A stretch of DNA of 64,000 nucleotides from Pontixanthobacter aquaemixtae (GTDB lineage: Bacteria; Pseudomonadota; Alphaproteobacteria; Sphingomonadales; Sphingomonadaceae): assembly GCF_009827395.1 (NCBI RefSeq), contig NZ_WTYX01000002.1:310001-374000 (forward strand), read 5' to 3'. A program made the position numbers and the translations under genes. The notes below the pieces were generated by a model. The model saw nothing but the letters and a program-made list of their open reading frames with translations. It was not told the origin of the DNA and searched no databases. Shown here piece after piece: positions 1 through 64,000 of the stretch (position 1 is its first letter; every line of letters begins with the position of its first letter).

Positions 1-838
1 CGGTCACCTCGTCATGATCGGGGCTGACCTGATCTTCCCCGGCAGGCTGAGGGCGCGGCGGCGGGGCCCAGCGGGCAATCGCCTCGATCAACTCGGTCAC
101 GCCGAAATTTTTGAGCGCGCTGCCGAAATAAACCGGCGTCAGATCTCCGCTGCGATAGGCATCCAAATCAAATTCGGGATAGCCGATCCGCGCCAGTTCG
201 ATTTCTTCTGCGAGTTCTTCCGAGAGGTCGCTCTCAAGTTCCGAGAATGGCTTACGCGTGTCGAGGAATTCCTTGCTCCCGCCTTCGGGCACGCTGACCG
301 TTTCGGATGCAAAATCGAGCACGCCTTTGAAAAGCCCGCCCATGCCCAAAGGCGCGGCTTGCGGGCTGACATCCAGCGCCAACGCATCGGCCACTTCGTC
401 GAGAATTTCGAATAGCGGGCGCCCTTCGCGATCGACCTTGTTGACGAAAGTGATGATCGGGACATTGCGCAACCGGCAGACCTCGAACAGCTTGCGCGTT
501 TGCGACTCGATGCCTTTCGCTCCGTCGATCACCATGATCGCCGAATCGACCGCGGTCAGCGTGCGATAAGTGTCTTCGGAAAAGTCCTCGTGCCCCGGCG
601 TGTCGAGCAGGTTGAAAGTCACACCATCGCGTTCGAACGTCATCACCGATGACGTGACCGAGATGCCGCGTTGCTGTTCGATCTTCATCCAGTCAGAGCG
701 CGCCCGCCGCGCTTCGCCGCGCGCCTTGACCTCACCCGCCTGATGGATCGCGCCGCCTTGCAGCAGCAGCTTTTCGGTCAGCGTGGTCTTACCCGCGTCA
801 GGGTGCGAGATGATTGCAAAAGTACGTCGGTTGGACAT
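1..838 (-). CDS. prfC: Peptide chain release factor 3 (partial, N-terminal part)
   Basis: Class II release factor GTPase that ejects RF1/RF2 from the ribosome after peptide release. About 279 N-terminal residues are present; the C-terminus lies beyond base 1. The GTPase motifs are easy to see: P-loop HPDAGKTT at residues 12-19, switch region RGISVTSS, DTPGHEDF and NKVDR. RF3 is told apart from EF-G and TypA by its start (MSNRRTFAIISHPDAGKTT) and by the segment QGGAIHQAGEVKAR. The start ATG lies three bases after the pheT stop, so it is probably co-transcribed with pheS-pheT. Confidence 0.95.
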   Translation of the reverse strand, partial: MSNRRTFAIISHPDAGKTTLTEKLLLQGGAIHQAGEVKARGEARRARSDWMKIEQQRGISVTSSVMTFERDGVTFNLLDTPGHEDFSEDTYRTLTAVDSAIMVIDGAKGIESQTRKLFEVCRLRNVPIITFVNKVDREGRPLFEILDEVADALALDVSPQAAPLGMGGLFKGVLDFASETVSVPEGGSKEFLDTRKPFSELESDLSEELAEEIELARIGYPEFDLDAYRSGDLTPVYFGSALKNFGVTELIEAIARWAPPPRPQPAGEDQVSPDHDEVT

Positions 839-841
839 GGT

Positions 842-3241
842 TTACCCGCGCAGCTCCGCACCCAGCTTTGTCGCGCCAGCAACGACCTTGTCCGAAATCG
901 CTTTCAGATCATCCTCGGTGTAGCTTTTCTCACCGGGTTGTAGGGTGACTTCCAGCGCAATCGATTTCTTTCCTTCGGCCACTCCCTGGCCGCGGAATTC
1001 ATCGAATATACGTGCATCGATGATGTTCGCTTTATCCGCACCTTTGACCACTCGCAGCAGATCGCCCGCAGGGAGGTCGGCAGGCACCAGAAACGCAAAA
1101 TCGCGCATCACCGGCTGCAATGGTGGCGGCGCATACGTTGTGCGGGCAAAGCTTGCTGCGCCCTTTTTGCCAGGGATCGCATCGAGGAAAATCTCGACCG
1201 CGACAACGGGACCATCAACATCGAATGCTTCGAGTGTCTTTGGATGCAATGCGCCGAACCGCGCGAGCACATTCTTGGGGCCGAGCCGCAAGGTGGCAGA
1301 CTGGCCGGGATGGAACTGCTCGCCTGCCTCGCCCATCACCTGGAGTTTCTCCACGGGAGCTCCGGCTTCAGAAAGCAGCGCAATCGCTTCCGCCTTGGCG
1401 TCATAAGCATCGAAAGGAACCGCTTTGCCGGTGGCCCAGCCGCGCGGCTGTTTTTCGCCAGCCAGCACGACGCCCAGCGTCGGCTTTTCGTTGCTTGAGC
1501 CGTCGGTATTGCGGAAATAGCGACGGCCCACTTCAAACAAACGAAGCGACGATGCGCCGCGGTCCATATTGCGTTTAGCAGCGGCCAGCAGACCCGGAAT
1601 CATAGACGGGCGCATGGCCTTCATGTCTTCGCTGATTGGATTGTCGAGCACCCACAACTTTGCGCCATCGGCGAATTGTTCGGCTTCTGGCACCGGCAGG
1701 AATGCCCATGTCACCGCCTCGTTCAATCCGCGGCCCGCAGCGGCGCGGCGCACGCGGCGTTCCAGCTTTTGCTCCGCCGATGCCGTCGGCAAAGCAACCC
1801 CATCGACGCGAGGTAGGGCGACACTCTCGACATCGTCGATTCCAAAGATACGCACGACTTCCTCGACCAGATCGGCCGGGCCCTCAATATCATGGCGGCG
1901 CAGAGGCGCGGTCACGGACCAAGGGGAGGAGCCGCTATCGACAGCAAAATCGAGCGACTCCAGAATGCGTTGCTGCTCGGCAGGCTCAACCGAAATCCCG
2001 CCAAGACGCTCGGTCAGCGCCGGATCGAAAGAGACGATTTTCGGCTTTGACGGGGCCGCACCCGCGCGCACCGTTTCGCTCGCTTCGCCTCCGGCAAGCT
2101 CGACGATCAAGCCGGTCAGCAGATCGAGGCCATCATCCAGAAATTCGGGATCGACGCCGCGTTCGAACCGCGTCCGCGCGTCAGAGCTGAGCCCCAGTTT
2201 CCGGCCAGTCGCCCCGATCCGGTCAGGATCGAAATAGGCGATTTCCAGAAGTACGTCGGTCGTGCCGTCGGAGCATCCGGAATCTTCGCCGCCCATAATT
2301 CCCGCAATATCGTGCACGCCGGCATCGTCAGCGATCACCGTCATGCTGTCATCGAGAGTGTAGGTCTTCTCGTTGAGAGCGAGCACTTTCTCGCCATTTT
2401 TTGCACGCCGCGCAGCCACTGCGCCGGTCAATTTGGATAGATCATACGCATGCGCCGGCCGGCCATAGGCGAGCATCACATAGTTGGTCAGATCGACCAG
2501 CAAGGATATCGGACGCTGTCCGGCGCTGGTCAGGCGCTGCTGCAACCAATCCGGCGACGCTCCATTGGAAACACCCTTGATAACGCGCCCGTAGAATGCG
2601 GGGCACCCTTCGGGATCGTCAGTGCGGATTGCAACCGGGCATGCGCCTGATGCGGCGAACTCCGGCATGGCAATCGGTTTGAGTGTGCCCATGCCAGCAG
2701 CCGCGAGATCACGCGCGATACCGTAGACCCCCATGCAGTCAGGCCGGTTGGGAGTAATCGCGACGTCGAAAACGGGCGAAGCGCCGTGATAATCTGCGAA
2801 ATTCGCGCCAACGGGTGCGTCATCGGACAATTCGATGATGCCGTCATGCTCGTCGCCCAATTCAAGCTCGCGCACACTGCACATCATGCCGTTGCTTTCG
2901 ACGCCGCGGATCGCCGATTTGCGCAATTCCATGCCGTTGGATGGCACCACCGCACCCGGTTGACCCAGAACGCCGAGCATCCCTGCGCGCGCATTGGGCG
3001 CACCGCACACGACCTGCAAAGGATCGCCAGCTCCGGTGTCGACGGTCAAAACCTGCAGTTTATCGGCATCGGGGTGCTTGGCGGCGGTCAACACTTTGGC
3101 AACGGTAAAGCCGGCAAGCCTTTCAGCAGGATCTTCGATTCCTTCAACTTCCAAGCCGATACGGTTCATCGCCGCTGCAAGTTCCGCAACGGTAGCTTCG
3201 GTCTCGAGGTGATCCTTGAGCCAGGTCAGAGAGAACTTCAT
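842..3241 (-). CDS. pheT: Phenylalanyl-tRNA synthetase beta subunit
   Basis: Beta subunit of the heterotetrameric enzyme that charges tRNA-Phe; it carries the editing site and tRNA-binding domains. The 799-residue length is normal. An N-terminal tRNA-binding (EMAP-like) domain spans about residues 40-150, followed by the B3/B4 editing region, the B5 domain and a C-terminal anticodon-binding FDX-ACB domain (starting near YAPPPLQPVMRDFAFLVP). The open frame continues upstream, but the family start MKFSLTWLKDHL at 3241 is correct: its ATG overlaps the pheS stop as ATGA, which implies translational coupling and 1:1 subunit production. Confidence 0.97.
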   Translation of the reverse strand: MKFSLTWLKDHLETEATVAELAAAMNRIGLEVEGIEDPAERLAGFTVAKVLTAAKHPDADKLQVLTVDTGAGDPLQVVCGAPNARAGMLGVLGQPGAVVPSNGMELRKSAIRGVESNGMMCSVRELELGDEHDGIIELSDDAPVGANFADYHGASPVFDVAITPNRPDCMGVYGIARDLAAAGMGTLKPIAMPEFAASGACPVAIRTDDPEGCPAFYGRVIKGVSNGASPDWLQQRLTSAGQRPISLLVDLTNYVMLAYGRPAHAYDLSKLTGAVAARRAKNGEKVLALNEKTYTLDDSMTVIADDAGVHDIAGIMGGEDSGCSDGTTDVLLEIAYFDPDRIGATGRKLGLSSDARTRFERGVDPEFLDDGLDLLTGLIVELAGGEASETVRAGAAPSKPKIVSFDPALTERLGGISVEPAEQQRILESLDFAVDSGSSPWSVTAPLRRHDIEGPADLVEEVVRIFGIDDVESVALPRVDGVALPTASAEQKLERRVRRAAAGRGLNEAVTWAFLPVPEAEQFADGAKLWVLDNPISEDMKAMRPSMIPGLLAAAKRNMDRGASSLRLFEVGRRYFRNTDGSSNEKPTLGVVLAGEKQPRGWATGKAVPFDAYDAKAEAIALLSEAGAPVEKLQVMGEAGEQFHPGQSATLRLGPKNVLARFGALHPKTLEAFDVDGPVVAVEIFLDAIPGKKGAASFARTTYAPPPLQPVMRDFAFLVPADLPAGDLLRVVKGADKANIIDARIFDEFRGQGVAEGKKSIALEVTLQPGEKSYTEDDLKAISDKVVAGATKLGAELRG

Positions 3242-4338
3242 GCGCTTGCTCCTACGCCAGCAGACAATGTCGGCTGGTCGAACGGGCTGAAGCCGTAATG
3301 TTGCAACCAGCGAATATCGCCGTCGAAGAAGGCGCGCAGATCGTCCATCCCATATTTGAGCATCGCCAATCGGTCGACGCCGACGCCGAACGCAAAGCCT
3401 TGCCATTCGTCGGGTTCGAGCCCTGCAAATTCGATAACGCGGCGATTGACCATTCCGCTGCCGAGCAGTTCCATCCAGGCATGACCCGGCGCGTCGCCCG
3501 ATCCGCCCAGCACACGCCGGCCTTTGACAACTTCAAAGCCGACATCGACCTCCACCGAAGGCTCGGTGAACGGGAAATAGGACGGGCGCAGCCGCAAGAC
3601 GATATCGTCGCGCTCGAAGAAGGCTTTGAGGAACGTTTCAAGCGTCCATTTCAGATGGCCAAGATGGATATCCCGGTCGATCACCAGCCCTTCGACCTGA
3701 TGGAACATCGGCGTGTGGGTCGCATCGCTATCGCTGCGATAGACGCGGCCGGGCGCGATAATCCGCACCGGCGCACCTTCATTGACCATCGTGCGGATCT
3801 GCACGGGCGAGGTATGCGTGCGCAGCAACATCCGGCGGCCGTCATCATCATGATCGGGGAAGTAGAATGTGTCATGCATCGCCCGCGCCGGGTGGCTTTC
3901 GGGCATGTTGAGCGCGGTGAAATTGTGCCAGTCGTCTTCGACTTCCGGACCGGTTTTGACCGCGAAACCCAGATCAGCAAAGATTTCTGCGAGCTCGTCC
4001 ATCACCTGACTGACCGGATGCACCGTGCCGCGCGGCGTTTCCGGCGCGGGCAGCGAAAGATCAAGCGTTTCGGTCGCGAGCCGCTCGTTGAGTTCGGCAT
4101 CATCGATCGCTTGCTTGCGCGCGGCAATGGCATCGGCAATTTCGGCACGTGCCTGCTGGATCACCGGCGCTTTCTCGGTGCGTTCTTCAGGCGTCATTTT
4201 GCCCAGTGTCTTGAGCAGCTGGCTGACCCAGCCCTGCTTGCCCAAAGCCTCTACGCGCAGCGCCTCCAGCGCGTCGGGATTCGCCGCAGCAGCAATCGCT
4301 TCCAGCGCATCATCTTTACGTGTTTGCAAATCGTCCAT
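3238..4338 (-). CDS. pheS: Phenylalanyl-tRNA synthetase alpha subunit
   Basis: Catalytic subunit of phenylalanyl-tRNA synthetase, 366 residues. The N-terminal coiled-coil arm (about residues 1-90) is followed by the class II core. Motif 2 is recognisable around RVYRSDSDATHTPMFHQVEG, and the C-terminal GVGVDRLAMLKYGMDDLR is motif 3. In many bacteria rpmI-rplT-pheS-pheT form one string; here two AraC-type genes separate pheS from rplT, so pheST may depend on its own promoter or on readthrough from the AraC gene 68 bases upstream. Confidence 0.97.
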   Translation of the reverse strand: MDDLQTRKDDALEAIAAAANPDALEALRVEALGKQGWVSQLLKTLGKMTPEERTEKAPVIQQARAEIADAIAARKQAIDDAELNERLATETLDLSLPAPETPRGTVHPVSQVMDELAEIFADLGFAVKTGPEVEDDWHNFTALNMPESHPARAMHDTFYFPDHDDDGRRMLLRTHTSPVQIRTMVNEGAPVRIIAPGRVYRSDSDATHTPMFHQVEGLVIDRDIHLGHLKWTLETFLKAFFERDDIVLRLRPSYFPFTEPSVEVDVGFEVVKGRRVLGGSGDAPGHAWMELLGSGMVNRRVIEFAGLEPDEWQGFAFGVGVDRLAMLKYGMDDLRAFFDGDIRWLQHYGFSPFDQPTLSAGVGASA

Positions 4339-4406
4339 AGCGCAGGCGCGCTAGCGGCTATTTCCGCATAAGGCAAAGCAGCAATTGCCGCTGACTTGCG
4401 ATCCGG

Positions 4407-5279
4407 TCAGCCAGGCTTGTCGAGCGTCTGCACTGCAGAGCCGTGGGCACGCATACGTTCGCGCACGAAGCTGGCGATGATCGGATGGTCCATTCCCGCA
4501 TATTCCGATGGCGACATCCCCAGAAAATCCTGACAATCGCGGACGAAATGCGACTGATCGAAATAGAGCGAATCTATCGCGCCGATCCACCCCATAGAAG
4601 GATCGAGCATAAAATCCGCCACGCTGCGCATGAAACGCTGGCGTCGAAGCAGGACCTTCGGAGTAAAACCGAAATGTTTACGGCAAAGCCGTTCCAGAGT
4701 GCGCTGATTGAGGTCGCATTGCTCAGCCATATCGGAAACATGCGGCAATTCCGGTTTCAGAAGCACCGAATGGATTTTTTGGATGCGATGATCCTCTTTG
4801 CCAAATCGCGGTGCCTCCTCGCGGAAGAACCTTTCGATATGGTCCAATTGTTGTTCTTCGGTGGAATTCTGGTCCAACAAACAATCCGCCAGCCCTGCGA
4901 AATGGGCGAACACCGTTTCGGTGCGCCCATCAAACAAGGCATTCACATATTGGTCTGCGGGCTGGCCGACAAAGGTCGCCCAACCGAGTGGCAGTAGACC
5001 AATGCCCCACAGACGCGACCGGCCCAGCGTAAAATCGAGCGGCTGGCTGCTGGGCCCCGTAATAGTGATATCGGCGCCGGAAAGGCTGGAATTGCCGATC
5101 TTGCTATTAGGCAGATCGCCCGAAAAAACTCGGATATTGCCCCATTCAGGGTGCAAGGCATCGGTCACCCGGTCGTCGCCTTCGGGATCAATCTGAACGC
5201 AGTAAAACGTTGTGAAGAACCGCTCCAAATCTTTGGGTGGTTCATAAAAATTGACTGCGACCAAGCCGTCGTCTGACAC
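4407..5279 (-). CDS. AraC/XylS-type transcriptional regulator (first of an adjacent paralogous pair)
   Basis: Predicted DNA-binding regulator of about 290 residues. The N-terminal ~150 residues form an uncharacterised sensor-type domain containing LHPEWGNIR and WGIGLLPLGW. The C-terminal ~100 residues form a double helix-turn-helix of the AraC type, with HVSDMAEQCDLNQRTLERL as the first helix-turn-helix and GFTPKVLLRRQRF as the linker. The longest frame begins at a TTG at 5291, but GGAGGG followed by GTG at 5279 fits a ribosome-binding site better, so I chose GTG. It closely resembles the next gene over its full length. The ligand and targets cannot be read from sequence. Confidence 0.85.
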   Translation of the reverse strand: MSDDGLVAVNFYEPPKDLERFFTTFYCVQIDPEGDDRVTDALHPEWGNIRVFSGDLPNSKIGNSSLSGADITITGPSSQPLDFTLGRSRLWGIGLLPLGWATFVGQPADQYVNALFDGRTETVFAHFAGLADCLLDQNSTEEQQLDHIERFFREEAPRFGKEDHRIQKIHSVLLKPELPHVSDMAEQCDLNQRTLERLCRKHFGFTPKVLLRRQRFMRSVADFMLDPSMGWIGAIDSLYFDQSHFVRDCQDFLGMSPSEYAGMDHPIIASFVRERMRAHGSAVQTLDKPG

Positions 5280-5377
5280 ACTTCCCTCCAAAGTGTCGAA
5301 TTCTTCCTACCCTATTGCAGCAGCATAAAGAAAAGGGAAGGCTTGTATTTCAAAGGATTGGTGTCGGCGCGTGAAAT

Positions 5378-6301
5378 TCAGCTGCTGGTGCCGGGGTCAT
5401 GAAGCCCTTGCATGGTTTGCCCGGCAGCTTCCGCTCTGCCGCGCACTGCGGCCATCAATATCGGATGCGGGAGATCACGGTACTGGTTGGGTGTCATTGA
5501 CATGAACCGTTTGAAATCACGCACAAAATGCGCCTGGTCATGGTACAAATGATCCATCGTCTTGAGCCAGCTCAAAGAGGGGTCGAGCATAAATTCGGAA
5601 AGGCTTCTCAAGAACCGCTGCCGCCGGAGCAGCAGTTTCGGAGTGAAGCCAAACGCCTTGCGAGAAAAGCGTTCCAACGACCGGACGGACATGTCGGCTT
5701 GCTCTGCCAGTTCGGAAACAGTCGCGATCTGCGTGTTGACCAAGGCAGAATGAACCTTGGTCACCGCATCTTCATCGTTCAACCTCTGCCCGACAAGCGC
5801 CGCCATATGGGTGTCGATCCGCTTTGCCTCGGCATCCAGATCCGCATTTTCGCCGAAAAGAGATCTGGTCAGCGGGGCGAACATCGCAAATGCCGGGTCA
5901 GCACCGCCATCGACAAACCGGTCTGCGTAAAGCCGCGCCGGGGCATTGACGAATTTGAGCCAGCCCAAGGGAAGCAATCCGATCCCCCAGAACCTGCCCG
6001 AGCTTACCGAGAAGCGCGTGGACAGGCTGGTCGGCCCGGTGGCCACGAAACGCGGAACCGGGGCCAAGGCTTCGGTGCCGACGCCTGCCGCCAAATCGCC
6101 ACCCAGGCCTATCCGGATATTGCCCCATTCAGGGTGGAGATAGTCTTCCAGCTTGCCATCGCCCGAAGGGGTGATCTCCATGTGGTAATAGGTCGTGACA
6201 TAGCGGGAGAGTTCTGCGGAAGGCAGGAAGAAGCGCAATCTGACTTGCGGCAAATCCTGCGGCGGAACGGCGCTGTCAGCCGCATGTTTTGCGCTTGTCA
6301 T
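5378..6301 (-). CDS. AraC/XylS-type transcriptional regulator (second of the pair)
   Basis: Paralogue of the preceding regulator, 307 residues, same domain order: an N-terminal domain with LHPEWGNIR and WGIGLLPLGW, then the AraC-type DNA-binding domain (VSELAEQADMSVRSLERF and GFTPKLLLRRQRF). The start is supported by a GGGGAGG ribosome-binding site nine bases upstream of the ATG. Both genes lie between rplT and pheS in the same orientation and end in related tails (GLHDPG here, TLDKPG in the other), consistent with tandem duplication. Target genes are unknown. Confidence 0.87.
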   Translation of the reverse strand: MTSAKHAADSAVPPQDLPQVRLRFFLPSAELSRYVTTYYHMEITPSGDGKLEDYLHPEWGNIRIGLGGDLAAGVGTEALAPVPRFVATGPTSLSTRFSVSSGRFWGIGLLPLGWLKFVNAPARLYADRFVDGGADPAFAMFAPLTRSLFGENADLDAEAKRIDTHMAALVGQRLNDEDAVTKVHSALVNTQIATVSELAEQADMSVRSLERFSRKAFGFTPKLLLRRQRFLRSLSEFMLDPSLSWLKTMDHLYHDQAHFVRDFKRFMSMTPNQYRDLPHPILMAAVRGRAEAAGQTMQGLHDPGTSS

Positions 6302-6462
6302 TGCGGTCAGCCTCCCCTTTGCCGTCGCGTTTTTACAATTTGCTGTTGGAAGTCCTCTTTAAGAACAGCGCAACCGACATCAAGCGGTTTTGTTGGCGGC
6401 ATTTGATGCCGGCACGAATTCTACGCGACTGTATCTGCCAACTTTGCGACCCACTGGCAGAT

Positions 6463-6507
6463 ATGGAAAGGGCGCGAATGGCAATGCCATCCGCGCCCTT
6501 TCGCCAT
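6463..6507 (-). terminator. Long stem-loop after rplT
   Basis: A near-perfect hairpin: GAAAGGGCGCG at 6466-6476 pairs with 6492-6502, and an inner ATGGC/GCCAT pair at 6478-6482 and 6486-6490 extends the stem. It lies 28 bases beyond the rplT stop. No U-tract follows on either strand, so it may be a processing or stabilising structure rather than a classical intrinsic terminator. Confidence 0.5.
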
Positions 6508-6534
6508 TCAGTAATGGCCGATTTAGGGGTCGAT

Positions 6535-6894
6535 TTAGGCAGGCAAAGCTTTCTTCGCCTGTTCGATGACGCTCTTGAAAGCAGCGCCTTCATTCATCGC
6601 CAGGTCGGCCATCACTTTGCGGTCGAGCTCGATACCGGCGAGTTTCACGCCGTGCATGAACTGCGAATATGTCAGGCCTTCGGCGCGAACCGCAGCGTTG
6701 ATCCGCTGGATCCACAAAGCGCGGAAATTGCGCTTCTTAACTTTACGATCGCGATAAGCGTACTGGCCGGCTTTCTCGACGGCTTGGCGTGCAACGCGAA
6801 TGGTGTTTTTGCGGCGGCCGCGATAGCCTTTGGCCTGATCGAGCAACCGTTTGTGCTTCTGGCGTGTGGTCACGCCGCGTTTGATGCGAGGCAT
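6535..6894 (-). CDS. rplT: 50S ribosomal protein L20
   Basis: Ribosomal protein L20, a primary 23S rRNA binder essential for early 50S assembly. The 119-residue length and the sequence [18 protein letters not shown] are typical. The start has a good AGGAG ribosome-binding site seven bases upstream. It lies 39 bases after rpmI in the same operon. L20 is a known translational autoregulator in other bacteria, which makes the structured region upstream of rpmI worth attention. Confidence 0.98.
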
Positions 6895-6933
6895 ATCTTA
6901 ACTCCTGAAAATTGGGTGGGGGTCCGGCAGGCT

Positions 6934-7137
6934 TTAGCTAAGCCCGTAAGGAGCCCATTTCTTGATCGTCTTCGCATCGGCGTCAGAGATCACAGAGGTA
7001 CCACGGTTCTGGCGGATATACTTCGCATTGTGATGCGTCAGGCGGTGGCGTTTGCCGGCCACGCCGTGCTTCACTTTGCCTTTTGCGGTGATCTTGAAGC
7101 GTTTCTTCACACCGCTCTTGGTCTTCAGCTTGGGCAT
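6934..7137 (-). CDS. rpmI: 50S ribosomal protein L35
   Basis: Small basic 67-residue ribosomal protein L35. The open frame runs further upstream, but the conserved start [14 protein letters not shown] at 7137 is preceded by GGAGA five bases before the ATG. First gene of the rpmI-rplT pair. infC, which often precedes rpmI, is absent; the next upstream gene on this strand is the hisN-like phosphatase, more than 440 bases away. Confidence 0.97.
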
Positions 7138-7256
7138 TTCATTCTCCTGCAAGGATGTCGAGTCAAAAACACGTCCAACCAGCCCTGGCAGCCCTATCGG
7201 CCAGACCGGAAGGTGAATCACGTGTCGGTGAAGGGGGCGCGGATAGTGGGAGTCGC

Positions 7257-7363
7257 GTGCAATTGCAAGCGGTTTCGCAATTGCACACCGGGCTGGAAAG
7301 CCGCTCCAAACCAATGCAGGGTCACCGCGCGCAAAGCCGACAAAGGTGACAGTGTGTCACCTT
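7257..7363 (-). promoter_or_regulatory. Structured leader of the rpmI-rplT transcript (candidate)
   Basis: The 444-bp stretch 7138-7581 between rpmI and the hisN-like gene contains no credible gene. It does hold two perfect inverted repeats. Arms 7257-7266 and 7277-7286 (GTGCAATTGC and its complement) enclose ten bases; arms 7343-7350 and 7356-7363 (AAGGTGAC and its complement) enclose five. A weak promoter-like pair on the minus strand (TTGCGA at 7403-7408, TTATAT at 7378-7383, 19-base spacer) would start RNA near 7370, giving a leader of about 230 nt that includes both hairpins. The second repeat, GTGACA-n3-TGTCAC, could instead be a protein operator. Confidence 0.45.
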
Positions 7364-7581
7364 CGCATGATCCACGCATATAATTGAATTACACAGGATT
7401 AATCGCAAATTGTGACGGCGGACGGACAGGGATGCGGAGCCTTATCCGGCCGTCATAACGCGTCAAATGCGTTCACACGGTTTGTGCAGATTGGTGGAAA
7501 TCTAGCCGCAATGTCGAAGAGCAAGCGCGCGCTAACAGACCAGCTTGGTGTAGAACAGCCATATTGGGTTCGTAGCCAGCG

Positions 7582-8379
7582 CTACCCCATCGCCTCCAGC
7601 ACATCATCCAGCCGCGCCGGATCGCCCAGCGCCAAAACGTCGGCCCCTTTGTCCCCCGCACTGCCGGCGTCGAGCGGGTTGCCTTGCCAATCGGACATGG
7701 TCCCGCCGGCTCCCTCGACCACCGGCACAAGCGCGGCGTAGTCATAGATCTGCAGGCCTGCCTCGCAAACGATATCGATATGGCCCGATGCGAGAAGGCC
7801 GTAATTATAGCAGTCCCCGCCATAGACGATCATGCCTTGCCGCTCGTTCCGGCCAACCGCGCCCGCGACTTTCATATAGGCATCGGCTTGCTCTGCGTCG
7901 AAATAATGCGGGCTGCTGGTTGCGAGTTTGGCTTGATCCAGAGCCCGGCACGGCGCGGTGCTCACCGGCTTTCCGTTAAACGTGGTTCCGCCTCCGATCT
8001 GGCCGACCCAGCGTTCCCCCGAAATCGGCTGGTCGATCACCCCCAGCACCGGCCATCCATCCTGCATCAGCGCAATGAGTGTGCCGAAAATCGGGCGACC
8101 CGCGATGAAGCTGACCGTGCCGTCTATCGGATCGAGCACCCATTGCCGGCCCGCGCTTTCGTTGCGCGTGCCATACTCTTCACCCACGATACCATCAGTC
8201 GATCGCTCGCTCTCCAGTATGGCGCGCATCGCCGCTTCGGCCGCGCGATCGGTTTCGGTAACAGGGCTGCTATCGGCTTTGCGTTCCGGCGCGACTTCCT
8301 TTCGGAAAGCGGGGCGAATGACGGCTCCTGCGGCGTCGGCAAGGCGGCCAGCGATAATGATGTCTTGCGAAAGATCCAT
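7582..8379 (-). CDS. hisN: Inositol monophosphatase-family phosphatase, probably histidinol-phosphatase
   Basis: Mg-dependent phosphatase of the inositol monophosphatase superfamily, 265 residues. The metal-binding motifs are visible: GEEYG, WVLDPIDGT and, near the C-terminus, QIYDYAALVPVVEGAGG. Similarity in style to HisN-type histidinol phosphatases suggests the last dephosphorylation step of histidine synthesis, but inositol or nucleotide phosphatase activity is possible. The frame extends upstream without a plausible start; MDLSQDIIIAGRLAD at 8379 is the family-like beginning. Confidence 0.8.
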   Translation of the reverse strand: MDLSQDIIIAGRLADAAGAVIRPAFRKEVAPERKADSSPVTETDRAAEAAMRAILESERSTDGIVGEEYGTRNESAGRQWVLDPIDGTVSFIAGRPIFGTLIALMQDGWPVLGVIDQPISGERWVGQIGGGTTFNGKPVSTAPCRALDQAKLATSSPHYFDAEQADAYMKVAGAVGRNERQGMIVYGGDCYNYGLLASGHIDIVCEAGLQIYDYAALVPVVEGAGGTMSDWQGNPLDAGSAGDKGADVLALGDPARLDDVLEAMG

Positions 8380-8538
8380 GGCTGTGCCTTCGCTGCGCCG
8401 CCCGGTCAGGTCAAGACTGTACGGCGTGTTGGGGGTTGCCAAAGCCGCACAGACGAATAAGGCCTTCTTGTAAATTGTATAAAAGCGACATCGCTTGGGC
8501 CACGCCGCTGCGTGGCATAGGGGACAGGGACGTTGATA

Positions 8539-9540
8539 ATGGGCAAGCAAAGCCCGGATAACAAAAATCAATCCAGCACATCGCCTCGTCTGGTCCCCGA
8601 AACCGGTGCGACCAAGGACGGTGTGCCGCTGTCATTTAACCGCCCGCCTGCGCCCGATCTGGAGCCTTGGCTGGGCCGGATCATGGTCGCTGTTGCGCAT
8701 GCGCCTGACTCTACGGTCGATAGCGGATTGTTGTGCAATGATGCAGGCTATGTGCGCACGGCGATTGGCGTCGACTGGACTGTAGAGACCGCTGATGGCG
8801 AGCTCGAAATCCGCGACGAGACCTTCCTCTGCGGGCAGCATTCCAAAGCGATGCCGCTCAAATTTGCAGGCGGGATCAAAGTCGCCGGCTTCATGCTGCG
8901 GCCCGGCGCAATCCGCGCCTTATGGGGTAAGGATGACGGGAAGCTCGTTGACCGGATCAAGCCGATGGAATTCGTCGGCGTTGCGGACGAGGAACTGACC
9001 GGGCTTCATACACCCGATATTTCGCCCGAAGACTGGTTGCTTTCCATCGAGAACTGGCTGCGGACGATGATCGCGCAAAAGGGCCTGCCGGTGCCAGAGC
9101 AATTGTCACAGCGTTTCGAAGAAGCAAGCTTTGCCGATCCGAACCAGTCGATCAACGAATTTGCCGATGCCAACAATGTCACCGCGCGCACGCTGCAGCG
9201 GATCATCAAACGCGATTTCGGCCTGACGCCCAAGCAGGTTATGCGGCGCGCGCGGACGCTCGATCTGGCAGCGCGGCTATGCGGCGTCGCAGACGAGGAA
9301 GAGGAAGAGGAAATGTATCTCCGCTTCTTCGACCAATCGCATCAAATCCGCGAATTTATCGCCTTTTTCGGCATGACCCCGCGCCAGTTCATGACCGACC
9401 GGCAAGGCTTGCTGACGCTGAGTCTGGAAATCCGCCAGGCACGGCGGTTGGAATTGCTCGACCGGGTCGCGCCCGACGCGGTGCGCCCCTGGATGCGCGA
9501 CCCGCTATTGCCTGCTTCCGGAGAACGTTCGGTCAGTTAG
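8539..9540 (+). CDS. AraC-type helix-turn-helix regulator (third, divergent member)
   Basis: Protein of 333 residues with an uncharacterised N-terminal ~190 residues and an AraC-type DNA-binding domain near residues 225-305 (FADANNVTARTLQRIIKRDFG and GLTPKQVMRRARTLDL). An acidic insert, EEEEEE, lies between the two helix-turn-helix halves. The ATG at 8539 is chosen over an in-frame TTG at 8533 because AGGGA lies eight bases before it. It is transcribed away from hisN and is more distant from the two AraC genes at 4.4-6.3 kb than those are from each other. Confidence 0.85.
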   Translation: MGKQSPDNKNQSSTSPRLVPETGATKDGVPLSFNRPPAPDLEPWLGRIMVAVAHAPDSTVDSGLLCNDAGYVRTAIGVDWTVETADGELEIRDETFLCGQHSKAMPLKFAGGIKVAGFMLRPGAIRALWGKDDGKLVDRIKPMEFVGVADEELTGLHTPDISPEDWLLSIENWLRTMIAQKGLPVPEQLSQRFEEASFADPNQSINEFADANNVTARTLQRIIKRDFGLTPKQVMRRARTLDLAARLCGVADEEEEEEMYLRFFDQSHQIREFIAFFGMTPRQFMTDRQGLLTLSLEIRQARRLELLDRVAPDAVRPWMRDPLLPASGERSVS

Positions 9541-9550
9541 GCCCGGGCGA

Positions 9551-10486
9551 TCAATCGAACAAAGAGCTGACCGAGCTTTCATCGGCAATCCGGCTGACCG
9601 CTTCGCCGATCAACGGCGCCATTGCCAATATGCGGATTTTCGCAGCGTCCTGCGCCGCGTCCGACGGCAAGATCGTGTCGGAAATAACCAGTTCGGTCAG
9701 CGCCGATTCCTCGACCCGTGCGACCGCGCCGCCCGACAGTACGCCATGCGTAATATAGGCTGCGACGCTTTTCGCGCCCTGATCGAGCAGCGCCTGCGCC
9801 GCGTTGCACAAAGTGCCGCCTGAATCGACAATATCGTCAATCAGGATGCAGTGACGCCCTTTAACGTCACCAATGATGTTCATCACTTCGGACTCGCCCG
9901 GGCGATCGCGGCGTTTGTCGACGATCGCGAGCGGGGCATTGTCGAGCCGTTTGGCCAGCGCGCGCGCGCGAACCACACCGCCAACATCGGGCGATACAAC
10001 CATCAGATCCTGATCGCCATAACGCGCCTGAATATCCGCCGCCATCACCGGCGCGGCATAGAGATTGTCGGTCGGAATATCGAAGAAGCCCTGAATCTGC
10101 CCGGCATGCAAATCGACCGACAGCACGCGATCCGCGCCGGCTTCGGTAATCAGATTGGCCACCAGCTTTGCCGAAATCGGCGTGCGCGGGCCGGGTTTGC
10201 GATCCTGCCGGGCATAACCGAAATAGGGAACCACAGCGGTAATCCGGCGCGCCGAGGCGCGGCGCAGCGCGTCGATGCAGATCAGCAATTCCATCAGATT
10301 GTCATTGGCGGGAAAGCTGGTCGATTGCAGAACGAACACGTCTTCGCCGCGGACATTTTCGTGTATCTCGACGAAAATCTCTTCATCTGCAAAGCGGCGC
10401 ACGCTGACATCGCACAGCGGCATTTCGAGATAGGCTGCAACCGCCCGTGCCAAAGGGAGGTTCGAATTGGCGGCCATGATTTTCAT
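9551..10486 (-). CDS. prs: Ribose-phosphate pyrophosphokinase
   Basis: Makes PRPP from ribose 5-phosphate and ATP for purine, pyrimidine, histidine and NAD synthesis. 311 residues, the normal length. The PRPP-binding loop [11 protein letters not shown], the catalytic flexible-loop region KRRDRPGE and the conserved [13 protein letters not shown] are present. It converges with the AraC-type gene, with ten bases between the stop codons, and sits near apt and purEK users of PRPP only in the broad sense of this window. Confidence 0.97.
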
Positions 10487-10600
10487 GCGACTATATCCCC
10501 GATCTGCATGCAGTCGCGCGGCGAATCGCGCAGCGTTGGCTTAGCCAGCGCCATGCGTTTGCAACAGGGGGTAAGCAGCCTTTTCCCAAGCGGGAATCGA

Positions 10601-11590
10601 TCAGCTGATGCGATGTTCGCCTTTGACCCACCGGACAGTGCCCGAGGACGCGCGCATAACCACGCTTTCGGTGGTCATAACTCCGTCGCGGCGGCGCTTT
10701 ACCCCATCGAGCAAGGAACCGCTGGTCACGCCGGTGGCAGCGAAAATACAGTCACCGCTGGCCAGTTCGTCGAGCTTGTAGATCCGGTCGAAATCTTTGT
10801 CTTCGATGCCCCATTTGCGCGCGCGGGCCTTTTCGTCTTCGTTGCGGAAAACAAGCCGCCCGTTGAACTGCCCGCCGACGCAGCGCAGCGCGGCTGCTGC
10901 CAGCACGCCTTCAGGGGCGCCGCCTTGGCCCATATACATGTCGATTGTGGTGTCTTCATCGGTCACCGCGATGACACCTGCGACATCGCCATCGCCGATC
11001 AGCACCACGCCGCAGCCAAGGCCGCGCAATTCCGCGATCAGATCGGCATGGCGCGGTCGATCAAGCACGCACACTATGATGTCGGAAGGCGAAACACCCT
11101 TGGCCTTTGCGACCGCTTCGACATTCTCTGTCGGGCTTTTCGCAAGATCGATGATCCCTTCGGGATAGCCCGGGCCAACCGCCAGTTTGTCCATATAAGT
11201 GTCCGGCGCGTTGAGCAGGCAGCCCTCTTCTGCGGCAGCCAGCACAGCGAGCGAGTTTGGCCCGGCTTTCGCAGTGATCGTGGTTCCTTCAAGCGGATCG
11301 AGCGCGATATCGATCTTGGGACCTTTGCCCGGCGCGCCGCCTACTTTTTCACCAATATAGAGCATCGGCGCTTCATCGCGTTCGCCCTCGCCGATGACCA
11401 CGGTGCCATCCATATACAGTTCGTCGAATGCTTTGCGCATCGCCTCGACCGCGGCGGCATCGGCGGCTTTTTCGTCGCCGCGCCCGATAAGCTTGGAAGC
11501 AGCAACCGCGGCCGCTTCGGTCACGCGGACCATTTCCAATACGAGGACGCGATCAAGAGTTTGGCTGGCGGAAACTTTGGAAGTGTTCAT
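10601..11590 (-). CDS. glpX: Class II fructose-1,6-bisphosphatase
   Basis: GlpX-type, metal-dependent hydrolysis of fructose 1,6-bisphosphate in gluconeogenesis; 329 residues. Diagnostic stretches include VIGEGERDEAPMLYIGE, IDIALDPLEGTTI (metal-binding DPLEGT) and YMGQGGAPEG. In many alphaproteobacteria glpX follows hom directly; here a gene on the opposite strand lies between them. Confidence 0.96.
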   Translation of the reverse strand: MNTSKVSASQTLDRVLVLEMVRVTEAAAVAASKLIGRGDEKAADAAAVEAMRKAFDELYMDGTVVIGEGERDEAPMLYIGEKVGGAPGKGPKIDIALDPLEGTTITAKAGPNSLAVLAAAEEGCLLNAPDTYMDKLAVGPGYPEGIIDLAKSPTENVEAVAKAKGVSPSDIIVCVLDRPRHADLIAELRGLGCGVVLIGDGDVAGVIAVTDEDTTIDMYMGQGGAPEGVLAAAALRCVGGQFNGRLVFRNEDEKARARKWGIEDKDFDRIYKLDELASGDCIFAATGVTSGSLLDGVKRRRDGVMTTESVVMRASSGTVRWVKGEHRIS

Positions 11591-11669
11591 GGTGAATTCA
11601 GTCCCTGTAGGGTGCTTACGCGTTTGAGTGATGGGCTTTGTTCGAAGCGCTTAGACAGGGAGTGTTGCA

Positions 11670-12278
11670 TTGTCGAGAAGCGCGCTGCGGATTGCGGCAT
11701 CGGGCATGGCTATGCTGGTTTTGACGCTGCACGCATCCACCGCTGCACAAGACCGGCCGATCACCGCCGAACAGGTTATAAAGAATGCCGAAGCCGCCTA
11801 TGGCCCGCCGGCCCCGAAACCGAAATGCGAAGAGGCAACGGGCGATGAAATCGTGGTCTGTGCCGAAGAACAGGACCAGTCGCAGTTCCGCGTCAAATCG
11901 AGCAGCGAGCTCGACCCGACATCCGAAGAAGCGATCGATGACGGCGTGCCGCGCGCGCCCGATGTCGGCGGGCCGGGGATATTTACCGGGCCGGCAACCG
12001 TTGGCGGGCTTTGTTTCATCCCGCCTTGCCCGAAAGAGGCTGCATTGATCATCGATGTTACCGCTTTGCCCGAGGCACCGCCCGGATCGGATGCGGACAG
12101 GATCGCGAGGGGATTACCGCCTTTGGGCGACGAATCAGGCCCCGTCGGGTCGGTCGCCAATCCGGTCACTTCAGCCGGTGATGCTGATGCTGATGCTGCC
12201 CAACAATCGGGCGAAGAAGCTATTCTTCCAGAATCTTCATCACCAGCGGAGGAGCAGTCAGACTCTCCGATCCGCTGA
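11670..12278 (+). CDS. Exported proline- and acid-rich protein of unknown function
   Basis: I do not recognise a domain. A signal peptide is clear (SRSALRIAASGMAMLVLT...STAA, about 26 residues). The mature part is Pro-, Asp- and Glu-rich, with four cysteines near PKCEEATGDEIVVC and GGLCFIPPCPKE. The TTG at 11670 is favoured by an AGGGAG ribosome-binding site; an in-frame ATG at 11706 would cut into the signal peptide. Its last 59 bases run antisense through the 3' end of hom, an unusually long convergent overlap. Confidence 0.7.
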   Translation: MSRSALRIAASGMAMLVLTLHASTAAQDRPITAEQVIKNAEAAYGPPAPKPKCEEATGDEIVVCAEEQDQSQFRVKSSSELDPTSEEAIDDGVPRAPDVGGPGIFTGPATVGGLCFIPPCPKEAALIIDVTALPEAPPGSDADRIARGLPPLGDESGPVGSVANPVTSAGDADADAAQQSGEEAILPESSSPAEEQSDSPIR

Positions 12279-13530
12279 GCAGTTCGACAGCTTTGCTGAC
12301 CCCGCTTTCTGGCCCGTCATGGGTGACCATGGCGACCAGAACTTCGCCGCCATCATTGGCGCGGCCTTGCTGGATCAGGCTTTCGATCGACACATCGGCA
12401 TCGCGCATGGCTGCGGTGATCTCTGCCAGAACGCCCGGCTTGTCGGTGACGGTGAAACGCAGATAGGTCTGGCCGACCCGCCCGCCCGATTCCGCAGGCT
12501 GCATAGCCACAAGTTCGCCGCTGGGGACCGAGAATGGCGCGCCGATTTCTCCGCGCGCAACGTCGATCAAATCGGCAACGACCGCGCTGGCTGTCGGGCC
12601 ATCGCCCGCGCCTGCACCCTGGAACAGCAAGCGCCCGGCAAAATTGCCCTCGGCCACGACCGCATTGGTTGCGCCGGTGACATGGGCCAGCGGGTGCCCT
12701 TTGGGCACAAGGCACGGCTTGACCTGTTGCAGCAGGACCGGCGCGGCAGCATCCCCCATTTCGATATCGGCCATCCCGATCAGGCGGATCACATATCCCA
12801 GCGCATCGGCTTGCGCGATATCTGCTGCCCGGACGCGCGAAATCCCTTCGCAATCCACCGAGTCAAAATCGATATGCGCACCGAACCCGACTGCCGCGAG
12901 AATGGCCAGCTTGTGCGCGGCATCGACGCCTTCAATATCGAATGTCGGATCGGCTTCGGCATAACCGAGTTCCTGCGCATCTTTCAGCGTGCTGGAAAAA
13001 TCCGCGCCGGTCGCTTCCATGGTGGACAGGATGTAATTCGCAGTGCCGTTGAGAATGCCGTAGATCTGCTCGATCGCGTTGGCAGCCGCGCCTTCGCGCA
13101 GGCCCTTGATCACGGGAATACCGCCCGCCACAGCGGCTTCGAATTTTAGCGAAACTCCGGCGCTTTCCGCTGCACTGGCCAGCTCCATTCCGTGATGCGC
13201 GATCATGGCCTTGTTCGCCGTTACCAGATTTTTCCCCGCATCGATCGCATTGCGCGCAAGCGCCAAGGCTGGCCCGTCAGAACCGCCAACCAGCTCGACC
13301 ACCACATCCACATCATCGCGCGCCGCCATCGCGGTCATATCATCTTCCCAGGCATAGGGAGACAGATCGATCCCGCGATCGCGCGAGCGGTCACGTGCGC
13401 TGACCGAAACAATTTCCAATTCGCGCCCCGAGCGCGCGCTGACCAGATCGCGGTTCGATTCGAGCAGGCGAATAACCCCCGCGCCCACGGTGCCCAGTCC
13501 GGCAAGTGCAATTCTGAGAGGTTGGGCCAC
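12220..13530 (-). CDS. hom: Homoserine dehydrogenase
   Basis: NAD(P)-dependent reduction of aspartate semialdehyde to homoserine, the branch point to threonine and methionine. 436 residues: Rossmann fold (LAGLGTVGAGVIRLL), catalytic domain with GILNGTANYIL and EADPTFDIEGVDAAHK, and a C-terminal ACT domain (TVTDKPGVLAEITAAM). The start is GTG with AAGGA seven bases upstream. The ACT domain suggests feedback control, as known for the family. The final 59 bases overlap the convergent exported-protein gene. Confidence 0.97.
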   Translation of the reverse strand: MAQPLRIALAGLGTVGAGVIRLLESNRDLVSARSGRELEIVSVSARDRSRDRGIDLSPYAWEDDMTAMAARDDVDVVVELVGGSDGPALALARNAIDAGKNLVTANKAMIAHHGMELASAAESAGVSLKFEAAVAGGIPVIKGLREGAAANAIEQIYGILNGTANYILSTMEATGADFSSTLKDAQELGYAEADPTFDIEGVDAAHKLAILAAVGFGAHIDFDSVDCEGISRVRAADIAQADALGYVIRLIGMADIEMGDAAAPVLLQQVKPCLVPKGHPLAHVTGATNAVVAEGNFAGRLLFQGAGAGDGPTASAVVADLIDVARGEIGAPFSVPSGELVAMQPAESGGRVGQTYLRFTVTDKPGVLAEITAAMRDADVSIESLIQQGRANDGGEVLVAMVTHDGPESGVSKAVELLSGSESLTAPPLVMKILEE

Positions 13531-13553
13531 GGGATTGTCCTTATGTGTTACGA

Positions 13554-13970
13554 TTATTCGGAGAGCGCTTTGCGCACACTGTCTGGAATGGGCGGCGATT
13601 TGCCGGTTTCGAGCGAAACATGCACATTGACCAGTTCGATTTCGGCGCGCAGATCATCGCCCGCGGCATCCACATCGGGGCCGGCCCCGTGCAATTCGAT
13701 CCGCGTCGTCATGCTCGAATTGCCGAACCGCGTCGTTCGCGCACGGCCTTCAATCACTTCATTGGCGCGGATAGGTTTGCGGAAATCGACCTCTGCATGG
13801 GCGACATGGAATTCCAGCGCTCCCTCGCCAGACACGCGTATTTGCCTGTCGTTCCAATACTCGCTGACCACCAGATCCGCATAGTCAAGATAGCGGGCAT
13901 TGAAGACAACGCCCTGCGTGTCGATTTCCGGATAGCGGACTTTGAACCGGTAAGTGAATGGCTTGGTCAT
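13554..13970 (-). CDS. Hotdog-fold acyl-CoA thioesterase (YbgC/4-hydroxybenzoyl-CoA type)
   Basis: 138-residue thioesterase of the 4HBT family. The signature YPEIDTQGVVFNARYLDYADL contains the catalytic Asp region near residue 17, followed by ...VAHAEVDFRKPIRANEVIEG. It hydrolyses acyl-CoA thioesters; the substrate cannot be assigned. It lies 23 bases upstream of hom and is probably in the same transcript. Confidence 0.87.
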   Translation of the reverse strand: MTKPFTYRFKVRYPEIDTQGVVFNARYLDYADLVVSEYWNDRQIRVSGEGALEFHVAHAEVDFRKPIRANEVIEGRARTTRFGNSSMTTRIELHGAGPDVDAAGDDLRAEIELVNVHVSLETGKSPPIPDSVRKALSE

Positions 13971-14027
13971 AGCCGCGCAATAGACGCGGTTGGCAGCGCA
14001 TTGGAACCACTTATTCTAACGTTTGCA

Positions 14028-14906
14028 CTAGCTCCGGTTGCGCGGACATGGCCCCAATTGCTCGCGAACGAAACGATAATCGGTTTGGGCCTGGCTTCGC
14101 GAAGCTGCGTCGCCTGAAAGGAACGCAGTTTGCGGCAAACCGGCAGGCAGGAAACAGGCAAGCCGGTACCAATCCAGCGTATTGGGCTGTGGCGGAAGGG
14201 CTGCCTGATCGACAATGTCCGACCACGAAACGCCCCAGACGGTCGTTTGACCCGGACGGCGAATCACGCTGATCGAAACGGGTCCGTCACTTTCGGTTGA
14301 GAGGAACAGCTGCGTTTCCGATTCTCCTGCGAGGTTTCCGGGGATCGATAGAATGTCGCGGATTCCCGTAATCGCAGGCGCCGCATCGGGCCTGACCAAT
14401 TCGGCCAGAACACCGCGCAACCGCGTTTCCAGGGGCTCGCTCCACAGCAACTGCGAAGAGCGCGTTACAAGCTGGATTTCACCCGGCCGACCGGCCACGG
14501 GTCTTGCAAAGATCAGGACATCGCGCTTCTTCAGCTTGGGTGCGCGACCTTTGGCATCACGGGGCACATCAACCAGATAGGTCAGCGATTCACCGACAGC
14601 GGCGCGCCCTGATAATAGTGCGCCGGTACGCGCTTCTATATAAAGCCTGACATGGCCCGGCTGAAGCCCGGGCGAGCGCTCCGGCTCAAGCTCGGCCTGC
14701 TTGCGAATCTGTGCCCGCAATACAATTTCAGCCTGATCCGCAAGGTCCATCAGATCGGCATAAGTTTCGGCTTGAAACGTTAATTCTTCCTGCGCTGAAA
14801 CCGCCGGGATAGCGACCAGCAACGCAGTTACAAGCCCGAAAGCGAGCGCGATCTTTGGTTTTTTATGAAATAGTTTCAAATCTTTATTCCATTTCCGATC
14901 CATCAT
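14028..14906 (-). CDS. Exported protein of unknown function
   Basis: 292 residues. A charged N-terminus (MMDRKWNKDLKLFHKK) precedes a hydrophobic segment (ALAFGLVTALLVAIPAVSA), giving a signal peptide or anchor with likely cleavage after VSA. The rest resembles a periplasmic beta-rich protein, with RLYIEARTGALLSG and GESLTYLVDVPRDAKG. There is no enzyme motif I can name. Divergent from tonB, with 257 bp between; that gap shows a short CAGCT/AGCTG inverted repeat at 15095-15109 but no promoter I would defend. Confidence 0.6.
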   Translation of the reverse strand: MMDRKWNKDLKLFHKKPKIALAFGLVTALLVAIPAVSAQEELTFQAETYADLMDLADQAEIVLRAQIRKQAELEPERSPGLQPGHVRLYIEARTGALLSGRAAVGESLTYLVDVPRDAKGRAPKLKKRDVLIFARPVAGRPGEIQLVTRSSQLLWSEPLETRLRGVLAELVRPDAAPAITGIRDILSIPGNLAGESETQLFLSTESDGPVSISVIRRPGQTTVWGVSWSDIVDQAALPPQPNTLDWYRLACFLPAGLPQTAFLSGDAASRSQAQTDYRFVREQLGPCPRNRS

Positions 14907-15163
14907 CGAATCAAGCGGCTACGGTGCCTCTTGGCGGGCCACCTGTGAATCTGGCGTTAACCCATAAAGCGTTTGCTTGCGCTTCGCATCCTAGCTAAGA
15001 ACGCAAAAATGCTGGGGACGCTACAACAAAACATCCTTTGCACGTTCGCTTGACTCGAAGGGTCGGGCAGGTGAACAATCTGAACACTACAAGGCAGCTG
15101 ATTGAGCTGTCTTCGAATGAGCAGCCGGGTACTTATCCGGCGTAAATGGAGTGATGCGACTGA

Positions 15164-15919
15164 ATGGCCTACGCTGACCAACAGATGAGCAATAATAGAG
15201 TTATTGCACTGATCCTTGTGGCGTTGATTCATATCGTTCTTGGCTATGCGCTCGTTACTGGACTTGCCTATGAGGCGTTTCAGGAAGCAGTGGAACGCGT
15301 AACCACGGTTGATGTTGATGAGCCCGAGCCAGAAGAGCCCGAAGATGAGCCACCACCACCGGAAGAAGTTCCGGAAACTGTGCCCCCGCCATTTGTGCCT
15401 CCGCCGCAGCTAAACCTGCCTACCGAGCGGACGCCAACACCGAGTCCTTCGGAAATTCCACCGCGGTCCGACGTTTCGCGGACTCCGAACAAAACTTGCC
15501 CTGACGGATCGGTTGTGGCTGCTACGGCAGCTTGCGGCCCCGCGACCAAGCGTTGTCCTGACGGAACCGTTGTTCCCGTTGCCAACGCTTGTCCGGAACC
15601 GCCACCACCGCCGCCAAAGTTCCAACCAAAGGACCCGACTCCACGGGGGAGCCCTGGCAATTGGGCAAGCACGCGTGACTATCCATCGCGTGCCCTGCGT
15701 GAAGAACGCGAAGGTGTAACCCGCTTCCGCGTCAATGTCGGAGCCAATGGCCGCGTAACCAACTGCACGGTCACCGGTTCCAGTGGACATAGCGATCTCG
15801 ACCAAGAGACGTGTAAGCTCGTTACACGGCGCGGTCGCTTCAACCCTGCAACCAACGGTGATGGCAACGATGTTGCCGGAACATGGAGCAGCGCCGTCCG
15901 CTGGCAGATACCGCAATAA
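15164..15919 (+). CDS. tonB: TonB-family energy transducer with a duplicated Cys motif
   Basis: Couples the proton motive force to outer-membrane receptors. An N-terminal membrane anchor (about residues 12-33, VIALILVALIHIVLGYALV) is followed by a Pro/Glu-rich periplasmic spacer and a C-terminal TonB domain (about residues 165-251, RDYPSRALREEREGVTRFRV). The spacer holds two copies of C-P-D-G-(S/T)-V-V-x5-A-C, Cys112-Cys124 and Cys131-Cys143, which is unusual for a TonB linker and could form disulfide-tied loops. Cys201 and Cys217 lie in the C-terminal domain. It heads the exbB-exbD-exbD cluster. Confidence 0.93.
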   Translation: MAYADQQMSNNRVIALILVALIHIVLGYALVTGLAYEAFQEAVERVTTVDVDEPEPEEPEDEPPPPEEVPETVPPPFVPPPQLNLPTERTPTPSPSEIPPRSDVSRTPNKTCPDGSVVAATAACGPATKRCPDGTVVPVANACPEPPPPPPKFQPKDPTPRGSPGNWASTRDYPSRALREEREGVTRFRVNVGANGRVTNCTVTGSSGHSDLDQETCKLVTRRGRFNPATNGDGNDVAGTWSSAVRWQIPQ

Positions 15920-15925
15920 CAGTTT

Positions 15926-15953
15926 TGGCCGCTCGTCATCTGGCGAGCGGCCA
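15926..15953 (+). promoter_or_regulatory. Stem-loop between tonB and exbB
   Basis: A perfect 10-bp stem: TGGCCGCTCG at 15926-15935 pairs with 15944-15953 around an 8-base loop, seven bases after the tonB stop. No U-run follows, so a partial attenuator or an mRNA-stabilising structure is more likely than a full terminator. Confidence 0.6.
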
Positions 15954-15999
15954 GCCCTGAACCAAATTTTTAAATGCTTCTTCTGAGAGGAACCTCGCA

Positions 16000-16803
16000 A
16001 TGATTATTGAACTACTACAAGCAGCTGCTGACGAAGCTGCACCAAAGAACAGCTTCGGCTTCATCCAAGCCATGGAAGAAGGCGGCCCGATTGCCTGGGC
16101 TATCTTCGGTGTGATGGTTATTATGTCGATCGGATCGTTCTACATCCTGATCACCAAATATCTGGAACAGCGCAAAATCTTCAACCAGTATTCCGATGTG
16201 CAAGGGCCTTTCTGGCGGACAAACTCGCTCAAAGAAGGCGCTACCAAGCTGGAGAAAAACAGCGCATGGCGTCAGCTGGTCGACGATGCTCTCAAAGCTG
16301 ACGACGAGCACGGCAAAATGACCGACAAGCTTGAAGCGCATGACTGGATGCACGGTTCGCTTTCGCGTTCTGAAGCAGCCATCAATGCCAAGCTTGCTGG
16401 CGGCCTTCCGTTCCTGGCTTCGGTTGGTGCGACGGCTCCGTTCGTTGGTCTGCTCGGTACGGTTATCGGTATTTACCGCGCGCTGATCGCGATTGGTCTG
16501 GCCGGTTCGGCATCGATCGATAAAGTGGCCGGCCCGGTTGGTGAGGCCCTGATCATGACCGCGATTGGTCTGCTCGTGGCTGTTCCTGCCGTTCTTGCTT
16601 ACAACTGGCTTTCAGCCCGTAACAAGAAGATCTCCGGCATGCTGAGCGGTTTCTCGACCGACATTCTTGCCTACATCAATTCGAATGGTTCGGTTAAGCC
16701 GGCAACGATGGCTGCACGTGCTCCTGCTAAGGCACCTGCTGGTAAGCCAGCTGCTGCGAAGCCTGCTGCCGGTACTGCTGCTGGCGCCAAGCCGAAAGCC
16801 TGA
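16000..16803 (+). CDS. exbB: ExbB/TolQ-family proton channel
   Basis: Inner-membrane channel component that works with ExbD to energise TonB. 267 residues with three membrane segments (about residues 28-50, 128-152 and 172-195). The conserved core reads LPFLASVGATAPFVGLLGTV and GEALIMTAIGLLVAVPAVLAYN. The last ~35 residues form a low-complexity Ala/Lys/Pro tail (APAKAPAGKPAAAKPAAG) beyond the usual fold. AGAGGA precedes the ATG. Confidence 0.95.
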   Translation: MIIELLQAAADEAAPKNSFGFIQAMEEGGPIAWAIFGVMVIMSIGSFYILITKYLEQRKIFNQYSDVQGPFWRTNSLKEGATKLEKNSAWRQLVDDALKADDEHGKMTDKLEAHDWMHGSLSRSEAAINAKLAGGLPFLASVGATAPFVGLLGTVIGIYRALIAIGLAGSASIDKVAGPVGEALIMTAIGLLVAVPAVLAYNWLSARNKKISGMLSGFSTDILAYINSNGSVKPATMAARAPAKAPAGKPAAAKPAAGTAAGAKPKA

Positions 16804-16813
16804 TCGGGTATTC

Positions 16814-16840
16814 GGGCGGGCCGTATCGCACGGTCCGCCC
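16814..16840 (+). promoter_or_regulatory. Stem-loop between exbB and the first exbD
   Basis: A 10-bp stem with one G-U pair: GGGCGGGCCG at 16814-16823 with 16831-16840 around a 7-base loop, ten bases after the exbB stop. No U-tract. Together with the tonB-exbB hairpin it could set different mRNA levels for TonB, ExbB and ExbD. Confidence 0.55.
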
Positions 16841-16884
16841 ATCCCTGAACCCGAATTGAAACTTTCTCAGGATAGGAATTAGCA

Positions 16885-17418
16885 ATGGCTATTTCAGCAG
16901 GCGGCGGCGGAGAAGAGAAGCCGATGTCAGACATTAACACCACGCCGCTTGTCGACGTGATGTTGGTGCTTCTGATCATCTTTCTCATCGCTGTTCCAGT
17001 CGCAATCCAAACGATCGAAAAGCTGGAGATTCCAATCATGGAGTCGGTGGAATCGAAGGACAAGGTTGAAAACCTGCTTCTTACCGTCAGCACAACCGAT
17101 GCGAATGGAAATAGCGCAGGCGACCCGGGCTATGAAGGTGCCTCACGCCAAGGCGAATGCCGTGTGTATATCAACAACACCACGCTGGTGACATCGCAGG
17201 AACTGTTTGACGAAGCATTCGAGCGTCTTGACGCGATTGTGACGCGTGCAGGCGGCCCCGAAGCTATCGCTCAGCAGCCCGATCTGATCCCGCAGGTTCA
17301 CATCCGCGGTGACATCAACGCACCGTGGCGCTGCGTTGCCGGCACAATCTACAACGTCCAGGTGGCAGGTTATCCTACCGTGGGCTTCATCTCTAACCCG
17401 GTCGATCCCAACGGATAA
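16885..17418 (+). CDS. exbD: ExbD/TolR-family protein (first copy)
   Basis: 177-residue ExbD: a short cytoplasmic N-terminus (MSDINTTPLVDVMLVLLIIF), one membrane helix holding the conserved proton-relay Asp in PLVDVMLVLL, then a periplasmic domain. That domain is longer than in the two following copies and has an insert around DPGYEGASRQGECRVY. AGGA lies upstream of the ATG. It should pair with the upstream ExbB. Confidence 0.93.
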   Translation: MAISAGGGGEEKPMSDINTTPLVDVMLVLLIIFLIAVPVAIQTIEKLEIPIMESVESKDKVENLLLTVSTTDANGNSAGDPGYEGASRQGECRVYINNTTLVTSQELFDEAFERLDAIVTRAGGPEAIAQQPDLIPQVHIRGDINAPWRCVAGTIYNVQVAGYPTVGFISNPVDPNG

Positions 17419-17459
17419 TCGACCCGGTTAGACTGAAACGAATTTAGGAGTAATTCACG

Positions 17460-17891
17460 ATGGCAATGTCAGGCGGAAGCGACGATGGCGAGCCAATGAT
17501 GGAAATCAACACGACGCCGTTGATCGACGTCATGCTGGTTTTGCTCATTATGTTCATCATCACCATCCCGGTTGCAACACACTCGGTCGATATCGATCTT
17601 CCGATTCCGGACAATTCCCCTCCTCCACCGGATATGATCGACCCCGTGCAGAACAAGATCGTTCTGACCGAAGGCAATCAGATCCTGTGGAACGGAACTC
17701 CGATCGACATCAACGAGCTGGTGCGCAATCTGAACACCACCAAGAATATCGATCCGGAACCCGAATTGCAGTTCGAACCCGAACCGACAGCCAGTTACCA
17801 GCTGTCAGCCGAAGTTCTGAACATCATTAAGGGGTCAGGCGTTACACGGTTTGGTTTTGTCGGAAACGAGAAATACCGGACCTGGAACTAA
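17460..17891 (+). CDS. exbD: ExbD/TolR-family protein (second copy)
   Basis: 143 residues, again with MMEINTTPLIDVMLVLLIMF (proton-relay Asp in PLIDVML) and a compact periplasmic domain ending in RFGFVGNEKYRTWN. It shares most landmarks with the third copy (HSVDIDLP, ILWNGT, PELQFEP, RFGFVGNE) and is clearly its paralogue. A strong intrinsic terminator follows. Confidence 0.93.
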   Translation: MAMSGGSDDGEPMMEINTTPLIDVMLVLLIMFIITIPVATHSVDIDLPIPDNSPPPPDMIDPVQNKIVLTEGNQILWNGTPIDINELVRNLNTTKNIDPEPELQFEPEPTASYQLSAEVLNIIKGSGVTRFGFVGNEKYRTWN

Positions 17892-17914
17892 CCGGTTCGA
17901 ACAACCCGAAAGAG

Positions 17915-17944
17915 AAGGGGGCGGAGCAATCCGCCCCCTTTTTT
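17915..17944 (+). terminator. Intrinsic terminator after the second exbD
   Basis: The 10-bp stem AAGGGGGCGG (17915-17924) and CCGCCCCCTT (17931-17940) with a 6-base loop is followed by a T run. It lies 23 bases beyond the exbD stop and ends the tonB-exbB-exbD-exbD transcript. Confidence 0.9.
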
Positions 17945-18059
17945 GTGTCTGGTAGAAGCTTTGAATGAAGCTGCGCCCGCTCCGCCGACCGCGGTATTCG
18001 GCGCCCGACTTGCCAATCCACAACATTATGTGATAACATACCATTGATCGGAGGTTAGT

Positions 18060-18500
18060 ATGGGACACGCAAGCCAACCGGACCAGGCCAGACCAATGAG
18101 CGAGATGAACACGACGCCGTTAATCGACGTGATGCTGGTCTTGCTGATCATGTTTATCATCACCATCCCGGTTGCGACGCATTCGACCGATGTCGATCTG
18201 CCCACACCATGCACCGAAAACTGCCCGCCCATCGTGCCCGATGCCGTCAGCAACAAGATTGTTATCGACGGGACAGACCGGATTCTGTGGAACGGCACCA
18301 CGGTCAGCGAGAGCCAGCTGCAGGCTTTGCTCATCCAAACCACGCGCATGGAGGTGGAGCCAGAACTGCAATTCGAACCCACCGCCAATGCCGGATACGA
18401 CCTTACCGCGCGCACTTTGCATAGGATCAAAGCCACTGGCGTCAGCCGGTTTGGATTTGTCGGGAATGAGCGTTATCGGGTGTTTGACCGAGCCAGCTAG
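18060..18500 (+). CDS. exbD: ExbD/TolR-family protein (third copy, beyond the terminator)
   Basis: 146-residue paralogue of the second ExbD, with MSEMNTTPLIDVMLVLLIMF and RFGFVGNERYRVFDRAS. It differs by a Cys pair in the periplasmic linker (TPCTENCPP) where the second copy has SPPPPD. GGAG lies upstream of the ATG. Because a terminator precedes it, it must have its own promoter or rely on readthrough, and may be made under other conditions as an alternative ExbB partner. Confidence 0.92.
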   Translation: MGHASQPDQARPMSEMNTTPLIDVMLVLLIMFIITIPVATHSTDVDLPTPCTENCPPIVPDAVSNKIVIDGTDRILWNGTTVSESQLQALLIQTTRMEVEPELQFEPTANAGYDLTARTLHRIKATGVSRFGFVGNERYRVFDRAS

Positions 18501-18511
18501 ACTGTAGGCGC

Positions 18512-20968
18512 TCAGTCGCCGAAATCCTCCTCCGTTTCGACCCTCATCGCCGCGTCGGCGAGGCTCTCTGCCTCGAGCAAGAGCTCATCGTCGATTGCGC
18601 CTTGCGGCACGCTTTCGCGACCAATCATCACCATCACCGGCACGGCCAGCGGACTGACCCGGTCAAGCTCGACATGCACCAGCCTATCGGCTGCATTCTC
18701 GAGCAAATCCGCCAGCCTGCCGATGTCGGTCAACCGCGCGCGGGCATCGGCCCAAGCCGCCTCCAGCAGAACATGGTCGGGTTCGTGCTTGCGCAGCACA
18801 TCATAGATCAGATCGGTCGAGAAGGTGACCTGCTTGCCCGTCTTGCGCTTGCCCGGATGCTGCCGCTCGATCAGGCCGGAGATCACCGCCACTTCCCTGA
18901 ATGCACGGCGCAGCAGATGCGAATCCTGCACCCAATCGACAAATTCATCGGCCAGAATGTCGGGCGACAGCAGAGGTGCGGGGTCCTTGACCGGCTGCAA
19001 CCCCCACACCCCCAGCGAATAATCATTGGCGACAAACCCGCCCGGTTGGAGCCCGCGATCCTCCATGCGGCGGGTAATCAGCATCCCCAGAGACTGGTTC
19101 GCGTTCCACCCCTCGAACGTATAATAGACCGTGTAATGCCGCTTCGCATGCGGGAAACTCTCGACCAGAAGCTGCCCCGGGGCGGGCATTTGGCTGCGCC
19201 AATCCTGCACTTCGAGCCATTCGCGCACATCATCGGGAAAGCGCGCCCAACCCGCGCGATCATCGAGCAAGCCGCGCACCCGGTCGGCCAGATGGGTGCT
19301 GAGCGGCATCCGCGCACCGCCATAGGAAGGGATCATCGCCGATTTTTTCGAAGCGCGGACGATCACATCCATGTCCTTGATCTGCTCGACCTCCAGACTG
19401 GTTCCGGCGAAAAAGAAGGTGTCTCCCGCCGATAGCGAGGCGGCGAAGCGTTCCTCCACCCTGCCCAGCGATCGCCCGTTCTTGAACCGCACGGTGAGCA
19501 TTTCGCTGTCGATGATGATCCCGGCATTGAGCCTGTGGCGCGCGGCGTGTTCAGGGTGAGTCAGCCGCCAGATGCCGCTTTTGTCGCGGGTGATCCGTTT
19601 GAACCGGTCATAGGCTTTCAGCGCATAGCCGCCGGTTTCGACAAAGCTCAGCACGCGCTGCCACACATCCTCGGTGATGCTGGCATAGGCGAGTGAGGAG
19701 CGGATTTCGGACAGAAGCTCCGCCTCGCCAAAGGGTGCGGCGCAGGCACAGGCCATCACATGCTGGGCCAGAACATCGAGGCCGCCGGGGCGGAAATCCT
19801 CGCCATCGCGCTGCCCCTCCTCAACCGCATCCTTGGCCGCGGTCGCTTCAAGAAATTCGAAGCGGTTTCCCGGCACCAGCAGCGCCCGGCTGCGCTGGTC
19901 GAGCCTGTGGTTCGCCCGCCCGATCCGCTGGAGCAGGCGCGATGAACCCTTGGGCGCGCCCATCTGGACCACGCAATCGATATCGCCCCAATCGACCCCC
20001 AGATCGAGGCTGGCAGTGGCAACAAGCGCGCGAAGTTCGCCGCGCGCCATTGCCCCTTCCACCTTTCGGCGCGCCTCGCGCGACAGCGAGCCGTGATGGA
20101 TTCCGATGGGCAGTTGATCCTCATTCGCTTCCCAAAGATTCTGGAAAATGTACTCGGCCAAAAACCTTGTATTGGTGAAGACCAGCGTCGTCTTGTTCGC
20201 GCGGATCTGTTGGTAAAGCTGCGGGATTGCCCAGGTCGCCGCATGCCCGCCCCACGGCACGCGTTCTTCCTGCGGCAACAGGATTTCAAGATCGGGCTCA
20301 GCGCCTTCTTCGCCGATCACCAGCTCTACCTGGTCCAGATCACCCCAAGGCGCGAGCCACGCCTGGAACGCCTCCGGGTCAGCCATCGTTGCCGAAAGCG
20401 CCGCCCTTTGCATTGACGGAGCTATCGCCTGCAAGCGCGCTAGGGATAGCGCCAACAGGTCGCCCCGCTTGCCGGTTGCGAAAGCATGCACTTCGTCGAT
20501 CACGACACGCTTCAGGTGCCGGAACAGTTCGAAACTGTCCGGATAAGACAGCAGAAGCGAAAGCGATTCGGGTGTTGTCAGCAGGATATGCGGCGGCTTG
20601 CTGCGTTGCCGCTTCTTGCGGTCCGAAGGCGTATCGCCGCTGCGCGTTTCGATGCGTAGCGGCAGGCCCATCTCCTCCACCGGCGTCAGCAGATTGCGCT
20701 GCACATCATGCGCGAGCGCTTTTAGCGGTGACACATAGAGCGTGTGCAGTCCTTCGGGCGGGCCGTTATCGCCCAGTTTTGACGGGCAGAAATCGGCCAG
20801 CGTCGGCAGGAAACCCGCCAGTGTCTTACCCGCCCCCGTATCCGCCACCAGCATCCCGTGCTTGCCCGCCTGCGATGCGGCAAACATGGCGCTCTGGTGG
20901 TCACGAATGCGCCAATCGCGGCTGGCAAACCAGTCCGCGATCTCATGCGGGATCGCGGCTGAGCTCAT
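18512..20968 (-). CDS. Lhr-type DEXH-box DNA helicase (ligase-associated DNA damage response family)
   Basis: 818-residue SF2 helicase. Motif I ADTGAGKTLAG, motif II IDEVHAFA (DEVH), motif III SATM and motif VI QRIGRANHR are present, followed by the winged-helix and C-terminal regions typical of Lhr-type proteins. Family members are usually clustered with an ATP-dependent DNA ligase, a metallo-exonuclease and the phosphoesterase PdeM; none of these is next to it here, so it looks like an orphan copy. A role in DNA repair is inferred from the family. Confidence 0.88.
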   Translation of the reverse strand: MSSAAIPHEIADWFASRDWRIRDHQSAMFAASQAGKHGMLVADTGAGKTLAGFLPTLADFCPSKLGDNGPPEGLHTLYVSPLKALAHDVQRNLLTPVEEMGLPLRIETRSGDTPSDRKKRQRSKPPHILLTTPESLSLLLSYPDSFELFRHLKRVVIDEVHAFATGKRGDLLALSLARLQAIAPSMQRAALSATMADPEAFQAWLAPWGDLDQVELVIGEEGAEPDLEILLPQEERVPWGGHAATWAIPQLYQQIRANKTTLVFTNTRFLAEYIFQNLWEANEDQLPIGIHHGSLSREARRKVEGAMARGELRALVATASLDLGVDWGDIDCVVQMGAPKGSSRLLQRIGRANHRLDQRSRALLVPGNRFEFLEATAAKDAVEEGQRDGEDFRPGGLDVLAQHVMACACAAPFGEAELLSEIRSSLAYASITEDVWQRVLSFVETGGYALKAYDRFKRITRDKSGIWRLTHPEHAARHRLNAGIIIDSEMLTVRFKNGRSLGRVEERFAASLSAGDTFFFAGTSLEVEQIKDMDVIVRASKKSAMIPSYGGARMPLSTHLADRVRGLLDDRAGWARFPDDVREWLEVQDWRSQMPAPGQLLVESFPHAKRHYTVYYTFEGWNANQSLGMLITRRMEDRGLQPGGFVANDYSLGVWGLQPVKDPAPLLSPDILADEFVDWVQDSHLLRRAFREVAVISGLIERQHPGKRKTGKQVTFSTDLIYDVLRKHEPDHVLLEAAWADARARLTDIGRLADLLENAADRLVHVELDRVSPLAVPVMVMIGRESVPQGAIDDELLLEAESLADAAMRVETEEDFGD

Positions 20969-20983
20969 TTGTCACGCCCGATG

Positions 20984-21019
20984 GCCAGAGGCATCGCCAG
21001 AGACATTGCCAGAGACATG
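20984..21019. repeat. Three tandem 12-bp units upstream of the helicase
   Basis: GCCAGAGGCATC, GCCAGAGACATT and GCCAGAGACATG follow head to tail, then two partial units (GACCACATG, GACCACTG). They lie 16 bases upstream of the helicase start. Probably a small slippage-prone repeat, possibly a regulatory array. Confidence 0.7.
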
Positions 21020-21164
21020 GACCACATGGACCACTGTCCCTGGAGAGAAAAACGCTCCCACATGTTCGTCTCTCCCGCATCCTCGCGGGCAAAAGATTCA
21101 AGGGGATAGATGTCGGCCATGCGCGCGATCAAAGCACAATCGCGCAATGTAGGACAGTTGCGGC

Positions 21165-22007
21165 TTAGTTTTTCTCGTCCGCCTTGGACTCCATGGCGTA
21201 GTCATCTTCATAGTCATCGCCAGACGCCACCGACCACTCGCGCAGATTGTCCACCGGGAAGCCGGTCAGTTCGGAAATGCGGGCCTGTTCCTGCTCCGAC
21301 AGTTCTTCGAAGCTGCGCGCGGCGGGCAAGTCTGCCGCGGCTTCCTTCATTTTCTTTTCGATGGCCCCGATCTGCCCCATCATCGCGGGCAGCGCTTCCA
21401 TGGTCGCAGACATGACGCGCGGATCGCTGGCCATGGTAAAGGATTTCCGCGCGAAGATCGCGCCGGTTTCGGTTGAGAAGAAGCCGTCAATTTCTACCAG
21501 CTGGGGCTGCGTGAAATGGATCGCGTAAAGTTCCGACATTGCCTTGCGCATCGGCGGTTCCATGACGTCCATCATTTCGCCCATGACACCGGGCATGATC
21601 TCGGCCTCTTTCTGCTTGCGCTCCAAGCGGGCGGGATCGAACATATTGGCCAGTTCGGATGCCTGCGCGCTGGTCAGCGAAATGTCTGACTGCTCAAGCC
21701 CCAATTGGCCGGCCACGAATGCTGCGGGGCTTTCCTCTTCCATCATCGCGCCCAAGCTCATCAGATCGCCGAAGCTGCCGGAGAACATGCCTTCCATCAT
21801 TTCGCGCATGGCGCCATCCGGAATCATCTTGTCGACGATTCCCTTCGCAAGCGGCAAACGCGCTTCCTGCTCGGCGGTCAGGGGCTCGACTTCGAACATG
21901 CCGGTCAAAGCCGCAAACGGATCGACTTCTGCCGTATCCTGTGCTGCCAGCGGTTGGGCGGTCAAGGCGATCGACGCGCCAATCGTGAAAATCACTTTAC
22001 GAAACAT
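21165..22007 (-). CDS. Exported DUF2059-family protein
   Basis: 280 residues with a signal peptide (MFRKVIFTIGASIALTAQPLAAQ, cleavage after LAA). A DUF2059-like segment lies at about residues 165-225 (MRKAMSELYAIHFTQPQLVE, FFSTETGAIFARKSF). Very rich in Met and Glu. The C-terminus is acidic (DDYEDDYAMESK). Function unknown; expected to be periplasmic or outer-membrane associated. Confidence 0.75.
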   Translation of the reverse strand: MFRKVIFTIGASIALTAQPLAAQDTAEVDPFAALTGMFEVEPLTAEQEARLPLAKGIVDKMIPDGAMREMMEGMFSGSFGDLMSLGAMMEEESPAAFVAGQLGLEQSDISLTSAQASELANMFDPARLERKQKEAEIMPGVMGEMMDVMEPPMRKAMSELYAIHFTQPQLVEIDGFFSTETGAIFARKSFTMASDPRVMSATMEALPAMMGQIGAIEKKMKEAAADLPAARSFEELSEQEQARISELTGFPVDNLREWSVASGDDYEDDYAMESKADEKN

Positions 22008-22031
22008 GATGTTATCCTTCCAAACCCGATC

Positions 22032-23435
22032 CTAATGCCCCACGCTTTCGCCGCGCTCAAGCCCTGATAGCGCAAGCTGCTCGTCAATTTGCGCCATCAA
22101 TCGCTCCAGCCCGGCTTCGCTTTCGCTTTCTGCCCGCGCAACCAGCACATCTTGCGTGTTCGACGCGCGCAGCAACCACCAGCCATCGTCGGTGGTAACG
22201 CGCACGCCATCGGTGCCGTCGACATTCGCCGGGCTGTTGGCGAGCCGTTCTTTCACTTCGTCAATCGCCGCAAATTTGCGCGATTCATCGACCTGGAAAC
22301 GCATTTCGGGCGTGTTGATCATATCGGGCATTGCACCGCGCAATTGGGTGATAGATTTGCCCAGCCGCGCAGCAGCGGCAATCAAGCGCACGCCTGCATA
22401 GAGCGCATCATCATAGCCGTAATAATCATCGGCAAAGAAAACGTGCCCGCTCATTTCTCCCGCCAGCGGTGAACCAGTTTCCTTCATTTTGGACTTAATC
22501 AAGCTGTGGCCGGTCTTCCACATCACCGGCTTGCCACCATGCTCCGCGACATGATCGAACAAAGCGCGGCTGGCCTTCACATCGGCGATAATAGTGGAGC
22601 CGGGCATTTTCTGGAGCAAGTCCTCGGCATAGATCATCAGCAGCTGATCGCCCCAGATCACCCGCCCTTCACCGTCAATCGCTCCGATCCGGTCGCCGTC
22701 ACCGTCAAAAGCAATTCCGAAATCGAGCTTCTTTTCCGCGACCAGCGCGCGCAGATCCTCCAGATTTTCCTCAACTGTGGGATCAGGATGATGGTTGGGA
22801 AAATTCCCGTCGACTTCGGTATAAAGCAAATGGTGCTCGCCCGGGAGCCGCGCTGTCAGTCGCTCCAGCGCGGGGCCGGCCGCGCCATTGCCATTGTCCC
22901 AACCGATCTTGAGATCGGCCAGAGCGGCCTGATCGAGGCCGTCCAGCCCGCCAACCAGCCGGTCGATATAGTCGCCAAGGACATCCCTGTCCTGAGCCGT
23001 GCCGACGCCGTCGATCCAGTCGCCGGCTTGCGCCATCCGGCCGATCGTCTGGATATCCTCCCCGAAAAACGGACGCCCCTGAAATACCATTTTGAAGCCG
23101 TTATAATTGGCGGGGTTATGGCTGCCGGTTATCTCAATGCCGCCGTCCACATCTTCGGCTGATGCTTCTGCGTAATAGAGCATCGGGGTCGGGCCCATAC
23201 CAATGCGGACAACGTCACACCCGCTTGCGGTCAGCCCTTCAACCAGCGCGCTTTCCAGAATGGGCGAACTGACGCGGCCGTCATAGCCAACCGCGACTTT
23301 CGATCCGCCGGCCCTTTTCAGCAGCGTTGCAAAACCGCGGCCGATTGCGCGCGCATCATCGGGGCCCAAGGTCTCTCCAATAATGCCGCGAATGTCGTAT
23401 TCGCGCAGAACGGTCGGGTCGAAAACATGGTTCAT
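22032..23435 (-). CDS. Phosphomannomutase/phosphoglucomutase
   Basis: 467-residue alpha-D-phosphohexomutase of the AlgC/ManB type, interconverting hexose 6- and 1-phosphates for nucleotide sugars and polysaccharides. The catalytic phosphoserine loop GIEITGSHNPANYNG has Ser105; the metal-binding loop is FDGDGDRIG; the sugar-binding loop reads GEMSGHVFF; the C-terminal phosphate-binding loop is RASNTQ. It is the third gene of a likely mipZ-J-domain-mutase transcript. Confidence 0.93.
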   Translation of the reverse strand: MNHVFDPTVLREYDIRGIIGETLGPDDARAIGRGFATLLKRAGGSKVAVGYDGRVSSPILESALVEGLTASGCDVVRIGMGPTPMLYYAEASAEDVDGGIEITGSHNPANYNGFKMVFQGRPFFGEDIQTIGRMAQAGDWIDGVGTAQDRDVLGDYIDRLVGGLDGLDQAALADLKIGWDNGNGAAGPALERLTARLPGEHHLLYTEVDGNFPNHHPDPTVEENLEDLRALVAEKKLDFGIAFDGDGDRIGAIDGEGRVIWGDQLLMIYAEDLLQKMPGSTIIADVKASRALFDHVAEHGGKPVMWKTGHSLIKSKMKETGSPLAGEMSGHVFFADDYYGYDDALYAGVRLIAAAARLGKSITQLRGAMPDMINTPEMRFQVDESRKFAAIDEVKERLANSPANVDGTDGVRVTTDDGWWLLRASNTQDVLVARAESESEAGLERLMAQIDEQLALSGLERGESVGH

Positions 23436-23444
23436 CGGATAGTC

Positions 23445-23744
23445 CTAAGGCTTGTCGGGCGTCGGGTATGGCAATTCATTGAGCAGCAAATCGCGCGCCG
23501 CATTGGCCTCGTGGACCTGGTCGTTGGTTCCGCCTTTGTCGGGGTGGACCATCGCGATCAGCTGCTTATGCGCCTGCAAAACTTCCTGCCGCGTGGCATT
23601 TTCGCGCACACCCAGAAGCTTGCGCGCGCGGAACAGCGCCTGTGCGCGTGTGCTTTTGCTTTGGGCGAATTGCCACGGCCATTTGCCGAAGATCAGCCTG
23701 CAGGCAAGGCAGGCCAGACCCGCAAAGAGAAGAAGCCGCAGCAT
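23445..23744 (-). CDS. Short membrane-anchored J-domain protein
   Basis: 99 residues. An N-terminal hydrophobic stretch (LRLLLFAGLACLACRLIF) anchors it, and the C-terminal half is a J domain with the essential HPD (AMVHPDKGGTND). J domains stimulate Hsp70 ATPase; with no substrate domain, the partner cannot be guessed. It starts three bases after the mipZ stop, and its stop is nine bases before the mutase ATG. Confidence 0.85.
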   Translation of the reverse strand: MLRLLLFAGLACLACRLIFGKWPWQFAQSKSTRAQALFRARKLLGVRENATRQEVLQAHKQLIAMVHPDKGGTNDQVHEANAARDLLLNELPYPTPDKP

Positions 23745-23747
23745 GGT

Positions 23748-24557
23748 TCAGGCAAGCTCCAGCCTAGGTTCAGCCTTGGCAATGGCCGGCAGATGCAGGC
23801 TCGCCAGAAGCGAGCGCATTTCCTGCCGCGCAACCAGATGGCTGGTGCCCAGCTCTCCCAGATGCCCCTTGTCGAGCAACGTCAGGCCGGACGGGAACAA
23901 TTCGCGGTAGATCACACGCTCCGAAAGGCCCTTGGCAACGCGAAAGCCCGCGCGTTTGCTCAGCTCGCCCAGCGCCTTTTCGATCCGCTGCATATTGCGC
24001 GCTTCGGTGTGGCCGCTGCGATTGCGGACAACCACCCAGTCAATTTCTTTGCGCTTCTGGATCGCGCGCATCTTGCGCGTTTCCCAGATCAGTTCGGCAT
24101 AGAAGGACAGGCGGCGCACTTTGAAAGTCTCGGCGTCAACCTGCCCGATCAAATCGAAGTCCACGAAGCTGTCATTCATCGGTGTGACCAGCGTGTCAGC
24201 TTCGGTCGCAGCGTGGCGCGCGAACACATCGTCCCGGCCCGGCGTATCGACGATGAGGAAGTCCATGCCCTTGCCCATTTCCGCCGCCATCGCATCAAAT
24301 TCTTCGGTCGTGTCACCGCGAAACACCGCGCATTGGGCGGTCGGAAGGTCGATCCCGCGATTGGCGGTGGTTTCTGCGCGGTTTTCGAAATAGCGGTCCA
24401 TCGTCCGCTGCCGCGGGTCAAGATCGATCGCCGCAACTCTGGCCCCCTGATAAGCGAGCGCCACGGCGACATGCACCGCAGTGGTCGATTTACCCGTGCC
24501 GCCCTTCTCGTTGGCGAAGGTGATCCGGTGCGGAGAAGAATCGGGCAAAGCGTTCAT
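23748..24557 (-). CDS. mipZ: ParA-like ATPase MipZ, division-plane regulator
   Basis: 269-residue ParA/MinD-type ATPase. In alphaproteobacteria MipZ binds ParB near the origin and blocks FtsZ polymerisation near the poles. A deviant Walker A (KGGTGKST, residues 18-25), DLDPRQRTMDRYF and LIVDTPGRDD are typical. The open frame starts at 24674 inside the divergent panC leader; MNALPDSSPHRITFANEKGG at 24557 is the family-like start. Confidence 0.92.
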   Translation of the reverse strand: MNALPDSSPHRITFANEKGGTGKSTTAVHVAVALAYQGARVAAIDLDPRQRTMDRYFENRAETTANRGIDLPTAQCAVFRGDTTEEFDAMAAEMGKGMDFLIVDTPGRDDVFARHAATEADTLVTPMNDSFVDFDLIGQVDAETFKVRRLSFYAELIWETRKMRAIQKRKEIDWVVVRNRSGHTEARNMQRIEKALGELSKRAGFRVAKGLSERVIYRELFPSGLTLLDKGHLGELGTSHLVARQEMRSLLASLHLPAIAKAEPRLELA

Positions 24558-24648
24558 TCTGAATTGGGCATCCTGTATCTGGCTTGTTTCGAAGCCCCCG
24601 GCGCGGCTAGGGACTTCGTACCTATCTGATACCGGAGGCCCACAGCCC

Positions 24649-25509
24649 GTGCAAACGATCACCCGATTGGACATGTTGAGAAAAAGCGTCAGCGAGCTTC
24701 GCGCAGGCGGTGCAAAAATCGCGCTGGTCCCGACAATGGGCGCGCTGCACGAAGGCCATCTTACTCTAGTGCGCGAGGCGGCAAAGCTGGCCGATCATGT
24801 GGCGGTGTCTATTTTCGTGAACCCGACACAGTTCGGCCCGAACGAGGATCTGGATGCCTATCCGCGCCAATTGGCAGAGGATTCCGCCATGCTCGAGAAA
24901 GAAGGCGTCGCAATCCTGTGGGCGCCCGAGGTCGGGGAAATGTATCCCGATGGCTTTGCCAGCAGCATCTCTGTCGAAGGGGTGAGCGCGAATTTCTGCG
25001 GGGCCGATCGGCCGGGCCATTTTGACGGGGTCGCCACGGTGGTGAACAAGCTGTTCAACCAGGTCCGGCCCGACATTGCATGTTTTGGCGAAAAGGACTG
25101 GCAGCAACTCGCGGTGATCCGGCAGATGGCGCGCGATCTTGATCTGGTTCAGCCCTATGCGCGTGACATTATCGGCATTGCGACAGTGCGCGAGCCGGAC
25201 GGCCTCGCGATGAGCAGCCGTAACCGCTATCTCGACGATAAAGACCGCGCCGCCGCCGCTACTTTGCCCCGCGAAATGCGCGAGGCGATTGCGCGGATTG
25301 AGGACGGCCAGCATGTCGGGCGAACATTGGCGGCGCTCGAAGATGCACTGTTAGGCGCAGGGTTCAGTTCGGTCGATTATGCCGAATTGGCCGATGCCGC
25401 GAGCCTCGAAAAGCTTGACGAATTGGGCGAGCGCGAAGGCCGCCTACTCGTCGCCGCACGGATTGGCGGGACGCGATTGATCGACAATATGGCGGTCGGG
25501 GCGACCTAA
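24649..25509 (+). CDS. panC: Pantothenate synthetase
   Basis: Joins pantoate and beta-alanine, the last step of pantothenate synthesis. 286 residues with VPTMGALHEGHLTLVR (ATP-binding HxGH), FVNPTQFGPNEDLDAYPR and SSRNRYLDD. The chosen GTG start at 24649 has GGAGG ten bases upstream; an ATG at 24673 would remove conserved residues. panB is not adjacent. Confidence 0.95.
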   Translation: MQTITRLDMLRKSVSELRAGGAKIALVPTMGALHEGHLTLVREAAKLADHVAVSIFVNPTQFGPNEDLDAYPRQLAEDSAMLEKEGVAILWAPEVGEMYPDGFASSISVEGVSANFCGADRPGHFDGVATVVNKLFNQVRPDIACFGEKDWQQLAVIRQMARDLDLVQPYARDIIGIATVREPDGLAMSSRNRYLDDKDRAAAATLPREMREAIARIEDGQHVGRTLAALEDALLGAGFSSVDYAELADAASLEKLDELGEREGRLLVAARIGGTRLIDNMAVGAT

Positions 25510-25512
25510 CTC

Positions 25513-27384
25513 TTAGTCGGGTTTCTGGGCGCCGCCTTTGCGGTGCTTGAATTTCGCCTTGCCGCGTTCAACTCGTGGGCCGCGTTGCTTGACCGGCTTC
25601 TTACCCGCAGGCTTGCCCGATTTCTCGCGATCCCATTTACCTGGACGGACCTTGCCACCGTCTCCATCGTTTTTGGGTCCGCGATCTTTGTGCTGTGCCT
25701 TGCGGTAGGGCTTTTTGCCTTGACCGTTCCTGGGGCCATTTCTGGGACCTTTATTGCGCCGCGCCTGTTCGCGCGGACCGCCTTCGGAGCGTTCGATATG
25801 GACCGGACGATCCTTGTCATCATCTTTCGCCGTCCGCTTCACAGCATCGTCAAATTTGTCGGCGATGTTAGTCGGAATTTGAAAAAATGTTTCGTCACCA
25901 CCGATGCGGATCGCGCCCACTTCGTTGCGAGTGATGTGCCCGCGACGACAAACCAGCGGCAAGAGCCAACGCGGATCTGCATTGTGGCGGCGGCCAATAT
26001 CCATGCGGAACCAGACGGTATTTTCGAAACCGGGGCGATGGCGTTCCTGCTGCGCCTCGCGCCGCGCTTCAGGTGTATTGGCAATCAGCTCTTCGGGCTG
26101 CGGCATCTTGGAACGATGCGCTTGCACCAGCGCAGCGGCGATCTCCTCTGCCGAGCGTGTTTCCAGCAACTTGCGACCCAGCGCCAGATCTTCCTCGTCA
26201 GCGTCCACCGGGGCGAGCAATGTCTCCATCAATCTCTCGCGGTCCTGGGCGCGGATGGCATCGGGCGTCGGCGCATTGACCCAATCGGCCTTGATCTTCG
26301 CATTGCGCAGCATCGATTCGACACGGCGGCGGCGTGGATAGGGCACCAGAATGACCGCGGTCCCTTTCTTGCCCGCACGCCCCGTCCGGCCAGAACGGTG
26401 CTGTAGAGCCTCCGCATCGCGCGGGACCTCTACATGGATGACCAGCGTCACCGTTGGCAGATCGATCCCGCGCGCGGCGACATCGGTCGCCACACAAACG
26501 CGTGCGCGGCGATCGCGCAGCGCCTGCATCGCCTGATTGCGTTCCTGCTGCGAATGTTCGCCCGACAGCGCAACCACGCCAAACCCGCGTTCCTGCAAGG
26601 TCGCGTGCAAACGCCGCACGGCATCGCGTGTCGCGCAGAACAGAATGGCCGTCTCCGCCTCGTGGAAACGCAGCAGGTTGACCACGGTGCTTTCAATTTC
26701 AGACGGCGGAATAGTCACCGCCTGATAGGAAATATCGCCATGCCCGCGATCATCGCCCACGGTAGAAATCCGCAGCGCGTCAGTCTGGTAACGCTTGGCC
26801 AGCGCAATAATCGATTTGGGCATCGTTGCGGAGAACAGCAGCGTGCGGCGGCCTTCCGGAGCGCCATCAAGAATCGCCTCCAGCTCTTCGCGAAAGCCCA
26901 TATCGAGCATTTCATCCGCCTCATCGAGAACGACAGCCTTGAGCGCCGACAGATCAAGAGCGCCGCGTTCCAAATGATCACGCAAACGGCCCGGTGTGCC
27001 GACAACAATCTGTGCCCCGCCGCGCAGCGACCGGCGCTCTTTCGATGCGTCCATCCCGCCCACACAGGTGGCGATCCGCGCACCGGCTTTCGCATAAAGC
27101 CAGCGCAATTCGCGGCTGACCTGCATCGCCAGTTCGCGTGTCGGGGCAATCACTAGCGCCAGCGGCTGAATGCCGTAGGGAACAGCCTCACCATCGGCGA
27201 GCAATTGCCCGCCCATGGCGAGGCCGAATGCCACCGTTTTGCCAGAACCGGTCTGGGCCGAGACAATCAAGTCACGCCCGTCCGCCTCGCTCTCGACAAC
27301 AGCGGACTGGACCGCGGTGAGCTTCTCATAGCCGCGTTCGGTCAATGCATCGCCAAGGACTGGCGGAAGGTCGGAAAAGGTCAT
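25513..27384 (-). CDS. DEAD-box RNA helicase with DbpA-type RNA-binding domain
   Basis: 623-residue ATP-dependent RNA helicase. It has the Q motif, motif I (AQTGSGKTVAFG), DEAD (VLDEADEMLDMGF), SAT (LLFSATMPKS) and HRSGRTGRAG. A DbpA/CsdA-like RNA-binding domain (IRIGGDETFFQIPTNIADKF) follows at about residues 470-540, then a Lys/Arg/Gly-rich tail (GPRNGPRNGQGKKPYRK) that is likely disordered. Likely acts in ribosome assembly or mRNA remodelling. Converges with panC, three bases apart. Confidence 0.93.
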   Translation of the reverse strand: MTFSDLPPVLGDALTERGYEKLTAVQSAVVESEADGRDLIVSAQTGSGKTVAFGLAMGGQLLADGEAVPYGIQPLALVIAPTRELAMQVSRELRWLYAKAGARIATCVGGMDASKERRSLRGGAQIVVGTPGRLRDHLERGALDLSALKAVVLDEADEMLDMGFREELEAILDGAPEGRRTLLFSATMPKSIIALAKRYQTDALRISTVGDDRGHGDISYQAVTIPPSEIESTVVNLLRFHEAETAILFCATRDAVRRLHATLQERGFGVVALSGEHSQQERNQAMQALRDRRARVCVATDVAARGIDLPTVTLVIHVEVPRDAEALQHRSGRTGRAGKKGTAVILVPYPRRRRVESMLRNAKIKADWVNAPTPDAIRAQDRERLMETLLAPVDADEEDLALGRKLLETRSAEEIAAALVQAHRSKMPQPEELIANTPEARREAQQERHRPGFENTVWFRMDIGRRHNADPRWLLPLVCRRGHITRNEVGAIRIGGDETFFQIPTNIADKFDDAVKRTAKDDDKDRPVHIERSEGGPREQARRNKGPRNGPRNGQGKKPYRKAQHKDRGPKNDGDGGKVRPGKWDREKSGKPAGKKPVKQRGPRVERGKAKFKHRKGGAQKPD

Positions 27385-27529
27385 GGAACTCGCATTTTCA
27401 GGGGGGAGTCGCGCGCAGCAACATCACCAAGGGGCCGCAAAGCGCGGCGGGCAGGCGAAGCCTCTACACGCTTTGTGCCGCTTTGGCTTGTCTTTTTTGT
27501 GCAGGTGCGAAGGCAGCCGGCGCGAGAGC

Positions 27530-28717
27530 CTATACGCCGAGCCGTTTCTTCACTGTCCCGAAGGCCGCGACTGCGCGGTCGATTTCCTCAAACGTCAGGC
27601 CCGCGGACATCTGCGTGCGAATGCGCGCTTTGCCCTTAGGAACCACCGGATAGGAGAATGCGACAACATATACGCCTTCTTTGAGCATCTCGTCGGCAAA
27701 ATGCTTCGCGATTTTCGCATCATACAGCATGACCGGCACGATGGCGTGCTCGCCCGGTAGCAAGTCGAAGCCCAGATCGGTCATTTGCGCACGGAAATGC
27801 GCGGTCTTTTCGGTCAGCTCGGCAATCCGGCCCGGGTTCTTTTCGATCGCATCGATCGCCGCGATCGCGCCGCTGACCACGGGCGGTGCAACGGTGTTGG
27901 AGAACAGATAGGGCCGCGAACGCTGGCGCAGCAGTTCAACCACTTCGCGCCGCGCGCTGGTATAGCCGCCGCTCGCCCCGCCCAGCGCCTTGCCCAAAGT
28001 GCCGGTGGTGATATCGACGCGGTCCATACAGCCGCGATATTCATGCGTGCCTCGGCCCTTCTCGCCGACAAAGCCGGTTGCGTGGCAATCATCGAAATGG
28101 ACCAGCGCATCATATTTTTCCGCGAGATCGCAGATTTTGTCGAGCTGCGCGATAAAGCCGTCCATCGAGAACACCCCGTCAGTGGTGATCAGCTTGAAGC
28201 GCGCACCCGCCGCATCGGCCTCTTTCAGCTTCTTCTCGAGATCGGCCATGTCGTTGTTTTTATAACGATAACGCTGCGCCTTGGAGAGCCGGATACCGTC
28301 GATAATGCTCGCATGGTTGAGCTCATCCGAAATGACCGCGTCTTCGGCGGTCAACAGCGTTTCGAACAACCCGCCATTGGCATCGAAGCAGGACGGGTAA
28401 AGGATCGTGTCTTCCATCCCGACAAATTTCGAAATCCGGTCTTCCAGTTCCTTGTGCTGGCTTTGCGTGCCGCAGATGAAACGCACCGACGCCATGCCGT
28501 AGCCCCAATCATCAAGACCTTGCTTGGCCGCCGCATTGACATCGGCATCCTGCGCTAGGCCGAGATAATTATTGGCGCATAGATTGATGACTTCGCTGTT
28601 CTTCAGGTCAACCACTGCGCCCTGCGGCGAAGTGATCAGCCGTTCGTCCTTATACAGGCTGTCGGCCTTGATCTGGTCGATCTCGCTTTGGAGGTGCTGT
28701 TGGAATTTTCCGTACAT
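27530..28717 (-). CDS. kbl: 2-amino-3-ketobutyrate CoA ligase (glycine C-acetyltransferase)
   Basis: PLP enzyme, 395 residues, cleaving 2-amino-3-ketobutyrate with CoA into glycine and acetyl-CoA. The PLP lysine lies in [14 protein letters not shown]; other landmarks are CANNYLGLA and [11 protein letters not shown]. The start [15 protein letters not shown] at 28717 overlaps the tdh stop by one base (TAATG), so the two enzymes of threonine breakdown are translationally coupled. Confidence 0.96.
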
Positions 28718-29748
28718 TATGCGTTTTCCCAATTGAGAACGACCTTGCACGCCTCGCCCGAAAGCATCGCTTCGAAGCCTTTTTCGTAATCGGTATAGGG
28801 CAGACGATGGGTGATCAGCGGGCTGATATCGAGTCCCGAATCGATGAATACGCTCATCTTGTACCAGGTTTCGAAAATCTCGCGGCCATAGACGCCTTTG
28901 AGCGTCAGCATGTTGAAAATGACCTTGTGCCAGTCAATCGCCATGCCCGCTTCGGGCAGGCCAAGGATCGAGACTTTGCCGCCATGCGCCATATTGTCGA
29001 TCAGCGACTGGAAACCGGCCTCGTTGCCCGACATTTCGAGACCCACATCGAAGCCTTCGGTCATGCCCAATTCGCACTGGACGTCTTCGATCTTTTCGCG
29101 CGACACATTGACCGCGCGGGTCACCCCCATCTTGCGCGCCATTTCGAGGCGGGTGTCGTTGACATCGGTGATCACCACATGCCGGGCACCGACGTGACGG
29201 CACACCGCGGCGGCCATCATCCCGATCGGGCCCGCACCGACCACCAGTACGTCTTCACCGACTAGATCGAATTGCAGCGCGGTATGGACCGCATTGCCAA
29301 ACGGATCGAACAGCGACGCGACATCGAGATCGATACCGGCATTGTGGAGCCACAGATTTGCTGCGGGTAGCGAGAGATATTCGGCAAAGGCGCCGGTCCG
29401 GTTGACCCCGATACCATCGGCATCGGCGCACATATGGCGGCGACCGGCCATGCAATTGCGGCACCGCCCGCAGACCACATGCCCTTCACCCGAAACGATC
29501 TGGCCGATCTCGTAGCCCAGCACATTGCTGCCGATCTCGGCGATCTCGCCGACGAATTCGTGGCCCACGGTCATTGGCACGGGAATCGTGTCCTGCGCCC
29601 ATTTGTCCCATTTCCAGATATGCATGTCGGTTCCGCAGATCGCGGTCCGTTTTACCTTCACCAGAACATCGTTGATTCCTATTTCGGGCTCGGGAACATC
29701 TTCCAGCCACAAACCCGGTTCGGCCTTCGCCTTGACCAATGCCTTCAT
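28717..29748 (-). CDS. tdh: L-threonine 3-dehydrogenase
   Basis: Zinc-dependent, NAD-linked oxidation of threonine to 2-amino-3-ketobutyrate; 343 residues. Catalytic zinc site CGTDMHIW and GHEFVGE, structural zinc cysteines in [15 protein letters not shown], and Rossmann motif [12 protein letters not shown]. The start [19 protein letters not shown] at 29748 is typical. It feeds kbl downstream. Confidence 0.96.
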
Positions 29749-29855
29749 TGCCGACTCCAATCGCACAGTTTGCGCGCCGGTTATCATAAAATTTCAAAAG
29801 AGTGAAATGAATGCCAAGCGCGCGAGGCGCTGTCGGGAGCAGTGATCGCAGGAGT

Positions 29856-29929
29856 TGGAGCGGGTAAGGGGAATCGAACCCCTCTAGCTAGCTTGGAAGG
29901 CTAGAGCATTACCACTATGCTATACCCGC
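29856..29929 (-). tRNA. tRNA-Gly (anticodon TCC), CCA encoded
   Basis: Read on the minus strand it folds as a cloverleaf: acceptor GCGGGTA/TACCCGC, D-arm with AGCATAGTGGTAATGCT, anticodon loop CTTCCAA (anticodon TCC), T-loop GGTTCGATTCC and an encoded CCA at 29856-29858. It stands alone between tdh and cysD. Confidence 0.96.
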
Positions 29930-30064
29930 CCGCTGTGGAGGGGCGCTTTCGACCAGAATTGCGGATTCGTCAACGCCCTTTCCGGCTCGCAAGCAAATCT
30001 AACTTGTCCGGGCGCCCGGATTGACTAGCTCGCACTCGCTACCAAACGAGAGAGCCGATCCCCT

Positions 30065-30976
30065 ATGCGCCGCCTGACTCACCTTGAACGGCTCGAAGCC
30101 GAAAGTATCCATATCATGCGCGAAGTCGTCGCCGAGGCGACCAATCCGGTGATGCTCTATTCGGTGGGCAAGGACAGCGCGGTGATGCTGCATCTGGCGA
30201 AGAAGGCATTCTACCCCTCGCCGCCGCCATTTCCTTTGATGCATGTCGATACCACATGGAAATTCAAAGACATGTATGCGCTGCGCGAAAAGGCGGCGCA
30301 CGATGCGGGGATGGAATTGCTGGTGTGGCAAAATCCCGAGGCGCAAGAGCGCGGCATTAATCCGTTCGATCACGGCGCGCTGCACACCGATATGTGGAAG
30401 ACGCAGGGGCTTAAACAGGCGCTCGATCACCATGGTTTCGACGCTGCCTTTGGCGGCGCGCGGCGCGACGAGGAAAAAAGCCGCGCGAAAGAGCGGATTT
30501 TCAGCTTCCGCACCGCCAGCCATGGGTGGGATCCGAAGCAGCAACGGCCCGAATTGTGGAATCTCTACAACGCCAAAAAGGCCAAGGGCGAAAGCATCCG
30601 CGTGTTCCCGCTGAGCAATTGGACCGAGCTGGATATCTGGCAATATATCATGGCCGAAAATATCGAGATCGTGCCGCTCTATTTCGCCGCCCCGCGTCCG
30701 ACCTATGAATATGAAGGCGGCCTGTTCATGGCCGACGATATTGAGCGGCTGGAAAAAGTCATGGGCGGCAAGCCCGAGATCGTCGAACGTTCCGTGCGGT
30801 TCAGGACGCTGGGCTGTTTCCCGCTGACCGGCGCGGTCGAAAGCGAAGCCTCTACGCTGGCGGAAGTGGTTCAGGAAATGCTCCTCACCACCACCAGCGA
30901 AAGGCAGGGGCGCACGATCGACAAGGATGATGGCGGCGCAGGGATGGAGCGCAAGAAGCAGGAGGGCTATTTCTGA
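30065..30976 (+). CDS. cysD: Sulfate adenylyltransferase subunit 2
   Basis: Small catalytic subunit of ATP sulfurylase (sulfate + ATP to APS). 303 residues with the PP-loop-type motif [42 protein letters not shown] and the C-terminal [11 protein letters not shown]. Its TGA overlaps the cysN ATG by one base, giving coupled production of the two ATP-sulfurylase parts. Confidence 0.97.
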
Positions 30977-32886
30977 TGGATGACACCTCCTACAAAACAG
31001 ACGCGCTGATTGCCGACGATATCGACGCCTATCTGGATCAGCACCAGAACAAGTCGCTGCTGCGCTTCATCACTTGCGGCAGCGTGGATGACGGAAAAAG
31101 CACGCTGATCGGGCGGCTGCTTTACGATTCCAAGATGATTTTCGAAGATCAACTGGCCGCGCTGGAAAGCGACAGCAAGAAGGTCGGCACGCAGGGGCAG
31201 GATATCGATTTTGCGCTGTTGGTGGATGGCCTGGCGGCAGAGCGCGAGCAAGGCATCACCATCGATGTCGCCTATCGCTTTTTCGCGACTGAGAAACGCA
31301 AATTCATCGTCGCCGACACGCCCGGACACGAGCAATATACGCGCAATATGGTCACCGGAGCATCGACCGCCGATTGCGCGGTGATTCTGGTCGATGCGCG
31401 CAAGGGTGTGCTCGTCCAGACACGGCGGCACAGCTATCTGGCGCATCTGCTGGGCATCAAGCATCTGGTGCTGGCGGTGAACAAGATGGACCTGGTCGAA
31501 TATGATCAAGCGACCTTTGACGCGATCGTCGCCGATTATTCTGCCTTTGCCGAGGAAATCGGAATCGAAGGCTTCACCGCCACTCCGATCTCCGGTTTCA
31601 AAGGCGACAATATCACCGCGGCCCCTTCCCCCAACACCGCGTGGTATGACGGGCCAAGCCTGGTTGACCACCTCGAGACAATCGAGATTGCCAATGTCGC
31701 GGCGCAGGAAAAGCCGTTCCGGATGCCGGTGCAGTGGGTCAACCGGCCTAATCTCGATTTTCGCGGTTTCTCCGGCCTGATCGGCAACGGATCGGTCAAA
31801 ACCGGCGATGCTGTCCGCATTGTTCCTTCGGGCAAGACCAGCACGGTCAAATCCATCGTTACCTATGATGGCGAGCTGGACAAAGCGGTGGCGGGGCAGT
31901 CGGTCACGATCACGCTTGCTGACGAAGTCGATTGCAGCCGCGGCGATGTGATTGCCGCCGCTGACAATCCGCCCGAAGCCTCCGACCAGTTCGAAGCGAC
32001 ATTGGTGTGGATGGATGAAGAAGCCCTGAAACCGGGGCGCGGCTATTGGCTGAAACTTGCCAGCCAGATGGTCACGGCGACCATTCAGGAGCCAAAGTAC
32101 GAGATCAACGTCAATTCGCTAGAACAACTGGCGGCGAAAACGCTGCGGCTCAATTCGATCGGCGTGGCAGAGCTTCATACCGAACGCCCGATCATATTCG
32201 AGGCCTATACGGACAGCCGCGCGCTTGGTGGGTTTATCCTGATCGACAAGATCACCAATGCCACGGTTGGTGCAGGGATGCTGCATTTCAGCTTGCGCCG
32301 CGCTTCCAACGTGCATTGGCAAGCGACCACGATCACGCGCGATCAACATGCAGATCTGAAGAACCAGAAGCCGCGCGTTTTGTGGTTCACCGGCCTTTCC
32401 GGATCGGGGAAATCGACCATTGCCAATGCGGTAGAACAGCGACTCAATATGATGAACCGCCACACCTTCCTGCTCGATGGCGACAATGTCCGCCACGGGC
32501 TCAACAAGGATCTGGGGTTTACCGAGGCCGACCGGATCGAGAATATCCGCCGCGTGGGCGAAGTGGCCAAGCTGATGACCGATGCCGGGCTGATCGTGCT
32601 CACCGCCTTTATCAGCCCGTTCCGCGCCGAACGCGATCTGGTGCGCGCGATGATGGAAGACTGCGAATTTATCGAGATTTTCGTCGACACACCGCTGGAA
32701 GTGGCCGAGCAGCGCGACGTGAAAGGCCTGTATAAGAAAGCACGCAGCGGACAACTCAAGAACTTCACCGGGATCGACAGCCCTTATGAAGAACCCGAAG
32801 CGCCGGAGATTCGCGTAAACACGATCGAAATGACGGTGGAAGAAGCGGCCGATCACATCATCCGCCAAATTTTGCCGCTGAAATGA
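30976..32886 (+). CDS. cysNC: Bifunctional sulfate adenylyltransferase subunit 1 / APS kinase
   Basis: Fusion of the GTPase CysN and the APS kinase CysC, 636 residues. The N-terminal EF-Tu-like GTPase has [17 protein letters not shown] and NKMD; beta-barrel domains run to about residue 455. The C-terminal kinase starts near residue 460 with P-loop GLSGSGKST and has [15 protein letters not shown] and a [10 protein letters not shown] signature. The fusion passes APS directly towards PAPS. Confidence 0.97.
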
Positions 32887-33650
32887 GCGATCTGATTGAA
32901 AGCATGGATGACACCGAACTCGCCGCATATCTGGCGGCGGAGGCGGGCAAGATCCTGCTTGAAGTCCGCGCGAGCGGTGAATTTGAAGGCAAGGCGCTGG
33001 GCAAAGCCGGTGATGAAACCGCCAACCGCTATTTGGTCGATGCGCTGCGCAAATACCGGCCTGATGACGGGCTGCTGTCAGAGGAAAGCAAGGACACCAA
33101 GGACCGCCTTTCCAAATCGCGCGTGTGGATCGTCGATCCGGTTGATGGAACGCGCGAATATGGCGAAGGGCGCGGCGACTGGGCGGTGCATGTCGGCCTC
33201 GCTATTGACGGGACCGCGACGAAAGGCGCCGTGGCATTGCCGGGGCTCGATGGCGGCATAGTATTGCGGACCGACAGCCCTGCATCGGGCATCAAATATG
33301 CCGCAACGCCGCGGCTAGTGGTCAGCCGTACCCGGCCTGCGAAAGAGGCGGTCAAGGTGGCCAAGCAGATTGGCGGAGAGCTTGTGCCGATGGGTTCTGC
33401 CGGCGCGAAGGCCATGGCGGTGGTGCGCGGCGAAGCGGAAATTTACCTGCATTCTGGCGGGCAGTATGAATGGGATAGCTGCGCGCCTGTGGCCGTCGCG
33501 CTGGCCAATGGGCTGCATTGTTCACGGATCGACGGATCGCCGCTGCTGTACAACCAGCACGATGTTTACTTGCCTGATTTGCTGATCTGCGTGCCCGAAA
33601 TGGCTGACGAAGTCCTCGAACGTGTGCGGGCCTTGGCGGCAGAGTCTTAG
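32883..33650 (+). CDS. cysQ: 3'(2'),5'-bisphosphate nucleotidase
   Basis: Removes PAP made when PAPS is reduced, relieving product inhibition. 255 residues of the inositol monophosphatase superfamily; metal motifs LLSEES and [12 protein letters not shown], and [12 protein letters not shown] near the C-terminus. ATGA overlap with cysNC shows it belongs to the sulfate-activation operon. Its TAG overlaps the stop of the convergent lipoprotein gene. Confidence 0.93.
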
Positions 33651-34255
33651 TTTTCGCCCGAAACCTGCTCGACGAGCGTCGGCTTTTCATCTTCGGGACG
33701 CGGCGCGGCCAATTCCGCCGGGATTGCAATCGACAGATCAACCCGCCGGTTGAACGCCCGCCCTGCCTCATCGGGCGAGCCATCCGCTTTTGCATTGGGT
33801 CGAGCCGGGTTTTGCTCGCCCATTGCGATCACCCGGATCCGGCCCTCGCTGACACCGTTCTCCACCAGCCAATCGCGGACAGCTTCGGCCCGCCGCTGCG
33901 ACGCGCGCAAATTGGCTGCGTCGGCGCCTTCCGAATCGGTGTGCCCACGCAAAGTGATCCGGCCGCCTGCGTCAAATTGCGGGCTTTGCAAAACCTGCGC
34001 GAGCTCTGCTTTTGCTGTCGCGCCCAGCGTTGACCCGCCCTCATCGAAAGAGATGCGCTGCCGCAAGGGTTCGAGCAATTCGGCCTGCCGTTCGACATCG
34101 GCATCCGGACGAATGATCGATACCGAATCTTCCGCCGGTGTTTCATCCTCGGCAGATTCGGTGGGCTCGGGCTCGACATCCGGTTGTTCAGAGGCCTGCC
34201 CGCAAGCCGACAGCGCAAGTGCGGCCAGTCCAGCGGTTGCATATCGTGAAATCAT
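33647..34255 (-). CDS. OmpA-like outer-membrane lipoprotein
   Basis: Lipoprotein signal with lipobox LSAC (ALALSACGQASE), an acidic linker (about residues 22-45), then an OmpA C-like peptidoglycan-binding domain (ITLRGHTDSEGADAANLRAS, RRAEAVRDWL, NRRVDLSI). The start at 34255 has GGAGAGG six bases upstream. An alternative ATG at 34273 overlaps the antiporter stop as ATGA, which also fits coupling; the choice is uncertain. Role: anchoring the outer membrane to the wall. Confidence 0.85.
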   Translation of the reverse strand: MISRYATAGLAALALSACGQASEQPDVEPEPTESAEDETPAEDSVSIIRPDADVERQAELLEPLRQRISFDEGGSTLGATAKAELAQVLQSPQFDAGGRITLRGHTDSEGADAANLRASQRRAEAVRDWLVENGVSEGRIRVIAMGEQNPARPNAKADGSPDEAGRAFNRRVDLSIAIPAELAAPRPEDEKPTLVEQVSGEN

Positions 34256-34269
34256 GGTGGTCCTCTCCA

Positions 34270-36135
34270 TCATGTCGGCTGCACCTTTGCCCCGCGCTCC
34301 GCTTTGCGTGCGGCCATTTCTTCGGCAGAGCGCGCTTTGGGCGGCGAGAATGTTATGATTGTATCGCCGGCACGCGGCTCCGGACGGGCGGCATGGGTAA
34401 AGAACCGCATCCGCCCGGATTTGCGCAGCAACAACAGCATATGCGCCGTATCGGGCAGCTTTTCCTGCGCGTCGTCAAAATTGAACTCGTCCGACAGAGT
34501 TGTCTTGCGGAATATCCAGCCCTGCTGCTGGCGATCATTGACATCCGACACGCCAAAGCCGGATTCGAACAATGCCCGCCCCCTTAGCGATGGCGGGATC
34601 GCATGCCGGTCATCTTCGGCGGTCGATGCGCCCAGCTGATAGACCGAATCGCGCCCAACCTCATGCGCAAACTCGTTGCAGACGAGCGTGTTATACGCCT
34701 CGTTCTCCGTCGCCGCGACGAGCACCTGATAGGGCGCAAGGTCGAGATTGTGTTCGGTCGCCTCGTTGAGGATTTCGCCATGGTAGAAGGGCAGACCGGC
34801 TTTGCGCGCCGCGCTCAGCCGCTGCCAGCTCGGGTCAACGATCATCACCGGCGTCTTCAGGCTTGCCATCTGCTCGGCAAGCGCGATGCTCCATTGGGTG
34901 CTGCCGACAATCAGCAATCCCGGGCGCGTATCGCCTTTCACTTTGAGCAAGCGCGCCACCCAGTTGATGGTAAAGCCATGCGCAACGATTGTGGTGACCA
35001 CCACCGCAAAGCTCAGCCCGATCAGGACATTGCCATCGGCATAGCCCAGCTCTGTCAGGCGCAAGGCAAACAGGCCGCAGATCGCAACCAGAACGATACC
35101 GCGCGGGGCAATCCAAGCGAGAAAGAAACGCTCGTTCCACGGGACCGAACTGCCAAGCAGGCTGAGCAGGATGGTGGCCGGGCGAACCACGAACAGAAGC
35201 GCGATAAGGAACAGGATAAAGCCGGGATTGATGCGCGGGTCGATATAGGCAAGGTCTTCTAGCGAAAGCGAAGATGACAGCAGGATAAAGATCCCCGACA
35301 CCAGCAGCACCGCGATATTTTGTTTGAACGGGTGGATGCTGCGCAGGCTGGACACGTGCATATTGGCCAGCGCGATGCCCATCACGGTCACTGCGACCAG
35401 ACCTGCCTCATGCTCGATCTTGTTGGAAAGAACGAACACCGCGACGACGGTGGTCAGCAGCACCGGTACTTTTAGATATTCGGGAATGGCCCCGCGCGGG
35501 AAAGACCATGCAATCGCTTTGGCCGCGAAATAGCCAAGCAGACCGGCGATGATCGCGGCAAAGATCATCGGCGGGACGACTTCGAACAGGGTCGCCCCGG
35601 GGCGCTCTGCGGTCATGCGGAAATATTCGAAAGCGATCACCGCGCATAATGCGCCGATGGGATCGTTGACGATGGCTTCCCATTTGAGGATATCCGACGG
35701 GCGTTTTTGCACCGAGGATTGCCTGAGCAGCGGCATCACAACGGTCGGCCCGGTGACAACCAGAATGCCGCCGAACAGGATTGCTACAGGCCACACGAGC
35801 CCGGCGACATAGAAACCCGCGAGACTGCCTGCGAGCCAGCCAACCGGAACGCCGAAAATCACCAGACGCCACACGCCGTCCCCGGCATGGCGCAACTCGC
35901 GCAAATCCAGGCTTAAACCGCCTTCGAACAGGATCAGCGCGACGCCGATTGCGACCATCGGCTCGAGCAAGTCGCCAAAGGCGCGCTCGGGATTGAAAAT
36001 TCCCAGAATTGGTCCGGCCAAAAAGCCTGCGGCCAGCATCAGGACAATCGCCGGCCAACCCGTGCGCCATGCGATCCATTGTGCGCCAATGCCGAGAACC
36101 CCGACCAGCGCGATGACTAATGCTTGCTCTTCCAT
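34270..36135 (-). CDS. Cation:proton antiporter with C-terminal TrkA-N-type domain
   Basis: 621-residue monovalent cation/H+ antiporter (CPA1, NhaP-like). About 12 membrane segments occupy residues 1-400; ALILFEGGLSLDLRE and VVTGPTVVMPLLR and the motif EAIVNDPIGAL carry the conserved ion-binding residues. A cytoplasmic Rossmann-type TrkA-N domain follows (LLIVGSTQWSIALAEQMASL), then a TrkA-C-like part. Start chosen at ATG 36135; the frame continues to a weak TTG at 36189. Confidence 0.88.
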   Translation of the reverse strand: MEEQALVIALVGVLGIGAQWIAWRTGWPAIVLMLAAGFLAGPILGIFNPERAFGDLLEPMVAIGVALILFEGGLSLDLRELRHAGDGVWRLVIFGVPVGWLAGSLAGFYVAGLVWPVAILFGGILVVTGPTVVMPLLRQSSVQKRPSDILKWEAIVNDPIGALCAVIAFEYFRMTAERPGATLFEVVPPMIFAAIIAGLLGYFAAKAIAWSFPRGAIPEYLKVPVLLTTVVAVFVLSNKIEHEAGLVAVTVMGIALANMHVSSLRSIHPFKQNIAVLLVSGIFILLSSSLSLEDLAYIDPRINPGFILFLIALLFVVRPATILLSLLGSSVPWNERFFLAWIAPRGIVLVAICGLFALRLTELGYADGNVLIGLSFAVVVTTIVAHGFTINWVARLLKVKGDTRPGLLIVGSTQWSIALAEQMASLKTPVMIVDPSWQRLSAARKAGLPFYHGEILNEATEHNLDLAPYQVLVAATENEAYNTLVCNEFAHEVGRDSVYQLGASTAEDDRHAIPPSLRGRALFESGFGVSDVNDRQQQGWIFRKTTLSDEFNFDDAQEKLPDTAHMLLLLRKSGRMRFFTHAARPEPRAGDTIITFSPPKARSAEEMAARKAERGAKVQPT

Positions 36136-36225
36136 GGACTGCTGGTGCCACCAACCCCTTGTTTTGAAACCATGTCCTACAAAGAGCAATTCTCGCCCAA
36201 AGGCGAGTCAAAAGCAACGGAAAGC

Positions 36226-36762
36226 TCAGTCGCCTTCAAATTCCATCAGCGCCGAAACCGCGACATCGGCGGCACCCAGCTTCTGCGCGCCGCCAAGATC
36301 GGGGAGGTCGATGACGAACAGCGCATGGTCCGCTTTCGCGCCCGCCATCCGCAGCAGCTCCACCGAAGCCAGCGCGGTGCCGCCGGTTGCGATCAAATCA
36401 TCGACGATCACCACGCGCTGGCCCGCATCGACCGCGTCAGGATCGATTTCCAACCGATCGGTGCCATATTCCAGCGCGTAATCCACGCCGATTGTCTTGA
36501 CCGGCAATTTCCCGGGTTTGCGCACCGCGATGAAAGGCAGCCCCAGTTCAACTGCAACAGCAGCGCCGAAGATAAATCCGCGCGCTTCCATTCCCGCAAT
36601 CGCTTGGGCGCCAGCTTTCTTCGCGTCTGCGGCCAGTAGCCTGACCGTCGCGGCCAGACCCGCGCCATTGCCAATAAGCGTGGTGATATCGCGGAACTGG
36701 ATGCCCGGTTCGGGGAAATCGGGCACAGTGCGTACCAGCTGCTTCAACTCGTCAGCGGTCAT
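36226..36762 (-). CDS. apt: Adenine phosphoribosyltransferase
   Basis: Salvages adenine to AMP using PRPP. 178 residues, family length. The substrate loop GMEARGFIFGAAVA and the PRPP-binding motif VVIVDDLIATGGTA are complete. A terminator separates it from petC upstream, so it is not part of the bc1 operon. Confidence 0.96.
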   Translation of the reverse strand: MTADELKQLVRTVPDFPEPGIQFRDITTLIGNGAGLAATVRLLAADAKKAGAQAIAGMEARGFIFGAAVAVELGLPFIAVRKPGKLPVKTIGVDYALEYGTDRLEIDPDAVDAGQRVVIVDDLIATGGTALASVELLRMAGAKADHALFVIDLPDLGGAQKLGAADVAVSALMEFEGD

Positions 36763-36765
36763 TGA

Positions 36766-36816
36766 TCACCTCGGAAAAAGAAACGCCCCTTGCACCTGAT
36801 CGATGCAAGGGGCGTT
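36766..36816 (-). terminator. Intrinsic terminator of the petABC operon
   Basis: A perfect 13-bp stem (36782-36794 with 36804-36816, core AACGCCCCTTGCA) and a 9-base loop. On the minus strand it is followed by TTTCTTTTTCC. It sits 29 bases after the petC stop and just ahead of apt. Confidence 0.92.
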
Positions 36817-36845
36817 GAAATTAGCATCAGCGAAAGAAAGCCGGT

Positions 36846-37715
36846 TTAGTCGGCTTTCTTCGGTTTGGTGTCGGACCAAACATGCTTTTTCGCGAAATAT
36901 GCAAGCACTGTGGCGAAGAGCAGGAACAGCACGACGGGCCAGCCCCTTTGCTTACGCTCGACCAAGCTTGGTTCCGCAGTCCATGTGAGGAACGCCGAAA
37001 CGTCTGCCGCCATTTGCGGGATCGTGGCTTCGGTGCCGTCAGCATAGCTAACCTGTCCATCGAGCGTCAGCGGCGGAGCCATCGCGAGATTGAGGTTAGG
37101 GAAATACTCGTTGAAATGGCCGCCATCGGGGGTCGAGAATTCGGGGAACTGTTCCTTCAGTTCAGCCGGAATCGGGCCGTAGCCGGTCAGCAACGAATTT
37201 ACATAGGCGGTGCCGTTGGGGCGCGCCTTGGTCATCAGCGACAGATCCGGAGGCGCCACGCCGTTATTGGCAGTCGCGGCTGCAACATTGTTGGGATATG
37301 GCGCGGGGAATGTGTCAGTCGGGAGACCCGGCCGGGTAATCGCTTCACCGGTATCCGAATCGATATCGCGGATATTGGTCCATTCAGCGGCCAGCGCTTT
37401 CACTTCCTCAGGCGAATAACCCAGCTGCTCGAGGTCGCGGAATGCGACATATTTGAGCGAGTGACAGCTCGAGCAGACTTCCTTGTACACCTGGTATCCG
37501 CGCTGAAGCTGCGCGGCGTCCCATGTGCCGAAGGGGCCATCGTGCTGGAATTTGATGGGCTTTGGCGATTTGTGGAATTCGTGCTCCACAGTTGGCTTCA
37601 CGAAGCGGCCATAGTTGGAAAGATCGGAAAATGCAGGGCCCATGCCGGCAATCAAAGAGATCAGCGCAACGCCTGCGAAACCGATGCCAACTAGAAATGC
37701 GATAAGACGGATCAT
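36846..37715 (-). CDS. petC: Cytochrome c1
   Basis: Haem-c subunit of the cytochrome bc1 complex, passing electrons from the Rieske protein to soluble cytochrome c. 289 residues: N-terminal hydrophobic segment (IAFLVGIGFAGVALISLIAG), haem attachment CSSCH near residue 82 (EVCSSCHSLKYVAF), probable Met ligand in the PPDLSLMTKARPN/APPLTLDG region, and a C-terminal membrane anchor (GWPVVLFLLFATVLAYFA). Confidence 0.96.
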   Translation of the reverse strand: MIRLIAFLVGIGFAGVALISLIAGMGPAFSDLSNYGRFVKPTVEHEFHKSPKPIKFQHDGPFGTWDAAQLQRGYQVYKEVCSSCHSLKYVAFRDLEQLGYSPEEVKALAAEWTNIRDIDSDTGEAITRPGLPTDTFPAPYPNNVAAATANNGVAPPDLSLMTKARPNGTAYVNSLLTGYGPIPAELKEQFPEFSTPDGGHFNEYFPNLNLAMAPPLTLDGQVSYADGTEATIPQMAADVSAFLTWTAEPSLVERKQRGWPVVLFLLFATVLAYFAKKHVWSDTKPKKAD

Positions 37716-37737
37716 GTCAGGTCTCTTTCTCTCGTCC

Positions 37738-39027
37738 TTAAGCCGCAGAATCTGCTTTGGCGTTTAGCGCCGCATCATCATCAGAGCCGAGCACAGCTTC
37801 GGTAATGGAATAGGGCAACGGATCAGGCTTCTCTATCGAGGAGATGATCGGCAGGATCACCAGGAAGTGCAGGAAGTAATATGCCGTCGCGATCTGGCTG
37901 AGCATAATATAGGGTTCTTCCGCATGCGCACCGCCGAGATAGAACAGCGCGGCCATATCCAGCATCAAGATCCAGAAGAAGATGCGGAACAGCGGACGAT
38001 ATTTGCCCGAACGCACAGGTGACTTGTCGAGCCACGGCAGAATGAACCAGATCAGGATCGCCGCGAACATCGCCAGCACGCCCCAAAGCTTGGCCGGCAG
38101 GATGAAGTCAAAAGTGAACGCACGCAGGATCGCGTAGAACGGGTAGAAATACCATTCGGGAACGATCAGCGCCGGTGTCGAAAGCGGGTTCGCTTCGATG
38201 TAATTGTCCGGGTGACCCAGCGCGTTCGGCATAAAGAACACGAACATCATGAAGATGATCAGAACAACGCCCAGTCCAAAGCCGTCTTTGGCGGTGTAGT
38301 AAGGGTGGAAAGGCAGCGTATCGCTTTCCTTCTTCACTTCCACACCGGTCGGGTTGGAGGAACCGGGAATATGCAGCGCCCAGATATGCAGGATGACGAC
38401 ACCGGCAATCACGAAAGGCAGCAGGAAGTGCAAGCTGAAGAAACGGTTTAGCGCGGCATTGTCCGGCGCATAGCCGCCAAGCAGCCACACCTGCAGCGGC
38501 TCACCGATCAGCGGGATCGCGCCGAACAGGCCGGTAATAACTTTCGCCGCCCAGAAGCTCATCTGACCCCAGGGGAGAACATAGCCCATAAAAGCGGTTG
38601 CCATCATCAGCAGGAAGATAACCACGCCCAGCAGCCACACCATTTCGCGCGGTGCCTTGTACGAACTGTAATAAAAACCGCGGAAAATATGCATGTAAAT
38701 CACGAGGAAGAAGAAGCTCGCGCCATTGGCGTGCGCATAGCGGATCAGCCAGCCCCAGTTTACATCGCGCATAATGTGTTCGGTGGTCGCAAAGGCCACT
38801 TCCGTGTTCGACGCATAATGCATCGCCAGCACGATTCCGGTGACGATCTGCAGCATGAGGAAGAACCCGGCGAGCACGCCGAAATTCCACATATAGCTGA
38901 GATTGCGCGGAACCGGATAGCCGGCACCAACCGCATTATAGACGAGCCGCGGCAGAGGCAGCCTCTCGTCCATGAATTTCATAAAGCCGTTAGTCGGCGT
39001 ATATTCGCGGGCCCAGGGAAAACTCAT
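37738..39027 (-). CDS. petB: Cytochrome b of the bc1 complex
   Basis: 429-residue membrane subunit with two b haems and the Qo/Qi quinone sites. Eight membrane helices are evident. Haem ligands lie in [13 protein letters not shown] and [13 protein letters not shown], with [13 protein letters not shown] supplying the second pair. The Qo-site PEWY ([13 protein letters not shown]) is present. Follows petA by 17 bases. Confidence 0.97.
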
Positions 39028-39044
39028 ATCGCTTCTCTTCTCGC

Positions 39045-39587
39045 TTAGCCGACTTGAATGACTGTGTCTGAGGTGAAGGCATATTCCGGCACTTCAAGAT
39101 TGGTTGGCGCGGGGCCTTTGCGGATCCGGCCTGCGGAATCATAGTGCGAACCATGGCACGGGCAGAAATAGCCGCCATATTCGCCTTTGACTTCGCCTTC
39201 TGCAGCGCCAAGCGGAACGCAGCCGAGGTGAGTACAAACACCCATCGTCACGAGGATATCGCGGTGGCCTTCTTGCGTGCGTTCGTCGAGCGTTTGCGGA
39301 TCGCGCAGATCGCCAAGCGGCACAGCGTTTTCTTCAGAGATTTCTTCTTCGGTCAAACGCTTCACAAACAAGGGCTGCTTGCGGAAAATCGCCTTGATCG
39401 CCTGTCCCGGCTCGATTGCAGAGATATCGAGCTCTGTGCTGCTTTCAGCAAGCACGTCTTTGGAAGGTGCCATCTGGCTGATCAGCGGAAGCAGCGTAAC
39501 CGCTCCGCCCACGCCTGCAGCACCAACCGCTGCGATATTGATAAAGTCGCGCCGACGTACTCCGTCTTCGCCTCGTTCTTCAGCCAT
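39045..39587 (-). CDS. petA: Rieske iron-sulfur subunit of cytochrome bc1
   Basis: 180 residues. A twin-arginine type N-terminus ([20 protein letters not shown]) serves as membrane anchor. The 2Fe-2S ligands lie in CTHLGCVP and CPCHGSHYD. The frame extends 66 codons upstream without a family-like start; [15 protein letters not shown] at 39587 is correct. The 236-bp gap to pgeF should hold the operon promoter, but I could not point to a clear -35/-10 pair. Confidence 0.96.
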
Positions 39588-39823
39588 TAGCTTGCCTTGC
39601 CCTGCAACTGCGCCGCATACAATGCTGCGCCAACACTCAATCCACCGGTCCGGTCCACGGAACGAATGTAACTTTCGCCCCCGTTTCCCGGCCATCTGGC
39701 AGATGCGCGAAGGCAACCTGCCATATGCCGGTTTGGGCGCGCTATTAGCGGTGATTGTCGTGGCTGCCAACCGCCTTTTTGGCACTGTTCATTCGGTTTT
39801 GCGCAACCCGGTGGCGCGCGGGG

Positions 39824-40582
39824 TCAGCCTGCCAAGCCGATCAAACTGAATTGCCGCCCGTAATTCGCCTCGCCCCGATGCGTCGCGCGGCGATAGGAAT
39901 AGAAGCGGTCGGCTTGGCTATAGGTATCGAGCCCCAGCGCTTCGATGGTGCCGACACCGGCGGCTTCCAGTCGAGAAACCACATAGGCCTCCAGATCGAA
40001 CTGCCAGTGGCCGGGCTTCCCGCGGGCAAAAAAGCGATCATCGCCGGTTGAAAACCGTGCACGAAAGCCCTCGTCCACTTCGTAGCTGGCTTGCGCGATA
40101 CAGGGGCCGACCGCGGCACATATATTGGCACAATGCGCGCCGAGGCTTTCCATTGCCTGCACCGTGGCTGCAATCACGCCGTCATGCGCCCCGCGCCAAC
40201 CGGCATGCGCCGCACCCACGACACCCGCCGACCGGTCTGCCAGCAAAACCGGCGCACAATCGGCGGTAACAATGCCCAGCAACAGTCCGGGGGTCTTTGT
40301 CACCAGCGCATCTGCTTCGGGTCGCTTGTCGATACTCCACGGTTTCTCGACCACCACCGCCTTGGCCGAATGCACCTGATAGGGGGAAACCAGCGTCGCA
40401 TCGGGCAGGACCGCGGCACTCGCGCGCTTGCGGTTTTCGGCAACCGCATCCCCATCATCGTCCGCGCCCAGGCCGACATTCAGGCCCGAAATCGCGCCCA
40501 GCGAGACACCGCCGTGCCGGCCGAGGAAGCCGTGCGCTGTCCCCTGCAGGCAGCCCGCGTGAATGATTTCGAGCTCAGCCAA
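39824..40582 (-). CDS. pgeF: Laccase-domain peptidoglycan editing factor / purine nucleoside phosphorylase (YfiH family)
   Basis: Multicopper-like YfiH/PgeF family, about 252 residues. GFLGRHGGVSLG, TADCAPVLLAD and AAHAGWRGAHDGVI (the metal-binding His and Cys) and VGPCIAQASYEV are diagnostic. There is no ATG. A TTG at 40582 has AGGTGG nine bases upstream and overlaps the pepN stop (TTGGCTGA); a TTG at 40603 lacks a ribosome-binding site. Either start is possible. Confidence 0.88.
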   Translation of the reverse strand: MAELEIIHAGCLQGTAHGFLGRHGGVSLGAISGLNVGLGADDDGDAVAENRKRASAAVLPDATLVSPYQVHSAKAVVVEKPWSIDKRPEADALVTKTPGLLLGIVTADCAPVLLADRSAGVVGAAHAGWRGAHDGVIAATVQAMESLGAHCANICAAVGPCIAQASYEVDEGFRARFSTGDDRFFARGKPGHWQFDLEAYVVSRLEAAGVGTIEALGLDTYSQADRFYSYRRATHRGEANYGRQFSLIGLAG

Positions 40583-43208
40583 GCGAACGGGCCACCTGTT
40601 CAAATGTGTCGCGCGACAGATTCTTGGCGCTCCGGATACGCTCCAGCTCAGCGCGCATCATCGCGGATCGTTTGGGTTCGATCCTGCGCCAGCGCCCGAG
40701 CGACGGGACAAACCGCGCGGCTGTTTGCGGGTTGATCGGATCGAGCTCCAGAATGAGGTCGGCAATCAAACGGTACCCTTCACCATCCGCCGCATGGAAG
40801 GCATGCGGGTTGGCGGCGAACGCCATATAAAGCGAACGCACGCGGTTGGGGTTCCTGATATTAAAGTCGGCATGATCCGCCAGCGCCTTCACATGCTCAA
40901 TCGCCTCTGGATGGAGCGAAGAGGCCTGCAGCGCAAACCATTTGTCGACCACCAGCTCATTGTCCGAATAGCGTTCGTGAAAGTCGAGCAGTTTTGCGCT
41001 CCGCCTTTCGGTGCTGAGGCCGGTTAGCACCATCAAGGCACCCTGCCGGTCGGTCATATTGTCGGCGGCATCATATTGCGCCGCCGCCATTTCGGAGGCG
41101 AGAGCGCCATTGGCCGCAGCGAGATATGCCAGCGCTTGAGTTTTCACTTTGCGTGCGCCGCGCGACGCCGATTCCTGACTATAGGCGACAGCGGATACGC
41201 GCCGATGCAGCTTTGCCAGCCCATCTTCAAACCGCGCGCCCAGCCACGCCTTCAACCCTTCGCGTTCCTCGTGGATGCGTGTGGGATCGGCGACCTGTTG
41301 CTGCTCAAGCAGATAGGTCAGGCCGGGAAGCATCATCAGCTCTCCGCGCATCGAATCGTCGAGCGTTTCATCGGTCAGGATCGCTTCAAATGCCTGTGCA
41401 ATCGAGCGGCGCGCTGCCTCTCTCGCATAGTCATCCAAGCCATCGCTCGACGCCGCAGTAAGATGCCGCACGATCAAATCCTGCATCGCCTCGTAGCGCG
41501 CAAAGGGATCGTCATCCTTCGCGGCAAGGAATACGAGATCGTCGTCGGAGATGTCGCGCGCAATCCGCACCGGGGCGGAGAAACCGCGATTGACCGACAG
41601 CACGGGAGAACTGGCGAATCCGCCAAAGGAAAAGCTCTGCTCGGGCTGGTCGAGCACAATCAGCTGTTCGCCTTCGTGGCTGCCATTATCACGATCGAAC
41701 AGCGCGATCCGGAGCGGGATCGGCATCGGCTTCTTGCCCGGTTGCCCGGGTGTTGGCGGAACCGTTTGTTTGAGAGTCAGAGTCGCCGTATCGCCCGAGT
41801 GTTCAAGGTTGATATCAACCCTTGGCGTACCCGCTTGCGAATACCACAGGCGGAATTGCGACAGGTCCAGCCCTGCGCCATCTTCCATCGCACGGATGAA
41901 ATCTTCGCAAGTCGCAGCTTCGCCGTCATGCCGGTCGAAATAGAGGTCCGTGCCCTGGCGAAAAGCCTCTGGCCCGCACATTGTCCGCATCATGCGGATC
42001 ACTTCGGCGCCCTTGTTGTAGACGGTGGCGGTGTAAAAATTGGAGATTTCGCGGAAGCTGTCGGGCCGGATCGGATGCGCGAGCGGGCCGGAATCTTCGG
42101 GGAACTGTGCCGAGCGCAAAATCCGCACATCCTCTATCCGCTTGACGGCTTCCCCTTGCATATCCTGGCTGAACAGCTGGTCCCGCAGAACGGTGAAGCC
42201 TTCTTTCAGGCTCAATTGGAACCAGTCGCGGCAGGTCACCCGGTTGCCCGACCAATTGTGGAAATATTCGTGCGCGATCACCCCTTCGACACCGTCAAAA
42301 TCGCCGTCGGTTGCGGTTTCGGGATCGGCCAGAACATATTTGGTGTTGAAGACGTTGAGGCCCTTATTCTCCATCGCGCCCATGTTGAAATCGCTGACCG
42401 CAACGATATTGAACACATCCAGATCATATTCGCGTCCGAATGTCTGCTCGTCCCATTCCATCGACTTGATCAGCGACGTCATCGCGTGGCGGGTGCGGCC
42501 CAGATCGCCATCTCGGACATAGATTGCGAGATCGACTTCGCGGCCGGACAGTGTTGTGAAACTGTCAGCGTTGGCGACCAGATCGCCCGCGACCAATGCG
42601 AAAAGATAGGACGGCTTGGGCCATGGGTCGTGCCATTCCGCCCAGTGGGTGCCATCGCCATTTTCGCCTTCTGCGGCTTTGTTGCCGTTTGAAAGCAGAA
42701 CCGGAAAATCCGCTTGCGAGCCAGCCATGCGCACGGTGTATGTCGACAGCACATCGGGCCGGTCGGGGAAGAAAGTGATCCGCCGGAATCCCTCTGCTTC
42801 GCATTGCGTGCACAGCATGCCGTTGGAGGCGTAAAGCCCCATCAATTGCGTATTCGCGGAAGGGTCAATCTCTGTCGTAATCGACACCTCATGCGCATCG
42901 CCCGGCAGGGTCAGAAGCAGCGAGTCGCCGTCCATTTCCCAACCCGAACTTTCCTGACCATCCACCGTAACGCTTGCGGCCGAAATTCCGTCACCATCCA
43001 GCCGCAACACGGCCGATGCCTGCGCCGCCGGATTGCGTTCTATCTGCAGGGTCGAGACCACTATGGTCTTGGCCAAGCCCAGCGTGAATTCGAGCCGCGT
43101 GGCCGGAACCAGCCACGGAAACGGCTGGTAGTCTTCGCGCCGGATTACCGGGGGTTCGTGAGGGGTGGGCGCGGCATCTGCCATCTCGGGGTTCGTTGAA
43201 ATATCCAT
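40575..43208 (-). CDS. pepN: Aminopeptidase N
   Basis: M1 zinc aminopeptidase, 877 residues. The exopeptidase motif is FNMGAMENKGLNVFN; the zinc site is VIAHEYFHNWSGNRVTC with a downstream Glu in SLKEGFTVLRDQLF. The start at 43208 (MDISTNPEMADAAPTP) leads directly into the family N-terminus IRREDYQPFPWLVP. Cytoplasmic peptide turnover. A 142-bp divergent promoter region separates it from the M48 protease. Confidence 0.96.
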   Translation of the reverse strand: MDISTNPEMADAAPTPHEPPVIRREDYQPFPWLVPATRLEFTLGLAKTIVVSTLQIERNPAAQASAVLRLDGDGISAASVTVDGQESSGWEMDGDSLLLTLPGDAHEVSITTEIDPSANTQLMGLYASNGMLCTQCEAEGFRRITFFPDRPDVLSTYTVRMAGSQADFPVLLSNGNKAAEGENGDGTHWAEWHDPWPKPSYLFALVAGDLVANADSFTTLSGREVDLAIYVRDGDLGRTRHAMTSLIKSMEWDEQTFGREYDLDVFNIVAVSDFNMGAMENKGLNVFNTKYVLADPETATDGDFDGVEGVIAHEYFHNWSGNRVTCRDWFQLSLKEGFTVLRDQLFSQDMQGEAVKRIEDVRILRSAQFPEDSGPLAHPIRPDSFREISNFYTATVYNKGAEVIRMMRTMCGPEAFRQGTDLYFDRHDGEAATCEDFIRAMEDGAGLDLSQFRLWYSQAGTPRVDINLEHSGDTATLTLKQTVPPTPGQPGKKPMPIPLRIALFDRDNGSHEGEQLIVLDQPEQSFSFGGFASSPVLSVNRGFSAPVRIARDISDDDLVFLAAKDDDPFARYEAMQDLIVRHLTAASSDGLDDYAREAARRSIAQAFEAILTDETLDDSMRGELMMLPGLTYLLEQQQVADPTRIHEEREGLKAWLGARFEDGLAKLHRRVSAVAYSQESASRGARKVKTQALAYLAAANGALASEMAAAQYDAADNMTDRQGALMVLTGLSTERRSAKLLDFHERYSDNELVVDKWFALQASSLHPEAIEHVKALADHADFNIRNPNRVRSLYMAFAANPHAFHAADGEGYRLIADLILELDPINPQTAARFVPSLGRWRRIEPKRSAMMRAELERIRSAKNLSRDTFEQVARSLG

Positions 43209-43350
43209 GGCGCCTGTCTGTAAATTGTCCTGAGCGCGGGTCCAGCCCCAACTGCGCCTGTCGAACGGCCCGGCTGGTTCATCGGTGGCAGCGTTGACAG
43301 TGTGCAGCAATCGGGGGATGCATCCGGAAAACACGGGAGGGAGCCCAATC

Positions 43351-44604
43351 ATGTTTGATTTTCTTGCCAGCGCCGCAGCGGGAACCGCAGGCAGTTTTGA
43401 CGTAGAGGCCGCCACGCGCGTTTATCTGGACACGCTTCAAGGGCCGGCCCGCGCAAAGTCGGACGCCTATTTCGTCGGCGGTTATTGGCTGATCCTGTGG
43501 GGCACGCTGGTCGCGATCCTTATTGACTGGCTATTCCTGCGTTTCCGGCTCAGCGCGCAATTCCGTGATTGGGGCGAGCGGTTCTTCAAACGCCCGTTCG
43601 GTGTCACCTGGGTCACCGCCTTGCTCTACAGCATTGTCGGCTGGGCAATCAGCCTTCCCTGGTCAATCTACACCGGGTTTGTCCGGGAGAAACAATACGA
43701 CCTTCTCGATCAGGGGTTCGGCGCGTGGTTTGGCGAACAGTTGATCGGCTTCGCTATTTCGCTGTTCTTCGCGCCGCTGCTTATCGCGGTGATCTATTGG
43801 GTAATCCGCAAGGCTCCGCGGACATGGTGGCTATGGGGCACGGGCGTTGTCGGGATCTTTCTGTTCCTGATGGTGATGATCGCGCCGGTGTTTATTTCGC
43901 CGCTGTTCAACACCTATACCGAAATGGAAGAAGGCCCGCTGCGTGACCGGATCGTGGCGATGGCAGAGGCCTATGATGTGCCAGCCGACAACATCCTCAT
44001 TTTCGACCAGTCGAAGCAGCACAAAAGAGTTTCGGCCAATGTTTCCGGCCTTGGCCCGACAATCCGGATTTCGCTCAATGACAATCTGCTTGAGCGCACG
44101 AGCGAGCAGGAAGTGGTCGCGGTGATGGGGCACGAGCTGGGCCACTACAAGCTCAGCCACGGGCCCAAGCGCGTGTTCTTTATGCTGCTGATTATCGGCA
44201 TCGGGCTGTTTGTCGTCAGCCGCGCCGCGCCGTGGCTGATCGCGCGCTATGGAGACCGTTGGGGCGTGAAGGATCTCGCTGATCCCGCATCTTTGCCCGT
44301 GCTCGGGATCGTGCTTTCCGTATTCTTCATGTTGGCGACCCCCGCCTTCAACAACATCACCCGCGTGCAGGAGAACGAGGCAGATGCCTTCGGCCTTGAT
44401 GCGGGCAAAGAGCCTGACGGTTTTGCCCGCGCCGCGATGCGGCTGAGCGAATATCGCAAGATCGAAGCCAGCCCGCTGGAGGAGTTCCTGTTCTACACGC
44501 ACCCCTCGGGCGAAAACCGGGTCCGCCGTTCGATGCAATGGAAAGCGGACAATGTCGCGGATGCGGTGATCGAGGCCCCACCAGAGGGCTATCTCGAAAA
44601 ATAA
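43351..44604 (+). CDS. M48-family membrane metalloprotease (Ste24/CAAX protease-like)
   Basis: 417 residues with several membrane helices and the zinc motif HELGHYKLSH (HExxH) plus the third-ligand region NEADAFGLDAG. The N-terminal membrane domain and length match Ste24-like proteases rather than short HtpX. The ATG at 43351 has GGGAGGGAG eight bases before it; upstream in-frame codons are not family-like. Predicted inner-membrane protein quality control. Confidence 0.92.
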   Translation: MFDFLASAAAGTAGSFDVEAATRVYLDTLQGPARAKSDAYFVGGYWLILWGTLVAILIDWLFLRFRLSAQFRDWGERFFKRPFGVTWVTALLYSIVGWAISLPWSIYTGFVREKQYDLLDQGFGAWFGEQLIGFAISLFFAPLLIAVIYWVIRKAPRTWWLWGTGVVGIFLFLMVMIAPVFISPLFNTYTEMEEGPLRDRIVAMAEAYDVPADNILIFDQSKQHKRVSANVSGLGPTIRISLNDNLLERTSEQEVVAVMGHELGHYKLSHGPKRVFFMLLIIGIGLFVVSRAAPWLIARYGDRWGVKDLADPASLPVLGIVLSVFFMLATPAFNNITRVQENEADAFGLDAGKEPDGFARAAMRLSEYRKIEASPLEEFLFYTHPSGENRVRRSMQWKADNVADAVIEAPPEGYLEK

Positions 44605-45374
44605 TGCCGCATTTGTTGATCTTCGGTTTGGGCTACACCGCCACGCGCATTGCAGCCGCGCTGGAGGAACGGGGATGGACTGTCGATGCAACGGGGAGCA
44701 GCGGCAATGTCAGCTTTGCCGACCGCGAAGCTGTGTTGGCGAAGCTCTCTTTAGCAACGCATGTTCTGTCTTCGGTTCCACCATCTGACGGCACCGATCC
44801 GGTGCTTGACGCTTATGGTGATGCGCTGGGCCAGAGCTGGCTAGGCTATCTCTCATCCACCGGAGTTTATGGAGATACGGGCGGCGCATGGGTCGATGAA
44901 AGCGCCCCGATTGCAACGGGCCGCCGGACCGCCCGCTCTGCTTGCGACCAACGCTGGCTTGAAAAGGGCGCGCGGGTCTTCCGTTTGCCGGGCATTTATG
45001 GCCCGGGCCGGAGCGCGTTTGAGCGGGTGAGAAACGGCAATGCGAAGCGGATCGATCTGCCCGGCCAGGTCTTCAGCCGGATCCATGTCGATGATATTGC
45101 CACCGGCGTATTGGCGGGCCTCGATGGACCTGCTGGCGCCTATAATCTCTCTGACGACCTGCCTTGTGCGCAAGATCTGGTTATCGCGGAAGCCTGCCGA
45201 TTGATGGGCTGCCAGCCGCCGCCGCTGCTGTCCTTGGAAGAGGCGGATTTGTCCGAAATGGCAAAGGGTTTCTATGTCGAGAATCGCCGTGTTGCAAATG
45301 GCAAGGCCAAGCGGGTTTTGGCGTGGCGGCCGCAATTTCCGACTTATCGCGAAGGGCTATCCAGCCTGATCTAG
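44604..45374 (+). CDS. NAD-dependent epimerase/dehydratase-like protein (YeeZ type)
   Basis: 256-residue short-chain dehydrogenase/epimerase-like protein. A Rossmann motif (LLIFGLGYTATRIAAAL), STGVYGDTGGAWVDE and FRLPGIYGPGRSAFE are visible. The classical YxxxK is not clear (SACDQRWLEKGA instead), so activity may be altered. Starts in a TAATG overlap with the M48 protease. Its TAG overlaps the stop of the convergent transporter as CTAG. Confidence 0.82.
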   Translation: MPHLLIFGLGYTATRIAAALEERGWTVDATGSSGNVSFADREAVLAKLSLATHVLSSVPPSDGTDPVLDAYGDALGQSWLGYLSSTGVYGDTGGAWVDESAPIATGRRTARSACDQRWLEKGARVFRLPGIYGPGRSAFERVRNGNAKRIDLPGQVFSRIHVDDIATGVLAGLDGPAGAYNLSDDLPCAQDLVIAEACRLMGCQPPPLLSLEEADLSEMAKGFYVENRRVANGKAKRVLAWRPQFPTYREGLSSLI

Positions 45375-46294
45375 CTCTTCCGCGCCCGCAGCGCCCAGAC
45401 CATCCCGGCGAGCGACAGAACCGCGCCTGCTTCGGCCAGCAGCGACCATTCATATCCTTCGATAAATGTCGAAATCAGCATCGCGACGATAACCACCAAC
45501 ACCCCATTATAGGCGGCGCGGCCGGGGCCGATTTCGCGCACGATCTGGTAATATAGCGGGAAAGTCACAACCGATCCGGCAATCGCCAGCCAAGCGACCC
45601 CGGCCCAGTATTCCCAACGCGCAGGAAATACCGGAGGACCAGCTGTAATCCACGCAACCGTCGCATCAATGATAACACCATAAAGAATCGACCAGGCGAG
45701 CAGGCTTGGCATGGGGAGGCCGCGCCCGACCTTTCCCGCCTGGATCACATTGGCAATCGAGGCTGCAAGAATGCCGCCAATCGTCAGCGCCGTCCCCAGC
45801 GTGACATTGCCGGTCAGCCGTGAAAGTTGCGCCTCATGCACCAGCAGCAGCACGATCCCCGACATCGCCAGCGCGCCGCCAAGCAGGAACCGCCCGGTGA
45901 CTTTCTGCCCCAAAAGCGCCCAACCAAGGATCGCATTGGGGATCATCAGCATCCCGAACATCAGCGCAACAATGCCCGAAGTCAGATGCAGTTCCGCGCG
46001 ATAGACAAAGCCGAAATTTGCGGCGAACTGGAAAAAGCCGATAGCGATCGCGAGCAGATGCCCGTCGCGCCCGATCTTGAGACTGCGCCCCATCGCCAGC
46101 GCGACACCGAACATTGCCGGGCACGCCAGCGCGAAACGCCAGGTGATTGACCACGCCGCCGGAACATCGCCGATCTGGCCGGTAATCACATACCAGGTCG
46201 ATCCCCAGATCAGGCCAACCAGGATGAAAGGCAGGACAATTTTGGGCCGCAGCAATGTGTGCGGATTGTCGCCATCGTTCTGATGCAGGCTCAT
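45371..46294 (-). CDS. DMT/EamA-family membrane transporter
   Basis: 307 residues with ten predicted membrane helices in two EamA repeats (FILVGLIWGSTWYVITGQIG at the start; WLAIAGSVVTFPLYYQIVRE in the second). The substrate is unknown; the family includes amino-acid and metabolite exporters. Its ATG overlaps the threonine aldolase stop as ATGA, so a role in amino-acid export is an attractive guess only. Confidence 0.88.
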   Translation of the reverse strand: MSLHQNDGDNPHTLLRPKIVLPFILVGLIWGSTWYVITGQIGDVPAAWSITWRFALACPAMFGVALAMGRSLKIGRDGHLLAIAIGFFQFAANFGFVYRAELHLTSGIVALMFGMLMIPNAILGWALLGQKVTGRFLLGGALAMSGIVLLLVHEAQLSRLTGNVTLGTALTIGGILAASIANVIQAGKVGRGLPMPSLLAWSILYGVIIDATVAWITAGPPVFPARWEYWAGVAWLAIAGSVVTFPLYYQIVREIGPGRAAYNGVLVVIVAMLISTFIEGYEWSLLAEAGAVLSLAGMVWALRARKS

Positions 46295-47298
46295 AGGCTG
46301 GCGATTGCCTTGGCGAGCTTGATCGCATGGTCTTGCGGTGTGTTCCACGCGGTGACCAGCCGCGCGGCGCCTTCGCCCCAATCGTAGAAATCAAATCCCT
46401 GCGCGCGCACCGCATCGCGTTCTTGCGGCGTGCATTTCAGGAAAATCTCGTTTGCTTCGACCGGATGCATCAAACGGTCACCAGCCGCGCCGGCGACTTC
46501 CTGCGCCGCGCCATTGGCCGCCCGCGCATTGGCAAGCCACAGATCCTTGTCCAGCATCGCCAGCAATTGCGCCGCCAGATAGCGCCCTTTACTTTGCAAA
46601 TGTCCCGCCCGCTTGCGGCGATAGCGCGCGATATCGGCCAATTCCCGGTCAAAGAAGATGATTGCCTCTGCGCTCATCCCGCCATTCTTGACGAAGCCGA
46701 AACTGAGCGCGTCGACCGCGCTCGCGGCCTCTGCAGCAGAGCCGCCCAAAAACGCGCAGGCATTGGCGAAGCGCGCGCCGTCCATATGCAGGCCGAGCCC
46801 GCGCTCTTTGGCGAGATCGGCAATCGCCGCGATCTCGCCCGGCCGGTAGCTGCAGCCATATTCGCTGGCCTGGGTAATCGAAACGGCATGCGGTTGCACT
46901 TGGTGCACGTCATCGCGAATCGGATCGATCACCGCGCGGACCGTATCGGGTGTCAGCTTTGCGCTTTCCCCTTCGGCCAGCATCAATTTCGCGCCGTGCA
47001 GATAAAAACCCGGCGCGCCGCATTCATCCTGTTCGATATGCGCTTCGCGATGGCACACGACGCCGCCATGCGGCTGGACCAGCGCTGAAAGCGCAAGGCA
47101 ATTGGCCGCCGTCCCCGTCGCCACCCAAAGCGCTGCACATTCGCGGCCGAAGACCTCTCCGAAGGCGTCATCCAGCCGCTGTGACACGCCATCGCCATCA
47201 TAGGGCGCGTCGGGCGCATCGGCTGCCTTCATCGCTTCCCACACAGCGGGATGGACCGAAGCGGCATTGTCGGACAGGAACTGCATGGGTGCATTCAT
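46291..47298 (-). CDS. ltaE: Low-specificity L-threonine aldolase-type enzyme
   Basis: PLP-dependent cleavage of threonine/allo-threonine to glycine and acetaldehyde; 335 residues. The PLP lysine is Lys204 in ALSFGFVKNGGMSAEA; LHMDGARFANA supplies the pyridine-nitrogen Asp and Arg. The N-terminus MQFLSDNAASVHPAVWEAM is typical. A second glycine-from-threonine route besides tdh-kbl in this window. Confidence 0.9.
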   Translation of the reverse strand: MNAPMQFLSDNAASVHPAVWEAMKAADAPDAPYDGDGVSQRLDDAFGEVFGRECAALWVATGTAANCLALSALVQPHGGVVCHREAHIEQDECGAPGFYLHGAKLMLAEGESAKLTPDTVRAVIDPIRDDVHQVQPHAVSITQASEYGCSYRPGEIAAIADLAKERGLGLHMDGARFANACAFLGGSAAEAASAVDALSFGFVKNGGMSAEAIIFFDRELADIARYRRKRAGHLQSKGRYLAAQLLAMLDKDLWLANARAANGAAQEVAGAAGDRLMHPVEANEIFLKCTPQERDAVRAQGFDFYDWGEGAARLVTAWNTPQDHAIKLAKAIASL

Positions 47299-47364
47299 AA
47301 TGGAACGCCCTTAAGCCACCGGGCGTTCAGTGCAAGAGCCGCAATTAGCAACAAGGACAAGTTG

Positions 47365-47673
47365 ATGAGCATCGAAGGACTTACGATCACACGCCACGAA
47401 GAGCAGAGCAAAGGCGAGTATCACGCGCATATCGAAGGCACCAAGGCGATCGGGCGGCTGACATGGGTTGAACGAGAGATCGCCGGAGAAGTGGTTCGTG
47501 TGGCCGAACACACGCTCGTCCCGCGCGCAATCGGCGGGCGCGGTGTCGCGGCAAATCTGGTCGACGAACTTGTCAAGGATGCCCGCGAGAACGGGTTCAA
47601 GATTGTTCCGCAATGTTCCTATGTCGAAAAGAAATTCGACCAGAACCCGGCATGGTCCGACGTGCGAGCCTAG
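47365..47673 (+). CDS. Small GNAT-type N-acetyltransferase (YjdJ-like)
   Basis: 102 residues. The short GNAT family shows the acetyl-CoA loop LVPRAIGGRGVAANLVDELV and the ending KIVPQCSYVEKKFDQNPAW, which is characteristic of YjdJ-type proteins. Start at 47365; the longer frame overlaps the upstream divergent promoter. Substrate unknown. Its stop overlaps that of the convergent PH-domain gene as CTAG. Confidence 0.9.
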   Translation: MSIEGLTITRHEEQSKGEYHAHIEGTKAIGRLTWVEREIAGEVVRVAEHTLVPRAIGGRGVAANLVDELVKDARENGFKIVPQCSYVEKKFDQNPAWSDVRA

Positions 47674-49232
47674 GGGGTTAGTTCGGAGAAATCCGTCCCG
47701 GCGATGCTGCCCAGAATTGCCGATCTCAGCGCACGGGCGCGCTCAAGCGGCAGGCCTTCGACTTCCAGCGTGCCGCCCGCCAGCCCCAACTTCAATGTCG
47801 CATAGCCACGCCGTTTCGCAATCGGACCCTGTATGATCTCGACAGATTGCAATTTCACTCGCGAGGCAACATCCAGCTTGGGCGCAAGCCAGCCGCGTTT
47901 GACGAAGAAATATTGCGCGCCGAGCGCGTTGAAATCGAACCGCCACAAGAACATCTGCCGCAAGGCAAACAGGCCTCCTGCAGCCAGAGCAATCAGCGCG
48001 AATGCCGGTGATGCCGCATTGCTGATCGTCAGCCCCGTGGCCAAACCGATGGCAATCACAAGGAACACGGCAAATTCGATAATGGCGCTGTCGGTGCGGA
48101 ATTTGCGGCTGCCGCGATGCCAATCGGTGCCCTCGGACGGATCAAGCGAAAAGCCCGCCGCTTTGGCGATGGGCCGCAATTCGCCGACTTGCGCGAAGGG
48201 CGCGACATCGTGGCTCGCCGCCCCGCTATCCTGTGCCAGGCTGACAACTTTAAGGCCATGCCAGCCGAACCGGCGGCGCAGAAAGCCTGTACCCATTTTG
48301 AGCGCCTGCACGCGGTGGACCGGCATTACGACATCGGTTTTGGTCAGCAATCCGCGCCGACGGCGAAAGCCCTTCTCCGTGCGCTCAAGCCTGAAACCCC
48401 AATCGCGCAAGAATGTCCGGACAATGCCCGTGATCGAACCGACGATAACCAGCGTCACAAGGCCCGAGATTACACCCAATATCTGCGCCACGGGTCCCAG
48501 ATTGGCGAGCCAGCTTCCCGGTCCTGCGATCCAGCCGGCCCAGAAATCTGGATCGGTCAGCTCGATCGAAGCAAAGGTTTCTACATATTGGAAAAGACCG
48601 GCCAGCACTGCGAATACGGCCAGCGAGAATTCAAACAGGCCGAATGTCAGCAGGCGTTTTCCGTTCATGGCGAACAAGATTTCGGCCGGCGACTCTACAA
48701 CGGCATCGACTTCGTCATCGGCTGCACTGGCAACCACGCCATCTTTCCGCGCTTTGACCACTTCGCGCAGACGTTCGCCCTCCGCCTCCGCCAAATAGCT
48801 GAGCGCGAGCTCGTCTTTTCCCCCTGCGCCGGTTTCAAAGCGGACCTGCACCAATCCCAGAATGCGCGGGATCAAGGCTTGCTCAAGGCTGACATCCTGA
48901 ATGCGTTCGTATGGGACCGATCGCGCCGCGCGCGACAGGATGCCGCTTTCGACGCGGATATCGGTGTCGCCCACAAGATAGGTGAAGCGCCGCCAGGAAA
49001 AATAGGAAAGCCCCGCGGTCAGCAGCGCTACGACAACGCCGATTCCCAAAGCCGCAAAGATAGCCCAGGGGAATTCCCGCATTGCAAAATAGGCGGCGAC
49101 CATCGGGAAAATCGCATTTTGCAAGCCTTGTACCGCCTTGACCGCAAAGCTGAGCGGATGCGTTCTTAACGGCTGCGCGGCGTTGTGGGTTTCGGGCAAT
49201 GTTTCGTGGGGGTCGCTCACCGGCTCGTTCAC
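47670..49232 (-). CDS. Membrane protein with bacterial PH domains (YdbT-like)
   Basis: 520 residues with paired membrane helices (about residues 42-85, 195-285 and 375-410) and repeated bacterial PH (DUF304) domains, e.g. DTDIRVESGILSRAARSVPY and RGLLTKTDVVMPVHRVQAL. It forms a pair with the 156-residue protein upstream through an ATGA overlap. Proteins of this kind are linked to envelope stress protection in some bacteria; here the role is unknown. Confidence 0.85.
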   Translation of the reverse strand: MNEPVSDPHETLPETHNAAQPLRTHPLSFAVKAVQGLQNAIFPMVAAYFAMREFPWAIFAALGIGVVVALLTAGLSYFSWRRFTYLVGDTDIRVESGILSRAARSVPYERIQDVSLEQALIPRILGLVQVRFETGAGGKDELALSYLAEAEGERLREVVKARKDGVVASAADDEVDAVVESPAEILFAMNGKRLLTFGLFEFSLAVFAVLAGLFQYVETFASIELTDPDFWAGWIAGPGSWLANLGPVAQILGVISGLVTLVIVGSITGIVRTFLRDWGFRLERTEKGFRRRRGLLTKTDVVMPVHRVQALKMGTGFLRRRFGWHGLKVVSLAQDSGAASHDVAPFAQVGELRPIAKAAGFSLDPSEGTDWHRGSRKFRTDSAIIEFAVFLVIAIGLATGLTISNAASPAFALIALAAGGLFALRQMFLWRFDFNALGAQYFFVKRGWLAPKLDVASRVKLQSVEIIQGPIAKRRGYATLKLGLAGGTLEVEGLPLERARALRSAILGSIAGTDFSELTP

Positions 49233-49699
49233 ACCATTTCGCGCTTGATATGCCCGCGGATGGTTTCGCGCATCGCCAAAGCGTCTTCATTTGCGAGGCC
49301 GGGAAGATGCACCGACGCGTTGTGCGAACCGGCGGTATGCAGCGTCAGCGTGGCAATCCCATAGGCGCGCTGCAGCGGTCCCTGATTGACATCAATATGC
49401 TGGACCCGGCCAAACGGGACCACCGTGTCCGAATTGAACAGAATGCCCTTCACCACGCGCAGCCGGTCGTCACCCATATCATATCCGCGCGCGTGATAGC
49501 GGCGCAGCGGAATGCGGATAACAAGGAACGCTGCAACAAGGAAAACCGGTACCACAAACACGCCGAAAGGCAGGATTTGCACCGCTTCGAGCACAATAGA
49601 GCCGATAACAAACGGCAGCGCTGTCAGAAACGCGACTATCCGCGTGACTTTCACATGATTGGGATGAAGCGGGGTGAGATTCTCTTCGTTTTCGTCCAT
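49229..49699 (-). CDS. Small membrane PH-domain protein (YdbS-like)
   Basis: 156 residues: two membrane helices (about residues 25-65) followed by one bacterial PH domain (LRVVKGILFNSDTVVPFGRV, QHIDVNQGPLQRAYGIATL). Partner of the larger PH-domain protein, with overlapping stop and start. The two probably form one membrane complex. Confidence 0.85.
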   Translation of the reverse strand: MDENEENLTPLHPNHVKVTRIVAFLTALPFVIGSIVLEAVQILPFGVFVVPVFLVAAFLVIRIPLRRYHARGYDMGDDRLRVVKGILFNSDTVVPFGRVQHIDVNQGPLQRAYGIATLTLHTAGSHNASVHLPGLANEDALAMRETIRGHIKREMV

Positions 49700-49747
49700 G
49701 GTGCTTTAGATGGATAATACGCTTCGGCTTGGCAAGGCTTTACCCGA

Positions 49748-50923
49748 TCACTTGGCGCGTTGATTGAACCGGCGACCGATCATCGAAGCGGTGATATTGC
49801 TTTTCTGCACATCGGTGGTGCCGCCAGCGATTCCCCATGCAAAACCGTCTCGCAGACGCTGTTCCATCGGATATTCCTTCGAATAGCCATAGCCGCCCAT
49901 CACTTGCACGCCGAGCGAAGTTACGTCGCGGACCATTTCGTTGGAGAAGCATTTGGCGAGCGAACTTTCATAAACGGTGGGCAGGCCATTGCCGGAATTC
50001 GCCGCGGCCCGCCAGATCAACAGCCGCGCAGCATCGACTTGCATGGCCATTTCGGCGAGCTTCATTTGCACCGCCTGAAAATCGACGATCGGCTTCCCGA
50101 ATGCCTCGCGCTCCTGCGTGTAATCGAGCGCATCTTCGAGCGCCGCCGCCGCTACTCCCAATCCCATCGTTGCATTGCCGCAGCGCTCCAGCCCGAATGC
50201 GCTCATCAGCTTGCCGAAACCACCTGCGCCGACGATCAAATTTCCGGCAGGAACGCGCACATCGTCGAGGAAAATATCGGCCGATGGAATTCCCCTGAAG
50301 CCCATCAGCTCTTCGGGTTTGCCGAATGATACGCCATTGTCATTCTTACCGACCAGTACGGCACCAATACCCTTGGCGCCTTCAATGGGCTTTCCCCCTT
50401 CGGTGAAACGGCAATAGGTTATGTAGTAATGCGAATGCCCAGCACCCGAACTCCAGCGCTTTTGCCCATTCAGCACGATTTCCTCGCCGTCCACAAGCGC
50501 CGTCGTGGTGAGATCGGTAAGCGCCGTTCCTGCCCCCGGTTCGGACATCGCCACCGCGACAATCTTCTCTCCCCGGATCACTTCGGGCAGAATGGCGCTC
50601 TTCAACGCGTCGGACCCGAATTGTTCGATAGTCCGCACCGGTCCGGTCAAAGCCTCGAACACCGGAAACGCCACCGCGACAGAGATTTGCGCAAATTCTT
50701 CCAGCACCAGCAGGGCATCAAGATGGCTTAGCCCCATTCCGCCATATTGTTCGGGCAGATTGATCCCGAGAAATCCCATTTCGCCATAGCGCCGCAACAT
50801 GTCATCGGGGACGGGCTTGTCATCGCGTTCGAGCTCGCGTGCCAAATCGGGCAGTTCCGCCCGCGCAAATTTGCGCGCCGCTTCCTGCAATTCACGCTGT
50901 TGTTCGCTCAAACCAAAATGCAT
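49748..50923 (-). CDS. Acyl-CoA dehydrogenase with the catalytic Glu in the isovaleryl-CoA-dehydrogenase position
   Basis: FAD flavoenzyme, 391 residues, with AMSEPGAGTALTDL (FAD/substrate loop), REAFGKPIVDFQAVQ and GGYGYSKEYPMEQRLRDG. At the usual catalytic Glu site (the YEGT motif) it reads IAGGT, so that Glu is missing. Glu246 in AFGLERCGN aligns with the alternative base used by isovaleryl-CoA and long-chain enzymes. A branched-chain or long-chain substrate is therefore more likely. GGGAGAT precedes the ATG. Confidence 0.92.
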   Translation of the reverse strand: MHFGLSEQQRELQEAARKFARAELPDLARELERDDKPVPDDMLRRYGEMGFLGINLPEQYGGMGLSHLDALLVLEEFAQISVAVAFPVFEALTGPVRTIEQFGSDALKSAILPEVIRGEKIVAVAMSEPGAGTALTDLTTTALVDGEEIVLNGQKRWSSGAGHSHYYITYCRFTEGGKPIEGAKGIGAVLVGKNDNGVSFGKPEELMGFRGIPSADIFLDDVRVPAGNLIVGAGGFGKLMSAFGLERCGNATMGLGVAAAALEDALDYTQEREAFGKPIVDFQAVQMKLAEMAMQVDAARLLIWRAAANSGNGLPTVYESSLAKCFSNEMVRDVTSLGVQVMGGYGYSKEYPMEQRLRDGFAWGIAGGTTDVQKSNITASMIGRRFNQRAK

Positions 50924-51014
50924 CGAAATCTCCCATATTGAGGGAGATACGCTGCCCGAAGCTTGGGGGCAGCGCAAGAGAGCGGGCGCTGCTCCAGCGC
51001 GCCGATTGCAGATA

Positions 51015-51052
51015 CGAAAAGAGCACCCGGATTGGAGGGTCCGGATGCTCTT
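51015..51052 (-). terminator. Intrinsic terminator after the Gly-rich exported protein gene
   Basis: A 13-bp stem with one mismatch (51019-51031 with 51040-51052) and an 8-base loop; on the minus strand it ends in CTCTTTTCG. Located 17 bases beyond the stop at 51070. Confidence 0.8.
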
Positions 51053-51069
51053 CCCGTTGGTCCGCTGTC

Positions 51070-51975
51070 TTACTTCGCAGCGGTATCGCTATCCGGCTGC
51101 TGCATTTCCGGTTCGTCAGCATTGTTGCTGGCTTCGGCCTCGCCAGAACCCATCACCAAGGCGTTTCCGCTGGTCGAGAACTGGTTGGCAGGAACAAGCG
51201 AACGCGTGCCATTTGCTTCGACCAGGACTTGCTGCACCTGACCGCGGCCATTGGCGATAAGCTCGCGGACCTTGCCAATCCGCTGTCCGCTGGGCGCAAT
51301 AACAGGCATGCCCGGCGCGACACCGAAAGCGCCCTGGCCATTGGCGGCACTGCTTCCGGCCACCGCCAGCGGCGATGACATCAAGCTGCCATTGCCGCTC
51401 GCTTCACCCGAACCTTCGCCCGATGCGCCGGCAGATGTTGCAGCGCCAGCAACGCCGCGCGCCTGACCAACAGCAGATCCGGCGACGCTGCGCGTTGTGC
51501 CGATCGCACCGCGCGCTTGCGAAACACCGCGATTTGCCGCGCCGCGCACAGCATCGGTGCCAATCAGCTGCGCTTCTGCGCTGCCATTGCCCGAAGCTTC
51601 GGCGTTACCCGACGCGGTCGCGCCCGAAGTGGTCATGGGAATGCTTGCGAGCTGCGAAACGCCGCCCGTCAATCCTGCGTTTGCGTTGCCATTGGCACTG
51701 GCCCGGCCATTGCGGGTGTCCACGCTTTGATTGGCATTTGCGTCCGCTTCGCCCTGGGCTGCAGCGCGCGTGGTGCTTTCGACCGAATCGGTTGTTGTGC
51801 GCACCGTGCGTTTAACCGTGCGAACCGGAGTTGCCGTGTCGATGCCCGAGGTAATCGACCCGCCGAGGCCGCCGCCCAAACCGCCGCCAAGGCCACCGCT
51901 GCCGCCCAGCAATTGTGCCTGCGCGGGAACCGAGATGAGTGTGAGTGCCGATGCGGCAAAAAGTAGAGCTTTCAT
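51070..51975 (-). CDS. Exported Gly/Ala/Ser-rich repetitive protein with PRC-barrel-like C-terminus
   Basis: 301 residues. A signal peptide (MKALLFAASALTLISVPAQAQ) is followed by GGLGGGLGGGLGG, a long Ala/Gly/Ser/Asn/Gln region with repeated phrases (EASGNGSAEAQ, GEASGNGSL), and a C-terminal stretch resembling a PRC barrel (GMPVIAPSGQRIGKVRELIA and VLVEANGTRSLVP). GGAAGGA lies upstream of the ATG at 51975. A GGATT-N17-CGTT promoter element precedes it, placing it in the regulon proposed for the neighbouring ECF sigma factor. Function unknown; surface or matrix protein is a guess. Confidence 0.75.
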   Translation of the reverse strand: MKALLFAASALTLISVPAQAQLLGGSGGLGGGLGGGLGGSITSGIDTATPVRTVKRTVRTTTDSVESTTRAAAQGEADANANQSVDTRNGRASANGNANAGLTGGVSQLASIPMTTSGATASGNAEASGNGSAEAQLIGTDAVRGAANRGVSQARGAIGTTRSVAGSAVGQARGVAGAATSAGASGEGSGEASGNGSLMSSPLAVAGSSAANGQGAFGVAPGMPVIAPSGQRIGKVRELIANGRGQVQQVLVEANGTRSLVPANQFSTSGNALVMGSGEAEASNNADEPEMQQPDSDTAAK

Positions 51976-52026
51976 GGTATGTCCTTCCTTCAAATCACAG
52001 CGGGTTTAGTCACCGCTCAAGGACAC

Positions 52027-52052
52027 AACGGATCGGGTGTCTGGTTTAATCC
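52027..52052 (-). promoter_or_regulatory. ECF-type promoter element upstream of the Gly-rich protein gene
   Basis: On the minus strand GGATTAAAC starts at 52052 and CGTT ends at 52027, with exactly 17 bases between GGATT and CGTT. The predicted RNA start is near 52020, about 45 bases before the ATG. It shares GGATTAAAC and ACCCGATCCGTT-like bases with the element upstream of the S8 protease. Confidence 0.65.
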
Positions 52053-52082
52053 ATCCGGCCGGAAACTTTTTGTGAGGCGCGC

Positions 52083-53324
52083 TTATTTTTGCGCGCAGCC
52101 GCCGCAAACCAGGCCGTTGCCATAAGTGGCATCGGGGCCCTTTTTGCCCAGATCAACCGCTTGCGCATTGAGAGTCCCGCGCCAGCTTGTCCCGCGCGAC
52201 AGGGCGGCCGCGACCCGCGCGGCGACCAGGGGGGTTGCAAAGGACGTACCGCGAACCTTGATCCGCTTCCCCTTGGCATTGATCGCATAGACATCGGCCC
52301 CAGGGGCAGCATAATCGAGATGCAGCGCGCGGCCCGCCTCGATCAAGGCACGATTGCGGCGGTCCACACCGGTCACCGCAACCACACCCGAATAGGAAGC
52401 GGGATAAGCGGCCGGGGCGGCAGGGCCATCATTGCCCACTGCAGCGACAACGACGACACCCTTGCGCTGCGCTGCGCTGATCGCGCGCTGCACAACCGTA
52501 TTGCGCGGCCCAACCAGGCTGATCGTGACAACACGGCTGCCTTTGGAAGTGAGCCAGCCCAGCCCGCGCGCTATGGCGAGCGCGTTGCCGCCGGCGCGAT
52601 CGGTCCCGTAAACATCGGCGACATGGATGGTTTGCACGCCCGTTTTCCTGAGCAAAGACGCAACCGCGCTGCCGTGATTGCTGGGCACCGGCGCGCCTTC
52701 GGCAAATCCGCGTGTCGAAACAACGGGCACCGATGAGCCGGCGGCACCGTCGATCACGCCCACGGGAACCGAAATGCTGGAGGCTGCGGCGCGCGAGGCA
52801 GTTGCCGCATTGGCGGCCACCGCGGTGCTGCCTTGGGTGAAATGCAGATTGTCGGCCGAGACATCCGCCGATGGCATCAGAGTGGCCAGCGCAGCTTCCG
52901 CTTCTGCCAGTTTCATTGCTTTTGGCACCGAAAGCCGCACTACCGAAAAATCGAGGCCTTCGATCTGTTCTTCGCCCAGCAATGCGAAGCCCGCGGCTTT
53001 TGCGCGCGCAATCTCGGCGGTGGTGACGCCCATGACCAGCAATTCACCACGCCGTGCGGGCGCGCCTTCTGCATCCAGTTCAATGCTATCGCGATTCTTG
53101 CGCACGAGCCGGTTGATGTCGCGCAATCTCTGCTCCGCCAAGCGTTCAACCTGCGCGAGCGTGCCGCGCTCCAGATCCGAAACCGAATTGGTCACAGGGC
53201 GCAGCACGTCTCCGGCACCGGGCACACCAACCGGCGGCAGACTAAGCTGCGCGGCTACTGGCGCAGCGCCGAGCACCACAAAGGCTGCCAGCGCAAACAG
53301 ATGTTTGAGATTGAAACGGGCCAT
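52083..53324 (-). CDS. Exported subtilisin-like S8 serine protease
   Basis: 413 residues. Signal peptide (LFALAAFVVLGAAPVAAQ), a long N-terminal region (about 27-185) that may be a propeptide, then the peptidase domain with the full triad: Asp192 in VGVIDGAAG, His217 in SNHGSAVAS and Ser361 in RGTSFATPLVAA, plus oxyanion Asn298 in AVGNDGPA. The C-terminus ends with a Cys pair (VCGGCAQK). Divergent from the sigma factor gene across an 80-bp region carrying back-to-back promoter elements. Confidence 0.92.
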   Translation of the reverse strand: MARFNLKHLFALAAFVVLGAAPVAAQLSLPPVGVPGAGDVLRPVTNSVSDLERGTLAQVERLAEQRLRDINRLVRKNRDSIELDAEGAPARRGELLVMGVTTAEIARAKAAGFALLGEEQIEGLDFSVVRLSVPKAMKLAEAEAALATLMPSADVSADNLHFTQGSTAVAANAATASRAAASSISVPVGVIDGAAGSSVPVVSTRGFAEGAPVPSNHGSAVASLLRKTGVQTIHVADVYGTDRAGGNALAIARGLGWLTSKGSRVVTISLVGPRNTVVQRAISAAQRKGVVVVAAVGNDGPAAPAAYPASYSGVVAVTGVDRRNRALIEAGRALHLDYAAPGADVYAINAKGKRIKVRGTSFATPLVAARVAAALSRGTSWRGTLNAQAVDLGKKGPDATYGNGLVCGGCAQK

Positions 53325-53356
53325 AGGTTCTTTTTTCCATATTTTGCATTAAGCAT

Positions 53357-53382
53357 GGATGAAACGAACCGGGTCATCCGTT
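53357..53382 (+). promoter_or_regulatory. ECF-type promoter element for the sigma factor gene
   Basis: GGATGAAAC at 53357-53365 and CGTT at 53379-53382, again with 17 bases between GGATG and CGTT. With the minus-strand element it forms a near-palindrome, GGATGAAACG...CGTTTAATCC (53357-53388). This would let one sigma factor drive both divergent genes, including its own. Confidence 0.65.
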
Positions 53383-53388
53383 TAATCC
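53363..53388 (-). promoter_or_regulatory. ECF-type promoter element for the S8 protease
   Basis: On the minus strand GGATTAAAC (from 53388) and CGTT (53366-53363) are spaced 17 bases apart. The RNA start would fall near 53356, about 32 bases before the protease ATG. It interlocks with the plus-strand element 53357-53382. Confidence 0.65.
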
Positions 53389-53404
53389 ATGGAAGGCAAA
53401 GACA

Positions 53405-53893
53405 CTGAGTAACCGTTTCGAGCAGGATATGCTTGCGATATTGCCCCGGCTGCGTCGTTTCGCAATCGGGCTGTCGGGCAATCCGGCAGACGGGGATGAT
53501 CTTTGCCAGATGACAATCGAGCGCGCGCTGACCAATCGCGAGAAGTGGCAGGAAGGCACGCGGCTCGACAGCTGGATGTACCGGATTATGCGCAATATCT
53601 ATATCGATGAAGGACGGGCCAGCACGCGCAGGGTCCAGACCTTTGTAGACGAGGAAGCAGGCCTTTCGGTCGGTGCCGATGGCGGGCAGGAAGCCCAGGT
53701 CGAATTGACCAATGTCGACCGCGCTATGGCAAAGCTGCCCGAAGATCAACGCGAAGCCGTGCTGCTCGTGATGGTCGAAGGCTATGCCTATAAAGAAGCC
53801 GCAGAGATTGTCGGCTGCCCGGTCGGCACGCTCAATTCGCGGCTGGTGCGCGGGCGCGATGCGCTGATGGAAATTCTGGGAGACGGATCATGA
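53405..53893 (+). CDS. ECF-family RNA polymerase sigma factor, probable CTG start
   Basis: About 162 residues. Region 2 (NPADGDDLCQMTIERAL, LDSWMYRIMRNIYIDE) and region 4 (LPEDQREAVLLVMVEGYAYK, EAAEIVGCPVGTLNSRLVRG) are intact. The first ATG in frame is at 53429 and has no spaced ribosome-binding site. CTG at 53405 adds SNRFEQD, as in related proteins, and has GGAAGG eight bases upstream, so CTG initiation is my choice. ATGA overlap with the anti-sigma gene. No PhyR or NepR gene is nearby, so this is not the general-stress EcfG locus. Confidence 0.88.
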   Translation: MSNRFEQDMLAILPRLRRFAIGLSGNPADGDDLCQMTIERALTNREKWQEGTRLDSWMYRIMRNIYIDEGRASTRRVQTFVDEEAGLSVGADGGQEAQVELTNVDRAMAKLPEDQREAVLLVMVEGYAYKEAAEIVGCPVGTLNSRLVRGRDALMEILGDGS

Positions 53894-54600
53894 TGATCAC
53901 GCCTGAAGAACTCGCTGCTTTTGCCGATGGCGAAGTGACCGGCGCACGCGAAGCGGAAATCGCCGCGATGGTCGATGCCGATCCAGAGCTGGCGCGCAAA
54001 GTGGCCGCGCATAAAGCGCTCAAGGATCAGCTGGGCGCGCATTTCGCGCCGATTCTGGAGCAGGAACTCCCCGAAAACCTGACTGCGCCGCTCAAGAGCG
54101 AAGCCGAAATTGTCGACTTCCAGGCTGCCAAAGACGCGCGGACGCCCAAGGCAGCGAATGATGACAACCCCGCGATAAAACGTTGGGGCCGGTTCGCCGG
54201 ACCAGTGCTGGCGGCATCGCTGGCGGTTGCGATATTCTTGCCGCGCGGTGGCGACGGGGCAGAAGACTATGCCGATGTCCAGCTGGCGGCCGTGCTCGAC
54301 AGTCAACTGGTTGCCGAACAAGGCAGCAATGCGGACACGCGGATATTGCTGAGCTTCCAGAATGACGATGGCGAATTTTGCCGTGCATTCAGCGGCGCCG
54401 ACGCGTCGGGCATTGCTTGCCGCGACACCGAAGGCTGGCAATTGCGCCACTCGGGCGGCGCGGGCGACCAACAAAGCACCGAATTCCGCCAGGCAGGCAA
54501 TGAAGATGCCGATCTGATGGCGATTGTACAGGAGATGGCAGCCGGACCGGCGCTTGACCAGGACCAAGAAGCGGCAGCGAAAGAGAAGGGCTGGCAGTAA
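53890..54600 (+). CDS. Membrane anti-sigma factor
   Basis: 236 residues. The N-terminal cytoplasmic part (TPEELAAFADGEVTGAREAE) resembles anti-sigma domains without the zinc HxxxCxxC motif. One membrane helix lies at about residues 102-118 (FAGPVLAASLAVAIFL), and a periplasmic domain follows with two Cys (EFCRAF, IACRDTEGW) that could form a disulfide. ATGA overlap with the sigma gene, the usual arrangement. Release of the sigma factor probably responds to an envelope signal, inferred from topology. Confidence 0.82.
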   Translation: MMITPEELAAFADGEVTGAREAEIAAMVDADPELARKVAAHKALKDQLGAHFAPILEQELPENLTAPLKSEAEIVDFQAAKDARTPKAANDDNPAIKRWGRFAGPVLAASLAVAIFLPRGGDGAEDYADVQLAAVLDSQLVAEQGSNADTRILLSFQNDDGEFCRAFSGADASGIACRDTEGWQLRHSGGAGDQQSTEFRQAGNEDADLMAIVQEMAAGPALDQDQEAAAKEKGWQ

Positions 54601-54721
54601 AGCCGGCCCGCTTTTGCAAGAGAGCTGGCCAGAGGACCTTGGATACTTAAGTTCCCGCCAAAGAGGGCGGGACTCGCGTTTGTGAAAGCGCATCTATCCA
54701 TCAACGCCTTTACAGCGCGCA

Positions 54722-54751
54722 CAAAAAAGGGCCGGCGCATTGCCGACCCTT
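54722..54751 (-). terminator. Intrinsic terminator of the 115-residue protein gene
   Basis: A 10-bp stem with one G-U pair (54727-54736 with 54742-54751), 5-base loop, and on the minus strand a T run. It lies 25 bases past the stop at 54777. A second, weaker 7-bp stem at 54653-54672 may end the anti-sigma transcript from the other side. Confidence 0.82.
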
Positions 54752-54776
54752 TCCCGCCCAGGGGGGCTGTTCGGAT

Positions 54777-55124
54777 TTAACCGACGGTCACCGAACCCAT
54801 CCGGTAACCGCGCTCTGCCATTTCCTTGACATAGTGGCGGCGCTCTCCGGCCAGCTCGAATGTATATTCTTCCCACGCATCGCGAATATCTTCGATGTCG
54901 CTGGCACGATTGAGATCGCTTGCCAGCTCTTTTTGCGCTTCGTTGATATCGCCGCGGTAGTCGAACCAGAAACGGTTTTCGATACCTGCAATGGGGCTGG
55001 TGATGATTCGCTTTTCCTCTTCGCGGGCCAGCGCTTCTTCGGCCAGCAGAGGTGCGGTAGCATTGGCCGTGATCGACAGCGTGCCGATTGCGACAGCGAG
55101 AGTGGCTGCGAGTGTCTTTTTCAT
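54777..55124 (-). CDS. Small exported protein of unknown function (candidate sigma target)
   Basis: 115 residues. Signal peptide MKKTLAATLAVAIGTLSITA with cleavage near ANA. The mature part is charged and probably helical (AEEALAREEEKRI, INEAQKELASDLNRASDIED, EMAERGYRMGSVTVG). I do not recognise a domain. The open frame extends upstream, but the Lys-rich signal start at 55124 is clear. A GGATT-N17-CGTT element upstream links it to the ECF locus. Confidence 0.78.
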   Translation of the reverse strand: MKKTLAATLAVAIGTLSITANATAPLLAEEALAREEEKRIITSPIAGIENRFWFDYRGDINEAQKELASDLNRASDIEDIRDAWEEYTFELAGERRHYVKEMAERGYRMGSVTVG

Positions 55125-55178
55125 AATTCGTCTCCAATTGCTGATCTGGGCCGCGATTTGCCGGCCAGTCACAGGGGA

Positions 55179-55204
55179 AACGAGCGCCACGCGGAATTTA
55201 ATCC
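55179..55204 (-). promoter_or_regulatory. ECF-type promoter element upstream of the 115-residue protein gene
   Basis: On the minus strand GGATTAAAT begins at 55204 and CGTT ends at 55179, with 17 bases between GGATT and CGTT. The RNA start near 55172 gives a ~48-base leader. It matches the other three elements in GGATKAAA and CGTT but not in the spacer core. Confidence 0.6.
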
Positions 55205-55240
55205 GGCGCAATCGCGAAATTGTGAAAAATTTTCTGGAAT

Positions 55241-55274
55241 TGATGGTGCTGCTAGGGAGAATTGAACTCCCGAC
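55241..55274 (-). pseudogene. Orphan tRNA-Thr 3'-end fragment (34-bp direct repeat, copy 1)
   Basis: This 34-bp block is identical to 59478-59511, the 3' end of the intact tRNA-Thr gene including T-arm, acceptor 3' strand and encoded CCA. Similarity carries on with single mismatches a few bases either side. No D-arm or anticodon arm follows; instead there is a short palindrome, TTCGCC-GAA-GGCGAA, at 55275-55289. It cannot be a working tRNA. It has the form of the att remnant left at the far end of an element integrated into a tRNA gene. Confidence 0.85.
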
Positions 55275-55308
55275 TTCGCCGAAGGCGAACGGGCCTATGC
55301 CATACGCG

Positions 55309-56064
55309 CTAAGAGTTCGGCATGTCAGCTGAACCGAAATGAAAATCCGGCAGCGAATCGAACGCCTTGCGCAGAGCCTCTCCCCAACCAGTCGAAATCT
55401 GCTGGAAATAAGGATCGGAACGCTCGACGCGCTGCTGTGCTGTGATTGCGAAACTGTCCGTCGCATAAGCTTGAACATCGAGCGGCAAATCAACCGCCAG
55501 ATTCGCCCTGATTGTCGAATCGAAAGAAACGAGCATCAGTTTGACAGCATCCTCAAAGGACATTTCTGGATTAAACGCCCTCACCAAAATCGGCCTGCCA
55601 TATTTGGTTTCACCGCTCTGGAAAAAGGGCGCATCATCGCTCGCCTCGATGAAATTTCCTTCGGGATAAATCAGAAAAAGTCGAGGTTCGCTGCCTTTAA
55701 TCTGGCCGCCGATAATCAGCGTTGCGCCAAAGGGCGATGCAGCCTCTTGGCCCTCAGGTGCAAAGGTCTTCACAACTTCGCGCAAAGTTTCTCCCACAAT
55801 CGTAGCGACCTGGAACATCGAAGGTGCTTCGAGTATGGAGGGGCTACGATCTTCTGGTGCTTTGCTGCGTTCATCGAGCAAACTGACAACAGCCTGGGTC
55901 GTCGCGAGATTGCCTGCGGACAACAACGTGATCACGCGCTCGCCGGGCTTTTCCCAGCTCTTCATCTTGCACACTTGCGAGACATCATCGACGCCCGCAT
56001 TTGTGCGAGTGTCAGACATGAAAACGAGACCCTTATTGAGCCGAAGCCCGATACAATATGTCAT
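55309..56064 (-). CDS. Anbu, proteasome-like peptidase subunit
   Basis: 251-residue member of the Ntn-hydrolase proteasome/HslV group known as Anbu (ancestral beta subunit). The start MTYCIGLRLNKGLVFMSDTR would expose Thr2 as the catalytic nucleophile after Met removal; Asp18 in MSDTRTNAG and the Lys region MKSWEKPGERV are typical. FGATLIIGGQIKGSEPRLFL is the usual core. Encoded last in the operon, 43 bases after the transglutaminase. Its natural substrate is unknown. Confidence 0.93.
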   Translation of the reverse strand: MTYCIGLRLNKGLVFMSDTRTNAGVDDVSQVCKMKSWEKPGERVITLLSAGNLATTQAVVSLLDERSKAPEDRSPSILEAPSMFQVATIVGETLREVVKTFAPEGQEAASPFGATLIIGGQIKGSEPRLFLIYPEGNFIEASDDAPFFQSGETKYGRPILVRAFNPEMSFEDAVKLMLVSFDSTIRANLAVDLPLDVQAYATDSFAITAQQRVERSDPYFQQISTGWGEALRKAFDSLPDFHFGSADMPNS

Positions 56065-56107
56065 TATCTAATTACCCAGCGGTCGCGCATCATCCGCGCC
56101 GTGCGAA

Positions 56108-56908
56108 TTACTGCTGAACCTGCAATTGAACAACCATATTCTCTTTGGCGTTGCCGTATCGCATACCTGATATCGGCGAGGCATCTCGATAGTCGAGGCC
56201 GGTTGCGACACGGATATAGCGCTCATCGGGGGAATAGCCGTTTGACACATCAAACCCGACCCAGCCGATTCCGCCAAAATGAGCCTCCGCCCAGGCGTGA
56301 GTTGCGTCTTGATCGATCCGGTCATTCATCATCAGATATCCCGACACATATCGCGCCGGGAAACCCAATTTCCGCATCGCTGTCAGGAAAATATGGGCAT
56401 GATCCTGACAAACCCCGCCGCCTGCGTCCAACGCACCTTCGGCAGTTGAATCGGCATCGGTCCGGCCGACTAAATAGGGAACCCGCTCAACGATCAGCGC
56501 CGATAAACGGTGAGCTTTTTCAATGTCGTCGCTGTGATCACTGCCAAGTTGCTCGATCAGAGCGGAAATACCCGCGCCGCCCTGCGTCAAATCGGTTTCG
56601 CGCTTGAAATTCCAAAGCGGCATATAGCCATTGTGTGGGCCGACGACGCCCGAAGCCTCGCTAACTTCGATTTCGCCATCGCAGCTTATGGCGATCTCGC
56701 TCCCGCCTGGATCAATACTGATCAATTCGACATGGTTATTGTATTGATCCGTGAATGCGAGCTCCTTCTTGCCGCCTTCAATCGTCAAATCCCAGCTGAG
56801 CGCCTTCTGCCCGTCCCGCTCCATCGGCGTGAGGCGGACTTGTTGCAGGCCGTAATCAACCGGCACGTCATATTGATAGTGTGTTGTGTGCTTGACAGAG
56901 AGCTGCAT
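56108..56908 (-). CDS. Transglutaminase-like cysteine peptidase (Anbu cluster)
   Basis: 266 residues. An N-terminal bacterial transglutaminase-like domain (VKHTTHYQYDVPVDYGLQQV) precedes the core with Cys167 in GGGVCQDHAH, His204 in DATHAWAEAHF and Asp220 in WVGFDVSNG, a complete papain-like triad. In this gene family the enzyme may cleave or form amide bonds. Two bases separate it from the alpha-E gene upstream. Confidence 0.92.
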   Translation of the reverse strand: MQLSVKHTTHYQYDVPVDYGLQQVRLTPMERDGQKALSWDLTIEGGKKELAFTDQYNNHVELISIDPGGSEIAISCDGEIEVSEASGVVGPHNGYMPLWNFKRETDLTQGGAGISALIEQLGSDHSDDIEKAHRLSALIVERVPYLVGRTDADSTAEGALDAGGGVCQDHAHIFLTAMRKLGFPARYVSGYLMMNDRIDQDATHAWAEAHFGGIGWVGFDVSNGYSPDERYIRVATGLDYRDASPISGMRYGNAKENMVVQLQVQQ

Positions 56909-56910
56909 TG

Positions 56911-57852
56911 TTATCCCTGAAACCGGTAATCTTGTTCGATTTGCGTTGCGAGCTGGCCATTCTGCATCGTGAATTGTTCGATAAACTCGTGCAGCCCTTG
57001 ATCGAAGATTTCGTCAATAGTGCTTTTCTGCAAGCGCTCGATAGACGCCTTTGCGGCAACACAACTAGCGTGATTCTCACCGTAGTCCTGTTCTAGCTTA
57101 GCGAGATTGTCCGAGATCTTCTGACTGCAGAAAATCAGGGACCGCGGCATATTTTGGTAAAGGATCAGGAACTCCGCAATATTGGACGGGCTGATCTCTG
57201 CGCCATTGAGCCAGCGATAGGCGCGCTGCGCGGAAACTGACCGCAAAATCGTTTCCCACTGCATTACGTCGAGCGCCGAGCCGACTTGCGCAATCGAGGG
57301 CAGCAGCAGGTAGTATTTAACGTCGAGAATGCGCGCAGTATTGTCCGCTCGCTCGACAAATGTACCCAAGCGAATGAAATTGAAGCCGTCATTGCGAAGC
57401 AGCGTTCCCTCCGTAGCACCGCGCACCTGCGCGCTCAGCCGCCGAATGGTGGCCAATGCGTCGGGCAAATCCTGCTCATTAACCGGAGAGGACAATATCT
57501 GCTTCAGAGTCATCCAACTTTCATTGGTCGCTTCCCACACTTCACGGGTCAGCGCGGTGCGCACCAACCGGGCATTGTCTCGCGCCTGTTTCATCGTCGA
57601 AATGACGCTTGAAGGGTTGGCTGGATCGCGCAACATGAAGTCGACCACTTTGGCCGATTCATAATCATCGTGCTGGCCATCATACCCTTCGAGCGAACCA
57701 GCTGTTGTTAGAATCGACTTCCATTCCGATTTGGCCGTTGCCGAGCGGGTCAAGGCGATCCGAAAGCCGGCATCGAGTAGCCGGGCATTGTTTTCGGTGC
57801 GCTCAAGATACCGGAACATCCAGAACAGACCGCCTGCTGTTTTTCCTAGCAT
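56911..57852 (-). CDS. Alpha-E domain protein (Anbu cluster)
   Basis: 313-residue, mainly helical alpha-E (COG2307-type) protein. The family start MLGKTAGGLFWMFRYLERTE and later FIRLGTFVERADNTARILDV are characteristic. It always accompanies the circularly permuted ATP-grasp protein, apparently as a partner; no catalytic role is established. Starts three bases after the ATP-grasp stop. Confidence 0.92.
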   Translation of the reverse strand: MLGKTAGGLFWMFRYLERTENNARLLDAGFRIALTRSATAKSEWKSILTTAGSLEGYDGQHDDYESAKVVDFMLRDPANPSSVISTMKQARDNARLVRTALTREVWEATNESWMTLKQILSSPVNEQDLPDALATIRRLSAQVRGATEGTLLRNDGFNFIRLGTFVERADNTARILDVKYYLLLPSIAQVGSALDVMQWETILRSVSAQRAYRWLNGAEISPSNIAEFLILYQNMPRSLIFCSQKISDNLAKLEQDYGENHASCVAAKASIERLQKSTIDEIFDQGLHEFIEQFTMQNGQLATQIEQDYRFQG

Positions 57853-57855
57853 CGT

Positions 57856-59289
57856 CTATTCCTCCAGCACCCAAGTGTCCTTGGTGCCGCCTCCCTGACT
57901 ACTGTTTACCACCAGCGACCCTTCGGTCATCGCAACCCGCGTTAGGCCGCCCGGTGTAATGTCGATCCGTTCCGGCGAGACCAGTACAAATGGCCGCAGA
58001 TCGACATGCCGCGGCGAGAGGCCCTTCTTGGTGAAAATCGGCACAGTGGAGAGCGCCAATGTTGGCTGCGCGATGTAGTTGGGGGCGTTGTCGATTAACT
58101 TGGCTCTGAAGTCCTCAACCTCTTTCTTGCTCGCCGCCGGACCGACCAGCATGCCATACCCGCCCGATCCGTGGACCTCTTTGACAACAAGTTCAGCGAG
58201 ATTGTCGAGCACATATTGCAATTGATCAGGCTCGCTGCAGCGCCACGTCTGAACATTGTTCAACAGCGGCCTTTCTCCGGTGTAGAATTCCACGATGTCG
58301 GGCATGTAACTATAGAGCGCCTTGTCGTCGGCAATCCCGGTTCCTGGGGCATTTGCAATGGTGATGCCACCAGAGCGGTACACATCCATGATCCCGGGCA
58401 CGCCAAGCATTGAATCAGGATTGAAGTTCATCGGGTCGAGATATTCGTCATCGACCCGCCGGTAGATAACATCGATTGGCGTGTAACCCTGCGTCGTTCG
58501 CATCGTAATCCGCCCGTCAACGACGCGAAGATCGTGTCCTTCAACAAGTTCGGCGCCCATCTGGTCAGCCAGATAGCTGTGCTCGAAATAGGCCGAGTTG
58601 TGGATGCCCGGGGTCAGGACCGCGACCACTGGTTTGCCGGTGCACGCGTCTGGCGCAGACGCGGCGAGCGAACGGCGCAAATTGGTCGGGTAATCGCTAA
58701 CCTGTTGGACTGCGATTCGTGAAAACAGCTCGGGAAACATCTGGAGCATCGTCTCGCGGTTTTCGAGCATGTACGACACGCCCGAGGGCGTCCGGGCGTT
58801 GTCTTCCAGAACGAAGAACTCGTCGGGCCCGGTGCGCACGATATCGGTGCCCACGATATGGGTGTAGACTCCACCCGGCGGATTGACGCCCACCATATGC
58901 GGCAGGAACGCGGCGTTATTGGCAATTAACTCGGTCGGAATGCGGCCCGCCCGCAATATTTCCTGCCGGTGGTAGATATCGTGCAGGAACGCGTTGATCG
59001 CGCGCACACGCTGCTCTATCCCGCGCGAAAGCCTTCGCCACTCGGACGCAGAAATAATTCTCGGGACCACGTCGAAAGGAATAAGCCGCTCGTCGGCATC
59101 CTCTTCGCCGTAGACGTTGAAGGTAATCCCTGTAGTCCGGAAAAACGCTTCCGCCTGGGCGGACTTTTGCAGAATGCGGGCCGGATCTTCATTATCCAAC
59201 CAGCCCCCATATGTGGAAAATGGCTCTCGAACAGAGCCGACATGCGCGCTCTTGTTATCAGTTAGCATCTCATCGAAAAAGTCGATCAC
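57856..59289 (-). CDS. Circularly permuted ATP-grasp protein (Anbu cluster)
   Basis: 477 residues, COG2308-type, a predicted peptide or amide ligase that uses ATP. Landmarks: YGEEDADERLIPFDVVPRII, GTDIVRTGPDEFFVLEDNAR, VLTPGIHNSAYFEHSYLADQ, VVKEVHGSGGYGMLVGP and RHVDLRPFVLVSPERIDITP. First gene of the operon. Upstream (59290-59480) there is a TTGACA at 59453-59448 on the minus strand without a good -10 box, and a 6-bp stem at 59426-59443 that could terminate the tRNA transcript. Confidence 0.93.
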   Translation of the reverse strand: MIDFFDEMLTDNKSAHVGSVREPFSTYGGWLDNEDPARILQKSAQAEAFFRTTGITFNVYGEEDADERLIPFDVVPRIISASEWRRLSRGIEQRVRAINAFLHDIYHRQEILRAGRIPTELIANNAAFLPHMVGVNPPGGVYTHIVGTDIVRTGPDEFFVLEDNARTPSGVSYMLENRETMLQMFPELFSRIAVQQVSDYPTNLRRSLAASAPDACTGKPVVAVLTPGIHNSAYFEHSYLADQMGAELVEGHDLRVVDGRITMRTTQGYTPIDVIYRRVDDEYLDPMNFNPDSMLGVPGIMDVYRSGGITIANAPGTGIADDKALYSYMPDIVEFYTGERPLLNNVQTWRCSEPDQLQYVLDNLAELVVKEVHGSGGYGMLVGPAASKKEVEDFRAKLIDNAPNYIAQPTLALSTVPIFTKKGLSPRHVDLRPFVLVSPERIDITPGGLTRVAMTEGSLVVNSSQGGGTKDTWVLEE

Positions 59290-59477
59290 CTAGCCCCTTT
59301 TTAATTTAGTTGGCCAATAGTGTTCCCTGCGATCAAATGACGAGCCTGCTTTTCCGGTCTCGCTTTCAGCCCCGTTTTCGACGTGGCCGCATATGCGACA
59401 TAGATCAACTCAGCGAAGTTGGGAAGAGCGAGCAAAATCGCTCGGTTTGTCAAGTTGTCACGGCGATTCGATGGAAG

Positions 59478-59511
59478 TGATGGTGCTGCTAGGGAGAATT
59501 GAACTCCCGAC
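59478..59511 (-). repeat. 34-bp direct repeat, copy 2 (inside tRNA-Thr)
   Basis: Identical to 55241-55274. It covers the last part of the tRNA-Thr gene (T-arm, acceptor 3' strand, CCA) and three flanking bases. Confidence 0.95.
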
Positions 59512-59555
59512 CTCGTCATTACCAATGACGCGCTCTACCACTGAGCTACAGCAGC
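59481..59555 (-). tRNA. tRNA-Thr (anticodon GGT), CCA encoded
   Basis: Minus-strand cloverleaf: acceptor GCTGCTG with TAGCAGC, D-arm GCTCAGTGGTAGAGC, anticodon stem CGTCA/TGACG with loop TTGGTAA (anticodon GGT), T-arm GGGAG-TTCAATT-CTCCC, and CCA at 59481-59483. Intact, and the apparent target of the cassette described at 55241-59511. Confidence 0.96.
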
Positions 59556-59660
59556 GCTCCGATCAAGGCGCGCGCTATTGTCGCCGCGCCGTGCAAAGTC
59601 AAGCCACAGTTTATAGCGGGGCTTGAGCAGAAGCGCCAATAGCGGCAATAGGTTTCGGTA

Positions 59661-59819
59661 ATGTCAAAGCCCGATCCAAAAACTGCGCGGGAAGAGCGCC
59701 TCGCGGCCAAGCTGCGGGAAAATCTGCGCCGCAGAAAGGCGCAAGCGCGTGAAATGGGCGGTTCTGGCAAAGAATCTCTTCCCAAAAGCAGCCTTTCCAA
59801 ATCACGCGGGGAAAGCTAA
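59661..59819 (+). CDS. Small basic protein of unknown function (52 residues)
   Basis: An uninterrupted frame starting ATG TCA AAG, with the protein beginning MSKPDPKTAREERLAAKLRE and continuing NLRRRKAQAREMG. The Lys/Arg/Glu-rich helical first half and Ser-rich tail (SLPKSSLSKSRGES) look like the short basic proteins seen just upstream of gpmA in sphingomonads. It has a weak upstream AGG at 59651-59652. No function can be inferred. Confidence 0.6.
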   Translation: MSKPDPKTAREERLAAKLRENLRRRKAQAREMGGSGKESLPKSSLSKSRGES

Positions 59820-59867
59820 CGCCAAGCGCTCCCAAACGCACATCCATCTGCTGAGGAGCAGTCTCCC

Positions 59868-60554
59868 TTGCCTACACTCATTCTCGTCCGCCACGGCCAA
59901 AGCCAGTGGAACCTCGAAAACCGATTCACCGGATGGTGGGATGTCGATTTGACCGAGAAAGGCGTTGCCGAGGCAAAAGCCGCCGGCGCGCTGATGGCAG
60001 AGAAGAACGTGCTGCCGACAACATGCTTCACCTCGTTCCAGACCCGCGCGATCAAGACGCTCAATCTGGCGCTGGAGGAAATGAACCGTCTGTGGCTTCC
60101 GGTCACCAAGGACTGGCGGCTCAACGAACGCCATTATGGCGGCCTGACAGGCCTCAACAAGCAGGAAACGCGCGACAAGCATGGCGACGAGCAGGTCCAT
60201 ATCTGGCGCCGCAGTTTTGACGTCCCGCCCCCGCCAATGGAAGCGGGCGGTGAGTATGATCTTTCAGCCGATCCGCGCTATGCCGGGATCGATATTCCCA
60301 ATACCGAAAGCCTCAAGCTGACAATCGAGCGTGTTCTGCCATATTGGGAAAGCGATATTCTGCCCGTCCTCGCAAGCGGGGAAACGGTGATAATCTCGGC
60401 CCATGGCAATTCGCTGCGCGCTTTGGTGAAGCACCTTTCGGGCATTTCGGACGATGACATTACCGGCCTGGAAATTCCCACAGGGCAACCGATTATTTAT
60501 GAATTTGACACGAATATGCAGCCGGGCGAACGGCGCTATTTGAAGGATATGTGA
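59868..60554 (+). CDS. gpmA: 2,3-bisphosphoglycerate-dependent phosphoglycerate mutase
   Basis: Interconverts 3- and 2-phosphoglycerate in glycolysis. 228 residues; catalytic histidine in [20 protein letters not shown] and the second histidine in [14 protein letters not shown]. The start is TTG with GAGGAG nine bases upstream. Ends in a TGATG overlap with purE, an unusual pairing of glycolysis and purine synthesis. Confidence 0.96.
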
Positions 60555-61033
60555 TGGCAAAAGTTGCTATCGTTATGGGCAGCCAGTCCGACTGGCCGAC
60601 AATGAAGAATGCAGCCGATGTGCTGGGCGAGCTGGGCGTCGAAACCGACGTGCGGATCGTTTCGGCGCACCGCACGCCCGACCGGATGGCCGACTTCGCC
60701 AAAGGCGCGGCGGATGAAGGGATCGCGGTCATTGTCGCAGGCGCGGGCGGCGCGGCGCATTTGCCGGGAATGATCGCAGCGATGACACATCTTCCGGTGC
60801 TGGGCGTGCCCGTCCAGTCGAAGGCCCTGTCGGGGCTGGATAGCTTGCTTTCGATTGTCCAGATGCCCGCAGGTGTACCCACCGGCACATTGGCGATCGG
60901 AGAGGCGGGCGCGACCAATGCCGGATTGCTGGCTGCATCGATACTGGCCGGAAGCGATGCGGATCTGACCGGTCGCCTCAAGGCGTGGCGCGCGGCTCGA
61001 AGCGATGCCGTGGCGGAGCGGCCAGTCGACTGA
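60554..61033 (+). CDS. purE: N5-carboxyaminoimidazole ribonucleotide mutase
   Basis: Converts N5-CAIR to CAIR in purine synthesis; acts after PurK. 159 residues with [22 protein letters not shown] and [13 protein letters not shown] at 60554 overlaps the gpmA TGA. Its own TGA overlaps the purK ATG. Confidence 0.97.
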
Positions 61034-62091
61034 TGATCAAACCCGGGGGGACAATCGGCATATTGGGCGGCGGCCAGCTCGGACGGATGACGGCAATATC
61101 CGCCGCGCAGCTTGGCTATGACTGTATTACCTATGCGCCAGAGCGCGACAGCGTGGCCGCTCAGGTCAGCAATGATTTCTTCTGCAACAGGTGGGATGAT
61201 CGCGCAGCGCTCGCTGCCTTTGCCCTGAAATGCGACGTGATCACTTGGGAGTTTGAAAACGTCCCGGTCGAACCGCTGGCGCCGATCGAGAACCAGATAT
61301 TCCCGCATCCGCGCGCGCTGGAAACCGCGCAGGACCGGCTCAACGAAAAACGCTTTGTCGATCAGCTAGGCGGCACGCCCGCAGCCTATGCAACGGTGGA
61401 TTCGCGCGAAGACCTGTTCGCCGCGATCGAGCGGATAGGCACGCCGGGGATCCTCAAGACCCGCCGCGATGGATATGACGGGAAAGGCCAGTGGCGGATC
61501 AATTCCGCGCGCGATGCCGAAGGGATGCGTCTGCCCGATACGCCGACAATCTACGAAGGGTTTGTCGATTTCTTCGCGGAATTCTCGGTCATTCTGGTGC
61601 GCGCGCAGGACGGCGAAGTGCGCTTCTGGGATAGCGCGGAAAATGTCCATGAAGGCGGAATTTTGGCGACCTCTACCGTTCCGGCGAGCGAGCGGGTTGC
61701 AGAACAGGTTGGGCCTGCGCGAAAGCTTGCGGCGGCTGTTGCCCAGGCGCTCAACTATGTCGGTGTTCTGACATGCGAATTCTTTGCCACTGCCAATGGC
61801 CCGATTTTCAACGAAATGGCGCCGCGCGTTCACAATTCGGGGCACTGGACCATCGAGGGCGCAGCCACCAGCCAGTTCGAAAATCACATCCGCGCGATTG
61901 CCGGATTGCCGCTGGGCGACACGGCAACCATCGCCCCGCGGGTGGAGATGCGCAACATCATCGGCAAGGATGTGCACACCGCGCAAGAAATGCTCTCCGA
62001 AGCGAGTATGCATTTGCATCTTTACGGCAAGAGGCAGGCTCGCGACGGACGCAAGATGGGGCACGCCACGAAGCTTGTGTGGGACAGCTAG
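61033..62091 (+). CDS. purK: N5-carboxyaminoimidazole ribonucleotide synthase
   Basis: ATP-grasp enzyme joining bicarbonate to AIR. 352 residues: N-terminal Rossmann-like part (GTIGILGGGQLGRMTAISAA), ATP-grasp core (TRRDGYDGKGQWRI, IYEGFVDFFAEFSVILVRAQ) and metal-site NEMAPRVHNSGHWTIEG. Start at 61033 in a TGATG overlap; longer upstream frames are antisense-free but not family-like. Confidence 0.97.
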   Translation: MIKPGGTIGILGGGQLGRMTAISAAQLGYDCITYAPERDSVAAQVSNDFFCNRWDDRAALAAFALKCDVITWEFENVPVEPLAPIENQIFPHPRALETAQDRLNEKRFVDQLGGTPAAYATVDSREDLFAAIERIGTPGILKTRRDGYDGKGQWRINSARDAEGMRLPDTPTIYEGFVDFFAEFSVILVRAQDGEVRFWDSAENVHEGGILATSTVPASERVAEQVGPARKLAAAVAQALNYVGVLTCEFFATANGPIFNEMAPRVHNSGHWTIEGAATSQFENHIRAIAGLPLGDTATIAPRVEMRNIIGKDVHTAQEMLSEASMHLHLYGKRQARDGRKMGHATKLVWDS

Positions 62092-62092
62092 G

Positions 62093-62587
62093 GTGGCTCA
62101 AGCGAGCGGCACTTTCATGATCTATGCACGCGCCAGCAATGGCGTGATCGGCAAAGACGGAAAGATTCCGTGGCATATTCCCGCAGATCTCAAGCGGTTC
62201 AAACAACTGACAATGGGCCATGCGATGATCATGGGGCGCAAGACTTTTGAAGGTTTCCCGTCGCCGCTTCCCGGGCGCCGCCATATTGTTCTGACTCGCG
62301 ACAAGGAATGGTCCGCGGATGGCGCGGAGCCGGTCTATTCGCGCGCCGAAGCGCTGATGCTTGCGGGGAAGGACGCGATAGCGATCATCGGCGGAGCGGA
62401 AATCTATCGGCTGTTTTCCAAAGAGGCTGACCGGATCGAAATGACCCAGGTTCATGCCGAATATGACGGCGACACATATATGGATGCGCCCGATGCCCCA
62501 TGGTCGCTTGCTGCGCAGGAAGACCATCCGGCGCAGGGCGAGCGCCCGGCCTTTTCCTATCTCACTTACACGCGAGACCCGACATGA
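62093..62587 (+). CDS. folA: Dihydrofolate reductase
   Basis: NADPH-dependent reduction of dihydrofolate, needed for thymidylate and purines. 164 residues with IYARASNGVIGKDGKIPWHI, MGRKTFEGF and AIIGGAEIY. GTG at 62093, one base after the purK stop, is chosen; ATG at 62117 would still keep the core. thyA is not in the window. Confidence 0.94.
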   Translation: MAQASGTFMIYARASNGVIGKDGKIPWHIPADLKRFKQLTMGHAMIMGRKTFEGFPSPLPGRRHIVLTRDKEWSADGAEPVYSRAEALMLAGKDAIAIIGGAEIYRLFSKEADRIEMTQVHAEYDGDTYMDAPDAPWSLAAQEDHPAQGERPAFSYLTYTRDPT

Positions 62588-63786
62588 AAAAAATCCTGCG
62601 CATTCTCGCGCTGTTGCTGCTTGTCCTTGCGGCGGCCTTCTTCCTGTTCGCGCCGCGCTATTTCGACAGCACCATGAATGTGGTCGACGGCAAACCGCTC
62701 GATCCGGTGAGCGAAGAGGCCAAAGCGCTGCACGCCACGCTGACCATCGTCGATCTGCATTCGGACACGCTGATGTGGAAGCGCAATCTGCTCGATTCGG
62801 TTGATTACGGCCATATGGATTTGGGCCGGCTCAAAGACGGCAATGTCGCGCTGCAGGTCTTTTCCAGCGTCACCAAGACCCCGAAAGACCAGAATTACGA
62901 CAGCAACAGCGCCGAAGGGGACAATATTACCCTGCTGGTGATCGGGCAGCTGCAACCCACGCATACGTGGAATTCGCTGCTGCAGCGATCGCTCTACCAC
63001 GCGAAGAAGCTGGATGACGCGGTCGAGCAATCGCCGGAGCAATTGCGCAAAGTGAGCGGTGATCCCGAGCTGACCGATCTGCTCGCTTTCCGCAGCAAAG
63101 CGGAGGACAAGCCCGTCGGCGCGCTGCTGAGCATTGAGGGATTGCACAATCTTGAAGGCAAGGCGGAAAATCTCGATGCGCTTCATGATGCGGGTTTCCG
63201 CATGGCGGGCCTCACCCATTTTTTCGACAACGAACTCGCCGGATCGATGCATGGCGAGAAGAAAGGCGGCCTGACACCCTTTGGTCGCAAGATCGTGAAA
63301 GCAATGGAAGCCAAGGGAATGATCGTCGACATTGCTCACCTAAGCAAAACGGCGACCGCAGAATTGCTGGCGATGGTGACGCGCCCGGTGGTGTCCAGCC
63401 ATGGCGGCGTGCAGGCGACATGCGGGGTCAATCGCAATCTGACCGATGACGAAATCCGCGGAGTGGCCGAAACCGGCGGGGTCATCGGTGTCGGCTATTG
63501 GGAGGGCGCGGTGTGCGACACCTCGCCCGCCGCAATCGTCACTGCGATGAAACATATTCGCGATCTGGTGGGCGTTGAACATGTCGCACTGGGCAGCGAT
63601 TTTGACGGCACCGTCACAACGCGTTTCGATACGACGGGGCTGGTCCATATCACCGACGCGCTGCTCAAGGCCGATTTCAGCGAGGAGGAAATCCGCGCGA
63701 TCATGGGCGGCAATGCGATCCGCGTGATTTCCGAAGGGCTGAAGCCCGCATCCGCGCTGCCCAAAGAAACGGATACGGCCGAATGA
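62584..63786 (+). CDS. Membrane-anchored M19 dipeptidase
   Basis: 400 residues. An N-terminal signal anchor (ILALLLLVLAAAFFLF) precedes a zinc dipeptidase of the renal-dipeptidase type: DLHSDTLM (metal His and Asp), SIEGLHNL, IVDIAHLSK, SSHGGVQATCG and LGSDFDG. It probably cleaves dipeptides in the periplasm. ATGA overlaps at both ends join it to folA and ribF. Confidence 0.93.
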   Translation: MKKILRILALLLLVLAAAFFLFAPRYFDSTMNVVDGKPLDPVSEEAKALHATLTIVDLHSDTLMWKRNLLDSVDYGHMDLGRLKDGNVALQVFSSVTKTPKDQNYDSNSAEGDNITLLVIGQLQPTHTWNSLLQRSLYHAKKLDDAVEQSPEQLRKVSGDPELTDLLAFRSKAEDKPVGALLSIEGLHNLEGKAENLDALHDAGFRMAGLTHFFDNELAGSMHGEKKGGLTPFGRKIVKAMEAKGMIVDIAHLSKTATAELLAMVTRPVVSSHGGVQATCGVNRNLTDDEIRGVAETGGVIGVGYWEGAVCDTSPAAIVTAMKHIRDLVGVEHVALGSDFDGTVTTRFDTTGLVHITDALLKADFSEEEIRAIMGGNAIRVISEGLKPASALPKETDTAE

Positions 63787-64000
63787 GATGGCTCGACCAC
63801 CGCGAACCGGTTCCCGAATCGCTGCGCGGGGCAGTGGTTGCGCTGGGCAATTTTGACGGATTTCACAAAGGGCATCAGGCGGTCGCGGGAGAGGCAATCC
63901 GCTGGGCGCGCGAGGAAGGCCGGCCGTCGATTGTTGCGACATTCGATCCGCATCCGGTGCGCTTTTTCAAACCCGATGCCGAACCGTTCCGGCTGACCAC
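63783..64000 (+). CDS. ribF: Riboflavin kinase / FAD synthetase (partial, N-terminal part)
   Basis: Only the first ~72 residues are present, continuing past base 64000. VVALGNFDGFHKGHQAV is the nucleotidyltransferase motif of the FAD synthetase half; ATFDPHPVRFF follows. Starts in an ATGA overlap with the dipeptidase. Makes FMN and FAD. Confidence 0.93.
   Translation, partial: MRWLDHREPVPESLRGAVVALGNFDGFHKGHQAVAGEAIRWAREEGRPSIVATFDPHPVRFFKPDAEPFRLT

Follow-up and report, generated by a model that had tools for sequence, protein, structure and literature searches.

A predicted self-contained ECF sigma factor circuit with four GGATKAAA-N14-CGTT promoters, two of them interlocked, in Pontixanthobacter aquaemixtae

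Does a single ECF sigma factor of Pontixanthobacter aquaemixtae, a relative of Erythrobacter, read the promoters of the small locus around its own gene, or do the promoter-like sites found there belong to another regulator? We analysed a window of 64,000 nucleotides (contig NZ_WTYX01000002.1, positions 310,001 to 374,000; coordinates below are those of the window unless a contig is named). A preliminary description had claimed four GGATKAAA-N14-CGTT sites in this window, and we found all of them. Each lies upstream of a gene and faces it, and by motif match and conservation they are the predicted promoters of a Gly-rich PRC-barrel-like gene (52027..52052, minus strand, 51 bases before the start codon), of an S8 protease gene (53363..53388, minus strand, 38 bases before the start codon, with -35 GGATTAAA and -10 CGTT), of a sigma/anti-sigma operon (53357..53382, plus strand, 22 bases to a CTG or 46 to an ATG start codon, with -35 GGATGAAA and -10 CGTT) and of a gene for a 115-residue exported protein (55179..55204, minus strand, 54 bases before the start codon).

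The cluster had also been presented as improbable given the rarity of GGATK-N17-CGTT. This holds as a genome-wide excess, with 53 sites compared with 10 for the reversed control and about 0.06 expected per 3.2 kb, but within the 64-kb window it is only marginal against shuffles (4 sites versus a shuffle mean of 1.44, with 4 or more reached in 4 of 100 shuffles). The genome-wide counts give a post hoc Poisson value of about 4e-7 for four sites; the two overlapping sites have 20 of 26 bases in common and should therefore score once, which yields a value, likewise post hoc, of 3e-5. A whole-genome scan for GGATKAAA-N14-CGTT, which the preliminary description had proposed, returned exact matches at 5 places in 2.98 Mb, 4 of them at this locus, and 0 in the reversed control. 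The remaining site overlaps a start codon, the ATG of a lipoprotein-like gene.

The sigma factor gene (53405..53893, plus strand) probably starts with CTG at 53405, the alternative being ATG at 53429, which gives proteins of 162 and 154 amino acids respectively, consisting of sigma2 and sigma4 (Pfam Sigma70_r2 and Sigma70_r4_2 only; Sigma70_r4_2 at 9.3e-17). The anti-sigma factor gene (53890..54600, plus strand) has an RseA_N match under the cut-off (E 0.0091) and encodes a helical domain at the N terminus, a single hydrophobic segment predicted to span the membrane (residues 99-117) and a putatively periplasmic C-terminal alpha/beta domain with two invariant Cys. Its structure model (mean pLDDT 81.6, pTM 0.50) had no PDB fold match with E < 0.001, and a PDB sequence search gave no match either. 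The S8 (subtilisin-family) serine protease (52083..53324, minus strand; Peptidase_S8 1.5e-15) is predicted to be exported from its signal-like N terminus, as is the Gly/Ala-rich protein (51070..51975, minus strand), whose C-terminal part is PRC-barrel-like (E 0.0011, 19.4 bits, below the cut-off of 21.2; one homologue is annotated as PRC-barrel). The 115-residue exported protein (54777..55124, minus strand) matches no family over cut-off and has 28 invariant columns among 23 sequences. Its structure model comprises three helices (pLDDT 78.5) and had no PDB fold match with E < 0.001, and a scan of viral contigs returned no relative. A hit from Rfam at 55246, with E 0.011 and below the gathering score, falls on a repeat of the 3' end of tRNA-Thr and was thus not retained as a new RNA.

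Judging from its family, the membrane-spanning anti-sigma factor would keep the sigma factor bound until it is freed by a signal from the envelope. The S8 protease could itself take part in this step as a site-1 protease that cuts the anti-sigma factor in its periplasmic domain, which would make it an element of positive feedback rather than an effector only. The S8 gene adjoins the sigma/anti-sigma pair in 40/40 relatives and in distant alphaproteobacteria, and lies about 2 kb from the pair in one gammaproteobacterium; the protease has its signal-like N terminus, and the anti-sigma factor has a C-terminal domain beyond the predicted transmembrane stretch. We nevertheless hold this role to be rather unlikely, as neighbouring targets of ECF sigma factors are often plain effectors and the activation mechanism of the Sinorhizobium meliloti ECF26 sigma factors is termed hypothetical in the available excerpts of PMC6180224.

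The sites of the sigma and S8 genes, counted earlier as two of the four, are not independent matches. They are one interlocked near-palindrome of 32 bp, GGATGAAACG-N12-CGTTTAATCC (53357..53388, both strands), of the form GGATKAAACG-N12-CGTTTMATCC, in which each -35 runs into the opposite -10, the AAACG after each GGATK containing the complement of the -10 CGTT of the opposite promoter. Using a relaxed pattern, we found this bidirectional promoter box in 85 of 85 clade loci (some genomes being counted twice) and in none of the 11 related loci beyond the sigma clade, 9 of which have GGAATA-type sites. The CG required by the opposite -10 alone is invariant in the box (41/41), compared with 24/65 at the solitary sites. 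Next to the box, where the S8 mRNA is predicted to begin, 8 bases are nearly invariant (TTAAGCAT, 53349..53356; each column conserved in 38-41 of 41). If transcription begins 9 bases after CGTT as in S. meliloti (excerpts of PMC6180224), the two predicted start sites would be about 37 bp apart. Because the sigma and protease promoters interlock within one box, the box probably fires in one direction at a time: it would admit one polymerase at once, in either of two orientations, and such exclusive binding would couple positive autoregulation to effector output and set the two in competition.

The bidirectional sigma70 promoters of E. coli resemble this arrangement in their pseudo-symmetric DNA and in a polymerase bound in two exclusive orientations, the latter being our inference for the present box (PMC12825309, available in part). 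According to the same excerpts, they share a -10 and their start sites are commonly 10, 18 or 23 bp apart (PMC12825309). In the box described here, by contrast, each -35 region overlaps the opposite -10, so that the predicted divergent starts would not surround one shared -10, and the proposed reader is an ECF sigma factor. Among the literature matches listed, no description of an interlocked ECF promoter pair or of this locus was found, a weak absence given that subscription papers are thinly covered there.

We compared the sites across 40 close orthologous loci. The preliminary description had named loss of the motif in close relatives with the genes retained as evidence against its proposal; such loss was limited to a few exceptions. 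The site of the sigma gene is exact in 40/40 loci and that of the S8 gene in 38/40, a single base being altered in each of the two loci from Croceicoccus, L033 and L034. Upstream of the Gly-rich gene, a site with at most 1 mismatch is present in 37/40 relatives versus 0/800 shuffles, and upstream of the 115-residue gene in 24 of the 26 relatives having the gene versus 1/520 shuffles; related sequences are not independent, and the shuffle and Fisher values overstate significance. Only L017 is without the Gly-rich site, and there the Gly-rich protein is fused to S8. On the opposite strand of the upstream regions of the 115-residue gene, a site with at most 2 mismatches occurs in 3/26, one of them exact.

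A near-palindrome between divergent genes is in the usual place of an operator, and the box could thus serve a dimeric activator or repressor of conventional type, its resemblance to -35 and -10 elements being secondary. This is very improbable: two other genes each have the asymmetric 26-bp half as a solitary site oriented like a promoter, and these solitary sites mostly lack the palindrome, both arms fit the -35/-10 layout of ECF promoters with a fixed spacer, and the sigma gene is the sole transcription-factor gene among the five genes compared.

The sigma factor had previously been compared with EcfG. This comparison was misplaced, the nearest characterised relative being RpoE6 of S. meliloti (ECF26), whose sigma is 45.5% identical. 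A tree placed 8 EcfG rows (all from the window's genus) and 33 other rows including RpoE6 on the two sides of a 100/100 split; it includes a single accepted ECF26 reference and no ECF group beyond these two, and its inner order is only partly resolved. A serine protease gene in divergent orientation, among the contexts conserved for ECF26, is present in 40/40 relatives and at the RpoE6 locus. The anti-sigma factor likewise agrees with the layout of published EcfR proteins as taken from excerpts of PMC6180224, being encoded downstream with an N-terminal domain, one transmembrane segment (by hydropathy only) and an inferred periplasmic domain. The promoters depart from the ECF26 consensus (-35 GGAATA, -10 GT) with a -35 of GGATKAAA and a site one base longer, although the -10 CGTT contains the GT. 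Because of this departure, we describe the sigma factor as ECF26-related and do not file it as a member of ECF26.

The RpoE6-EcfR6-SMa0142 locus has homologues of the divergent S8 protease (HMM E 6.6e-56) and of the anti-sigma factor (1.5e-14). In the available excerpts of PMC6180224, RpoE6 overproduction raises expression of the divergent serine protease gene SMa0142, and the most prominent RpoE6 targets lie near the sigma gene. The published promoters are of the GGAATA type (PMC6180224, same excerpts) and the sites that we found at that locus mostly span 25 bp; the rpoE6 promoter is tabulated in those excerpts with RpoD/RpoH-like motifs, unlike the predicted autoregulatory site described here. 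Between the sigma and protease genes of that locus, only the protease site was found, and no homologue of the Gly-rich or the 115-residue protein was detected at the locus. The same divergent sigma/S8 layout with an anti-sigma gene is found in the S8-linked modules L039, L154, L155 and L164-L166, from Chakrabartia, Paracoccus, Aminobacter and other genomes of the family. Unlike here, four of these modules (L039, L154, L164 and L166) have distinct GGAATA-CGTT sites for the sigma gene and for S8; L039 and L164 have identical site strings and may be one species. In L155 and L165, only the GGAATA site of S8 was found. In all six modules, we detected no interlocked box and no Gly-rich or 115-residue partner.

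Natural variants of the -35 bear on whether one protein reads these promoters. In G122 and G042, T is found at position 4 in 0/6 sigma, S8 and Gly-rich promoters (five GGAA and one GGAC), versus 32/33 promoters in the other 11 clade loci compared. Such joint loss of the T of GGAT at the sigma, protease and Gly-rich promoters is what would be expected if one protein reads them.

Among 149 genomes, the paired sites were found in 34, all within the 38 that have a sigma match at E <= 1.4e-41; the remaining 4 of these 38 have a varied box. None of the 111 genomes lacking this sigma factor has the paired sites, although 98 of them show a sigma match at E <= 1e-20. In the window's genus, seven other genomes have an EcfG-level match and no copy of this sigma factor, and the motif was absent from the two of them scanned for it; the nearest relatives of the window genome thus offer no comparison of sigma use. 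EcfG, the general stress sigma factor (ECF15), recognises GGAAC-N16/17-CGTT, and its -35 GGAAC differs from the GGATK present at all four sites, the -10 CGTT being in common. EcfG has a NepR-type partner, and the EcfG of this genome (C2:889903), the next best homologue of the sigma factor at about 42%, overlaps a NepR-like gene recognised by eye; the partner adjoining the sigma factor studied here is instead a membrane-type anti-sigma factor and not a NepR/PhyR partner switch. Examples of EcfG promoters are tabulated in the excerpts of PMC6180224, which also report that the targets of RpoE6 overlap the regulon of the EcfG-type RpoE2 in S. meliloti. That EcfG reads the four sites, alone or jointly with the local sigma factor, and that the latter is an EcfG paralogue, is nonetheless the remotest of the alternatives, such paralogy being ruled out as the main reading by the separate tree group, the partner protein and the distribution of the motif.

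Conservation, co-occurrence and the -35 shift thus support the original proposal that one ECF sigma factor serves its own operon, the S8 protease and two exported proteins. With a probability of roughly 0.83, on the strength of sequence comparisons, the locus would be a self-contained, autoregulated ECF sigma circuit reading four GGATKAAA-N14-CGTT promoters, two of them interlocked. Free sigma factor with RNA polymerase would read the motif at four promoters, all at this locus, as its conservation suggests, and the outputs would be its own operon, the exported S8 protease, the Gly-rich PRC-barrel-like exported protein and the small helical exported protein.

The regulon looks private to the locus within the scope of our genome scans, which covered exact and one-mismatch sites at the fixed spacing. 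The one-mismatch scan returned 25 sites (5 exact) versus 9 in the reversed control. Of the 20 sites with one mismatch, 19 fall inside an open frame 100 codons or longer, an observation that carries little weight in GC-rich DNA; starts downstream of these sites were sought on the plus strand of each stretch only. An intergenic GGATTAAG site at C1:656435 lies about 67 bases before the possible start of a small membrane protein; this protein has matches in only 6/148 other genomes, and we therefore left the site as an unproven candidate.

A broader reading of the circuit, which we offer tentatively and at somewhat less than even odds, is that the interlocked box constitutes a distinct promoter architecture that caps positive feedback and has a single origin, at the root of one sphingomonad sigma clade, where the -35 changed from GGAATA to GGATK at the same time. 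Two ECF promoters would have been fused head over head, leaving one polymerase the choice between more sigma factor and protease, and this choice would cap the feedback. The -35 change would have insulated the circuit from GGAATA-reading paralogues, and such paralogues coexist with the GGATK circuit in at least one genome (G002). A candidate determinant of -35 specificity in this reading is residue 140 in the recognition helix of sigma4, a valine that is replaced by alanine in the sublineage with the T loss and in several GGAATA-type relatives.

The locus would represent a small, complete sigma circuit in which all promoters can be read from the sequence and natural variants shift the -35 in concert, so that the co-evolution of sigma factors with their promoters and the insulation between paralogous ECF sigma factors become directly testable. 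With this locus, the predicted regulon of an S8-linked ECF sigma factor gains two conserved exported proteins; in S. meliloti, the function of this type of sigma factor is described as undefined (excerpts of PMC6180224). The interlocked box would be a compact natural device coupling autoregulation and output via polymerase competition, and it may serve as an orthogonal switch part.

We re-scanned the window and recovered all four GGATK-N17-CGTT sites exactly where the preliminary description had placed them, each in the longer form GGATKAAA-N14-CGTT and each a predicted promoter, for an ECF sigma factor (53357-53382, +), an exported S8 protease (53388-53363, -), a Gly-rich PRC-barrel-like protein (52052-52027, -) and a 115-aa exported protein (55204-55179, -). 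The earlier expectation of one site per 64 kb was about right (53 short-pattern sites in 2.98 Mb, or 1.1 per 64 kb), and the count in the window alone is only marginally unusual, with 4 sites against a shuffle mean of 1.44 and 4/100 shuffles reaching 4. The sites stand out by their clustering and by the longer GGATKAAA that they have in common: the full GGATKAAA-N14-CGTT matches exactly at five places genome-wide, 4 of them at the sigma locus (reversed control, 0) and the fifth overlapping the ATG of a lipoprotein-like gene. The sigma and S8 sites have 20/26 bases in common by overlap, so the pair counts as a single event. No further candidate target was found except an intergenic GGATTAAG-N14-CGTT (656435-656460, -, on contig C1 of the window's genome), upstream of a poorly conserved small membrane protein.

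The sigma and S8 sites lie in a 32-bp near-palindrome (53357-53388), hereafter the box, in which each -35 runs into the other's -10. Across 41 rows (40 orthologous loci plus the window), its consensus was GGATKAAACG-N12-CGTTTMATCC, with AATGC replacing AATCC in two rows, a variable spacer and both ends nearly fixed. The forward site's GGATKAAA and CGTT served to pick the rows, so that their invariance is partly by construction; the CG at positions 9-10 and the distal TMATCC are independent of this selection. This CG was present in 41/41 boxes versus 24/65 solitary sites (Fisher value 1e-12, inflated by shared ancestry), a difference that the opposite promoter's -10 accounts for and that argues for use of both promoters. 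Transcription would start near 53391 on the + strand and near 53354 on the - strand, with roughly 37 bp between the two starts, if placed as in Sinorhizobium meliloti, where PMC6180224 puts the start 9 bases after CGTT. TTAAGCAT (53349-53356), which adjoins the box where the S8 mRNA is predicted to begin, is nearly invariant in the 41 rows; the bases 3' of CGTT at solitary promoters differ from it.

Searching genome contigs yielded 47 loci, of which 40 (L001-L038, L040, L041) were close orthologues at 73-85% identity and entered the conservation count, leaving out seven more distant ones. The order sigma, anti-sigma, S8, Gly-rich was kept in all 40, the exceptions being an anti-sigma gene cut by a contig end (L027) and an S8-Gly fusion (L017), and the 115-aa gene was present in 26. 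The sigma site was exact in 40/40 and the S8 site in 38/40, L033 and L034 having one base change in its -35. For the solitary promoters, the scan covered the 300 bases preceding the aligned start and allowed mismatches with a fixed spacer. The Gly site had no mismatch in 12 of 40 loci, one in 25, two in 2 and four in 1 (opposite-strand controls with at most two mismatches, 0/40; shuffles with at most one, 0/800, and with two, 12/800). The 115-aa site had none in 12 of 26, one in 12 and two in 2; its opposite strand gave at most two mismatches in 3/26, one of these exact, and shuffles gave one mismatch in 1/520 and two in 11/520. The preliminary description had asked whether close relatives keep the genes and lose the motif; in these loci (40 for Gly, 26 for 115-aa) it is nearly always kept. 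The sole locus of the 40 without a Gly promoter is L017, from a Novosphingobium metagenome bin, where the S8 and Gly-rich genes form a single 647-aa reading frame (3956-5896, -), together a hint that the two proteins cooperate.

The sigma gene probably starts at a CTG (53405, +): of 42 rows, 36 have CTG and 3 TTG, an ATG lies one or two codons further upstream in L004, L007 and L028, L032 has nothing but ATA nearby, and the annotated start of the Novosphingobium homologue L152 is the same CTG. Just beyond the 115-aa promoter, the final 35 bases of a tRNA-Thr (59481-59555) are repeated at 55244-55278 with 97% identity; one 23-base partial match (L018) was found in the 41 loci checked. The 4.2 kb between the repeats may be a segment inserted at the tRNA, or its remnant, and holds, adjoining the module, four reading frames on one strand (251, 266, 313 and 477 aa; 55309-59289), which appear to resemble a known proteasome-like/transglutaminase/alpha-E/ATP-grasp cluster.

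In Pfam and NCBIfam, the sigma factor had no more specific matches than general ECF ones. A search of annotated plasmids retrieved a 45.5% identical S. meliloti gene, without annotation in the pSymA record (78998-79456), that we take to be rpoE6 because the adjoining promoter of SMa0142, its divergent serine protease gene, matches Table 1 of PMC6180224. That paper assigns RpoE6 to ECF26, describes its divergence from a serine protease gene as widely conserved there, reports the protease gene raised on RpoE6 overproduction and gives the consensus GGAATA/GT. In profile searches, the RpoE6 locus shared S8 protease and anti-sigma homologues with the window's module, and no Gly-rich or 115-aa homologue was detected there. 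In the tree, EcfG, the ECF15 general stress sigma (8 rows, one genus), split from the other sigmas (100/100), and a 27-row sphingomonad clade (99/98) left Chakrabartia, Paracoccus and RpoE6 outside. Three S. meliloti-type loci (L151, L156, L155) have additional GGAATA-CGTT sites, some close to or within the genes for sigma and anti-sigma and others farther away, so that local clustering of targets may be general in such modules. L156 (Sinorhizobium sp. K101) has its S8 homologue divided between two overlapping frames (3432-4834, -), and thus probably broken; sigma and anti-sigma remain open.

We then considered 149 genomes drawn from the family. Sigma matches at E <= 1.4e-41, a cut-off chosen after the list was seen, occurred in 38 genomes (39 loci), including all 34 in which two exact sites were paired at an offset of 6; the other four (G111, G035, G122, G042) have the same box with changes, and the remaining 111 genomes yielded no exact pair. 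Among the next five weaker matches (G050, G041, a second copy in G002, G013, G003), GGAATA-N13-CGTT lies upstream of sigma in three (L164, L166, L168) and of S8 in three (L164, L165, L166); L167 has neither, and its S8 gene, like that of L168, is not divergent. G002 thus holds both module kinds, one interlocked and one GGAATA-type (L166), and G071 has two interlocked-type modules (L173, L174). A relaxed-pattern box was found in all 85 loci assigned to the sphingomonad clade (some genomes twice; only part in the tree) and in 0/11 related loci outside it, nine of which (all but L042 and L167) carry one or more GGAATA-CGTT sites; in L039, L154, L164 and L166, two separate such sites lie between sigma and S8. 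The parsimonious reading is that interlocking arose once. The window's genome is the only one of 8 in its genus with the sigma, which either a gain by transfer or repeated losses would explain.

The sigma, S8 and Gly promoters of G122 and G042 have GGAAGAA as their -35, save GGACGAA at G122 S8, so position 4 is not T in 6/6, versus T in 32/33 promoters of the other 11 clade loci compared; the one deviation there is an out-of-register match at L180 Gly. The simplest account of this coordinated shift is that one protein reads all these promoters. Residue 140 (window protein numbering), presumably in the sigma4 recognition helix, is V in 52/54 GGAT-type sequences (the remaining two have I and C) and A in both shifted ones; among eight GGAATA-type relatives it is A in five, two of which (L039, L164) look like one species, M in one, S in one and a gap in one. 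Residue 140 thus appears to track -35 type, as a correlation in related sequences only.

The three target proteins (S8, Gly-rich, 115-aa) have signal-like N termini, and the anti-sigma has one hydrophobic stretch, with N-terminal helices and a C-terminal domain confident in its structure model. We propose that a signal acting via the anti-sigma would free the sigma, which would recognise all four predicted promoters, and that polymerases would exclude each other on the box. Bidirectional E. coli promoters (PMC12825309) offer a precedent for exclusion, with competition only if one direction is strong, although they use a shared -10 geometry unlike the interlocked box. The S8-linked ECF26 arrangement is already published; among the literature matches listed, none covered this locus, a pair of interlocked ECF promoters or a connection with the Gly-rich and 115-aa proteins. 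According to PMC10880074, S. meliloti RpoE1, RpoE4 and RpoE6 all activate one heterologous ECF26 promoter, so cross-talk of GGAATA-reading sigmas is real, and insulation through an altered -35 would therefore be useful.
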